The translations under genes and the position numbers were made by a program. A DNA stretch of 41,301 nucleotides. It comes from Bacteroidota bacterium. Lineage in GTDB: Bacteria; Bacteroidota; Bacteroidia; Palsa-948. Positions within the stretch are counted from its first letter, which is position 1. Every line of letters starts with the position of its first letter. This document shows, piece after piece, positions 1-41,301 of the stretch. Below the pieces are notes generated by a model. That model had not been told where the DNA came from. It saw only the letters and a program-made list of their open reading frames with translations, and searched no databases. The stretch is taken from assembly GCA_016213405.1 (NCBI GenBank), contig JACRAM010000084.1, forward strand, positions 1 through 41,301, in the 5' to 3' direction.

Positions 1-128
1 TCGTTATCACTTGCTTTTGCCTTCGGCTTCCTCCGCACAATGCCTCGCAACATTGCACTTGCTTTCAGCTAACACTTCGCGTTATCAACGTGTGTTCGGG
101 ACTTGCACCCTATAGTAAAAGAACATGG
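1..128. repeat. Structured intergenic repeat at left edge
   Basis: This stretch has no convincing gene but is full of short direct and inverted repeats. CGTTATCA occurs at 2-9 and again at 80-87, and CACTTGCTTT occurs at about 8-17 and 57-66. GCACAATG (35-42) can pair with CATTGC, and AACAC (71-75) with GTGTT nearby. The layout, with small palindromes in front of a small orphan gene, resembles a cassette boundary or a mobile intergenic repeat. I cannot match it to the attC consensus, so an integron origin is only a guess. The element runs off the left edge of the window. Confidence 0.35.
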
Positions 129-149
129 ATGGCGCACAAAGGAAACGAC

Positions 150-440
150 ATGGCGCTTCAGCAGTCGCTTGTTCGTTCAACGTATCGTTTTCTGCTCAAG
201 CGAAACCGATTATATAAATTTGAAGAATGTATTTTGAATTTCATCCGTAAAAAACTTTCAAAAATTCATTCACAGAAAGAACTTCTTCATTCATTCAGCG
301 AACTGAAAAAGGAAATAACGCAAATCATGAAGGACCCGTTTGAACGGGGAATCATTCAGGATTTTGATTTTGTTTCGTGGCTGGAAAGCAAGATTGAGAA
401 TCGTTCCTTCGCAGAAATAGTTCGCGAGAAAGCAAAATGA
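150..440 (+). CDS. Small hypothetical protein (96 aa)
   Basis: I do not recognise this gene. The frame opens at a GTG at 90, but the first 20 codons overlap the structured repeat and read like noise, so I prefer the ATG at 150; an ATG at 129 is also possible. The protein is basic at the N-terminus and probably alpha-helical. It ends in an acidic-aromatic stretch (FDFVSWLESKIENRSFAEIV), the part most likely to be conserved. There is no signal peptide or membrane segment. It is convergent with the ureohydrolase-like gene, 24 bp away. A cytoplasmic accessory gene is the most that can be said. Confidence 0.5.
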   Translation: MALQQSLVRSTYRFLLKRNRLYKFEECILNFIRKKLSKIHSQKELLHSFSELKKEITQIMKDPFERGIIQDFDFVSWLESKIENRSFAEIVREKAK

Positions 441-464
441 TTGTTCCATCCCACCACTTAGTTC

Positions 465-1634
465 TTACGTTAATTTCTGATACGTCTGCCACCAGCGGTC
501 AGGAACTTCTTCCTTGGTAGCTTCTTCGTAATCTTTGTAGGAACAGGGAACCAAACACTGTCGCTCAAACTTTAATTTTTTCTGTGTGGGATACGGAACT
601 TCCATCCACCAGCGGTCGGAGCGCTTTGATTTGTAAAATATAATTTCATTTTTATTTTCCTTGATGGAAACTCTGTACTTGAGATAATCGGTTTTTTTTC
701 TGAACGGAAAATCCTGATAGCGCTTGTAATATCCCTCAATGAAATACCAAATCATCTGTGCGAGAAGATGCGCAGTCTGCCCTCGTTTATCTTTTGAAGG
801 ATTCATTTCAAAAAATCCAATCGCACTGAGTTTATCGCTCAGCCCTGCGTAGCGGGTAATCTGGCATGCTTCTTCACCATAAAACCCGTTCGGTGATGCG
901 TTGCCGTTGCCTGGTGCATCGCTCATTCGTATTGCCGACATATCGAATGAAAGCAAATCTGCGTGGCGAACAATCGGCTCCACCTGCTCCATATCACTGC
1001 GGACTTCACCCAAACGGCAAGCATCAAAATAAAGTTTATGAAAAAGGTCAATTTCTTTTTGCGCCACGAAATAAGTCTGGTAGCCGATGTTGCTGTAATT
1101 GAAAAGTATGTTCGGCTGGTGAAGAATTATTTTTCCAAGATAGGCGGAAGAATTAAATTCAGAATCAGGACCGCCAATATCAAACTTCGCGTCCACATCC
1201 ACTAAATTTATTGTCGGTTCAATTTTATCAAACGCTTTATACATAGGGAAAGTCAGATCCTGCCCGCCTCCGATCACGATGGGAATGATCTTATTTTTTA
1301 TGAGTTCGTGGCAAACTGCTGTGAGCGCAAAGTACGAGTCCTTCACTGCGTGTCCCTGCCTGATATTTCCCAAATCAACAATTCTCGGCTTGTATTTTCC
1401 TTTGAACAAATTGCAGAGATACGGGCGCACTGCATTTGCTGACTGCCCGCTTCCCTCATTATTAACTGCTCTGCGCTCTTCCTCCACTCCAACAATGGCG
1501 AGATGCATTCCTTTTAATTCAGGAAAAGGTTTTCCATCCACAAATCTTCGGATAGAAGCACCCAGCGTGTTTTCAGGAAATGAATTTGCTGCGTCTATAT
1601 TAACGGGCGAAAGAAATTGAGAGATGTCTTCCAT
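465..1634 (-). CDS. Arginase/formimidoylglutamase-fold protein with degenerate metal site
   Basis: The fold is that of the ureohydrolase superfamily (arginase, agmatinase, formimidoylglutamase), whose members hydrolyse guanidino or formimino groups at a two-manganese centre. The family landmarks are recognisable but altered: GGGQD at 122-126 where active enzymes have GGDH or GGGH, DVDAKFD at 146-152 where they have DAHxD, and SFDMSAI at 229-235 where they have SFDxDxxDP. The downstream APG (240-242) and the Glu in FFEMNPSKD (about 276), followed by TA, are kept. Two metal-binding His are therefore Gln and Lys, and one Asp is Ser. The 389 aa length exceeds a plain arginase because of a C-terminal extension of about 75 aa with paired Trp motifs (RWWMEVPYP, DRWWQTYQ). 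It probably lacks classical hydrolase activity; its role is unknown. Confidence 0.75.
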   Translation of the reverse strand: MEDISQFLSPVNIDAANSFPENTLGASIRRFVDGKPFPELKGMHLAIVGVEEERRAVNNEGSGQSANAVRPYLCNLFKGKYKPRIVDLGNIRQGHAVKDSYFALTAVCHELIKNKIIPIVIGGGQDLTFPMYKAFDKIEPTINLVDVDAKFDIGGPDSEFNSSAYLGKIILHQPNILFNYSNIGYQTYFVAQKEIDLFHKLYFDACRLGEVRSDMEQVEPIVRHADLLSFDMSAIRMSDAPGNGNASPNGFYGEEACQITRYAGLSDKLSAIGFFEMNPSKDKRGQTAHLLAQMIWYFIEGYYKRYQDFPFRKKTDYLKYRVSIKENKNEIIFYKSKRSDRWWMEVPYPTQKKLKFERQCLVPCSYKDYEEATKEEVPDRWWQTYQKLT

Positions 1635-1678
1635 AGAATCATGCTGAACTTGTTTTCAGCTTCTGAATTATTAGTAAG

Positions 1679-1709
1679 CAAATTTAAGTAGCCCTTCGTT
1701 GCAAACAAA
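1679..1709 (-). promoter_or_regulatory. Bacteroidota-type promoter of the ureohydrolase-like gene
   Basis: Read on the minus strand, TTTG (1706-1709) is followed after 19 nt by TAAATTTG (1679-1686), a full match to the TTTG/TAnnTTTG pattern of the major Bacteroidota sigma factor. The leader of about 40 nt holds a hairpin (GCTGAA paired with TTCAGC, about 1643-1661). The gene can therefore be transcribed independently of topA upstream. Confidence 0.6.
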
Positions 1710-1766
1710 GCGAAGCAATCTCAGTTATCAACAGAGTTTTGAAAAGAAAATAAATGATGAAAGGAA

Positions 1767-4418
1767 CTATCTATGTCTCTTCCCTGCAAACTTCCTCTTC
1801 GCTTTCACAATTCTCAGCTTAGGTTTTTTCGGCAAAGTTTTTTTTACAATCAGATGTTTGCTGCTGACTGTCAATTTGCGGCTCGTTGCTTGTGGTTTAA
1901 CTTTTTCAACTTTAGGCTTTTGACTTGGGACTTTTGACTTGCTTTCTGTCTTTCCTTTCTTCGCTTTCTTAATTCCCGCAATGACCAAACACTCTTCCAA
2001 TTCAAGTTCAAGAGGTTCTTTTCCCGCAGGTATTTTGAAAAACTTTTTTCCTGACTGAATGCACGGACCCCATCTGCCAATCACCACTTTCACACGCCTG
2101 TCTTCCGCCCAACTCTTAATGTGTTTTTCTTTGTCTTTCTGTATTTTGACTTTCAAAATTTCAATTGCTTCTTCCAGCGTGATGAGGAAAGGATCAAAGC
2201 GTTTTGGCAGTGATGCGTTGGTGCTTCCATGTTTCAGATAATTTCCAAAAAATCCTTTCGCTGCAATCACAGATTGCCCTTCATATTGCCCGAGTGTTCT
2301 TGGCAAACGCGGACCTGTGAGAATTTCGATTACGCGTTCAAGTGAAATCGTGTACGGGTCTTCCGTTTTAGGAAGAGAAATAAATTCGGTCTTATACTTT
2401 ATATATGGACCAAATCGCCCGATGCTCACCACAATGTCTTCGTTCTCGTGTTTGCCAAGCGTGCGTGGAAGTTTGAAAAGATCCAGCGCACTCTCCAGTG
2501 TGATGGTTTCAATGCTCTGCGCTTTGCGGAGCGAAGCGTATTTTGGTTTTTCCTTGTCATCCTGATGTCCTATCTGTGCCATGGGTCCGAATCGTCCAAC
2601 ACGAACGAGCACTTGTCTTCCCGATTTCGGATCTGTTCCAAGAATTTTTTCTCCGCTCTGACGTTCTGAACTTCCTTCAGCTTCTACAACTGTTTTGTGA
2701 AAAGGCTCGTAAAATTCTGCAAGCATTTTTTTCCACGAAAGTTTTCCTTCGGCAATTTCATCAAACTCTTCTTCCACATAAGCCGTAAACTTGTAATCCA
2801 TTATCTGCGGAAAATATCTTTCAAGAAAATCATTCACCACCATGCCGATATCGGTGGGATACAATTTTCCTTTTTCAGCTCCTGTGATTTCCGTTAGCAT
2901 TTCATGAGAAACTTTGCCACCCTTGAGTAAAAGTTTTTTATAGCTGCGTGTTCTTCCATCGCGGATCTCTTTCGCAACATAATTTCTTTTCACAATAGTA
3001 GAAATGGTTGGTGCGTACGTGGAAGGTCTGCCGATGCCGAGTGATTCCAGTTTCTTTACCAGACTTGCTTCGGTGTATCGCGCTGGCGGCTGAGTAAATC
3101 TTTCCGTAGCAGAAATTTCTTCTATCCCGATTTCCTGCCCGGCTGTTACGCCAGGAAGAATTCCTTCTTCGTTCTCTTCTTCATCATCGGTTCCTTCCAT
3201 ATACACTTTCAGGAATCCGTCAAATAAAATTATTTCTCCTGTTGCAAAAAATTCATCTTCCGACATATTTTGCCTGAGCGTGATAACTGTTTTCTCCAAT
3301 TCCGCATCAGCCATCTGCGAAGCAATGGCTCTTTTCCAAATCAAATCATATAATTTTCTTTGCTGGTCGTCATCTACCTCTGCATTTCGGTTGCTGAAAA
3401 AAGTCGGACGAATCGCTTCGTGCGCTTCTTGCGCGTTTGCGGATTTGGTATGGTATTCCCGCTTCTTCCAGTAATTATCTCCGTATTGCCTGTTGATCTC
3501 ATTCTTTGCCGCATTGAGTGCAAAGCCCGAAAGCGTTACTGAATCGGTTCGCATGTATGTTATCTTTCCGGCTTCATACAATCCCTGCGCAAGGCGCATC
3601 GTCTGCGAAACTGAGTAGCCGAGTTTTCTGCTGGCTTCCTGCTGAAGAGTGGAAGTAGTGAAAGGCGCGGCAGGAGTTCTTCGTGATGGTTTCTTCTCAA
3701 TGTTCTTAACGGAAAAATTTGCTCCGTTTATTTTGTCAAGAAGTGCTTTTGCTTCCTGTTCGGATTTCAATTTTGAAGGATGCTCTCCTTTAAATAAAGT
3801 AACCTTTCCGTTTTCGTCCTTCACAGAAAAAATACCCAATACCTTATAATAGGATGCAATCTCGAATTCATTTATCTCGCGCTCGCGTTCTACTAATAAT
3901 TTAACAGAAACTGACTGAACCCTTCCCGCGGAAAGTGATGGCTTAACCTTCTTCCATAATATAGGGGACAATTCATAGCCCACCAATCGGTCGAGAATCC
4001 TGCGTGCCTGCTGGGCGTTAACAAGGTTTTCGTCAATCGTTCTCGGATTTGCAAGCGCTTCCTGAATGGCAGTTTTGGTTATCTCATGATAAACAACTCG
4101 TTTTGTTTTTTTCACACTGAGTCCGAGCGCACCGCACAAATGCCAGGCAATGGCTTCTCCTTCGCGGTCCTCGTCCGTTGCAAGCCAGATAGTTGTAGCT
4201 TTTTTCGCCAACTGCCTGAGTTCTGCAACAACTTGTTTTTTATCGGGAGAAATTTCGTAAACAGGTTCAAAATCTTTTTTTATATCAACGCCCATGTTTT
4301 TCTTGGGCAGATCTCGTATGTGCCCCACGCTGGACTTCACAGTGAAGTCATCACCTAAAAATTTTTCTATGGTTCTTGCTTTGGCTGGCGACTCAACGAT
4401 TACGAGATTCTTTGACAT
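1767..4418 (-). CDS. topA: DNA topoisomerase I
   Basis: Type IA topoisomerase that relaxes negative supercoils by single-strand cleavage and passage. The N-terminal TOPRIM domain begins with the classic LVIVESPAKA and has the acidic DEDREGE motif at 82-88. The catalytic Tyr is Y288 in ITYMRTDS. Instead of the C4 zinc fingers of the E. coli enzyme, the C-terminal part has four glycine-rich repeat modules (each around a GRFGP, GFFGN or GRWGP core), as in other Bacteroidota TopA. A Lys-rich tail of about 60 residues follows, probably binding DNA. At 883 aa it is normal for the phylum. It is the middle gene of three on the minus strand, 132 bp from the ureohydrolase-like gene. Confidence 0.97.
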   Translation of the reverse strand: MSKNLVIVESPAKARTIEKFLGDDFTVKSSVGHIRDLPKKNMGVDIKKDFEPVYEISPDKKQVVAELRQLAKKATTIWLATDEDREGEAIAWHLCGALGLSVKKTKRVVYHEITKTAIQEALANPRTIDENLVNAQQARRILDRLVGYELSPILWKKVKPSLSAGRVQSVSVKLLVEREREINEFEIASYYKVLGIFSVKDENGKVTLFKGEHPSKLKSEQEAKALLDKINGANFSVKNIEKKPSRRTPAAPFTTSTLQQEASRKLGYSVSQTMRLAQGLYEAGKITYMRTDSVTLSGFALNAAKNEINRQYGDNYWKKREYHTKSANAQEAHEAIRPTFFSNRNAEVDDDQQRKLYDLIWKRAIASQMADAELEKTVITLRQNMSEDEFFATGEIILFDGFLKVYMEGTDDEEENEEGILPGVTAGQEIGIEEISATERFTQPPARYTEASLVKKLESLGIGRPSTYAPTISTIVKRNYVAKEIRDGRTRSYKKLLLKGGKVSHEMLTEITGAEKGKLYPTDIGMVVNDFLERYFPQIMDYKFTAYVEEEFDEIAEGKLSWKKMLAEFYEPFHKTVVEAEGSSERQSGEKILGTDPKSGRQVLVRVGRFGPMAQIGHQDDKEKPKYASLRKAQSIETITLESALDLFKLPRTLGKHENEDIVVSIGRFGPYIKYKTEFISLPKTEDPYTISLERVIEILTGPRLPRTLGQYEGQSVIAAKGFFGNYLKHGSTNASLPKRFDPFLITLEEAIEILKVKIQKDKEKHIKSWAEDRRVKVVIGRWGPCIQSGKKFFKIPAGKEPLELELEECLVIAGIKKAKKGKTESKSKVPSQKPKVEKVKPQATSRKLTVSSKHLIVKKTLPKKPKLRIVKAKRKFAGKRHR

Positions 4419-4434
4419 AAATTTTTAAAACGTT

Positions 4435-4466
4435 TTACAATTTCTGTTCATTCTTTTAAATTGTAA
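4435..4466 (-). promoter_or_regulatory. Inverted repeat in topA leader
   Basis: TTACAATTT (4435-4443) and AAATTGTAA (4458-4466) form a perfect 9 bp inverted repeat 17-48 bp upstream of the topA start. Further upstream, TTCCTTTG (minus strand, 4492-4499) is a one-mismatch match to a -7 box, so the repeat would lie in the leader RNA or act as an operator. Its function is unproven. Confidence 0.35.
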
Positions 4467-4576
4467 GACGCACGAAATCAAATTTTGGTTGCAAAGGAAA
4501 ACATTTTTTTCTTTCCAAAAATTATTTACTTTTTTTGAAAACTATTTTCCGCTATGAAAAACGATGTGAAAAATAA

Positions 4577-5980
4577 TTATTTTCTTACAAGCTTTGCCAC
4601 ACTTTCAACATGTGCGGTGTGCGGAAACATATCAACGGGCTGAACTTTTTCTACAGAATATTTTTCAATCAACATCGAAATGTCTCTTGCCTGTGTGGCC
4701 GGATTGCAGGAAACATAAATAATCTTTTCGGGAGCAATTTCTAAAATCTTTTTTACCACCTCTTCATGCATTCCCGCTCGTGGCGGGTCAGTGATTATTA
4801 CATCTGGTTTACCGTGAAAAGAAATAAATTCATTGCTCAGCGTATCTTGTATATCTCCAGCGAAAAACATTGTGTTGGAAATTTTATTTATCTGAGAATT
4901 CATTTTCGCGTCTTCAATCGCTTCCGGAATATATTCAATGCCGATAACCTTCTTAGCTTGCCGGGAGACAAAATTTGCAATAGTACCCGTGCCCGTATAT
5001 AAATCATAAACTATTTCATTGCCTTTGAGTTCAGCAAAATCTCTTGCAACCTTATAAAGTTCGTAGGCTTGTGATGAGTTCGTTTGAAAAAATGATTGGG
5101 GGCTGATACGAAATTTTAATCCTTCCATCTCTTCTTCAATGAAATCATTTCCTGAAAATGTTTTTACTTCCAAATCAAAAATTGAATCGTTCTTCTTCGG
5201 ATTGATGACGTATTGCAGAGAAGTTATCTGAGTAAACTTGCCTGAAATGTGTTTCAATAATTTCTCTCCCGCTAATTTGTCTTCATAAAAAAATACTACT
5301 ACTACCATCAACTGCCCGATAGAAGTATTCCTTATTATAAGGTTCCGCAAGAAGCCGGTTTGCCTTCTTATGTCAAAAAACTCTAATTTATTTTCAAGTG
5401 CATACTTTTTGACTTCCAAACGAACCGCATTCGATGGATCTTCCTGCAAATGGCATTGTTCAATATCGAGAACTTTATCAAATAGTTTTGGAATATGAAA
5501 GCCCAATCCGTTTTGCTGCTGGTTCCAGATTTCCGGCTTCAGGTTCATATCCGTCAGCCATTTTTTGTTTGAGAAAGTAAATTCGAGCTTATTGCGATAA
5601 TGAAAAATATTTTTCGAAGGAATGATTGGAAAAAATTTGCTCGTGTTTTGGGAAAGTCCTCCGATTCTCGTCAGCGCGTCTCCCACATATTTCTGTTTGT
5701 AAAATAATTGCGTTTCATAATTTAAATTCTGCCACTTACATCCTCCGCATGTTCCGAAGTGTTTGCAAACAGGTTCGGCTCTTTTCTCAGAATATTTTTG
5801 ATAGTGCATTACTTTCCCTTCGCGGTAATTGCTTTTCTTTTTCGTGATTTCAATATCCACGACATCGCCCGGCACCGCAAAATCAATGAAGCATACAATA
5901 TTATTTACACGTCCGATTCCTTTTCCCTCCGTGCTGATATCTGTGATTTCTACATTCTGAAATGTTTGTCTCGTCTTCAT
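4577..5980 (-). CDS. rlmD: 23S rRNA (uracil-5-)-methyltransferase, RlmD/TrmA family
   Basis: SAM-dependent enzyme that makes 5-methyluridine in RNA, most likely U1939 of 23S rRNA. Numbering from the chosen ATG (467 aa): TRAM RNA-binding domain at about 1-60; iron-sulphur cysteines in CKHFGTCGGCKWQ (C72, C78, C81) plus a later Cys in IEQCH; SAM-binding YDLYTGTGTI; DPPRAG loop; catalytic Cys C425 in YVSCNPAT; and the general base in HTAHVE near the end. The frame is open to 6073, but that start would run into rocD on the other strand. The ATG at 5980 begins with the usual MKTRQTF and lies 5 nt after a -7 box. Related RNA m5U methyltransferases (RlmC, TrmA) are the alternative specificity. Confidence 0.9.
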   Translation of the reverse strand: MKTRQTFQNVEITDISTEGKGIGRVNNIVCFIDFAVPGDVVDIEITKKKSNYREGKVMHYQKYSEKRAEPVCKHFGTCGGCKWQNLNYETQLFYKQKYVGDALTRIGGLSQNTSKFFPIIPSKNIFHYRNKLEFTFSNKKWLTDMNLKPEIWNQQQNGLGFHIPKLFDKVLDIEQCHLQEDPSNAVRLEVKKYALENKLEFFDIRRQTGFLRNLIIRNTSIGQLMVVVVFFYEDKLAGEKLLKHISGKFTQITSLQYVINPKKNDSIFDLEVKTFSGNDFIEEEMEGLKFRISPQSFFQTNSSQAYELYKVARDFAELKGNEIVYDLYTGTGTIANFVSRQAKKVIGIEYIPEAIEDAKMNSQINKISNTMFFAGDIQDTLSNEFISFHGKPDVIITDPPRAGMHEEVVKKILEIAPEKIIYVSCNPATQARDISMLIEKYSVEKVQPVDMFPHTAHVESVAKLVRK

Positions 5981-5985
5981 CGCGA

Positions 5986-5993
5986 CAAAGTTA
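5986..5993 (-). promoter_or_regulatory. -7 box TAACTTTG for rlmD
   Basis: A perfect TAnnTTTG on the minus strand, separated by 5 nt from the rlmD ATG at 5980. Transcription would begin at or next to the start codon, giving a leaderless mRNA. No clear TTTG at the expected -33 distance. Confidence 0.45.
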
Positions 5994-6008
5994 GCAGGAT
6001 AAATTTCG

Positions 6009-6016
6009 TACATTCG
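6009..6016 (+). promoter_or_regulatory. -7 box TACATTCG for rocD
   Basis: A TAnnTTCG box 17 nt upstream of the rocD ATG at 6034, in the 53 bp between the divergent genes rlmD and rocD. The -33 element is not obvious. Confidence 0.35.
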
Positions 6017-6033
6017 TACTTCAATTTTCACGA

Positions 6034-7272
6034 ATGGAAACAATGGCTGAAAAATCAATTTCGCAAAAAGCAATGGAGTTGGAAAACCATTACGGTGCTC
6101 ACAATTACCATCCCATTCCGGTTGTTCTTGACAGGGGAGAAGGAGTTTTTGTCTGGGACATGGACGGTAAAAAATATTTTGATTTTCTTTCGGCTTATTC
6201 TGCCGTGAACCAGGGACATTGTCATCCGAAGATTGTTAACGCACTTATCGAACAGGCAAAAAAAATTACGCTTACTTCACGCGCTTTCTACAATTCATCT
6301 TTGGGCGAATACGAAAAATTTATCACGCAGTATTTTGGTTACGAAAAAGTTCTTCCCGCAAATACTGGAGCTGAAGGTGTGGAAACCGCAATGAAACTCT
6401 GCCGCAAATGGGCATACGAGAAAAAGGGAATTGCTGCAAACGAGGCGAAAATAATTGTCTGTGAAGGAAATTTTCACGGAAGAACTATCACTATAGTTTC
6501 TGCTTCTTCCGACCCTGACGCGAAAAATAATTTTGGTCCCTTCACCCCGGGAATAGTTGTTATACCTTATAATGACGTGAACGCTCTTGCCAACGCTCTG
6601 AAGGATAAAAACGTTGCGGGATTTTTGGTGGAGCCGATTCAAGGTGAACGCGGTGTTGTAATTCCGGATGATGGATACATTGCAAAATGTTTTGAGCTCT
6701 GCAAAAAATCAAATGTACTTTTCATTGCCGATGAAATTCAAACCGGACTCGGCAGAACAGGAAAACGTTTGTGTTGTGATCATGAGAATGTTCGTCCGGA
6801 TATTTTGATTCTCGGGAAAGCGCTTTCTGGTGGAACAATGCCTGTATCTGCTGTTCTCGCTGGTGATGAAATTATGCTCTGTATAAAACCGGGTGAACAT
6901 GGTTCTACATACGGAGGAAATCCGCTCGCATGCAAAGTGGCGATTGCTTCTGTAAATGTTTTGGAAGATGAGAATATGTATGAGAATTCTTATCGTCTTG
7001 GAAAAATTCTTCTGAACGAACTGAAAAAAATACAGGGTGAGAAAAGCGATGTTGTTAAAACCGTTCGGGGAAAAGGATTGTTTTGCGCTATTGTTATCAA
7101 AGAAAGAAAAAATAAAACCGCATGGGAACTTTGCCTCGCTTTAAAAGAAAACGGATTGCTTGCCAAACCCACTCACGAAGATATCATCCGTCTTGCTCCT
7201 CCTCTTCTCATCACTGAAAAACAACTGATGGAATGTGTTTCTATTCTTAGAAAAACTATTCTTTCTTTTTAG
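6034..7272 (+). CDS. rocD: Ornithine aminotransferase
   Basis: PLP-dependent class III aminotransferase that converts ornithine and 2-oxoglutarate to glutamate semialdehyde and glutamate, linking arginine/ornithine and proline metabolism. Visible features: N-terminal [19 protein letters not shown] typical of ornithine aminotransferase; GNFHGRT at 145-151; [11 protein letters not shown] at 233-243, containing the PLP-binding Asp; and the Schiff-base Lys K262 in ILGKALSGG. At 412 aa it is the normal length. A second ATG three codons downstream (6043) is an equally good start. It stands alone on the plus strand, convergent with the spermidine-synthase-like gene. An ureohydrolase-fold gene lies 4.4 kb away, but that protein looks inactive, so I do not infer an arginase pathway. 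Confidence 0.93.
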
Positions 7273-7276
7273 TAAA

Positions 7277-7336
7277 CACTAATTTCACGAATTAGTACGA
7301 ATTAATATCAATAAGAAAAATTCGTGACAATTAGTG
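7277..7336. terminator. Bidirectional hairpin between convergent genes
   Basis: CACTAATTTCACGAAT (7277-7292) is nearly the reverse complement of ATTCGTGACAATTAGTG (7320-7336). The pair sits between the stop codons of rocD and the convergent methyltransferase-like gene and could stop transcription from both sides. The sequence also resembles AT-rich repeats common between Bacteroidota genes. Confidence 0.45.
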
Positions 7337-8011
7337 CAATTTGTGGCTAACAAAAACCCAGTTCTCAGTTCGCTGGGCAAAAATCCTGCTCCATTCTGTG
7401 TTGCCTATAAAACGATTCATCTGCTTGTAGAGATGCGCACCTTTATCTCTTATTTTTTCGTTGTAGATAACGAGGTTGTAAAATAATATTCCTTTATCGG
7501 ATAACAGATTGCTTACTGCGGATAAAAATATTTCATCCAGAAATTTTTCCGGAATATCAATATCAACAAAAACATCCATGGCGATTAAATCAAATTTTTC
7601 ATTACATCGTTGAACAAAATCATACGCGTCTTCACAGTGAAGTGAAAGATGTTTGTACTTCTCAATGAAAAAATATTTTTTTGCCAATTCAATAACGGCT
7701 TCGTCCTTCTCCACACCGACCATTTCAAGATTTTTTTTGTATTCCTCCTGCAGAATACTTGCCACGCTTCCGCAGCCAAAACCAAGAATTAACACATTGT
7801 TAATCTTTCTTTGTTTGATTCCAAATCGTTTGAATACTATCTGAAAAACTTTGTGAAGTCCGCCAAAAGAATAATTCACATGCTCAGAATCCAAAACATA
7901 TTTTCCGTTTGAATAAAGCACTTCAATCTTTCCGCTCACATCGCTTTTTCTTGCTTCTACTACATGAGTAAAAAGAAAACTGCTGAAATACTTTAGAAGA
8001 TTTTCTTTCAC
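7331..8011 (-). CDS. Spermidine-synthase-like methyltransferase-fold protein
   Basis: Rossmann-fold protein of the SAM-dependent methyltransferase/spermidine synthase group. Motif I is LILGFGCGS (74-82), followed by an acidic residue after strand 2 (GVEKDE, about 99-104) and a DLIAMDVFVD strand (141-150). The protein is 226 aa, shorter than full spermidine synthases (about 280-300 aa), and I do not see the classic LGGGDGG and YHE motifs, so polyamine synthesis is doubtful. It starts 8 bp after the yihY stop codon, as the last gene of a kynA-yihY-this run. The substrate is unknown. Confidence 0.7.
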   Translation of the reverse strand: MKENLLKYFSSFLFTHVVEARKSDVSGKIEVLYSNGKYVLDSEHVNYSFGGLHKVFQIVFKRFGIKQRKINNVLILGFGCGSVASILQEEYKKNLEMVGVEKDEAVIELAKKYFFIEKYKHLSLHCEDAYDFVQRCNEKFDLIAMDVFVDIDIPEKFLDEIFLSAVSNLLSDKGILFYNLVIYNEKIRDKGAHLYKQMNRFIGNTEWSRIFAQRTENWVFVSHKLH

Positions 8012-8019
8012 TGAAAAAA

Positions 8020-8940
8020 TTATAGAGAAGTTTGCTTGTGCTTCGCCTGTTTAATGCTGGCGTTGAGCTCAAAACCCACGAGTAACACCAGCGCGTTGAA
8101 ATAAATCCAGAGCAGAATTACAATCAACGTTCCGATAGAGCCGTAAAGTTTGTTGTATTTTCCGAAATGATCAACGTAATACGCAAATCCCGATGACGTA
8201 ATCACCATCAGTAGTGTTGACATGGTGGAGCCGGCTGAAATAAATTTCCAGCGGACTTTTTGAGAGGGTCCCAGATAATACATAAATGAAATAAGGCAGA
8301 AGAAAAGGCAGAAAAGAATTATCCACCTGCCAAAACGAATCAGATGATAGACAAATTCACCGTGTGTAAAAATTTTATGAATGGCTATTTCGCTGAAGAT
8401 GATAAGCCCAATGGCAATCACGATTAAAACAGTCGAAATGACAACCAACAAAACTGAAACCAGCCGCTGATGAATTGGCTTTCGCGTTTCAATATCGTGA
8501 TAAGAAGTGTTAAAGGCGGTGATGAGCGCGTTGAATCCGTTGGTGGAAAAATACATCGCTGAAATAAATCCGATGGAAAGCAAACCTCCCCGCTGGTTCG
8601 TTACAATATCCATTATCGTATCTTTTGTTGCTTCATACGCATTATGCGGCATCACACTTGCGAACAAGCCAAGGAGTTGTTCCTGAAAATTCGCAATGGG
8701 AATGTATGGAATGAGCGTGAAGAGAAATATAATGCTTGGAAATATGGCGAGAAAAAGACTAAATGCCACAGCAGACGCGCGCATCGGAAGAGAACCTTTG
8801 GTGATTCCCTTCCAGAAAAAACCGGCTACATCATACAATGGAATTTTTTCAAAACCAGGAATAATTATTCTCTTCGAATTCCTGACAATGAACGTAACCA
8901 CAGCTGAGCTGAGAAGAAACTGTATGAGCCGTATCCACAT
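8020..8940 (-). CDS. YihY/BrkB family inner membrane protein
   Basis: Integral membrane protein of the YihY/BrkB family (once annotated as ribonuclease BN, a name since withdrawn). The 306 aa contain about six hydrophobic helices. The family hallmark MRASAVAFSLFLAIFPSI is near residues 53-70, and the segment YLGPSQKVRWKFISAGS comes before the last two helices. The function of the family is not firmly known; transport has been suggested. It lies between the tryptophan dioxygenase (6 bp gap) and the methyltransferase-like gene (8 bp gap), so the three are probably co-transcribed, although I see no functional link. Confidence 0.85.
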   Translation of the reverse strand: MWIRLIQFLLSSAVVTFIVRNSKRIIIPGFEKIPLYDVAGFFWKGITKGSLPMRASAVAFSLFLAIFPSIIFLFTLIPYIPIANFQEQLLGLFASVMPHNAYEATKDTIMDIVTNQRGGLLSIGFISAMYFSTNGFNALITAFNTSYHDIETRKPIHQRLVSVLLVVISTVLIVIAIGLIIFSEIAIHKIFTHGEFVYHLIRFGRWIILFCLFFCLISFMYYLGPSQKVRWKFISAGSTMSTLLMVITSSGFAYYVDHFGKYNKLYGSIGTLIVILLWIYFNALVLLVGFELNASIKQAKHKQTSL

Positions 8941-8946
8941 GAAAAA

Positions 8947-9948
8947 TTATTTTCGGGCAGTTGCGTCCTCCACCCATTGTTTTCCCCATTCCTTCTTTTC
9001 CGTTTCTGACCATAATTCAGGATAGAAAATTCTTCGTTGAAATCTCGGAGGAAGATATTTCTGCCAGTTGGTTCCTCCGGTGGCTGCCACTTGTTTTTCA
9101 TCCTGCTGAAGATAGCGCGCTGCCGACCTGTAATGCACAAGAGGCCAGTTCACATTTACATTCACATCCAGTTGCCGTAAGGCGTTTATCAAATCAGCAT
9201 TCTTTTGTTCTTCGGCAGAAAGAGATTTGTACTTCGCCCATATATTTTTGTCTTTATACTCTTTCGCCAGCTGAATAAACTGCCTGGAATATTTTTTTTC
9301 AAACTGCTTGAGAGTAAGAGTCTTTTTTCCTGTGGCAAGTTCGGTGGCTCCCTGCTTCCAGTAAATGTGTTCATACATTTCCTCAATGGAGGAATTTTTG
9401 CCCCGGAACTTTTCCCTCACATCCTTATCCACCAGCTGAATGAAATCGGTAGAACTTATTTCCACCACCCTGTACTGCGCACTCTGGAATCCGCTTGCGG
9501 GCAGAAGCGCCATCCGGAAACTGAGAAACTGCTGCGGCTCCATGCCGGAACCCATGATGTCAAAAGATTTTGTGAGCGCTTCAAAGTAACGGTTGATGCG
9601 ACCTAAACGTTCTGTAAAAAACTTCACATTCATCCGGTCGTTCCAGCCGAGGTCTTCACCGTTAGGCATTACTTTTTTTCCGTTATGGGCAATCTGTTCA
9701 AGTTCATGAAGCGAAAGTTTGAAATACAATTCCGTAATCTGGTGGTACATGATAAAGATCAACTCATCCGGGAAATCCGTTTTTGGATTTTGCAGCGTGA
9801 GAAGTTTGTCCACATGCGTGTAATCCCAGTAAGTCAGGTAATTGGATATAAGAAGTCCGTCCAGATAATTCGGCATGCTTTGCCCCATTGCCTGATACTT
9901 CTCGTCCAGTTTTTTCAAACGCTCAGTAACTTCGGGAGTTAATTCCAT
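8947..9948 (-). CDS. kynA: Tryptophan 2,3-dioxygenase
   Basis: Haem enzyme that opens the indole ring of L-tryptophan with O2 to give N-formylkynurenine, the first step of the kynurenine pathway. Family motifs: YLTYWDYTHVDKLLTLQ (38-53) and DELIFIMYHQITELYFK (61-77), with H69 in the position of the distal His; FRMALLPASGFQSAQYR (144-160), with a carboxylate-binding Arg; and LVHYRSAARYL, where H272 is the likely haem ligand. ATGG (289-292) and FYPELW (308-313) follow. The 333 aa length is slightly above the family norm. No other kynurenine-pathway gene is in the window. A -7 box (TACATTCG) lies 25-32 bp upstream. Confidence 0.92.
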   Translation of the reverse strand: MELTPEVTERLKKLDEKYQAMGQSMPNYLDGLLISNYLTYWDYTHVDKLLTLQNPKTDFPDELIFIMYHQITELYFKLSLHELEQIAHNGKKVMPNGEDLGWNDRMNVKFFTERLGRINRYFEALTKSFDIMGSGMEPQQFLSFRMALLPASGFQSAQYRVVEISSTDFIQLVDKDVREKFRGKNSSIEEMYEHIYWKQGATELATGKKTLTLKQFEKKYSRQFIQLAKEYKDKNIWAKYKSLSAEEQKNADLINALRQLDVNVNVNWPLVHYRSAARYLQQDEKQVAATGGTNWQKYLPPRFQRRIFYPELWSETEKKEWGKQWVEDATARK

Positions 9949-9972
9949 AAAGAAAATTTAATATTGCAATGA

Positions 9973-9980
9973 CGAATGTA
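9973..9980 (-). promoter_or_regulatory. -7 box TACATTCG for kynA
   Basis: TAnnTTCG on the minus strand, in the 39 bp between the DUF3108 gene and kynA. The leader would be about 20-24 nt and contains the short palindrome ATTGCAAT (9963-9970). It could uncouple kynA from the upstream genes. Confidence 0.35.
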
Positions 9981-9987
9981 GGAATTA

Positions 9988-10845
9988 TTATTTCTTCTCA
10001 AGAGCGAGTTCGTTGGCGAGTCCGGTATACTCCATCAAATCCATTTTGACAGAGCCCACGGCAATTTTTGCTTCCGCACGGATGGGAATCCTGTTTTTAT
10101 CATCTGAAATCCACGCGGTGAGGTCCTCTTCTTTTTTGAAAACCCTTCCCTGCTGAACTACCGGGTGAAATTTTATGCAGCGGATTTTTCCAATGTCTGA
10201 TTTAATGGTTTCCTTTCCGATGTATTTTATTCTCAACGGCCATACCTGATCATCTACAAAACAAGGAAACTCAAACACATCTCCTTCCTTCGCGCTTGAA
10301 AAATCAATAGTACGTGCAAAATAAAAAGATGAAATCATATCTTCAACATTATCCGGAACTTCAAATTTTTTCCCGTCCATATCCATAGTGTTTTTATAAT
10401 GATTAAAAATCTGATTCTGCTCGAGATGGTATCCTCCCTCCTGCACGCGCCTGATGAAAAGCCAGGGCACCATTGCCTGTTCATCAATGTACGTTTCATA
10501 TTTATCGCACACCATGAACATCCAGTCAAACGAACTGTAAGTATACCCGAGTCCGATGATGTGCAATGTATTTCTTCCGCCAATCAGTTTGTTCTCATCC
10601 AACACTTGCATAAGAACTTCTCCCGCATTGATGAAACCATAATGCATTCTGTATTTTAACTTTTCACCTCGCTTGAATGATTCATTCTTGACGGTGCGAA
10701 GTGAATCGGCTGGAATAATTGTTGAATTGCTGAATTGCTGAATTGCTGAGTTATCGATAAAATCATTTTGATATGAATCAATAATAAATCCGAAAGACAG
10801 GAAAATCAGAAATGAAAAAAGGAGTATTTTTTTATTGTGAAACAT
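9988..10845 (-). CDS. DUF3108 domain protein, exported
   Basis: Probable envelope protein of the DUF3108 family, whose function is not established. The N-terminus (MFHNKKILLFSFLIFLSFGF) is a signal sequence. The body has the features I associate with the family: GEKLKYRMHYGFINAGE near the start of the domain, an SSFYFART segment, and a C-terminal DDKNRIPIRAEAKIAVGSVKMDLMEY. I start it at the ATG that opens the signal peptide (10845); an ATG five codons earlier (10860) is possible. Just after the signal peptide the DNA carries three 8 bp tandem repeats (10724-10747). Because 8 is not a multiple of 3, a change in copy number would shift the frame. Confidence 0.8.
   Translation of the reverse strand: MFHNKKILLFSFLIFLSFGFIIDSYQNDFIDNSAIQQFSNSTIIPADSLRTVKNESFKRGEKLKYRMHYGFINAGEVLMQVLDENKLIGGRNTLHIIGLGYTYSSFDWMFMVCDKYETYIDEQAMVPWLFIRRVQEGGYHLEQNQIFNHYKNTMDMDGKKFEVPDNVEDMISSFYFARTIDFSSAKEGDVFEFPCFVDDQVWPLRIKYIGKETIKSDIGKIRCIKFHPVVQQGRVFKKEEDLTAWISDDKNRIPIRAEAKIAVGSVKMDLMEYTGLANELALEKK
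10724..10747. repeat. Octamer tandem repeat (GAATTGCT)x3 inside a gene
   Basis: Three exact copies of GAATTGCT in tandem within the 5' coding part of the DUF3108 gene (minus strand: AGCAATTC). A similar octamer array lies just upstream of the same gene at 10885-10908. Confidence 0.85.
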
Positions 10846-10884
10846 ACTTGGACAGGGCAATTAACGTGCCCTTTTCATCAATAT

Positions 10885-10908
10885 AACAATTTAGCAATTT
10901 GGCAATTT
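10885..10908. repeat. Octamer repeat (RRCAATTT)x3
   Basis: AACAATTT, AGCAATTT and GGCAATTT follow one another between leuS and the DUF3108 gene. The last copy overlaps the leuS stop codon (10907-10909). Confidence 0.8.
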
Positions 10909-13819
10909 ATAGTACAATATTTACAATCTTTTTAGGTACAACGATGATTTTCTTCGGTTGTTTTCCTTCGAGGTATTTATTTGTTTGTTCGCAAGCCATC
11001 ACTTCCTTTTCAATTTCTGCAGCAGTTAAACTCAGTGAAAGTTCAAGATTGAAGCGCATTTTTCCGTTGAAGGAAACAGGATAAGCAAAAGAATCATCCA
11101 CTGTAAATGCATCGTTGTATTTTGGAAACTCAGCAAACGAAATACTTTCTTTATGTCCGAGTTTATTCCAAAGTTCTTCTGCGATGTGCGGGGCAAACGG
11201 AGAAAGAAGAATTACCAGCGGCTCCAGAATTTTCTTCTTGTCGCATTTTATTTCCATGAGCTCGTTCGTACAAATCATAAACGCGCTCACAGAAGTATTG
11301 AAAGAATAATTTTCTATGTCATCCTGGATTTTTTTAATCGTTTTGTGAAGAATTTTTAATTCTGCATTTGTCGGCTCCTCATCGCTCACTTCCCAGAATT
11401 CAGGATTCTGAAGTTTCTCCTCAGGATTTTTAGTTGGGTTCTCTTTATGAAACAATCTCCAGAAACGATTCAGAAAATTAAATACCCCTGAAATTCCGTT
11501 GGTGTTCCAGGGCTTGCTCATCTCCAACGGACCGAGGAACATTTCGTATAAACGCAAAGTGTCAGCGCCAAATTTTGTGCAGATGTCATCTGGGGTAACA
11601 ACATTTAGTTTGGATTTTGACATCTTTTCATTCTCAATAACTCCGCAATAATATTGCCCATCTTCACCTGTAAGAAATATTGCATCAGTATTTTCCTTTC
11701 TTGATTTTCTAAATGCGTCTTGATTTAGCACATCGTTTTTAACAATGTTTACATCGATATAAAATTGGCTTGCAGCAATTGAAGTAGTTAGTTTTGATTT
11801 AATGTTTTTTTCAAAATACTCAACGCCAAGTTTATCAATGAAATATTTTGTGAAACGATTATTCGTATTTTGAAATCTTTCTGCAACACATGCTCCCCAT
11901 TCATCCATAAGCGCATTAGATATATATAGGTCAGTATCAAAAAAGCGAAAAATAGTATTGGATCTCCCCTGTATCATCCCCTGATTAATCAGCTTCTTCG
12001 CAGGTTCAATTATCGGAATCAAATTCAAGTCAAATAAAAATTTTGTCCAGAAGCGTACGTAAAGCAAATGTCCTGTGGCGTGTTCGCTTCCGCCAATGTA
12101 TAAATCTACATCGCGCCAATAATTAATTGCATCCTTGCTCGCAAACTCATTTTTATTTTGCGAATCCATGTAGCGCAAATAATACCAACTGCTTCCCGCC
12201 CAGCCGGGCATGGTTGTTTTTTCGTATTCGTATTTTCCCTGATACCTCCAGTTTTTTGCACGGGCGAGTGGCGGTTCACCGTCTTCAGTAGGTAAATATT
12301 TATCTACTTCAGGAAGAACAACTGGCAATTCTTTTTCCTCCACCGCTTTTGGAATTCCGTTATCATAATAAATCGGAATGGGTTCTCCCCAGTAACGCTG
12401 TCTGCCGAAAATTGCATCACGCAGACGGAACTGCGTTTTTCCTTTTCCCAATCCTTTCGCTTCAATTTCTTTTATTGCCCGCTTGATGGAATCTTTCACA
12501 TCCAGTCCGTTCAGAAAATCCGAGTTAATGCATTTTCCTTCTTTCGCGTCATAAGACGAAGCCCCATCCTGACCTCCCCCATCGGGGGAGGAATTTGCTG
12601 GTGGTTGGATGACTTGAACAATCGGCAATCCAAAATGTTTTGCAAACGCATGGTCGCGGGAATCGTGCGCGGGAACACCCATCACGGCACCGGTTCCGTA
12701 ACCTGCCAGCACGTAATCTCCAATCCAAATCGGAATTTGTTTTCCGGTGAACGGATGAATAGCAAATGAGCCGGTAAATTCTCCCGTAACTTTTTTTACT
12801 TCAGATTGCCTTTCTCTTTCACTTCGGTTTTTCGCGTAGTGAACATACTCTTGTACTTTTTGCTTTTGTTCTTGCGCAGTGAGTTGAGCAACTAAATCAC
12901 TTTCGGGAGCAAGTGTTAAAAACGTAGCTCCGAAAACTGTGTCGGGGCGAGTGGTAAATACTTCTATTTCCAACTTTGAACTTTCAACTTTGAACTTTAA
13001 ACTACTTCCTTCACTTTTCCCAATCCAGTTACGCTGAGATTCTTTTATGGATTCGCTCCACTCAATTTTTTCCAAATCATTTAATAATCTTTCCGCATAC
13101 GCTGTGATTCTCAAACTCCACTGAGGCATTAATTTTCTTTCAACAGGATAACCACCGCGTTCGCTTACACCGTCCTTCACTTCTTCATTTGCTAAAACAG
13201 TTCCCATTTGCGGACACCAGTTCACCCATGCTTCGCTGAGATACGCAAGGCGATAGTTCATGAGTAAATCAGATTTTTCTTTCTCTGAAAGCGAAGAAAA
13301 GTTTTTCAGTTTTGGAATTAATGTATCAAGTGATTCCGCTTTGTCTATTTCAGGATTGTACCATGAATTAAACAGCTTCAGAAAAATCCACTGCGTCCAT
13401 TTATAATAATTCGGATCGGATGTTTGTACTTCTCTATCCCAATCAAATGAAAAACCAATCTTATCCATTTGCGAACGATAACGCGCAATATTTTCCTTTG
13501 TAGTTTTTTCGGGATGTTGTCCTGTTTGAATCGCATATTGTTCAGCGGGCAAACCAAAAGAATCATAACCCATCGGGTGAAGTACGTTGAATCCCTTCAA
13601 ACGTTTGTAACGTGCAACAATATCAGAAGCTATGTAACCAAGCGGATGTCCAACGTGTAGACCAGCACCCGATGGATAAGGAAACATATCGAGTGCATAG
13701 TACTTTGGAGCCCCCTCCTTTCCTCCCCCGTTAGGGGAGGGATTCACCGCACGGAAAGTTTTATGATCTCGCCAGTAATTTTGCCACTTTTTTTCTATCT
13801 CATTAAAAGGATAAGCCAT
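10907..13819 (-). CDS. leuS: Leucyl-tRNA synthetase
   Basis: Class Ia synthetase that charges tRNA-Leu. The HIGH motif is HVGH at 55-58 and the KMSKS motif is intact near residue 730 (EKMSKSKLN). The CP1 editing domain is present (TRPDTVFGATF; GTGAVMGVPAHDSRDHAFA). At 970 aa it is longer than the usual bacterial enzyme. Three extra stretches coincide with repeat DNA: residues about 25-38 (NPSPNGGGKEGAP) and about 406-421 (NSSPDGGGQDGAS) are translations of the GC-rich palindrome found between genes here, and residues about 274-283 come from four AACTTTG heptamers. The segment before KMSKS is also enlarged. All stretches are in frame, so the enzyme is presumably functional. A -7 box lies 7 nt from the ATG. 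Confidence 0.97.
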   Translation of the reverse strand: MAYPFNEIEKKWQNYWRDHKTFRAVNPSPNGGGKEGAPKYYALDMFPYPSGAGLHVGHPLGYIASDIVARYKRLKGFNVLHPMGYDSFGLPAEQYAIQTGQHPEKTTKENIARYRSQMDKIGFSFDWDREVQTSDPNYYKWTQWIFLKLFNSWYNPEIDKAESLDTLIPKLKNFSSLSEKEKSDLLMNYRLAYLSEAWVNWCPQMGTVLANEEVKDGVSERGGYPVERKLMPQWSLRITAYAERLLNDLEKIEWSESIKESQRNWIGKSEGSSLKFKVESSKLEIEVFTTRPDTVFGATFLTLAPESDLVAQLTAQEQKQKVQEYVHYAKNRSERERQSEVKKVTGEFTGSFAIHPFTGKQIPIWIGDYVLAGYGTGAVMGVPAHDSRDHAFAKHFGLPIVQVIQPPANSSPDGGGQDGASSYDAKEGKCINSDFLNGLDVKDSIKRAIKEIEAKGLGKGKTQFRLRDAIFGRQRYWGEPIPIYYDNGIPKAVEEKELPVVLPEVDKYLPTEDGEPPLARAKNWRYQGKYEYEKTTMPGWAGSSWYYLRYMDSQNKNEFASKDAINYWRDVDLYIGGSEHATGHLLYVRFWTKFLFDLNLIPIIEPAKKLINQGMIQGRSNTIFRFFDTDLYISNALMDEWGACVAERFQNTNNRFTKYFIDKLGVEYFEKNIKSKLTTSIAASQFYIDVNIVKNDVLNQDAFRKSRKENTDAIFLTGEDGQYYCGVIENEKMSKSKLNVVTPDDICTKFGADTLRLYEMFLGPLEMSKPWNTNGISGVFNFLNRFWRLFHKENPTKNPEEKLQNPEFWEVSDEEPTNAELKILHKTIKKIQDDIENYSFNTSVSAFMICTNELMEIKCDKKKILEPLVILLSPFAPHIAEELWNKLGHKESISFAEFPKYNDAFTVDDSFAYPVSFNGKMRFNLELSLSLTAAEIEKEVMACEQTNKYLEGKQPKKIIVVPKKIVNIVL
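12557..12602. repeat. GC-rich palindromic repeat inside leuS (copy 2)
   Basis: GCCCCATCCTGACCTCCCCC followed by ATCGGGGGAGG forms a hairpin of the same family as the repeats between dnaG/folC and elsewhere. Here it is read in frame as part of the LeuRS editing domain. Confidence 0.7.
12972..12999. repeat. Heptamer tandem repeat (AACTTTN)x4 inside leuS
   Basis: AACTTTG, AACTTTC, AACTTTG and AACTTTA in tandem within leuS, coding for the variable loop KFKVESSKLE just before the TRPDTVFG motif. Confidence 0.8.
13705..13748. repeat. GC-rich palindromic repeat inside leuS (copy 1)
   Basis: AGCCCCCTCCTTTCCTCCCC with GTTAGGGGAGG makes a hairpin inserted in frame just upstream (in coding sense) of the conserved PKYYALDMFPYPSG segment of LeuRS. 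Confidence 0.7.
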
Positions 13820-13826
13820 ACTGTTG

Positions 13827-13834
13827 CGAAGTTA
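13827..13834 (-). promoter_or_regulatory. -7 box TAACTTCG for leuS
   Basis: TAnnTTCG on the minus strand, separated by 7 nt from the leuS ATG. It implies a leaderless or almost leaderless transcript. The same word, TAACTTCG, precedes divergent ftsX. Confidence 0.4.
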
Positions 13835-13889
13835 ATAGTTAATGGTTATTCGTTAATCGGAAAATCAGAATTAACAATCGGATATGGAT

Positions 13890-13924
13890 AACCATCAACC
13901 ATCAACCATCAACCATCAACCATC
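13890..13924. repeat. Heptamer tandem repeat (AACCATC)x5 upstream of ftsX
   Basis: Five exact copies of AACCATC between the divergent genes leuS and ftsX, ending 7 bp before the ftsX -7 box. The array occupies the place where a -33 element would be expected, so copy number could affect promoter spacing. Confidence 0.9.
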
Positions 13925-13930
13925 ATTAAC

Positions 13931-13938
13931 TAACTTCG
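13931..13938 (+). promoter_or_regulatory. -7 box TAACTTCG for ftsX
   Basis: TAnnTTCG, separated by 4 nt (CCCC) from the ftsX ATG at 13943, again suggesting leaderless initiation. Confidence 0.4.
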
Positions 13939-13942
13939 CCCC

Positions 13943-14812
13943 ATGTCTGAAGAAAAACGCAGAAAAAAAATACAGTCTTCCTCCATCACCACCGTAATAA
14001 GTGTTTCGCTTGTTTTGTTTTTGCTGGGGCTTCTGGGAATATTTCTTATCAGCGCGAAAAAAATCTCTGACCACCTGAAAGAAAATATCGGCTTTCATGT
14101 TTACCTGAAGGATAATGCGAAAGAAGATGAAATAGAACGTCTGCATAATTTTCTGAACGCATGCAACTATGTTAAATCTGCCATGTATCTGAGCAAAGAT
14201 TCTGCCGCTTCACTTTACAAAAACGATGTGGGAGAAGATTTTGTGCAATTCATCGGATACAATCCACTTCCTTCTTCCATGGAAGTTCAGTTGAAGGCAG
14301 ATTACGCAAACCCCGACAGCATCGCCTGGATAAAAAATCAAATTATGGATTTCAGCAGCGTAAAAGAATTTGATTATCAGGAATCGCTCGTCAACATGGT
14401 TAACAAAAATGTAAACCGTATCGCACTGGTGCTTCTCATTTTCATCGCACTGCTTTTATTTATTTCACTTGCGCTCATCAACAACACGATTCGCCTAGCG
14501 ATTTATTCAAAACGGTTTCTGATCAAGACGATGCAGTTGGTTGGTGCAACCGGAGGATTCATCCGAAAGCCTTTTCTCATGGATGGAATCAAGCACGGAA
14601 TCATTGCCGGTTTTATTGCGAGCATCCTGCTGTGGGGAATTATTTTCACTGCCGTTAAAAAAATCCCCGATCTCGAACAGGTAACGGATATGCAAATGAT
14701 GTTTTATCTCTTCGGAATTATTTTGATTCTGGGTGTCTTTATATCCGGAATCTCCACATTCCTTGCTGTGAGAAAATACTTGCGGCTTAGTTCAGGTGAA
14801 CTTTATTATTAA
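13943..14812 (+). CDS. ftsX: Cell division protein FtsX
   Basis: Inner membrane, permease-like subunit that works with the ATPase FtsE to activate septal peptidoglycan hydrolases during division. The 289 aa give the expected topology: a short cytoplasmic basic N-terminus, a first membrane helix (about 17-37), a periplasmic domain (about 40-160), then three more helices, ending in SGISTFLAVRKYLRLSSGELYY. The FtsE partner is not in this window; the ATPase at 31854 is LolD-like and far away. It is the first gene of a five-gene cluster with DUF3098, uppP, truB and queA. Confidence 0.93.
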   Translation: MSEEKRRKKIQSSSITTVISVSLVLFLLGLLGIFLISAKKISDHLKENIGFHVYLKDNAKEDEIERLHNFLNACNYVKSAMYLSKDSAASLYKNDVGEDFVQFIGYNPLPSSMEVQLKADYANPDSIAWIKNQIMDFSSVKEFDYQESLVNMVNKNVNRIALVLLIFIALLLFISLALINNTIRLAIYSKRFLIKTMQLVGATGGFIRKPFLMDGIKHGIIAGFIASILLWGIIFTAVKKIPDLEQVTDMQMMFYLFGIILILGVFISGISTFLAVRKYLRLSSGELYY

Positions 14813-14823
14813 AAAGTGTTAAA

Positions 14824-14860
14824 ACTCATCCCAACCTTCTCCTTAAACGGATGGAGAAGC
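14824..14860. repeat. GC-rich palindromic repeat, half copy
   Basis: CTCATCCCAACCTTCTCC followed by GGATGGAGAAG, directly after the ftsX stop codon. A degenerate single-hairpin member of the repeat family seen after dnaG and elsewhere. Confidence 0.5.
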
Positions 14861-14907
14861 ATAGTCATATAATTTTGATTTGTATATTCGCATTCAATTT
14901 ACAGAGC

Positions 14908-15189
14908 ATGGCTAAAGAAAAACAAAAAACTTCTGCGCAGACAAAAACAGTTGCTCCTCAGCAGGAAAAATCAACTTTTGCTTTCAGCAAAGACAATTAT
15001 AAATTAATGCTCATGGGTATTGCGGTGGTGGCAATCGGAATGCTGCTCATGGTGGGAGGCGCTTCCGATGATCCGAATAAAATGTCGGAAAAGATTTTTG
15101 ACTTTCAACGATTAACGCTTGCTCCGATTGTAATCATTGGCGGATATGTGGTTGTACTGCTCGCCATCATCAAGAAGCCGAAGGAATAA
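14908..15189 (+). CDS. DUF3098 membrane protein
   Basis: Small membrane protein (93 aa) of the DUF3098 family, function unknown. A Lys/Gln-rich cytoplasmic N-terminus is followed by two hydrophobic helices (about 33-50 and 70-88), with the conserved GGASDDPNKMSEKIFDFQRLTLAPI between them. The frame is open from 14851, but the first 19 codons overlap a palindromic repeat, so I start at the ATG at 14908 (MAKEKQ). Its position between ftsX and uppP is typical for Bacteroidota, which hints at a link with division or the cell envelope. Confidence 0.85.
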   Translation: MAKEKQKTSAQTKTVAPQQEKSTFAFSKDNYKLMLMGIAVVAIGMLLMVGGASDDPNKMSEKIFDFQRLTLAPIVIIGGYVVVLLAIIKKPKE

Positions 15190-15192
15190 GTA

Positions 15193-15984
15193 ATGACTAC
15201 TTTCCAGGCAATCATTCTCGCAATCATCGAAGGCATTACGGAATTTCTTCCGGTCTCCTCTACCGGGCACATGATTCTTGCTTCAGCAGTGATGAAAGTG
15301 CAGGATGCAGAGTTTGCAAAAACTTTTGAAATCGTAATTCAGCTCGGAGCCATCCTGGCAGTGGCGGTGTTATACATAAAAAGATTTTTTGTAAGCATTG
15401 ATATTTACCTCAAACTAATAGCGGCATTTCTTCCCACAGGAATCATTGGTATTCTCGCTTATAAAACCATCAAGCTATATTTGTTCAATCCATTTGTAGT
15501 AAGTATCGCGCTGATTGTCGGAGGAATAATTTTAATTCTACTTGATAAATGGACAGCAAACAAAAAATCTTCTTACGAAAAAATTGAAAATGTTTCCTAC
15601 TTAGATGCGATGAAGATCGGATTATTCCAGTGTCTTTCTATGATTCCGGGTATTTCGCGCGCGGCAGCAACCATCTTCGGAGGAATTTTTTCCGGCTTCG
15701 ACAGAAAACTTGCCACAGAATTTTCTTTTCTGCTTGCCATACCCACCATGCTTGCCGCTTCCGGAAAAGATTTATGGGAATCGAAAGACATGATTCATTC
15801 TGAAAACATTAAACTTCTTCTCATCGGGGCAGCAGTTGCTTTCGCCTTCGCGATAATTGCGGTGAAAGGATTCATCGCTTTCGTTCAGAAATACGGGTTC
15901 AAACATTTTGGTTATTACAGAATTATTCTTGGCGTTTTGTTTATCAGTTTAAGTATATATTTGGGAATTAATTTAACCCCATGA
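15193..15984 (+). CDS. uppP: Undecaprenyl-diphosphatase UppP (BacA)
   Basis: Membrane phosphatase that recycles undecaprenyl diphosphate to the monophosphate carrier for peptidoglycan and polysaccharide synthesis; its loss sensitises cells to bacitracin. It has the family motifs EGITEFLPVSSTGH (13-26) and PGISRAAAT (152-160), with the catalytic Arg R156; the usual second Ser of PGxSRS is Ala here. Length (263 aa) and about eight hydrophobic segments are normal. It starts 3 bp after DUF3098 and overlaps truB by 4 bp (ATGA), so it is translated as part of the operon. Confidence 0.95.
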   Translation: MTTFQAIILAIIEGITEFLPVSSTGHMILASAVMKVQDAEFAKTFEIVIQLGAILAVAVLYIKRFFVSIDIYLKLIAAFLPTGIIGILAYKTIKLYLFNPFVVSIALIVGGIILILLDKWTANKKSSYEKIENVSYLDAMKIGLFQCLSMIPGISRAAATIFGGIFSGFDRKLATEFSFLLAIPTMLAASGKDLWESKDMIHSENIKLLLIGAAVAFAFAIIAVKGFIAFVQKYGFKHFGYYRIILGVLFISLSIYLGINLTP

Positions 15985-16829
15985 GCAAAATAACGCAGAA
16001 CGATTTCTACAACGGGCAAACCATTCTCGTCAACAAGCCAAAGTCATGGACTTCGTTTGACGTGGTGAATAAAATGCGCAGCGATGTACGTCATACTTAT
16101 CAGATTCCTTTTGTAAAGATTGGGCACGCAGGTACTCTAGATCCGCTCGCCAGCGGACTCCTTATTATATGTATAGGAAAGAACACCAAAAAGATTGACC
16201 AGTTTCAAGGACTGGAAAAAGAATATACCGGCACGATAATGCTCGGTGCCACCACACCATCTTACGATTTTGAAACGCAGATTGATGAACGTTATCCCAT
16301 TGCACATATCACTCCGCAGCTTATCAATGAAGCCGCAAAAAAATTTGTCGGTGCTGTGTGGCAGTATCCACCCAACTTCTCCGCGAAAAAAATTCAGGGC
16401 GAACGCGCTTACGATATCGCGCGAAGCGGAGGTCAGCCCGATGTGAAACCCGTTCTGGTAAATATTTCCAAGTTTGAAATCGTAAGCGTGCTTCTGCCGA
16501 TGGTTGAATTCAAAGTAACATGCGGAAAAGGAGTTTATGTCCGTTCGCTTGCACATGATTTAGGAAGGCAATTGGGTTGCGGTGGCGTTCTTGCTTCTCT
16601 TTGCAGAACTCGAATCGGAAAATATAAACTCAAGGATGCAAGTGAAATAAAAGACTGGATGGAAGCCGTTGAACCCGTTGCTCCCAAGAAAAGAATTCCG
16701 GTACGTACCGCTATGAAAAAAATGAAGGAGCGGGCAAAGGAGAGGAAGAAGATTGCCAAAGCGGAAAGTAAACCCGTTAAGAAATCTTCTCCGAAGAAGA
16801 AATCTGCGGCAAAGAAGAAAAAGAAATAA
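15981..16829 (+). CDS. truB: tRNA pseudouridine(55) synthase TruB
   Basis: Makes pseudouridine 55 in the T-loop of tRNAs. The catalytic motif is KIGHAGTLDPLASGLL with D54; YVRSLAHDLG lies in the C-terminal part of the fold. The enzyme proper ends near residue 235. A Lys/Ala/Ser-rich tail of about 45 residues follows, similar in style to the TopA tail and probably binding RNA. It overlaps uppP by 4 bp. A strong hairpin terminator follows the stop codon. Confidence 0.95.
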   Translation: MSKITQNDFYNGQTILVNKPKSWTSFDVVNKMRSDVRHTYQIPFVKIGHAGTLDPLASGLLIICIGKNTKKIDQFQGLEKEYTGTIMLGATTPSYDFETQIDERYPIAHITPQLINEAAKKFVGAVWQYPPNFSAKKIQGERAYDIARSGGQPDVKPVLVNISKFEIVSVLLPMVEFKVTCGKGVYVRSLAHDLGRQLGCGGVLASLCRTRIGKYKLKDASEIKDWMEAVEPVAPKKRIPVRTAMKKMKERAKERKKIAKAESKPVKKSSPKKKSAAKKKKK

Positions 16830-16840
16830 TTTTTTAAGAC

Positions 16841-16882
16841 CTCACCCCTGTCCCTCTCCTTAAAAAGGAGAGGGGATTTTTT
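16841..16882 (+). terminator. Intrinsic terminator after truB (palindromic repeat half copy)
   Basis: CCCTCTCCTT and AAGGAGAGGGG form a strong stem (about 16852-16875) followed by a T-run (16877-16882). It is also a single-hairpin member of the GC-rich repeat family, with the leading CTCACCCCTGT. It may end the ftsX-truB transcript, leaving queA to a separate start. Confidence 0.65.
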
Positions 16883-16894
16883 AACGCAACATTT

Positions 16895-17156
16895 CCCCCC
16901 GACATAAATGTCGGGGCTATTAATATTTCACTCCAACGGAGTGAAGAAAAATAAAAACAGATGTTGTTCTTTCCCCGTAGGGGAAAAATATTAGTAGCCC
17001 CCGATGAAATCGGGGGTAAACGAGAACCCCCACCCCATACGGCTGTTTGTTGTTCGCGCGAACGATTGAGCCATTTGTTTGAGCACATCACGCGTCTCGC
17101 GTGATTGCGAGTGGCGAAAGCGTGACCCGAGTCTTCAAGGGACGCGCCCAAAATAA
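16895..17156. repeat. Composite structured element, copy 1
   Basis: This 262 bp stretch between truB and queA holds no gene. Module 1 (16895-17017) is a branched palindrome: the hairpin CCCCGACA/TGTCGGGG; GGCTATTAATAT paired at a distance with ATATTAGTAGCC; and inside these the hairpins TTCACTCC/GGAGTGAA and TTTCCCC/GGGGAAA. Module 2 (about 17054-17156) has GCGCGAACGATTGAGCC, then TTGTTTGAGC, the hairpin ATCACGCG-tct-CGCGTGAT (17087-17105), GAGTGGCGAAAGCG with a GAAA loop, a weaker hairpin (17131-17143) and GCGCCCAAAATAAA. The second copy is at 29413-29694. Minus-strand open frames here are by-products. Confidence 0.85.
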
Positions 17157-17231
17157 ATATCTCGAAACCCTTGACAAGCCCTCTGTGGAAGAGTACATTC
17201 GCCCCCTTTTTGTAAAAACCTAATAAATTAT

Positions 17232-18284
17232 ATGAAATTATCACAATTCAAATTCAATTTGCCGAAAGATCTGCTTGCCGAGTATCCAGCCAAAAACCGC
17301 GAAGATGCACGCATGATGGTAGTGCACCGTGCTACTAAAAAAATTGAGCATAAAAAATTTAAAGACATTATAAATTATTTTGAGCCGGGCGATGCCATGG
17401 TGGTGAACAACACGCAGGTGTTTCCCGCGCGCATGTATGGCAACAAAGAAAAAACCGGAGCGCGCATTGAAGTTTTTTTGCTGCGCGAACTCAACCGCGA
17501 AAGCCGTTTATGGGATGTGCTGGTTGACCCTGCGCGGAAAATCCGTATAGGCAACAAACTTTATTTTGAGAACAATGGAAACTCACTCGTTGCCGAAGTG
17601 ATTGACAACACCACTTCGCGCGGAAGAACATTGCGTTTTCTTTTTGACGGACATTACGAAGAATTTAAAACGCTGCTAACCAACATGGGGCAGACACCGC
17701 TGCCAAAATATATCAAGCGCAAACCTGAACCGAGCGATGCCGAGCGCTATCAAACTGTGTTCGCAAAGATTGAAGGAGCGGTTGCCGCGCCTACTGCCGG
17801 TTTGCATTTCAGCAGAGAGCTAGTTCGAAAATTACAAATCCGCGGAATTAATTTTGCAGAACTCACGCTGCACGTTGGCTTAGGAACCTTTCGCCCTATT
17901 GAAGTGGAAGATCTCACTAAACATAAAATGGATTCGGAGGAAATGGAAATTCCGCAGGATGCTGTGGATGTGGTCAACACTGCTAAAAACTCCGGAAAAA
18001 AAGTCTGTGTGGTGGGAACCACGGGCATGCGCGCTGTAGAAACTTCTGTATCTACCATCAACCGCTTGAAGCCGTTCAAAGGATGGACGAACAAATTTAT
18101 TTTTCCTCCTTACAATTTCCGCATTGCCGACAGCATGATCACCAACTTTCACACTCCAGAATCTTCTTTGCTCATCATGGTGTGCGCCTTTGGAGGATAT
18201 GACCTCATGATGAAAGCATACAAAGAAGCCATCAAGGACAAATACAAGTTCTTCACCTACGGTGATGCGATGTTGATTTTGTAA
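17232..18284 (+). CDS. queA: S-adenosylmethionine:tRNA ribosyltransferase-isomerase
   Basis: Transfers and rearranges the ribosyl part of SAM onto 7-aminomethyl-7-deazaguanine in tRNA to form epoxyqueuosine, the penultimate step of queuosine synthesis. At 350 aa it has the standard length. The N-terminus ([22 protein letters not shown]), [35 protein letters not shown] and the C-terminal [17 protein letters not shown] all match the family. It is the last gene of the ftsX cluster but is separated from truB by 402 bp of terminator and repeat DNA. A hairpin terminator follows. Confidence 0.96.
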
Positions 18285-18309
18285 TTCGTATTGCGTGAAA
18301 TATTTTTTC

Positions 18310-18342
18310 AAACCCGATTTGCTTATAGCAAGTCGGTTTTTT
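18310..18342 (+). terminator. Intrinsic terminator after queA
   Basis: AAACCCGATTTGC and GCAAGTCGGTTTTTT form an imperfect stem with a short loop, ending in a T-run, 26 bp after the queA stop. The rest of the 215 bp gap to ispD is AT-rich and holds the ispD promoter. Confidence 0.65.
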
Positions 18343-18431
18343 ATTTTAATTGCCTCGAAAATATTTTTCGAAGCAACTTCACATCAACAATCTTTGTCAA
18401 AAAGTTTTCTGATAAATAATTCGGAAAAGTG

Positions 18432-18462
18432 TTGTCGGTGAAAAAAATATTCTATTACTTTG
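18432..18462 (+). promoter_or_regulatory. Probable ispD promoter
   Basis: TTG (18432-18434) followed after 20 nt by TTACTTTG (18455-18462), one mismatch from TAnnTTTG. The leader to the ispD ATG is about 30 nt. Confidence 0.4.
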
Positions 18463-18499
18463 CATCAGAAATTATTTTTCATTCAGACGAAACAGAAAT

Positions 18500-19261
18500 A
18501 TGACAGACATTCTTCTTAAGAAGTACGCCATCATTGTAGCAGGCGGAAACGGCACCCGCGCAAACACTCCCGTTCCAAAACAATTCATGAAACTTGACGG
18601 CAAGCCCGTCATCATGCACGCGATTACAAAATTCGCGGAAGCGGGTTTGAATATTGAAATTATTCTCGTGTTGCATAAAGACCAGATTTCTTTCTGGAAC
18701 GAACTCTGTAAAGAACATAATTTCAACACGGAAGTAAAAATCACCGAAGGTGGTGAAAATCGTTTTGAATCGGTGAAGAACGGGTTAGCGCTTGTGGACG
18801 ATGAAGGCATTGTGGCCATTCATGATTCTGTTCGTCCGCTTGTGAGCGCAAAAACAATTGTTACCTCGTTCAAAGCGGCTGAGATGTACGGCAATGCCGT
18901 GCCTGCTATTCCGCTTACGGATTCCATCCGCCAGATTGATTCATCCAAAAGCATTGCGGTGGATCGCACGCGCTACTGCATTATTCAGACACCGCAGTGT
19001 TTTCTCGCAAGCATTCTCAAAAAAGCATATTCAACGGCTGAATATAAAATTCATTTCACCGATGACGCTTCGGTAGTGGAAGCGAGTGGAGAAAAAATTC
19101 ATCTCGTTGACGGAAATCCTGACAATATCAAAATCACAACACCGCGAGATTTTATTTTAGCAGAAGCGCTGATGAAATATCGCCCGGTAGTTACTTCAGG
19201 AAATAAATTAAAACCCGCTGAAGAGTTAAATCTTTTGGGAGGACAATCGCAAGTCGCATAG
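18500..19261 (+). CDS. ispD: 2-C-methyl-D-erythritol 4-phosphate cytidylyltransferase
   Basis: Third enzyme of the MEP isoprenoid pathway, coupling CTP and MEP. The nucleotide-binding N-terminus (IIVAGGNGTRANTPVPKQFMKLDGKPVI) has the expected glycine-rich loop and PKQF. Further family features are ENRFESVKNGL, VAIHDSVRPLVS and the late DDASVVEASGEKIHLVDGNPDNIKITTPRDF. The protein is 253 aa, with a short C-terminal extension of about 25 residues beyond the usual end. It supplies isoprenoid precursors used by the polyprenyl synthase 2.3 kb downstream, though the two are not in one operon. Confidence 0.95.
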   Translation: MTDILLKKYAIIVAGGNGTRANTPVPKQFMKLDGKPVIMHAITKFAEAGLNIEIILVLHKDQISFWNELCKEHNFNTEVKITEGGENRFESVKNGLALVDDEGIVAIHDSVRPLVSAKTIVTSFKAAEMYGNAVPAIPLTDSIRQIDSSKSIAVDRTRYCIIQTPQCFLASILKKAYSTAEYKIHFTDDASVVEASGEKIHLVDGNPDNIKITTPRDFILAEALMKYRPVVTSGNKLKPAEELNLLGGQSQVA

Positions 19262-19298
19262 AAGAATACTTCGATCCGTCAATTGGCGGAATAAATTC

Positions 19299-20462
19299 CT
19301 AAATTAGTTTTTGAACGGAAACTTTTTCGGAGAGTTCAAATTTCTCATTCATTCCTTTCAGCAAATTCAATCCTGGCTTTTTTCCTTTTTCAATCGTTCC
19401 GTATTCTTTATCCATTCCTATAAACTCAGCTCCGTTTTTTGTAGCCCAGGTAATTAAAGATTCAAAATGAATTTTTTGGAAATGTTTGGAAATTGTTTTC
19501 AATTCATCTAAGACAGAGAGCGAATCGTTGGAAGCCAGACTGTCTGTTCCGATTGTCATTTTCATTCCTTGTTCAAGAAACATCGAAATGTCAGGAAGTT
19601 TATTTTCTATATATAAATTTGCTTTCGGACATAAGCAAAGCATTACTTCGCATTCACCTCCCTGAGAATAATGTTTTATGATTTCAATATCTTCTTTTGA
19701 AGTATACGTGTTATGTACGAGAAGTATTTTCTTTGTCTCTATCAATGCTCCCAAGACAAAAAGCAAGGAGTTTTTGCTTCTGCGCTTTGAATCTATATCC
19801 ACCCCTGCTTTCTGCATAAGTTCTGCAAGTGGTCCTGTACCAGACAAAAACAACTCGTTCTCGGAAGCGGCTTCCTGATTGTGTATAGAAAGGAAAGGCT
19901 GTTTCAAACTGTCAATGCGTTCTAATAATTTTCCGGAAACACTGTAAGGAGCATGTGGAGTGATGGAAGAGTTTGAGCTTTTAAATTTTAAGAGCAACGA
20001 TTTAGCTTCTGATATTTTTTCTTCTGCCTTTTCAGGAGCTAGATCGAAAATTTCCAGAAAAGTATGATAGGCGATCTTTCTTTTTTTCTTTTGCTCAAAG
20101 GAATGATCAGTATTGGAGATATCTCCCACCGCGACAATTCCATTGCGAATCATTTCATCTTCGGCAGATTCAATCGCAGATTTTATTTGCTCCGGAGAAA
20201 ATGTACCGCGCTTTGGAACCAGTTCTGAAACAAAACCTGTGAGACCTTTGTGTTGCGCTACTTGTCCTTTGAGATGAGACAGTTCAAGATGGCAATGCGT
20301 ATTCACAAATCCAGGGGCAATAATTCCAGCATGAACTTCAGTAACTTCCAACTGTTGACTGGTAACATCTAAAATAATTCCTTTATCATCTACGATAACC
20401 ACTCCATTCTTAATAGGTGGCGAAGAAACAGAGAAAATATAATCGGCAGAAATCTTTCTCAT
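19299..20462 (-). CDS. Amidohydrolase, ATZ/TRZ deaminase-like
   Basis: Metal-dependent hydrolase of the amidohydrolase superfamily, in the branch with S-adenosylhomocysteine, guanine and aminofutalosine deaminases. Metal-site elements: HCHLELSH (first two His), SSITPHAPYS, LSIHNQEAASE (metal His and active-site Glu) and GTDSLASND (metal Asp). Short beta strands at both ends (DYIFSVSSPPIKNGVVIVDD; GKKPGLNLL) form the usual small domain. The 387 aa length fits. The HLExSH signature recalls aminofutalosine deaminase of the futalosine menaquinone pathway, but no other gene of that pathway is nearby, so I do not assign it. It is divergent from rlmN. Confidence 0.8.
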   Translation of the reverse strand: MRKISADYIFSVSSPPIKNGVVIVDDKGIILDVTSQQLEVTEVHAGIIAPGFVNTHCHLELSHLKGQVAQHKGLTGFVSELVPKRGTFSPEQIKSAIESAEDEMIRNGIVAVGDISNTDHSFEQKKKRKIAYHTFLEIFDLAPEKAEEKISEAKSLLLKFKSSNSSITPHAPYSVSGKLLERIDSLKQPFLSIHNQEAASENELFLSGTGPLAELMQKAGVDIDSKRRSKNSLLFVLGALIETKKILLVHNTYTSKEDIEIIKHYSQGGECEVMLCLCPKANLYIENKLPDISMFLEQGMKMTIGTDSLASNDSLSVLDELKTISKHFQKIHFESLITWATKNGAEFIGMDKEYGTIEKGKKPGLNLLKGMNEKFELSEKVSVQKLI

Positions 20463-20469
20463 GACAACG

Positions 20470-20477
20470 CGAATTTA
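20470..20477 (-). promoter_or_regulatory. -7 box TAAATTCG for the amidohydrolase
   Basis: TAnnTTCG on the minus strand, separated by 7 nt from the ATG. Paired with a same-sequence box for rlmN (20504-20511), 26 bp away on the other strand. Confidence 0.4.
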
Positions 20478-20503
20478 CAAAAAGAGAAGAGGTGGATTAT
20501 TCG

Positions 20504-20511
20504 TAAATTCG
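20504..20511 (+). promoter_or_regulatory. -7 box TAAATTCG for rlmN
   Basis: TAnnTTCG, separated by 8 nt from the rlmN ATG at 20520. The two divergent boxes must share or overlap their upstream elements within a 57 bp intergenic space. Confidence 0.4.
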
Positions 20512-20519
20512 TAGGGAAA

Positions 20520-21572
20520 ATGAGCAAGAAGAACATACGGGCGCTTCCGCTGGATGAAATCAAAATCTTTTTTGAGAAGAAAGGCGATAAATCATTTCGC
20601 GCCAAGCAAGTTTATGAATGGCTTTGGAAAAAATCCGCTCGTTCGTTTGAGGAAATGACCAACCTTCCGAAGACAACGAGAGAAATGCTCAATGAAAACT
20701 TCGCAATAAATGCCGTGAGTATCGCTTCCTCGCAAATCAGCAAAGACAGGACAATTAAAAATGCTTTTCGCTTGTATGACGGAAATATTGTAGAAGGAGT
20801 TTTGATTCCAACGGAAAGCAGAATGACTGCCTGCATTTCCTCGCAAGTCGGTTGCTCGCTCACTTGCTCTTTCTGCGCCACAGGAAGATTAGAACGACTA
20901 CGTAACCTTGACGCAGGTGAAATGTATGATCAGGTTGCTATAATAAAAAAACAGTCGGAAGAGAAATATGGCATTCCTCTATCAAATATTGTTTACATGG
21001 GCATGGGCGAACCTCTTTTGAATTATAAAAATGTTCTGGAGTCGGTTGAGAAAATTACTTCGCCTGAAGGATTGGGAATGTCACCACAGCGAATCACAAT
21101 TTCCACAGCAGGAATTGCCAAGATGATTAAGAAACTTGGAGACGATAAAGTGAAATTTAATTTTGCGCTTTCATTACATGCCGCGAACGATGAAAAGAGA
21201 AATAAAATAATGCCCATCAACGAACAGAACTCTTTGGAATCGCTTGCTGAAGCACTAAAATATTTTCACGAGAAAACAGGAACACGAGTTACCTATGAAT
21301 ATATCGTTTTCAAAGATTTTAATGATGATATCAAAGACGCGATGGAGCTGGAAAGATTTTGCAATGTTATTCCCTGCAAAGTAAATATCATTGAATATAA
21401 TCCAATAGACAATTCAGAATTTCGCCAGACAAATGACGCGCGCCTGAAAAAATTTGTCGGCTATCTTGAGAATAAGAGGATCATTGTGAATGTGCGCAGA
21501 AGCCGCGGAAAGGATATTGACGCTGCCTGCGGGCAGCTGGCTAATAAAAACAAATCAGTTTTATCAGAATAA
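20520..21572 (+). CDS. rlmN: Dual-specificity 23S rRNA/tRNA adenine-C2 methyltransferase RlmN
   Basis: Radical SAM enzyme that methylates C2 of A2503 in 23S rRNA and A37 of certain tRNAs. The cluster-binding motif is CSLTCSFC (C112, C116, C119) within the conserved ISSQVGCSLTCSFCATG. The methyl-carrying Cys near the C-terminus is C337 in DIDAACGQL. VYMGMGEPLLNY and ISLHA-like LSLHAANDE are also present. Length 350 aa is standard. It ends 15 bp before the polyprenyl synthase start. Confidence 0.96.
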   Translation: MSKKNIRALPLDEIKIFFEKKGDKSFRAKQVYEWLWKKSARSFEEMTNLPKTTREMLNENFAINAVSIASSQISKDRTIKNAFRLYDGNIVEGVLIPTESRMTACISSQVGCSLTCSFCATGRLERLRNLDAGEMYDQVAIIKKQSEEKYGIPLSNIVYMGMGEPLLNYKNVLESVEKITSPEGLGMSPQRITISTAGIAKMIKKLGDDKVKFNFALSLHAANDEKRNKIMPINEQNSLESLAEALKYFHEKTGTRVTYEYIVFKDFNDDIKDAMELERFCNVIPCKVNIIEYNPIDNSEFRQTNDARLKKFVGYLENKRIIVNVRRSRGKDIDAACGQLANKNKSVLSE

Positions 21573-21573
21573 T

Positions 21574-21581
21574 TACTTTTG
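21574..21581 (+). promoter_or_regulatory. -7 box TACTTTTG for the polyprenyl synthase
   Basis: A perfect TAnnTTTG that begins right after the rlmN stop codon, separated by 6 nt from the ATG at 21588. A TTG codon inside the box extends the open frame to 21579, but this is not the likely start. Confidence 0.45.
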
Positions 21582-21587
21582 GCACTC

Positions 21588-22565
21588 ATGGCAGTATCCG
21601 TTGAAGACATAAAAGCTCCCGTCAGAAAAGAGATGGAGGAATTTGAACAGAAGTTTCGCGAAGCCATGCGGAGCCATGTTCCGCTTCTGGATAAAATCAT
21701 GCATTACATTGTAAAGCGCAAAGGGAAGCAGTTACGTCCGATGTTTGTTTTTCTTTCTGCGAAAACCTGTGGAGAGATGAATGAATCCACTTACCGCGCT
21801 GCCTCTCTGATTGAATTGCTGCATACCGCAACCCTTGTTCATGATGATGTGGTGGATGACTCTCACATGCGCAGGGGATTTTTCTCGCTGAACGCACTAT
21901 GGAAAAATAAAATTGCAGTACTTGTTGGAGATTACCTTCTTTCAAAAGGATTATTACTTTCAGTCGACAATAAAGATTTTCGTTTGCTTGGAATTGTTTC
22001 CAACGCGGTGAAAGAAATGAGTGAGGGAGAACTTTTACAGATTGAAAAAGCAAGAAGGTTAGATGTTGACGAACAAGTGTATTTTGAAATCATCCGCCAG
22101 AAAACAGCTGTGCTGATTGCTTCTTGTTGTTCTTGCGGTGCTGCATCCGTAGGAAGCGATGAAAAAACCATTGAGCAGATGAGATTGTTTGGCGAGCAGA
22201 CAGGAATCGCTTTTCAGATTAAAGATGATCTGTTTGATTTCGGAACCGGGAATGGAATCGGAAAACCTACAGGCAATGATATTAAAGAAAAAAAATTCAC
22301 ACTTCCGCTGATTTACGCGCTGAAGAATGCTTCCTTCTTTGACAAACGGAAAATGATAAACATCATTAAGAATAATCACGAAGACGAAGAAAAAATCGCA
22401 AAGGTTACAGATTTTGTAACGAACAGCGGAGGAATTGAATACGCTACAAAAAAAATGCATGAGCATAAAGACAAAGCGATTCAACTGCTTTCTGGATTTA
22501 ACAACAATGAAGCGAAAAAGGCGCTGGAGCAATTGGTTGTTTATACAATAGAACGAAAACATTAA
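21588..22565 (+). CDS. Polyprenyl diphosphate synthase (long-chain, trans)
   Basis: Elongates allylic diphosphates with isopentenyl diphosphate, most likely to make the side chain of menaquinone. Both aspartate-rich motifs are present: HDDVVDDSHMRRG (first) and IKDDLFDFG (second), together with KRKGKQLRPMFVFLSAKTCG and LVGDYLLSKGL. At 325 aa it matches octaprenyl/solanesyl-type synthases. The product chain length cannot be read from the sequence. I chose the ATG at 21588 (MAVSVEDIKAP) over the upstream TTG, which lies inside a promoter box. Confidence 0.92.
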   Translation: MAVSVEDIKAPVRKEMEEFEQKFREAMRSHVPLLDKIMHYIVKRKGKQLRPMFVFLSAKTCGEMNESTYRAASLIELLHTATLVHDDVVDDSHMRRGFFSLNALWKNKIAVLVGDYLLSKGLLLSVDNKDFRLLGIVSNAVKEMSEGELLQIEKARRLDVDEQVYFEIIRQKTAVLIASCCSCGAASVGSDEKTIEQMRLFGEQTGIAFQIKDDLFDFGTGNGIGKPTGNDIKEKKFTLPLIYALKNASFFDKRKMINIIKNNHEDEEKIAKVTDFVTNSGGIEYATKKMHEHKDKAIQLLSGFNNNEAKKALEQLVVYTIERKH

Positions 22566-22600
22566 AAGTCCATACCATAAAGGGAGAAATACAAACTTCA

Positions 22601-23062
22601 ATGAAAACTAAAATTACTCTTTACTCTCTGCTTCCTATTCTCTTCTTACTTGCTTCTTGCTCATCAGGCGCAGATGAAAAGAAAAAAGAAGAAACAACAG
22701 AAAAAACCATGTCCGCTGATACTTCACTGCATGGGCTTGTAGGAGTAATTGAAAAAAATCCTCCGGTTCAGTATGGAGATTATATTATAAAATACCCTAA
22801 CGGCATAGTGAAAATGAAAGGGTATTATGTAAACGGAAAGCGCAATGGGCAGTGGACAGGTTTTTTTTCGAACGGAAATGTTCAGAGCGAAGGATTTTTT
22901 AAAGATGGTTTGCGCGATGGAAAAGCCACCGTTTATTATGAAAACGGGAAAGTTTATTACGAGGGATATTATAAGGACGGAAGAGAAGTCGGCATATGGA
23001 TTTTCTTTGACAAGGAGGGAAAGAAAATAAATGAAAAGGATTACAGTAAGCCAAATTCCTGA
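22601..23062 (+). CDS. MORN-repeat lipoprotein (YwqK-like)
   Basis: Predicted lipoprotein of 153 aa. The signal peptide ends in LLASC, with C20 as the lipidated Cys, followed by an acidic/Lys-rich linker. The rest is a run of MORN-type repeats (YPNGIVKMKGYYVNGKRNG, GFFSNGNVQSEGFFKDGLRDG, YYENGKVYYEGYYKDGREVG), as in proteins annotated YwqK family antitoxin. Despite that name there is no toxin gene next to it. It probably sits in the outer membrane facing the periplasm. It starts 35 bp after the polyprenyl synthase and may be co-transcribed. Confidence 0.8.
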   Translation: MKTKITLYSLLPILFLLASCSSGADEKKKEETTEKTMSADTSLHGLVGVIEKNPPVQYGDYIIKYPNGIVKMKGYYVNGKRNGQWTGFFSNGNVQSEGFFKDGLRDGKATVYYENGKVYYEGYYKDGREVGIWIFFDKEGKKINEKDYSKPNS

Positions 23063-23138
23063 TTTTCTATCCATTTATTGACATCTTGTTCACATTCCAT
23101 GTGCAAAAATACAAATGAGTTTTTAGAATACGATTTTT

Positions 23139-23146
23139 TACTTTCG
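23139..23146 (+). promoter_or_regulatory. -7 box TACTTTCG for dnaG
   Basis: TAnnTTCG, separated by 14 nt from the dnaG ATG at 23161. A matching -33 TTTG is not evident. Confidence 0.35.
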
Positions 23147-23160
23147 CTCCTCATTTACAC

Positions 23161-25143
23161 ATGATATCAAAACCCACCATAGCACGGATCATTGAATCTG
23201 CACGCATTGAAGAAGTGGTGGGAGATTTTCTCACTCTGAAAAAACGCGGAGTGAATTACATTGCACGCTGTCCGTTTCACAATGAGAAAACGCCTTCGTT
23301 CAACGTGAATCCTGTTCGCAACATTTTCAAATGCTTTGGCTGCGGAAAGGGCGGTGACTCGGTGAGTTTTGTGATGGAACACGAGAAAATGAATTATCCC
23401 GAAGCACTCCGTTACTTAGCGAAAAAATATAACATCGAGATTGAAGAAATTTATGACCGCAACATTGAGGAGGAAAAAAAATTAGAGAACGAGCGGGAAA
23501 GTTTGTACGTAGTAAATACGTACGCGCAAAAATATTTTACTGAAACACTTTTAAATTCAGATGAGGGAAAATCCATCGGGCTGAGTTATTTCAAAGAGCG
23601 CGGACTTGCAGATGACATTATTCAGAAGTTTCAATTAGGTTATGCTCGAGAGGGAAGAACAATTTTCACTGACACAGCGATTAAAGAAGGCTACAACTTA
23701 GATTATCTGGTAAAGACAGGATTGACAATTAGAATTGAAAGCGAAGAAACTTCTGAAGAAAAGAAGCAAGACGCAAAAATTTATGACCGCTTCGCAGGGC
23801 GCGTGATGTTCCCCATTCACAATATTACCGGAAGAGTGATTGGCTTTGGCGGTCGCGCGCTGAAGAAAGAAGTGAAAGCGAAATACGTGAATTCGCCCGA
23901 GAGCGAGATCTATCACAAGAGCAATGTACTCTATGGAATGAATGTGGCGCGCAAAGCAATTTCAAACGAGGACAATTGTTTTTTGGTGGAAGGATACATG
24001 GATGTAATTTCCATGCACATTGTTGGAATTGAAAATGTGGTAGCGTCATCGGGAACTTCGCTCACCGTGGAGCAAATTCGCCTCATCAAACGCTACACGA
24101 ACAACATTACCATCATGTATGATGGAGATCCTGCTGGAATCAAAGCGAGTTTCCGAGGGATAGATATGATCCTAGAAGAAGGTTTGAACGTGCGCGTGGT
24201 TTTATTTCCCGAAGGTGATGACCCTGATTCGTATTCGCGAAAACACAGCGAGACCGAAGTAAAAACTTTCATCAACGAAAACAAAACTGATTTCATCCGC
24301 TTCAAAACGCAGTTGCTTTATGAAGATGTGAAAAATGATCCGATAAAAAAATCGGAACTCATCAAGCAGATCGTGGAAAGCATTGCGCTGATTCCGAATG
24401 CTATCACAAGAATGGTTTTCATTCAGGAGTGCAGTAAGATTATGAAAATGGACGAACAGGCGCTTCTTACCGAACTGAACAAAGCATTGAGAAAACGCTA
24501 CGCTAAAAGAGTAGATGAACTTCCCATAGAGGAAATAATTGATCTTGACACCGCACCTGTCCCTCAGCCGATCGATACAAATCGCGACACTGCTGAATAT
24601 CACGAAAAAGAAATCATACGACTGCTTTTGAATTATGGAGATAAACTTCTGCAAATACAGACGGAAGAAAAAGATGAGGAAGGAAATATAAAAACTGAAA
24701 CTGAAAATATAAGTGTGGCTCGTTTTATCGTAGAACATCTTTTGGTTGACAACATCAGCTTTGAGCACGAACTCTACGGAAAGATATTTGCTGAGTTCGG
24801 CAAAGAAGAAATTCCCGCGCTGGAACATTTCATTCACCACGAAGATTCAGAAATTTCCCGCACTGCAATTGACCTCACTACTTTCCCCTATTCTATTTCC
24901 GACTGGAAACTAAAACACGGCATTGATGTGCAAAAGGAAGAAGACATTCTGAAAATTGCTGTTGAGCACGCTATCTATTCACTCAAAGTGAAAAAGCTAA
25001 TGCAAATGATCAACGAAACGCAGAAAGAAATTGAACACGCTGAATCCGAAGAAGACATCCTCACCCTTGTTGCAAAAAAGAAAATGCTCGACCAAGCGAA
25101 GAATGCATTCTCAAAAGAACTTGGGTGGGTTGTGCTGAGATAA
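23161..25143 (+). CDS. dnaG: DNA primase
   Basis: Synthesises RNA primers at the replication fork. The N-terminal CHC2 zinc-binding domain has C37, H40, C58 and C61 (CPFHNEKTPSF, CFGCGKGG). The catalytic core contains KFQLGYA, RVIGFGGRAL, the TOPRIM Glu in FLVEGYMDVI and the DxD in YDGDPAGIKA. The C-terminal third is the helicase-binding region and is poorly conserved, as expected. Length (660 aa) is normal. Its stop codon is followed at once by a composite palindromic repeat. Confidence 0.96.
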   Translation: MISKPTIARIIESARIEEVVGDFLTLKKRGVNYIARCPFHNEKTPSFNVNPVRNIFKCFGCGKGGDSVSFVMEHEKMNYPEALRYLAKKYNIEIEEIYDRNIEEEKKLENERESLYVVNTYAQKYFTETLLNSDEGKSIGLSYFKERGLADDIIQKFQLGYAREGRTIFTDTAIKEGYNLDYLVKTGLTIRIESEETSEEKKQDAKIYDRFAGRVMFPIHNITGRVIGFGGRALKKEVKAKYVNSPESEIYHKSNVLYGMNVARKAISNEDNCFLVEGYMDVISMHIVGIENVVASSGTSLTVEQIRLIKRYTNNITIMYDGDPAGIKASFRGIDMILEEGLNVRVVLFPEGDDPDSYSRKHSETEVKTFINENKTDFIRFKTQLLYEDVKNDPIKKSELIKQIVESIALIPNAITRMVFIQECSKIMKMDEQALLTELNKALRKRYAKRVDELPIEEIIDLDTAPVPQPIDTNRDTAEYHEKEIIRLLLNYGDKLLQIQTEEKDEEGNIKTETENISVARFIVEHLLVDNISFEHELYGKIFAEFGKEEIPALEHFIHHEDSEISRTAIDLTTFPYSISDWKLKHGIDVQKEEDILKIAVEHAIYSLKVKKLMQMINETQKEIEHAESEEDILTLVAKKKMLDQAKNAFSKELGWVVLR

Positions 25144-25242
25144 AAGCCCCTCTCCACCTCTCCCCGAAGGGGAGAGAGCAAAAAATCTTTTCTTTGTATT
25201 ACATAATTTCTCCTTCCCTTTGGGAAGGGTTAGGGATGGGAT
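25143..25242. repeat. GC-rich composite palindrome, full copy A (dnaG-folC)
   Basis: Two hairpins, CTCTCCCC/GGGGAGAG (left) and CTTCCC/GGGAAG (right), flanked by outer arms (AAGCCCCTCTCCACC and GGTTAGGGATGGGA) that can pair with each other. The spacer is about 30 bp. Copies B (31731) and C (33542) have the same layout, and copy D lies inside a gene at 40982. Confidence 0.8.
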
Positions 25243-25243
25243 C

Positions 25244-26464
25244 ATGAACTACTCCGACACTCTTGCATATTTGTATTCTCGCTTGCCCATGTATCAGCGG
25301 ATTGGCGCAGCTGCGTATAAAGCAAATTTAGATAACACCCTCGCAATCTGCAAACTTCTCGGCAATCCTGAGAATAAATTCAAGTCGGTACATATTGCCG
25401 GCACGAACGGCAAAGGCTCTGTATCACACATGCTGGCTTCTGTTTTGCAATGCGCAGGATATAAAGTCGGACTGTATACTTCTCCTCATCTGAAAGATTT
25501 TCGTGAGCGGGTTAAGATTAACGGAAAGATGATTTCGAAAAATTATGTAGAAGATTTTGTAACGAAGTATAAAAGTGAATTCGAGAAAATAAAACCTTCT
25601 TTCTTTGAATGGACAGTCGGGTTGGCATTTGAGTATTTCGCGAAGGAGAAAGTTGATATTGCCATAATTGAAACAGGTCTGGGCGGAAGATTAGATTCAA
25701 CAAATGTGATTACGCCATTGCTCTCCATCATCACCAACATCAGCTACGACCATCAGAATTTACTTGGTGATACGTTGGATAAAATTGCTTTAGAGAAAGC
25801 AGGAATCATTAAGAAGAATGGAATCGTTATCATAGGAGAAAAACAAAAAGAAACGAAAAAGATTTTTGAAAATAAATCTAAGGAGATGAATGCCTTGCTT
25901 TTGTATGCTGAAGATTTTTCAAACGCCAAAAGAATTGAATGCGGACTCAAAGGAGATTATCAAAAGAAAAATATTCCGACTGTTCTACTTGCTTCGGAAA
26001 TGCTCCATCCGTTCGGATTTGAAATCAACAGAAAAGCAATCGCGAAGGGATTAAAAGAAGTTTGCAAACTCACAGGACTAAGAGGAAGATGGGATGTCTT
26101 TTCCAAAAAACCATTTATCGTTGCCGACATTGCCCACAACGAAGCAGGGATAAAAGAAGTTTTTAAACAAGTAAAACAAATTCCGCATGAAAAATTTCAC
26201 ATCGTTTTCGGAACGGTGAATGAAAAAGACATCCGCAAAATTCTTTCTCTTCTTCCGAAGAAAGCAACTTACTATTTCTGCAAAGCAAACATTCCGAGAG
26301 GGCTCGATGAAAAAATACTGGCAGAAGAAGCAAAAAAAATTGGCTTGAAAGGAGAAACTTATTCAAGCGTGAAGCAAGCGCTGAACTCCGCAAAGAAAAA
26401 CGCTTCCGCAAAAGATTTCATCCTAATAACAGGCAGTGCGTTTGTGGTAGCGGAAGTAATTTGA
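25244..26464 (+). CDS. folC: Dihydrofolate/folylpolyglutamate synthase
   Basis: Mur-ligase-like ATP-dependent enzyme that adds glutamate to dihydropteroate and folates. Numbering from the chosen start (406 aa): ATP-binding loop GTNGKGS (53-59); SPHLKDFRERVKING for substrate binding; IIETGLGGRLDSTN; NISYDHQNLLG; and the C-terminal domain with GRWDV and DIAHNEAG. The frame is open from a TTG at 25220, but those codons are the tail of the palindromic repeat, so translation should begin at the ATG at 25244 (MNYSDTLAYL), 2 bp beyond the repeat. Confidence 0.94.
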   Translation: MNYSDTLAYLYSRLPMYQRIGAAAYKANLDNTLAICKLLGNPENKFKSVHIAGTNGKGSVSHMLASVLQCAGYKVGLYTSPHLKDFRERVKINGKMISKNYVEDFVTKYKSEFEKIKPSFFEWTVGLAFEYFAKEKVDIAIIETGLGGRLDSTNVITPLLSIITNISYDHQNLLGDTLDKIALEKAGIIKKNGIVIIGEKQKETKKIFENKSKEMNALLLYAEDFSNAKRIECGLKGDYQKKNIPTVLLASEMLHPFGFEINRKAIAKGLKEVCKLTGLRGRWDVFSKKPFIVADIAHNEAGIKEVFKQVKQIPHEKFHIVFGTVNEKDIRKILSLLPKKATYYFCKANIPRGLDEKILAEEAKKIGLKGETYSSVKQALNSAKKNASAKDFILITGSAFVVAEVI

Positions 26465-26692
26465 AGTTGTGGAACTATGGGGAAAAGTGTCGAACCGATT
26501 TCCGGAGGATTTGCAGGACACCTATCTTCATATAATCCACAAAAAATAATTTAGGCAAATATAGGGGTTGTATGGCAAATAAGGGCAAACTCCCAAAGGG
26601 AAAGGAGATAAGCGAACGTGGCGCAAATAAAAGGGGAACCGTAGCTTAATTTATGCCAATCGCTCCTTTAAATATTTTAGTGATGGAATATC
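26465..26692. other. Gap between folC and the AbiE locus
   Basis: This 228 bp stretch marks the left side of the accessory segment. It holds two ATG frames of 25 codons: one from 26477 (MGKSVEPISGG...) and a very basic one from 26572 to 26649 (MANKGKLPKGKEISERG...). I cannot recognise either and would not call them genes. The word AGTGTCGAACC at 26486-26496 occurs again at 29127-29137 in the recombinase remnant, but it is too short to claim as an attachment site. Confidence 0.4.
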
Positions 26693-26693
26693 T

Positions 26694-26722
26694 TGTCGCA
26701 AATATTTACTACATTTGCGACA
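26694..26722 (+). promoter_or_regulatory. Palindromic operator/promoter of the AbiE pair
   Basis: TGTCGCAAAT (26694-26703) and ATTTGCGACA (26713-26722) form a perfect 10 bp inverted repeat with a 9 bp spacer. A perfect -7 box, TACATTTG (26710-26717), overlaps the right arm. A repressor bound here would block RNA polymerase. The antitoxin encoded 17 bp downstream, which has a winged-helix-like N-terminus, is the obvious candidate repressor. Confidence 0.65.
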
Positions 26723-26738
26723 GGAATAATCATCAAAA

Positions 26739-27350
26739 GTGACAGAAACCATTGAAATACAGGTGCTTAATGCAATCAAGCAAGCCCAAAGGGGGCCTAT
26801 ATTTTTTGTAGAGAGTTTTCTCTTTGCCGGAAATGCCAAAGCAGTTAACAAAGCCCTTGAGCGGCTCGTTGCGAAAGGTGAAATTATAAGATTAGCGCAA
26901 GGAATTTATACACGCCCGAAACAAAGCACACTACTCGGAAACGTCACTCCTTCAGTAGAAGAAATAGCAAAGGCAATTGCCAGCAGGGATAAAGCTCGGA
27001 TTGTACCCACAGGGGTTTTTGCATTGAATGCGTTGGGACTCTCTACACAGGTTCCGCTCAATGTGGTTTACCTGACAGATGGAGCGTCAAGAAGAATTCA
27101 AATAGGCAAGAGAAGCATTCTTTTTAAAAGAACCGCACCGAAAAATCTTGCGGCTATAGGAAATATCAGCAAACTGGTTATTCAGGCATTAAAATCCATA
27201 GGCAAAGACAAAGTAGACCCCGATGAAGAAAAAAAGATTCTTGCTTTATTAAAAAAAGAAAAAAGAAAAAATCTTGAACAAGATATTGCACTTGCTCCTG
27301 AATGGATTAGAAAAATTATGAGAAAAGTTCTTAAAAGAAATTTAAAATGA
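26739..27350 (+). CDS. AbiEi-like antitoxin, DUF6088 family
   Basis: Probable antitoxin and autorepressor of an AbiE-type (type IV) toxin-antitoxin system. The N-terminal half looks like a winged helix of the AbiEi kind (AVNKALERLVAKGEIIRLAQGIYTRP, about 45-70). The middle has the PTGVFALNALGLSTQVP...VVYLTDG segment that I associate with DUF6088. The C-terminal 50 residues are Lys-rich and helical. Start is GTG at 26739 (MTETIEIQ), 16 bp after a palindromic operator. It overlaps the toxin gene by 4 bp (ATGA), the usual arrangement for such pairs. Confidence 0.8.
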   Translation: MTETIEIQVLNAIKQAQRGPIFFVESFLFAGNAKAVNKALERLVAKGEIIRLAQGIYTRPKQSTLLGNVTPSVEEIAKAIASRDKARIVPTGVFALNALGLSTQVPLNVVYLTDGASRRIQIGKRSILFKRTAPKNLAAIGNISKLVIQALKSIGKDKVDPDEEKKILALLKKEKRKNLEQDIALAPEWIRKIMRKVLKRNLK

Positions 27351-28360
27351 GTAATGACATAGCAAAAATATGGAAGGGAATCAAAACCTCGGAGAAGCAA
27401 GCTATCTTCAAAGAAGTGGGGGATAAATTAGGTTTGCCACCCGCTGCCATTGAAAAAGATTGGTGGGTGGTGCGGACACTTGAAATGGTTTTTGCATCCG
27501 AGATTGCTCCGTATACTGTTTTTAAAGGAGGTACATCATTAAGCAAAGCGTGGAGTTTGATTGACCGCTTTTCTGAAGATATTGATTTGGCATTGGACAG
27601 AAAATTTCTGGAATTTAAAGAAGAAATGACTCCCTCGCAGGTCAAACGCCTTCGCGAGAAATCTTTCAAGTATATTTCAGAAAAATATTTTCCGCTGTTG
27701 CAAAAAACTTTTCATAATGCAGGTTTCACAGAAGTCAGTTTACGGTTAAGGGAGACAACATCAAATGACCAAGACCCGCTAATTATTGAGGTGAATTACC
27801 CAGCAGTAACTGACAAATCAAAATATCTGCCACCAAGAGTTTTAATAGAAATTGGGAGCCGCTCACTAATTGAACCTTTTTCTCAAAAAATAATTTGCTC
27901 ATTTGTGGGTGAGCATTTTAAAGAAAAGCCATTTGCTGATAGCAATATAACCATCCCCGCAGTGAATCCTGAGCGAACTTTTCTTGAAAAAATATTTCTA
28001 CTACACGAAGAATTTCAAAAACATGTGGAGAAAATAAAAGTTGACCGATTGAGCAGGCATTTATACGACCTTGAAAAAATGATGGATACTGAATTTGCGA
28101 AAAAAGCATTGGAAGATAAAATTTTATATCAGCATATCGTAGAACATCGCAGAACCATCACGCCCCTCAGAGGAATTGATTATGCTAACCATGTACCCGG
28201 GAAAATAAATTTCATTCCGCCCGATGCAATCATTGGAGCATGGGAAAAAGATTATAAACAAATGCAGGAGAGTATGATTTATACAGAATCGCTTTCCTTT
28301 GACAAACTTCTAAAAAGAATAAAGGAATTAAAAAAAAGAATTAATAGTTTAAAGCATTAA
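27347..28360 (+). CDS. AbiEii-type nucleotidyltransferase toxin
   Basis: Toxin partner of the AbiE-type system, a nucleotidyltransferase of the AbiEii/AbiGii family that in studied cases modifies tRNA or blocks growth to abort phage infection. The catalytic motif is complete: KGGTSLSKAW at 60-69 followed by RFSEDIDLALD, where D78 and D80 form the metal-binding DxD. EKDWWV (36-41) and the later TFLEKIFLLHEE (about 205-216) also belong to the family. At 337 aa it is full length with no frameshift, so it should be active. Translation is coupled to the antitoxin by the 4 bp overlap. Confidence 0.88.
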   Translation: MSNDIAKIWKGIKTSEKQAIFKEVGDKLGLPPAAIEKDWWVVRTLEMVFASEIAPYTVFKGGTSLSKAWSLIDRFSEDIDLALDRKFLEFKEEMTPSQVKRLREKSFKYISEKYFPLLQKTFHNAGFTEVSLRLRETTSNDQDPLIIEVNYPAVTDKSKYLPPRVLIEIGSRSLIEPFSQKIICSFVGEHFKEKPFADSNITIPAVNPERTFLEKIFLLHEEFQKHVEKIKVDRLSRHLYDLEKMMDTEFAKKALEDKILYQHIVEHRRTITPLRGIDYANHVPGKINFIPPDAIIGAWEKDYKQMQESMIYTESLSFDKLLKRIKELKKRINSLKH

Positions 28361-28421
28361 TAAATTCTCAGCGGTGGATTAGGGAGAACCGCGGGGAGAT
28401 TACAGGGGGTTTAAACAGTTC

Positions 28422-28865
28422 CTATTTAATGAAATTCATCGTTATTGCATTGGTTGTTGCATCATAATCAAACTTGCAATCATCATAATCCGGAGCCTTT
28501 ACTTTAGGTTTAAAGTTGTTTGAAAAGCAATATCCTTCCGTTGGCATGCCAATAAAATTTTTATCAAATTTTCCATTGCTGTTCATGTCCTGATAAATTG
28601 CCACAGCAAGCTCTCCATATTTTATATCTGTAATATAGGCGGTTAACGTGTTTCCTGTCGGAACAAACGTGTATTCTTTCAGCCTTCCTTCTTTATACAA
28701 AAATTTATATTTCGAATTATATACTCCAACAATTAGCGGAGCGGTGGGCGAAGCGAGGTTCTTTATAATTATGATAAGTGGTGCCGGCTTTGCTCTTATT
28801 CCTTCAGTAGTTTTTGTCGACAGTGAAACTGTTTTTGTTGTGACGGTAAGTACATTTTGGTACAT
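28422..28865 (-). CDS. DUF2141 protein, probably 5'-truncated
   Basis: The 147 aa match the DUF2141 pattern: APLIVGVYNS near the start of the domain, then ELAVAIYQDMNSNGKFDKNFIGMPTEGYCFSNN and a final short beta strand (AITMNFIK). Members I know are exported and start with a signal peptide; this frame starts with MYQNVLTVTTKTV and has none. The recombinase remnant begins 11 bp beyond the presumed start on the other strand. The simplest reading is that the insertion replaced the original 5' end, so this may be a broken gene. A natural variant without signal peptide is possible. Confidence 0.6.
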   Translation of the reverse strand: MYQNVLTVTTKTVSLSTKTTEGIRAKPAPLIIIIKNLASPTAPLIVGVYNSKYKFLYKEGRLKEYTFVPTGNTLTAYITDIKYGELAVAIYQDMNSNGKFDKNFIGMPTEGYCFSNNFKPKVKAPDYDDCKFDYDATTNAITMNFIK

Positions 28866-28876
28866 TATGGCTCGTA

Positions 28877-29287
28877 ATGGGTGAGGAAATCACACAGGAA
28901 ATGTTTGTTAAGTATCAGGAGAAGTTCCGGCAGGAGATGGGTGAAATTCACCGTAGGTTGGATAAATTTACCGCACAGGTGTCGAACCTTGATGAATGCG
29001 TTGAAACGGTGCTCGACTATGCAGGGAATCTACCTGAACTGTGGGATGAATCCGACTACAAGGAGAAACTTCGTTTGCAAAACATGCTGTTCCCTGAAGG
29101 AATCCGTTATGACAAGCGAAACAACGAGTGTCGAACCACTAAAATAAAACCGACTTTCCTTTGGTTGCTTTGTAACTCAAAGAGTTATGGCAATAAAAAA
29201 AGTGGTATACCGGAGTTAAACCTGTCGTATACCACTTTGGTGGGAAATACAGGGCTCGAACCTGTGACCCCTACCTTGTCGAGGTAG
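28877..29287 (+). pseudogene. C-terminal remnant of a serine recombinase
   Basis: The first 90-100 codons read like the tail of a large serine site-specific recombinase of the Bacteroidota type: EEMF-like ITQEMFVKYQEKFRQEM, a coiled segment, SNLDECVETVLDYAGNLPELW and the hallmark LQNMLFPEGIRYDKRNN ending in RTTK. The resolvase catalytic domain and zinc ribbon are missing. The frame continues through the terminator of the neighbouring tRNA into the antisense of tRNA-Val (the GNTGLEPVTPTLSR peptide is the well-known tRNA antisense artefact), so the true end lies near 29160-29215. Its base composition looks more GC-rich than the AbiE genes. Confidence 0.65.
29195..29238 (-). terminator. Intrinsic terminator of tRNA-Val(GAC)
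   Basis: GTATACCACTTT (29227-29238) and AAAGTGGTATAC (29199-29210) form a perfect 12 bp stem with a 16 nt loop. On the minus strand it is followed by a run of seven T. It directly abuts the encoded CCA end of the tRNA. Confidence 0.8.
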
Positions 29288-29315
29288 TGCTCTGAACCAA
29301 CTGAGCTAATTTCCC
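29238..29315 (-). tRNA. tRNA-Val (anticodon GAC), CCA encoded
   Basis: All arms fold: acceptor GGGAAAT/ATTTCCC, D-stem GCTC/GAGC, anticodon stem CTACC/GGTAG around the loop TCGACAA (anticodon GAC), T-stem ACAGG/CCTGT with the TTCGAGC loop, discriminator A, and CCA in the DNA (29238-29240). The gene has its own -7 box, TATCTTTG (minus strand, 29329-29336), 13 nt upstream, and its own terminator. Confidence 0.95.
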
Positions 29316-29328
29316 AAAAATAATTTAC

Positions 29329-29336
29329 CAAAGATA
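29329..29336 (-). promoter_or_regulatory. -7 box TATCTTTG for tRNA-Val(GAC)
   Basis: A perfect TAnnTTTG on the minus strand, 13 nt from the mature 5' end of the tRNA. The upstream side has been replaced by repeat DNA and I see no TTTG at -33. Confidence 0.45.
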
Positions 29337-29348
29337 AAGGTTATTACT

Positions 29349-29392
29349 CTGCCCTCATCCCCTGCCCTTCTCCCGAGGGAGAAGGGAGTTGT
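29349..29392. repeat. GC-rich palindromic repeat, half copy between tRNAs
   Basis: GCCCTCATCCCCTGCCCTTC followed by TCCCGAGGGAGAAGGG gives the single hairpin CCCTTCTCCC/GGGAGAAGGG of the repeat family, 13 bp beyond the tRNA-Val(GAC) -7 box. Confidence 0.65.
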
Positions 29393-29412
29393 TGTATGTT
29401 GGATTCTTTTAC

Positions 29413-29694
29413 CACGACATAAATGTCGGGGCTATTAATATTTCACTCCTACGGAGTGAAGAAGAATTCAGTCGAGTTGTTCTTTCCCCTTAGGGGAAAA
29501 ATATTAATAGCCTCCGATTTATCGGATGGGAAACGAAATACAACACACGCAGGGCTGTTTGCCCCGTTGGATATTTATCCTACGGGGTTTGCGCGAAGGA
29601 TTGAGCCAATTGTTTGAGCTCTTTTTTGCGCTTCGCAAAAAAAACGAGTGGCGAAAGCCTGACAGCGCGCCTCGCGGTGGCGCGCCCAAAATAA
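29413..29694. repeat. Composite structured element, copy 2
   Basis: Second copy of the element at 16895-17156, in the same orientation, filling the space between the two tRNA-Val genes. Module 1 (29413-29527) keeps GACATAAATGTCGGGGCTAT, TTCACTCC/GGAGTGAA, TTTCCCC/GGGGAAA and ATATTAATAGCC. Module 2 keeps GCGCGAAGGATTGAGCC, TTGTTTGAGC, GAGTGGCGAAAGCC and GCGCGCCCAAAATAAA. The hairpin arms have different sequences: TTTTTTGCG-ctt-CGCAAAAAA (29622-29642), where copy 1 has ATCACGCG/CGCGTGAT, and GCGCGCC/GGCGCGC (29665-29685). An extra hairpin, CCCCGT-GGATA/TATCC-ACGGGG, lies at about 29562-29587. Confidence 0.85.
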
Positions 29695-29718
29695 AAAATC
29701 CAGAATAAATCTGGATTT
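29693..29718 (-). terminator. Intrinsic terminator of tRNA-Val(TAC)
   Basis: On the minus strand AAATCCAG (29711-29718) pairs with CTGGATTT (29696-29703) across a 7 nt loop and is followed by a T-run (29693-29698), 4 nt after the tRNA. Confidence 0.75.
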
Positions 29719-29721
29719 CTG

Positions 29722-29796
29722 TGGGAGCCGAGGGGCTCGAACCCCCGACCCTCTCGGTGTAAACGAGATGCTCTGAACCAACTGAGCTAGGCTCCC
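29722..29796 (-). tRNA. tRNA-Val (anticodon TAC), CCA not encoded
   Basis: Acceptor GGGAGCC/GGCTCCC, D-stem GCTC/GAGC, anticodon stem TCTCG/CGAGA with loop TTTACAC (anticodon TAC), T-stem GGGGG/CCCTC with loop TTCGAGC, discriminator A. The bases after the discriminator are CAG, so CCA must be added by nucleotidyltransferase, unlike its neighbour. The -7 box TATATTTG lies 20 nt upstream (29817-29824). Confidence 0.95.
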
Positions 29797-29816
29797 AATA
29801 TTTTCAAAAAGGATTG

Positions 29817-29824
29817 CAAATATA
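29817..29824 (-). promoter_or_regulatory. -7 box TATATTTG for tRNA-Val(TAC)
   Basis: A perfect TAnnTTTG on the minus strand, between the iaaA stop codon and the tRNA. The -33 element is unclear. Confidence 0.45.
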
Positions 29825-29859
29825 GATAGTTTGAAATAACGGGGAAATATTTTTCTCGC

Positions 29860-30909
29860 CTACTCTTTGAAAATTTTCACTTCGCTTTTTCCGTTTTTGA
29901 GCATATAGGCGCGATACATTCCCGGTGTGTTGAAGGGCATGGCAATGTTTCCTTTCTCGTCAATGGCGATGAGCCCGCCTTCACCGTCCTGGTCTTTTAA
30001 TTTTTTCATCACTACTTCGCTGGTCGCCTGTTCGAGCGTCATGCCTTTGTATTCCATCAGCGCGGAAACATCATACGCCACCACGTTGCGGATAAAATAT
30101 TCTCCATGACCTGTGCAACTCACCGCGCAGGTTTTGTTGTTGGCGTACGTGCCCGCGCCTATGATAGGAGAATCGCCAACGCGTCCGAATTTTTTATTAG
30201 TCATTCCGCCAGTGGAAGTTCCCGCAGCAAGATTTCCGTATTTATCGAGAGCAACGCAACCCACAGTTCCGAATTTTTTATCCGGATTAGTAAACTCAGC
30301 GTCTTTCGGATGAACATATCCAGAAGTATCTTTTGAATCATGGTCCAGTTTTATTTCGTCTTGCTTTTTTATCTGCTGAAATTGCTTCCATCTTTTTTCA
30401 TCGTAGAAATATTTTGAGTCTTCTGTTTTCAAACCTTGTTCTTTCGCGAATTTATCCGCTCCATCTCCAGAAAGAATCACGTGTGGAGATTTTTCCATCA
30501 CCGCCCTCGCTCCTTCAATCGGATTTCTTACCGTGTGAACTCCAGCCATTGCTCCTGCTTTTCCGGTTTTTCCGTCCATAATGCTTGCGTCCATTGAATT
30601 AGTACCGTCATTCGCGAACACAGAACCTTTTCCAGCGTTAAAGAGCGGAGAATCTTCCATCACTTTTATGGAAGCAATCACCGCGTCCATCGAAGTTCCG
30701 CCTTTACTAAGAATATCATAGCCAGCTTTGAGTGCCTCATTGAGTTTTGTTTTGTATTGTTGTTCAAGTTCAGAGGTCATGCTGTCTTTGAGGATGGTGC
30801 CGGCTCCTCCGTGAATAACGAGTGCGAAGTTTTCCATAGGTTTGGTTTGTGAGAAGAGATTTACTCCTAAGGTTAAAATGATAGCCGAAACGAGAGTAAT
30901 CTTTTTCAT
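29860..30909 (-). CDS. iaaA: Isoaspartyl peptidase/L-asparaginase (Ntn-hydrolase)
   Basis: Type III asparaginase that removes isoaspartyl residues from damaged peptides and can hydrolyse asparagine. It matures by self-cleavage before a Thr, which becomes the N-terminal nucleophile: T214 in KKFGTVGCVALD. Conserved LVIHGGAG (29-36), SPLFNAGKGSVFANDG (86-101), MDASIMDG and STGGMTNKKFGRVGDSPIIGAGTYA are present. The N-terminus (MKKITLVSAIILTLGVNLFSQ) is a signal peptide, so the enzyme acts in the periplasm. At 349 aa it is normal. The -7 box TACATTCG lies 4 nt from the ATG, back to back with the methyltransferase promoter. Confidence 0.94.
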   Translation of the reverse strand: MKKITLVSAIILTLGVNLFSQTKPMENFALVIHGGAGTILKDSMTSELEQQYKTKLNEALKAGYDILSKGGTSMDAVIASIKVMEDSPLFNAGKGSVFANDGTNSMDASIMDGKTGKAGAMAGVHTVRNPIEGARAVMEKSPHVILSGDGADKFAKEQGLKTEDSKYFYDEKRWKQFQQIKKQDEIKLDHDSKDTSGYVHPKDAEFTNPDKKFGTVGCVALDKYGNLAAGTSTGGMTNKKFGRVGDSPIIGAGTYANNKTCAVSCTGHGEYFIRNVVAYDVSALMEYKGMTLEQATSEVVMKKLKDQDGEGGLIAIDEKGNIAMPFNTPGMYRAYMLKNGKSEVKIFKE

Positions 30910-30913
30910 TTGA

Positions 30914-30921
30914 CGAATGTA
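30914..30921 (-). promoter_or_regulatory. -7 box TACATTCG for iaaA
   Basis: TAnnTTCG on the minus strand, separated by 4 nt (TCAA) from the ATG at 30909. Suggests a leaderless mRNA. Confidence 0.4.
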
Positions 30922-30951
30922 GAAAATTTCAGCTATGTTTTTATGAATTGC

Positions 30952-30959
30952 TAAATTCG
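30952..30959 (+). promoter_or_regulatory. -7 box TAAATTCG for the methyltransferase
   Basis: TAnnTTCG, separated by 4 nt (TCAG) from the GTG start at 30964. The 54 bp between the two divergent genes must hold both promoters. Confidence 0.4.
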
Positions 30960-30963
30960 TCAG

Positions 30964-31731
30964 GTGAAGCTGATAAGTTTTTTACTGAAATATCTCAAGT
31001 ATTGGTTTTTCGCCAAAACCGCTCACGGGATTCATTCTCCGTTTGTGTTTGAGTTGTATAATGAAGTGATAAATAAAAAGGGCAATTATTATTCGTTTGA
31101 TAAGATTGAACTCCTGAGAAGAAAACTTTTGATTTCAAATAAAGAAATTGAGGTTACAGATTTAGGAACGGGAAAATCAGGCAAGAGAACAGTGAGTGAA
31201 ATCGCAGAGCGTTCAGCCAAAGACAAAAAATACTGCGAGTTGCTTTTTCGGCTTGCGTATCATTTCAAACCCAACACCATTCTTGAACTTGGAACTTCTT
31301 TGGGAATCAGCACTGCCTATCTCGCTTCCGCAAATCCAAACTCCAAAGTGATTACGATTGAAGGTTGTCCGAATACCGCAAACGAAGCAAGAAAGAATTT
31401 CCAATCATTGAGCTTGGAGAATATTGAAAGTATAACTGGAAACTTTGAGGATGTTCTTTACCAATTGCCGATTGCCAATTGCCAACTTGTCTTCTTCGAT
31501 GGCAATCATAAGAAAAAGCCAACACTGAAATATTTTTCTCAATGCCTTGAATCTACTCACAACGATTCCATTTTCATTTTTGACGACATCCATTGGTCTG
31601 ATGAAATGGAAGAAGCATTGGAAGAGATAAAATCTCACCCGAAAGTTACAGTCACTGTTGATTTGTTCTTCCTTGGGTTGGTTTTCTTCCGCAAGGGACA
31701 GGTGAAAGAGAATTTTATAATTAGATACTAA
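30964..31731 (+). CDS. Class I SAM-dependent methyltransferase
   Basis: Rossmann-fold methyltransferase, O-methyltransferase-like. Motif I is ILELGTSLGIS (106-116), followed by the acidic strand TIEGCPN (131-137) and LVFFDGNHKK (175-184), where the Asp and His resemble the metal/substrate site of O-methyltransferases. FIFDDIHWS (204-212) follows. The N-terminus contains a conserved AHGIHSPFVFELYNEVI segment. Start is a GTG, supported by the promoter box 4 nt before it. Residues about 167-175 (QLPIANCQL) are coded by four CCAATTG-type heptamers. The substrate is unknown. Confidence 0.8.
   Translation: MKLISFLLKYLKYWFFAKTAHGIHSPFVFELYNEVINKKGNYYSFDKIELLRRKLLISNKEIEVTDLGTGKSGKRTVSEIAERSAKDKKYCELLFRLAYHFKPNTILELGTSLGISTAYLASANPNSKVITIEGCPNTANEARKNFQSLSLENIESITGNFEDVLYQLPIANCQLVFFDGNHKKKPTLKYFSQCLESTHNDSIFIFDDIHWSDEMEEALEEIKSHPKVTVTVDLFFLGLVFFRKGQVKENFIIRY
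31461..31488. repeat. Heptamer tandem repeat (CCAATTG-like)x4 inside a gene
   Basis: CCAATTG, CCGATTG, CCAATTG and CCAACTT in tandem within the methyltransferase gene. Twenty-one bp (three units) equal seven codons, so the array can grow or shrink in steps of three without shifting the frame. Confidence 0.75.
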
Positions 31732-31848
31732 AAGCCCATCCCGACCTTCCCCAAGGGAAGGAGAAAATTCTTATCACTAATTCGCATTTCGTTTTACCTT
31801 TACTCACTTTAAATTCCCTCTCCTTGGGAGAGGGTTAGGGAGAGGCAA
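31731..31848. repeat. GC-rich composite palindrome, full copy B
   Basis: Left hairpin CCTTCCCC/AAGGGAAGG with the outer arm AAAGCCCATCCCGA; right hairpin CCCTCTCC/GGGAGAGGG with the outer arm TTAGGGAGAGGC. A 57 bp AT-rich spacer separates them. It fills the whole gap between the methyltransferase stop and the ABC transporter start (31854). Confidence 0.8.
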
Positions 31849-31853
31849 CTCAA

Positions 31854-32579
31854 ATGAAAACCATCATCCAACTCAAAGATATCGGCCGTTCTTATAAAGT
31901 AGGAACGGAAGTCATTCATGCACTTCGCTCAGTTACGCTGGATATTTATAAGAATGAATATGTGGCGCTGATGGGTCCTTCGGGTTCGGGAAAATCAACA
32001 CTAATGAATGTGCTGGGATGTCTGGATACTCCCACGAAGGGTGAATATATTCTCAACGGACATTCAGTGGCGCGCATGTCGGACAATCAACTTGCGGAAG
32101 TGAGAAATAAAGAAATCGGTTTCGTATTTCAAACATTTAATTTAATGCCCCGTCTTTCTGCTTTGGAAAATGTAACAGTGCCGTTGGTTTATGCCGGAAT
32201 AAATAAAAAAGACCGCCTTCAACTGGCGATGTCTTCTTTGGAGCATGTTGGTCTTGGAGATAGAGTTAAGCACAAGCCGAATGAATTATCTGGCGGACAG
32301 AAACAGCGTGTAGCGGTTGCGCGCGCGCTGGTAAACAAGCCGTCCATCATTCTTGCCGATGAGCCAACGGGAAACCTTGATTCAAAAACTTCGGAAGAAA
32401 TTATGGGATTGTTCGAAGAAATTCATAAACAGGGAAACACTATCATTTTGGTTACGCACGAAGAAGATATTGCTCAGCACGCTCATAGGATTGTTCGGCT
32501 GAAAGACGGACTTGTAGAATCAGACAGGAAAAACGAAAATGTAATTACTGTTTCGAAAACAACAATCGGTGTAATCTGA
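31854..32579 (+). CDS. ABC transporter ATPase, LolD/MacB type
   Basis: ATP-binding subunit of the family that powers lipoprotein release (LolD), MacB-type efflux or FtsE-like complexes. All motifs are present: Walker [10 protein letters not shown] (41-49), Q-loop FVFQTFNL, signature LSGGQKQR, Walker [13 protein letters not shown] and the switch His in LVTHEED. Length 241 aa is typical. No permease gene is adjacent, so its partner is encoded elsewhere. The lolA gene lies only 1.1 kb downstream on the other strand, which makes a lipoprotein-sorting role attractive but unproven. Confidence 0.88.
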
Positions 32580-32602
32580 ATTTGAAATCGATGTAATCAT
32601 TC

Positions 32603-33157
32603 ATGAAAATCTACACTAAGAAAGGCGACAAAGGCGAAACTTCTCTACTTGGAGGAACGAGAGTTAAGAAATCTCATATCCGCATTGAATCGTATGGAAC
32701 AGTGGATGAACTTAACTCTTGGCTTGGATTAATCCGCGACCAAAACATTTCTACCGATACAAAAAAATTCCTCATTCATGTTCAGGATAAATTATTCACG
32801 ATTGGTTCTCATCTTGCTTCTGACCCGAATAAGAAAGGAATAAAAATTCCGGAGATTAAAGAAGAAGATGTTATTGCGCTTGAAAAAGAAATGGACAAGA
32901 TGAATGAAGTTCTTCCCGAGATGAAATCATTCGTTCTTCCAGGCGGGCATACCATAGTTTCGTATTCTCACATAGCACGCTGTGTATGCCGAAGAGCGGA
33001 AAGATGTGCTGTGAATCTTGCCAGCGCAGAACAAATGGAAGATATCATCATCAAATATCTCAACCGTCTTTCCGATTATCTTTTTGTTCTCTCCCGCAAA
33101 CTTTCGCACGACCTGAAGGGAGAAGAAATCCCATGGAATCCTGATTTAAAGGGGTAA
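32603..33157 (+). CDS. Cob(I)yrinic acid a,c-diamide adenosyltransferase, PduO type
   Basis: Transfers the adenosyl group of ATP to reduced corrinoid to make coenzyme B12. The 184 aa fit the PduO family: ATP-binding N-terminus YTKKGDKGETSLLGG (4-18), IESYGTVDELNSWLG (about 29-43), and the C-terminal helix CRRAERCAVNLA followed by YLNRLSDYLFVLSR. No other cobalamin genes are nearby, as is usual for an organism that salvages B12. It starts 23 bp after the ABC ATPase and is probably co-transcribed with it. Confidence 0.93.
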   Translation: MKIYTKKGDKGETSLLGGTRVKKSHIRIESYGTVDELNSWLGLIRDQNISTDTKKFLIHVQDKLFTIGSHLASDPNKKGIKIPEIKEEDVIALEKEMDKMNEVLPEMKSFVLPGGHTIVSYSHIARCVCRRAERCAVNLASAEQMEDIIIKYLNRLSDYLFVLSRKLSHDLKGEEIPWNPDLKG

Positions 33158-33187
33158 AAATATCCCATAAAAAAATTTCACATTTTC

Positions 33188-33217
33188 TTTGTTCGGTATC
33201 ATAAATTTTTATCTTCG
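33188..33217 (+). promoter_or_regulatory. Promoter upstream of the DUF2795 gene
   Basis: TTTG (33188-33191) followed after 18 nt by TATCTTCG (33210-33217). It gives a leader of about 100 nt, which contains the inverted-repeat element at 33235-33310. Confidence 0.5.
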
Positions 33218-33234
33218 CGCACGATTTTAAAAAT

Positions 33235-33310
33235 ACAGATTCAAACGGATTAAGATGGATTCATACAGATAAATATCCGTTTGCATCTGAAAATAATCCA
33301 TCTGAATCAA
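33235..33310. repeat. Interspersed inverted repeat in the DUF2795 leader
   Basis: GATTCAAACGGATTAAGATGG and similar words recur in inverted order about 30 bp later (ATCCGTTTGCATCTG, AATCCATCTGAATC). The words ATCCGTTTG/CAAACGGAT and GATGGATT/AATCCATC can pair. Repeats of this wording look like common Bacteroidota intergenic repeats, but this one lies between a promoter and its gene. Confidence 0.55.
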
Positions 33311-33321
33311 AAAAATAAACA

Positions 33322-33543
33322 ATGTACTGGACACTTGAATTAGCCTCGTACCTCGAAGACGCTCCCTGGCCAGCCACCAAAGATGAGTTGGTTGATTTCG
33401 GGCTACGCACAGGAGCGCCCATGGAAGTGATTGAAAACCTTCAGGAGATTGAAGATGACGAAGAAGTTTTTGAAAACATTGATGACATCTGGCCTGATTA
33501 TCCTACCAAAGAGGATTTCTTTTTTAATGAGGATGAATATTAA
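33322..33543 (+). CDS. DUF2795 protein
   Basis: Small acidic cytoplasmic protein (73 aa) of the DUF2795 family, function unknown. The conserved part is WTLELASYLEDAPWPATKDELVDFGLRTGAPMEVIENLQEI. The C-terminus is strongly acidic (DDEEVFENIDDIWPDYPTKEDFFFNEDEY). Small proteins of this kind are often abundant and well expressed in Bacteroidota, in line with the clear promoter upstream. A composite palindromic repeat follows its stop codon. Confidence 0.85.
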   Translation: MYWTLELASYLEDAPWPATKDELVDFGLRTGAPMEVIENLQEIEDDEEVFENIDDIWPDYPTKEDFFFNEDEY

Positions 33544-33638
33544 AGTCCATCCCTATCCCTTCCCCAAGGGAAGGGAGAATAATTCTTAAAAAGTATTTTT
33601 ATTTTTCTCTCCCATTGGGGGAGAGTTAGAGTGGGACT
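33542..33638. repeat. GC-rich composite palindrome, full copy C
   Basis: The clearest copy. Outer arms AAGTCCATCCCTATCCC and GAGAGTTAGAGTGGGACTT pair with mismatches. Inside are the hairpins CTTCCCC/AAGGGAAG and CTCTCCC/GGGGGAGAG with a T-rich spacer. It lies between the convergent DUF2795 and lolA genes and ends 6 bp before the lolA stop codon. Confidence 0.8.
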
Positions 33639-33643
33639 TCTTC

Positions 33644-34333
33644 TTAGTTATCCCTCAAATCCACAACTTCTACTCCTTTATAATCTGCCTTATTAAAAGT
33701 GAACATCATATCCGTCATTTCTGAATTGGGAGTAAAGTTTTTTACGGAAATAGTATTGGATGTTCCATTCTTATTCAGAATTTTCACAACTGTGATTTGC
33801 TTTTTCACTTTGTCAATTGTGAGGCGAATGGTATGGTAGGATTTTTTATCTGGGTCTAATGGAAACAAACTGATGATGTCCACTTTCGCTCCGTTCACTA
33901 TATCTTCTTTTTCATATTTATACTTGTAGCCCTTTTCGTAAAGCGTGAAAATATTTACCGGATTAATATTGTCGGTGGCGTTCGGATCGGGGGCGTTGTT
34001 GATTTGCACTTCGTTTGATTCCTTTATGTATGTCCACTGGGTTTTACTGTCGCAGAAAATAGTTTGCCCCTTGAAACTCAGTTTATATTTGGCTCCTTTC
34101 AATTCCAGAGATCCCGATTGAGTTTCTGTGACGGCAGACTTTACATTGCTTTCCTGCTTTTCCATCACAGAAGTAAATTCCGTTTTAATGGAAGTGTAGG
34201 TTTTTGTCTGCTTGGCAACTTCATCAAGGATTGCTTTTGCTTTTGCGTCAACTGCTTCTTTGGGCTGTTGGGCAAAAAGAAAAGTTGTACTGCAAATCAA
34301 TATTCCTGTTGCAAGAGTTTTAATTGAAATCAT
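33644..34333 (-). CDS. lolA: LolA-like outer membrane lipoprotein carrier protein
   Basis: Periplasmic chaperone that carries lipoproteins from the inner to the outer membrane. From the ATG at 34333 the protein (229 aa) begins with a signal peptide (MISIKTLATGILICSTTFLFAQ). It continues with a LolA-like beta sheet: TSIKTEFTSVMEKQE, SGSLELKGAKYKLSFKGQTIFCDSKTQWTYIKESNEVQI and YHTIRLTIDKVKKQITVVKIL. The frame is open further upstream, but that part overlaps the end of ftsK. A 19 bp gap to ftsK indicates an ftsK-lolA operon, an arrangement known from other Bacteroidota. Confidence 0.88.
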   Translation of the reverse strand: MISIKTLATGILICSTTFLFAQQPKEAVDAKAKAILDEVAKQTKTYTSIKTEFTSVMEKQESNVKSAVTETQSGSLELKGAKYKLSFKGQTIFCDSKTQWTYIKESNEVQINNAPDPNATDNINPVNIFTLYEKGYKYKYEKEDIVNGAKVDIISLFPLDPDKKSYHTIRLTIDKVKKQITVVKILNKNGTSNTISVKNFTPNSEMTDMMFTFNKADYKGVEVVDLRDN

Positions 34334-34352
34334 AGTCTGAATTTTTTGAGCT

Positions 34353-37028
34353 TTAAACGATCGGGCTGCCATCACCCATGCCGTCCACGCTTCTATCTGC
34401 TTTAGACAATAACTGTTCCAAAGATACAGGATCTTTTATTAGCACTTCCCGGGCTTTGCTTCCCTTGAACGGACCAATAATTCCTGCCGCTTCCAGCTGG
34501 TCAACAATTCTTCCAGCGCGGTTGTAGCCAAGTTTTAATTTACGCTGGAGAAGAGAAGCGGATCCTTGCTGATGTGAAACAACAATCCGTGCAGCTTCCG
34601 CAAAAAAAACATCGCGCTCAGATGGATCAAGGTCATCAAGTTCTTCTGCTTCTTCATCAATATATTCCGGAAGTTTGAATGCTTCGGGATAACCGCGCTG
34701 ATTGCCGATAAAATCAGTGACTGCTTCAACATCCGGGGTATCCACAAACGGGCATTGCAAACGAATCAAATCACTTCCCATGGAAAAAAGCATGTCTCCT
34801 TTTCCAACTAATTGGTCAGCACCACCTGCATCAAGAATTGTCCGTGAATCGATTTTGGATTGAACACGGAAAGCAATCCGAGCAGGAAAGTTTGCTTTGA
34901 TTAATCCTGTCACCACATTCACCGATGGGCGCTGCGTTGCAATGATGAGGTGAATACCAGTAGCACGCGCAACTGCTGCGAGACGCGTAAGAGGAGTTTC
35001 AATTTCTTTTCCTGCTTGTGCAATCAAATCGCCAAACTCATCTACCACCACTACTATATAAGGAAGATATTTATGTCCTTTCTTCGGACTTAATTTTCTG
35101 TCTATGAACTTCGCGTTATACTCTTTAATGTTTCTGACCATTGAGAGGTTGAATAAATTCAAGCGGTCGTCCATTTCCATGCAAAGCGACTTTAGCGTAT
35201 GAATCACTTTGGTTGTATCCTTAATAATTGCATCTTCAGAGTTGGGAAGTTTGGCAAGGAAATGTCTTTCGATTTTATTGAAGAGCGTCAATTCAACACG
35301 CTTCGGATCAATCAAAACAAATTTTACTTGCGCGGGATGTTTTTTATAAAGAAGAGAAGTAAGAATCGCATTCAGTCCGACAGATTTTCCCTGTCCCGTT
35401 GTTCCTGCAATCAACAGGTGAGGCATTTTGGTTAAATCCGCTATGAAAGTTTCGTTGGAAATTGTTTTTCCTAAACCAAAAGGCAATTCAAAATTTGTAT
35501 TCTGAAATCTTTCCGAAGCGATGATAGAACGCATGGAAACCAATTCGGGATTCTGATTCGGAACTTCAATCCCAATCGTTCCTTTTCCGGGCATAGGCGC
35601 TATGATTCGAATACCGAGCGCTGCCAGTGAAAGCGCAATATCGTCTTCAAGATTTTTTATTTTAGAAATGCGAACTCCTTCGGCAGGAATAATTTCATAC
35701 AGTGTAACCGTGGGTCCAATGGTTGCTTTGATTTTCGCAATCTCAATTCCAAAGTTTTTAAGTGTGCTGACAATCCTGTCTTTATTCGCGATGAGCTCTT
35801 CCTGATTTACATTTGTTTCGTTGTTGCCGTATTCTTTCAGCAAGTCAATTGAGGGTTTCTGGTAATCTGAAAGTTCAAGCGTGGGGTCAAAATCCCCAAA
35901 GGAAGAAAGGTCGTCTTCTGTTTCTTCCACCAACTTTTCTCCTTTGGTCTGCGCAACAGTGAACTGAACATTTTCGTCTTCTTCTTTATCTTCTGTTTCC
36001 TCTGTTTCCGGAATCATTTCAAAAGTCACGGGTTTCTCTTCTTCTTTTACTTCTTCCTCATGAATGGATTCTTCAACAGGGAGTTCAACTTGTTTCTCTT
36101 CAACAGGCTGAACTGTCATCACTTCCACCGGGATATTTTCAGATGGAAGGGATTCTACTCGCTCCATAGTATCAAGCGATTCCATCTGCCCTTCTGCCTG
36201 TTTGCTTCTGAACCAGTCAAACGCATAGTTAAAGGAAATTGCCATGAACCCAAAGAAAGTAAACACCATCAAAAATCCTGTGCCGATGATGCCCAATGTA
36301 TTGTTCAGCCATAAACTTGTTTGATATCCGAATGTTCCTCCAAGAAAAAAATAATTGTTGTGAAAAATATATCCAAGCCCGACAGAACTCCATATCATAA
36401 CAAACGCTGAGCGTTTGAAAAATTTTCTGAGTGGGAAAAGAGAAGTTTTAAAAAGGATTCTGAATCCAGCAAGAAAAGAAAATGCTACAAAAAAATAGGA
36501 AGCAACTCCGAATCCTTTGTGAATGAAGAGATGAGAAACCACAGCTCCGAGTTTTCCAAGCCAGTTATCAACTTCTGTTTGAACGGCAGGAAGAGCATTC
36601 ACTTCATCGCCTGAGAAAAATAAATCACGCCACGAACCCATCACTTTGTCCTGGTCAGTTTGCCATGTAAAAAGGAATGATGTGAAAGCAACCAGCAGGT
36701 AAATTGAAGAAAGAATCAGCGCAAGACCTAAAACTCTATGCAGACGTTCATCTTTAATAAAATTAATTATCGGCTGGAATGGATTGATTTTTTCTTTCGG
36801 AACTCTCTTTTTTCTTTTCGGAGCAACTTCTTCGGTTGTTGCTTCTTCTTGTTCAGCTTTTATTTTTTTCTTCGGCTTGGCTTCTTCCTCTTCGTTCACA
36901 TCCTCAATCATGTTGTCATCGTTCTCTTCTTCATCTGTTTCTTCCTTTTCCTTACGCGATTTTCGAAATTCGTTGCGCGCTGTTTTATACTTATTCGAGG
37001 AAGTTATTTCTATTTCTTCTTCAGCCAT
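34353..37028 (-). CDS. ftsK: DNA translocase FtsK
   Basis: Membrane-anchored ATPase that pumps chromosome ends through the division septum and activates XerCD/dif. From the ATG at 37028 (891 aa) it has a charged N-terminus, about four membrane helices (roughly 105-270), an acidic Glu-rich linker, then the motor: Walker A AGTTGQGKS, Walker B YIVVVVDEFGDLI, and ATQRPSVNVVTGLIKANFPARIAFRV. It ends with the DNA-reading gamma domain (LGYNRAGRIVDQLEAAGIIGP). The frame extends to an ATG at 37121, but the extra 31 codons include a palindromic repeat (PDENRDFTPF), so I prefer the inner start; this is the least certain point. Confidence 0.94.
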   Translation of the reverse strand: MAEEEIEITSSNKYKTARNEFRKSRKEKEETDEEENDDNMIEDVNEEEEAKPKKKIKAEQEEATTEEVAPKRKKRVPKEKINPFQPIINFIKDERLHRVLGLALILSSIYLLVAFTSFLFTWQTDQDKVMGSWRDLFFSGDEVNALPAVQTEVDNWLGKLGAVVSHLFIHKGFGVASYFFVAFSFLAGFRILFKTSLFPLRKFFKRSAFVMIWSSVGLGYIFHNNYFFLGGTFGYQTSLWLNNTLGIIGTGFLMVFTFFGFMAISFNYAFDWFRSKQAEGQMESLDTMERVESLPSENIPVEVMTVQPVEEKQVELPVEESIHEEEVKEEEKPVTFEMIPETEETEDKEEDENVQFTVAQTKGEKLVEETEDDLSSFGDFDPTLELSDYQKPSIDLLKEYGNNETNVNQEELIANKDRIVSTLKNFGIEIAKIKATIGPTVTLYEIIPAEGVRISKIKNLEDDIALSLAALGIRIIAPMPGKGTIGIEVPNQNPELVSMRSIIASERFQNTNFELPFGLGKTISNETFIADLTKMPHLLIAGTTGQGKSVGLNAILTSLLYKKHPAQVKFVLIDPKRVELTLFNKIERHFLAKLPNSEDAIIKDTTKVIHTLKSLCMEMDDRLNLFNLSMVRNIKEYNAKFIDRKLSPKKGHKYLPYIVVVVDEFGDLIAQAGKEIETPLTRLAAVARATGIHLIIATQRPSVNVVTGLIKANFPARIAFRVQSKIDSRTILDAGGADQLVGKGDMLFSMGSDLIRLQCPFVDTPDVEAVTDFIGNQRGYPEAFKLPEYIDEEAEELDDLDPSERDVFFAEAARIVVSHQQGSASLLQRKLKLGYNRAGRIVDQLEAAGIIGPFKGSKAREVLIKDPVSLEQLLSKADRSVDGMGDGSPIV

Positions 37029-37029
37029 T

Positions 37030-37072
37030 TTGAACGGAGTGAAATCCCGATTTTCATCGGGAATAAATTCAT
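37030..37072. repeat. Short palindromic repeat at the 5' end of ftsK
   Basis: GAACGGAGTGAAATCCCGAT followed by ATCGGGA contains the ACGGAGTGAA word and a CCCGAT/ATCGGG hairpin, both also found in module 1 of the large composite element. It looks like a partial relative. It lies between two possible ftsK start codons. Confidence 0.5.
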
Positions 37073-37210
37073 TAATAAATCTATCAAAAATAGGTATGAA
37101 GAGTCGTACGAGCTTTCTCATAGGTGATAACTTGTTAACGAGGGTATGTTAAGAAAGAGAAGTAGAGAAGGAAATCAATACACCAAAAACGAGGAAAGAA
37201 GGGAAATATT

Positions 37211-37927
37211 TCAGTTCCCGGCAGGATTTAGTTCTATGAGAATTTTCTCAAGTTCGGGGAAAGGAATTTTTTTGTGGTCCCCTGATATATCAAAGGCGCT
37301 GTCATCAATTTTCTGAGCAAGAACCTGCTTTGCTTTCAGGTGCATTGCCAAACCATAGCGCTCCATCTGGAAATCCAAAAGCACTCCGTCAATCTTGCAG
37401 TATGGGTTAGACCAGTTAGGATTTGCAATGCCAATATCCTTCGTGTAAAAAGCGTTTATGGTTTCTCCGTTTTTTAATGAAACAATCGCCTCTTTGCATT
37501 TAAATCCTGCAATCACCTGAGTGTTTTTTCCATTTTCCACTTTGCTGATATAATCGGAATTCATTTTATTCATTTCTTCTGCAGAAATATCCGAAACATA
37601 TTTTTTATTAATCAGCGTTAGCGTTTGTGAAACTGATTTGGTGGATTGTTTGGAGATATACGTAATGCTGATAAGCCCCATCATGCCCGACATGTCATTT
37701 GACATATCGTTATTCTTGAAACGCAGATACGCTTTATCCGGTAACCCCTGAACCATCATGCTGTTGGGATCCATCTTTGGATAGGTGATATCAAATTCAA
37801 TCACCCCTTCGGTTACATTCTTGCCGCCAAGTATTTTTTTGAAAAGCTCTCCACCCTTATAAAAATAAAGAAATGCCACTGCGCCAGCCAGCAGAATAAG
37901 AACAATCAGTACTAAACGTTTACGCAT
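37211..37927 (-). CDS. Membrane-anchored hypothetical protein, DUF4412-like
   Basis: Protein of 238 aa with one N-terminal membrane anchor or uncleaved signal (RLVLIVLILLAGAVAFLYFY) and a soluble, presumably periplasmic domain. The domain begins with EGVIEFDITYPKMDPN, contains Met-rich stretches (NDMSNDMSGMMGL), and later has IAGFKCKEAIVSLKNGE and AFYTKDIG. This pattern resembles DUF4412/GLPGLI-type envelope proteins, but I am not certain of the family. It has its own promoter and no obvious partner; ftsK lies downstream on the same strand (183 bp to the preferred ftsK start). Confidence 0.6.
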   Translation of the reverse strand: MRKRLVLIVLILLAGAVAFLYFYKGGELFKKILGGKNVTEGVIEFDITYPKMDPNSMMVQGLPDKAYLRFKNNDMSNDMSGMMGLISITYISKQSTKSVSQTLTLINKKYVSDISAEEMNKMNSDYISKVENGKNTQVIAGFKCKEAIVSLKNGETINAFYTKDIGIANPNWSNPYCKIDGVLLDFQMERYGLAMHLKAKQVLAQKIDDSAFDISGDHKKIPFPELEKILIELNPAGN

Positions 37928-37957
37928 AAAGAATACCCGCTTGTATTAATGAAGGGA

Positions 37958-37990
37958 CAAATATAAGCGCATAATTTAATTACGACCAAA
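37958..37990 (-). promoter_or_regulatory. Promoter of the DUF4412-like gene
   Basis: On the minus strand TTTG (37987-37990) is followed after 21 nt by TATATTTG (37958-37965). The leader is about 25 nt. Good match to the Bacteroidota pattern. Confidence 0.6.
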
Positions 37991-38018
37991 TCTTTTTATA
38001 ATAATAATCAAAACTGTT

Positions 38019-38049
38019 TTTGCAAAAGACAGTATTATTTCTATCTTTG
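38019..38049 (+). promoter_or_regulatory. Promoter of the first T9SS cargo gene
   Basis: TTTG (38019-38022), 19 nt, then TATCTTTG (38042-38049): a textbook Bacteroidota promoter. The A-rich leader to the ATG at 38088 is about 32 nt, typical of well expressed genes in this phylum. Confidence 0.7.
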
Positions 38050-38087
38050 AAGTTCTTAAATAAAAAACAACTTAAAATCATATTTCC

Positions 38088-39044
38088 ATGAAAAAACTTT
38101 TACTCTCATTAATTATTTCAGGAGCATCTGTTTGCGCTTTTGCTCAACCAACATGGAATCTTGAAACTTGGTCAACAATGAATAATGGAGTTCTTGCTGT
38201 GCCTGAAGAACCAACAAGTTGGGTTACAGGAAATCAACTGGATAATGCCTTCACGCCTGGTAACGATACTTCTGTATTTAAAGTAAGTGGTACAGAGGCT
38301 CACAGCGGAACGTATGCTATGAAAATTACAACAGTAGATGTTGTTAATATGCCCGCTTCTGCTGTTGGTTTAATACCCGATCCTGTAGGAATCGCTTTTA
38401 CAGGGAAGGTTCAGGCTACTCCTTCATTTAAAATTTTTAGAGGTTTTGCTTATACAAGCCGACCAGCCACTTGTTCGTTTTGGTATAAATACACTCCACA
38501 ATTAAATGACAGCGCTTCTTGCTTCGTTACTCTCTCCAAATGGAATGGCGCCAGCCGCGATATAATTTCATCGGGCAAATGGCAGTCAGCCGCACCCCAG
38601 GGTTCATATATTCAGCAAACAATTACAATGGATACTAATACCGCTTTCTTAGCTGTTTGGCCTGATACAATGGAAGTTGACTTTTCAGCAACACGAATTA
38701 TTACTCCCACTATTGGCAGTATTCTTTGGGTGGATGATATAACATTTGCCGGTTCAACCGGCATCAACGAACACGCTTTTTCAAATGAAGTGACTGTTTT
38801 CCCTAACCCTGCAACTAATTATGTAAACATTATTGCAGATGTAAATGAAGCATCTTCTGTGATTGCTTATGATGTGACCGGAAAAGTAGTTTCTTCCGCA
38901 TCGCTCAAACAAACGATGAGCGGAATAAACAGAAAAGAAGGAATGATAAACACTTCCAATCTTTCTGCTGGATTATATTCTTATGCGATTCTTGACGAAA
39001 GAGGAAATACACTACGCAACGGAAAGTTCAGCATTATAAAGTAA
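38088..39044 (+). CDS. Secreted protein with T9SS type A sorting domain
   Basis: Exported cargo of the type IX secretion system, 318 aa. The signal peptide is MKKLLLSLIISGASVCAFA, with cleavage before Gln20. Residues about 20-235 form a beta-rich domain beginning TWNLETWSTMNNG and containing AHSGTYAMKITT, CSFWYKYTPQLNDSASCFVTLSKW and ILWVDDITFAGSTG; this resembles the putative carbohydrate metabolism (PCMD) or MAM/galactose-binding type, but I cannot settle which. From about 240 comes the sorting domain: VTVFPNPATNYVNI, VIAYDVTGKVV, SNLSAGLYSYAI and the closing KFSIIK. It is probably attached to the cell surface or released. Confidence 0.85.
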   Translation: MKKLLLSLIISGASVCAFAQPTWNLETWSTMNNGVLAVPEEPTSWVTGNQLDNAFTPGNDTSVFKVSGTEAHSGTYAMKITTVDVVNMPASAVGLIPDPVGIAFTGKVQATPSFKIFRGFAYTSRPATCSFWYKYTPQLNDSASCFVTLSKWNGASRDIISSGKWQSAAPQGSYIQQTITMDTNTAFLAVWPDTMEVDFSATRIITPTIGSILWVDDITFAGSTGINEHAFSNEVTVFPNPATNYVNIIADVNEASSVIAYDVTGKVVSSASLKQTMSGINRKEGMINTSNLSAGLYSYAILDERGNTLRNGKFSIIK

Positions 39045-39062
39045 TTTTTTTAATGGATTAAT

Positions 39063-39096
39063 AAACCCCCGGCAATAAATAAGTCGGGGGTTTTTA
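39063..39096 (+). terminator. Intrinsic terminator after the first T9SS gene
   Basis: AAACCCCCGGC and GTCGGGGGTTTTT form a strong stem with an AATAAATAA loop and a T-run, between the two T9SS genes. The next gene starts 10 bp later, so it may depend on read-through or on a promoter I do not see. Confidence 0.75.
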
Positions 39097-39106
39097 GTTT
39101 ATAGAC

Positions 39107-41173
39107 ATGAAAAAAAATATTATCACATATATCTTTTTTCTTATCTCAACTACTATTTGTTTTTCTCAAACCTTTAATGGAACCGGTGGACTGATTCCGG
39201 ATGACGGCACCAGCATTAACTTTACCATAAATGTTTCCGGACTTGCTTCTCCGCTGGATACGATAAACTTTGGATTGGAAGAAGTTTGTATCAATGCAAC
39301 ACACACATGGGATTCTGACCTTGAAATATCACTCATCGCTCCTGACGGAACTGTTTTTATTCTCACATCCGGCAACGGAGGAAGTGATGATGACTATACC
39401 AACACATGTTTTCGCAATGATGCTGTCACTCCAATCACGCAGGGAAATGCGCCTTTCACCGGAACATTTCGTCCGCAGGGAGATATGTCTTTCGTGAACA
39501 ATGGGCAAAACGGGAACGGGCAATGGAAACTTCATATTCTCGATACATATGCTTTTGCCGATCAGGGAAATCTACTTGACTGGAGCATTGCCTTCGGAAC
39601 CAATCCTGCTTCTCCTCTTTTCAGTTTCACAAGTTCCAATCTTCCGATAGTTGTTATCAATACAAACAATCAGCCTATTCCTGACGAACCCAAACTTACT
39701 TGCGACATGGGAATCATTTACAACGGAATCGGTGTCAGGAATTATATGACCGGTCCGTTCAATAATTACAACGGAAAAATTGCCATCGAAGCGCGAGGTT
39801 CATCATCACAGATGTTTCCTAAAAAAAGTTTTGGCTTTGAAACAAGATACGCTATCGGAAATAAAAAAGATACTATTCTTCTGGGAATGCCTGCTGAACA
39901 CGACTGGATTCTCAACGCATCCTATTCCGACAAAACTCATATGCGAAATGTTCTTTCCTATAAACTGTTCCGTGATTTTGGGAGATACGCTCATCGAACT
40001 CAATACTGTGAACTCGTTATTAACGGTCAATATCAGGGAGTGTACATTCTGATGGAAAGAATCAAGCGTGATAAAAATCGAGTGAACATTGCAAAACTAA
40101 ACACATGGGAAAACGCTGGAGATTCTTTGACTGGAGGATACATAATTAAGATTGATAAAACCACCGGCAATGGCGGAGCGGGCTGGACTTCTCCTTTTCC
40201 TCCGGTAGTCAGTTCAGGCGGGCAAACAATTTATTTCCAGTATGAATATCCTGATGCTGATTCAATCACTATTCAACAGCAAAATTATATTCAGCAGTAT
40301 GTTGATAGTTTTGAAACTTCACTTGCCGCACCCAATTTTACAGACACAAGTATTGGTTATGCAAAATACTGCGGAGTAAATACTTTCATTGATTATTTTA
40401 TTCTGAATGAAGTGAGTAAAAATATTGATGGATACCGATTGAGTACTTATTTATATAAAGACAAATACAGCAAGGGAGGAAAATTAAAAATTGGTCATCC
40501 CTGGGATTATGACATTGCCTGGTTGAATGCAGATTATTGTGGCAGCCCCTCTTACACCGATTGGGCGTATGAATTCGGCAATGTTTGCTCAGGTGATTTC
40601 TGGCAGGTTCCTTTCTGGTGGAATAGATTCATGCAGGATAGCAACTTCACCGACAATTTAAAATGCCGGTGGATCATGCTTAGAAATTCCGTGCTTGATA
40701 CCGGTTACCTTTTTTCCTACATAGATTCATCTGCTTCTTACCTTAATGAGGGGATGGGGAGAAACTTTATTACCTGGCCTATTCTGGGAGTTTATGTCTG
40801 GCCGAATCCAAGCCCGATTCCAATAACCTATCAGGGTGAAATTAACAGATTAAAACTATGGATTTCTAATCGGCTGACCTGGCTCGATACGAACATGCCC
40901 GGAAACTGTCTTACCACATCACTTCCATCCTATCCTTCTGAAAAATATTTTTCTGTTTATCCGAATCCATCAAAAGGAGTATGCCGCCTCTCCCCAACCC
41001 TCTCCAAAAAAGAGGGTGTTGTAGAAGTGTATTCAGTATTGGGAGAAAGAGTACTCTCCCTTCCCTTTGGGAAGGGCGGGGATGGGCTTCTTGATTTATC
41101 AAACCAGCCAAACGGAATTTACATTTTGAAAATTTTCTCTGGCGAAAAATTAATTCTCTACAAATTAAAGTAG
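39107..41173 (+). CDS. Secreted P-domain/CotH kinase-like protein with T9SS sorting domain
   Basis: A 688 aa T9SS cargo. Signal peptide at about 1-20 (ends ICFSQ). Residues about 22-165 form a proprotein-convertase P-domain (DLEISLIAPDGTVFILTSGNGG; GQWKLHILDTYAFADQGNLLDWSIAFG). The next 400 residues are CotH-like: KIAIEARGSSSQMFPKKSFGFET, DWILNASYSDKTHMRNVLSYKLF, NGQYQGVYILMERIKRDKNRVNIAKL and KIGHPWDYDIAWLNADYCG, the expected protein-kinase-like catalytic elements. A sorting domain starts near 615 (YFSVYPNPSKG). Inside it, residues about 626-640 and 649-662 are translations of a composite palindromic repeat. The stop codon lies at the edge of a group II intron-like sequence. Confidence 0.87.
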   Translation: MKKNIITYIFFLISTTICFSQTFNGTGGLIPDDGTSINFTINVSGLASPLDTINFGLEEVCINATHTWDSDLEISLIAPDGTVFILTSGNGGSDDDYTNTCFRNDAVTPITQGNAPFTGTFRPQGDMSFVNNGQNGNGQWKLHILDTYAFADQGNLLDWSIAFGTNPASPLFSFTSSNLPIVVINTNNQPIPDEPKLTCDMGIIYNGIGVRNYMTGPFNNYNGKIAIEARGSSSQMFPKKSFGFETRYAIGNKKDTILLGMPAEHDWILNASYSDKTHMRNVLSYKLFRDFGRYAHRTQYCELVINGQYQGVYILMERIKRDKNRVNIAKLNTWENAGDSLTGGYIIKIDKTTGNGGAGWTSPFPPVVSSGGQTIYFQYEYPDADSITIQQQNYIQQYVDSFETSLAAPNFTDTSIGYAKYCGVNTFIDYFILNEVSKNIDGYRLSTYLYKDKYSKGGKLKIGHPWDYDIAWLNADYCGSPSYTDWAYEFGNVCSGDFWQVPFWWNRFMQDSNFTDNLKCRWIMLRNSVLDTGYLFSYIDSSASYLNEGMGRNFITWPILGVYVWPNPSPIPITYQGEINRLKLWISNRLTWLDTNMPGNCLTTSLPSYPSEKYFSVYPNPSKGVCRLSPTLSKKEGVVEVYSVLGERVLSLPFGKGGDGLLDLSNQPNGIYILKIFSGEKLILYKLK
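40982..41093. repeat. GC-rich composite palindrome, full copy D inside a coding region
   Basis: GCCTCTCCCCAACCCTCTCC with AAAAAAGAGGGT, then CTCTCCCTTCCCTTTGGGAAGG and GCGGGGATGGGCTTC: the same two-hairpin layout as copies A-C, but read in frame as part of the T9SS sorting domain. Confidence 0.75.
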
Positions 41174-41301
41174 GAAGCGAAGGTACAAAGTAACTTCGCC
41201 ACCTCTCACACCACTGTACATGCTTAGACGCATACAGCGGTTTCATAAAGTTTTAATCGTTTGTAGTTTGCCGATAAACTGTAGTAACCTTCTTTTGCAA
41301 A
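41174..41301 (-). mobile_element. Probable 3' end of a group II intron (domains V-VI), cut by window edge
   Basis: Read on the minus strand this holds ACCGCTGTA (41233-41241) pairing with TACAGTGGT (41210-41218), interrupted by a 2-nt bulge and a short upper helix, like group II intron domain V. Next comes GTGGTGTGAGAGG, a phrase I know from the region after bacterial intron reverse transcriptase genes. A hairpin GCGAAG/CTTCGC (41177-41182 with 41194-41199) in the domain VI position follows, and then CTTCCTAC. The element would continue to the right beyond the window, where a reverse transcriptase gene is expected. The triad usually seen as AGC is not clear, so the call is tentative. Confidence 0.5.

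Follow-up and report, generated by a model that had tools for sequence, protein, structure and literature searches.

Group IIC introns are said, since Robart's work of 2007, to insert after intrinsic terminators, and in domain VI of group II introns an A bulges out 7-8 nt before the intron 3' end. Excerpted text of PMC4028801 gives the end consensus of group II introns as 5' GUGYG and 3' AY, and that of class C introns as 5' GUNYGCCNRGCAUGG and 3' CCUACYCGAU. Insertion of IIC introns at terminators is described in the same excerpts and in passages of PMC4424553 and PMC8919778, and a passage of PMC7161350 names the spacing of the branch A among the changes that switched a IIC intron over to branching in place of hydrolysis.

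The stretch of DNA analysed here, which we call the window, is 41,301 nucleotides long and is the whole of contig C84 in a Bacteroidota draft genome of 127 contigs and 3.65 Mb. Each end of the window lies in a copy of one intron: the right edge holds the 3' end of one copy and the left edge the 5' end of another (Table 1). We are highly confident that the element is mobile, a group II intron that falls in the IIC lineage or among the sister types nearest to it, and that it has spread in a recent burst to at least 19 copies, seeks out terminators and rewrote the end of a CotH gene. It is an ordinary IIC-type intron of a known kind, a new high-copy example slightly off the class C end consensus. 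Like the class C introns, it has a terminator-like hairpin and a T-run directly 5' of it, little sequence specificity, one constant 3' exon base and the domain I and domain V phrases. Its 3' end, CCTACTTTAAT, keeps CCUAC but not YCGAU, its 5' end, GTGCGCCATCCATGT, keeps GUNYGCC and only part of NRGCAUGG, and its branch A would lie 8 nt from the end, against 7 in class C.

Table 1. Positions of the features discussed, numbered from the first base of the window
Feature	Position	Strand	Evidence
Exon part of the gene for a CotH-kinase protein that has a T9SS sorting tail	39107..41163	+	PF08757, PF18962, TIGR04183, congener alignment
Present TAG stop of the CotH frame, intron sequence	41171..41173	+	sequence, 19-copy comparison
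Group II intron 3' end, 138 nt, contig breaks inside	41164..41301	-	19 identical copies; RF00029, 32.1 bits
Domain VI and 3' terminus, intron end ..CCTACTTTAAT	41164..41207	-	fold; end common to 19/19 copies
Domain V, stem with 2-nt bulge	41210..41241	-	fold, RF00029 alignment
Probable C-terminal 25 codons, with the stop, of the intron reverse transcriptase (RT), running into domain V	41224..41301	-	open frame FAKEGYYSLSANYKRLKLYETAVCV-stop
5' end of second intron copy, GTGCGCC.., domain I, contig starts inside	1..137	-	19 identical 5' ends; RF02001
Open frame extending out from the left copy	138..440	+	joins the L019 frame in phase for 100 codons

The intron ends and their copies

A domain V-like bulged helix, a conserved phrase and a domain VI-like hairpin had been pointed out on the minus strand in an earlier note on this DNA, and all three are present at that place. 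Folding, which the note had proposed as a check, recovers in 41164-41245 (minus) the shapes of both domains, with a 2-nt bulge in domain V and a single bulged A in domain VI (z -4.82; 0 of 200 shuffles as stable), and the unpaired A, 8 nt from the intron 3' end, is a candidate branch site. The covariance search that it had also named gives a full-length match of the Rfam model RF00029 (Intron_gpII) to 41164-41242 (minus) with an E of 1.2e-4 in 401 bases, although the 32.1 bits fall under the gathering score of 40. Because the introns of L104 and L105, both of which have RT frames, also miss E 0.01 with this model, a score below gathering does not amount to a rejection.

All 19 copies agree up to ATTAAAGTAGG (plus strand), followed by a single invariant base, A on the plus strand and T on that of the intron, and then by unrelated flanks, and therefore the intron ends at 41164. 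The earlier placing of the intron 3' end at CCTAC was right as to the region, but in all 19 copies the boundary, 41163/41164, is six bases past that motif, further into CotH. The constant T after the intron is, judging by the comparison of copies, the first base of the 3' exon and IBS3-like. The termini, GTGCG at the 5' end and AAT at the 3' end in 19 of 19 copies each, fit the group II consensus. At the left window edge the intron strand opens GTGCGCC..GGGTGCAAGTCC and matches RF02001 (group-II-D1D4-3) with 27.8 bits, the gathering score being 32 and the match being cut by the contig end.

The intron would be expected to carry a reverse transcriptase. An open frame, FAKEGYYSLSANYKRLKLYETAVCV, fills the first 75 nt of the 138-nt end and reaches its stop within domain V, and by eye the RT tails of L104, L125, L126 and L128, which lie just upstream of domain V, have a similar G(Y/F)..L...Y pattern; FAKEGYYSLSANYKRLKLYETAVCV is probably the C-terminus of the intron-encoded RT. 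A tblastn search of plasmids with this 25-aa tail, a very short query, found no relative. A profile search of the bin with PF00078, PF08388 and TIGR04416 found no RT, and the intron interior is likewise missing from it.

In the draft genome 19 copies of the 3' end can be counted, all 100% identical, and as many of the 5' end, which are 100% identical across the 102 nt used in the search; every one of these copies is at a contig end. Between 136 and 138 nt of the 3' end are present, varying by contig, and 127-138 nt of 5' sequence precede the point at which each contig breaks off. Four contigs (C66, C84, C93 and C105) have a 5' end and a 3' end together, and, counted from the matches to both ends, 34 of the 127 contigs terminate in the intron, which accounts for the break points of the window's contig and of 33 others. 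The copy number in the draft genome is at least 19; this is a lower bound, and the equal counts of 5' and 3' ends would fit 19 copies that may be full-length. What the intron adds to the known examples is the case of a T9SS-bearing genome in which terminator-seeking introns have recently multiplied to high copy. A second repeat in this genome (G000), of 138 identical bases and unlike the intron, lies in about the first 140 bases of contigs C98 and C103 (L049 and L048) and may mark an insertion-sequence end.

Target sites behind terminators

A terminator-like hairpin with a T-run ends the 5' exon at 18 of the 19 sites, where its final 50 nt have folding energies of -15.1 to -24.7 kcal/mol. Our threshold for a strong hairpin was -14 kcal/mol over the last 50 nt of the 5' exon, which is reached by 3.7% of 3000 TT^T control junctions, all drawn from the window only, with its own terminators among them. 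The energies include the T-run, so that pairing between A- and T-runs adds to them, and the controls were treated alike. The exception is the window's left copy, which has a weak hairpin at -10.3 kcal/mol, and 15% of the controls reach -10. All 19 sites have T at -2, -1 and +1, and position +2 and those beyond it are without constraint; the T at +1 fits IBS3, and the EBS loops fall in the unassembled interior. Sense ORFs of at least 60 aa, called mechanically, come to their stop 35-159 nt before the intron at 16 of the 19 sites, and at -231, -326 and -327 at the other three. A terminator hairpin and T-run at nearly all sites, with TT^T at every one, is the insertion pattern of IIC introns, and the domain I RNA agrees with that class.

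We suggest that the intron reverse splices by the IIC route into T-rich ..TT^T.. sites in DNA, immediately behind a terminator-like hairpin on its 3' side, and that it comes to lie oriented along the gene whose terminator precedes the insertion. The left copy probably interrupts one gene, in antisense, at the only site without a strong hairpin. When the 434-codon frame of L019 (contig C92) is joined to the frame that runs out of the left copy, the reading remains open for 100 codons, the longest of the 19 possible partners; judged by this continuity, the window frame is probably the C-terminal part of the gene whose first part ends contig C92. Neither frame reaches any Pfam family cut-off.

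The CotH gene and other gene ends

The CotH protein at the right insertion scores 217.3 bits with PF08757, 32.7 bits with PF18962 and 34.8 bits with TIGR04183. The intron-derived part of its frame (39107-41173) is 41164-41173, ..A TTA AAG TAG, which accounts for a single base of codon 686, all of codons 687 and 688, and the stop. The earlier note had taken the TAG as the CotH stop and the intron as antisense to CotH, not removable from the CotH mRNA, and it was correct in both. It had also suggested that an intron-free site be looked for in relatives, and one was found in the congener G002, whose CotH ortholog (63% identity) ends ..SKIIKAD-stop and in which a hairpin, AAAGGCGGATTAATTTCTTAACCCGCCTTT, contains the CotH stop codon. 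With the 5' exon from the end of contig C4 joined onto the CotH flank, the protein reads ..YKIIKAD-stop, and the joined sequence aligns with G002 across the junction without a gap or target duplication, both neighbour genes included, with the convergent neighbour (..FEMTALVSKHLKK-stop) on the other side of the junction in both genomes. We take this neighbour to be SWIB-like. The C4 flank has an 82% match to G002 along 1.1 kb, by far the best of the 19 flanks; those of L052, L054 and L066 have short, weak matches.

By this alignment, the CotH C-terminus is changed from IIKAD-stop to LK-stop, the native ..KIIKAD-stop now being ..KLK-stop, and the match to the TIGR04183 model of the T9SS tail now stops at position 68 of 72. 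The suggestion that the intron had replaced the original gene end is borne out by the comparison with G002, except that the loss is of the last five codons and the stop, not of one codon. In our proposed sequence of events, the hairpin at the right window end belongs to the small gene that converges on CotH and overlaps the CotH stop; insertion behind this convergent hairpin severed the last five codons of CotH, and the antisense of the intron 3' end handed it a new end, LK-stop. The truncation came about because the convergent gene's terminator hairpin overlaps the CotH stop codon, and the position at that codon because the site was chosen for the convergent gene's terminator. The CotH protein with its new end is presumably still made. 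This analysis corrects the end of the T9SS/CotH protein frame, which is partly intron sequence, and points to a mild and easily missed cost: although such introns are described as leaving coding sequence alone, they can alter a convergent gene's C-terminus where the end of that gene overlaps the terminator.

Gene ends are also involved at two other sites. In pfkA (NF002872, 399 bits; L013) the cut is at TA^A, and the TAA is remade by the intron's first antisense base; uvrC (TIGR00194, 367 bits; L017) has the same LK-stop as CotH. The partner of the pfkA site (L013, contig C108) is probably L054 (contig C90), the frame of which is, we assume, acyl-CoA-dehydrogenase-like; G001 has a frame of the L054 type downstream of pfkA, but with a different gene between. 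For uvrC a search for the partner flank found none. It is conceivable, if improbable, that the changed 3' end CTTTAAT does double duty, its antisense ATTAAAGTAG giving convergent genes a ready-made end. Were this so, ATTAAAGTAG would remake a TAA cut at TA^A and stop the other two-base phases within ten bases, and the intron could colonise terminators that overlap convergent gene ends, those of the housekeeping genes pfkA and uvrC included.

Alternative readings and relatives

The insertions in the terminal codons or stop of CotH, pfkA (TA^A, L013) and uvrC (L017) might suggest that the stop codons of convergent genes are themselves targeted, or that insertions exactly there are selected. We consider this highly improbable and reject it as the main cause, because most of the 19 3' flanks are without an evident gene end at the junction and the bases from +2 onward are unconstrained; moreover, terminators overlapping convergent gene ends account for the cases seen. 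It is barely credible that the repeat is some other transposable element or an artefact of assembly, as might be supposed from copies that are all at contig ends and never assembled whole: the ends GTGCG..AAT and domains I, V and VI are recognisable, the flanks differ at every copy, with 19 different junctions on each side, and the empty site aligns without target duplication.

A closer call concerns class, as a sister lineage of IIC (bacterial-g6, U1, U2) that also inserts after terminators could be the source of the intron rather than class C proper. The deviation from the terminal consensus at both intron ends speaks for such a lineage, and in the part of PMC8919778 that deals with them the sister types also sit right behind terminators and have proteins near class C on the tree. 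However, the window intron shares its domain I model with L104 and L105, and among solved chains the L105 RT is closest to the GsI-IIC RT, so that we regard a sister lineage as unlikely, although it deserves to be kept in view. 

For the terminator-seeking IIC-type intron that we prefer, the complete, RT-bearing intron L105 (G373:C99, same class) offers a comparison. It resembles the window intron in its 5' end (84% over 44 nt), in the RF02001 domain I and in having GTGGTGTGAGAGG before domain VI; unlike the window intron, it is complete with its RT, ends CCTACTCGAT and has a 5' hairpin that is only weak, by eye. RF02001 scores 148.9 bits with the L105 intron and 153.6 bits with that of L104, and the L105 RT scores 391 bits with TIGR04416, its best solved relative being the GsI-IIC RT at 404 bits versus 129 for LtrA. 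The L104 intron (L104:1903-3760, G077), of IIC type, has its RT split over two overlapping frames and is broken or frameshifted. In G002 a stub (L102:4590-4637) is 95% identical to the window intron over the first 40 nt and likewise stands right behind a terminator-like hairpin; it differs in consisting of the first ~50 nt only, without an intron body. This solitary 5' stub (L102:4590-4640) precedes another gene and seems to have lost its 3' part. A contig of another congener (L103:1390-1533, G004) ends inside a IIC-type intron (RF02001, 45.6 bits) of different sequence, and the genus therefore has at least two intron lineages of this kind.

Of the 7 genomes of the genus that were searched, the 6 other than the intron's own have no match to the intron 3' end. 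Across wider sets, the 5' end matches 9 of 395 genomes of the class and the 3' end 3 of 395 genomes of the phylum, the intron's own genome included in each count. Searches of viral contigs gave 0 matches to the domain V pattern and 0 to the 5' pattern, and a search of phages gave no match to the intron. On plasmids the 5' end matches 2 records and the 3' end 67, in the domain V part only; two of these 67 (H6 and H7) were inspected, and both adjoin an annotated ltrA. Among genome contigs the domain V pattern picks out three, by the domain V core only, of which two are labelled Bacteroidota and one Micrarchaeota. In the last of these (L070), copies of domain V at 722-770 and 2576-2624 are 1.8 kb apart, and directly after the first intron end comes sequence resembling the beginning of the next intron; these are possibly tandem group II introns, and the archaeal label may reflect misbinning.
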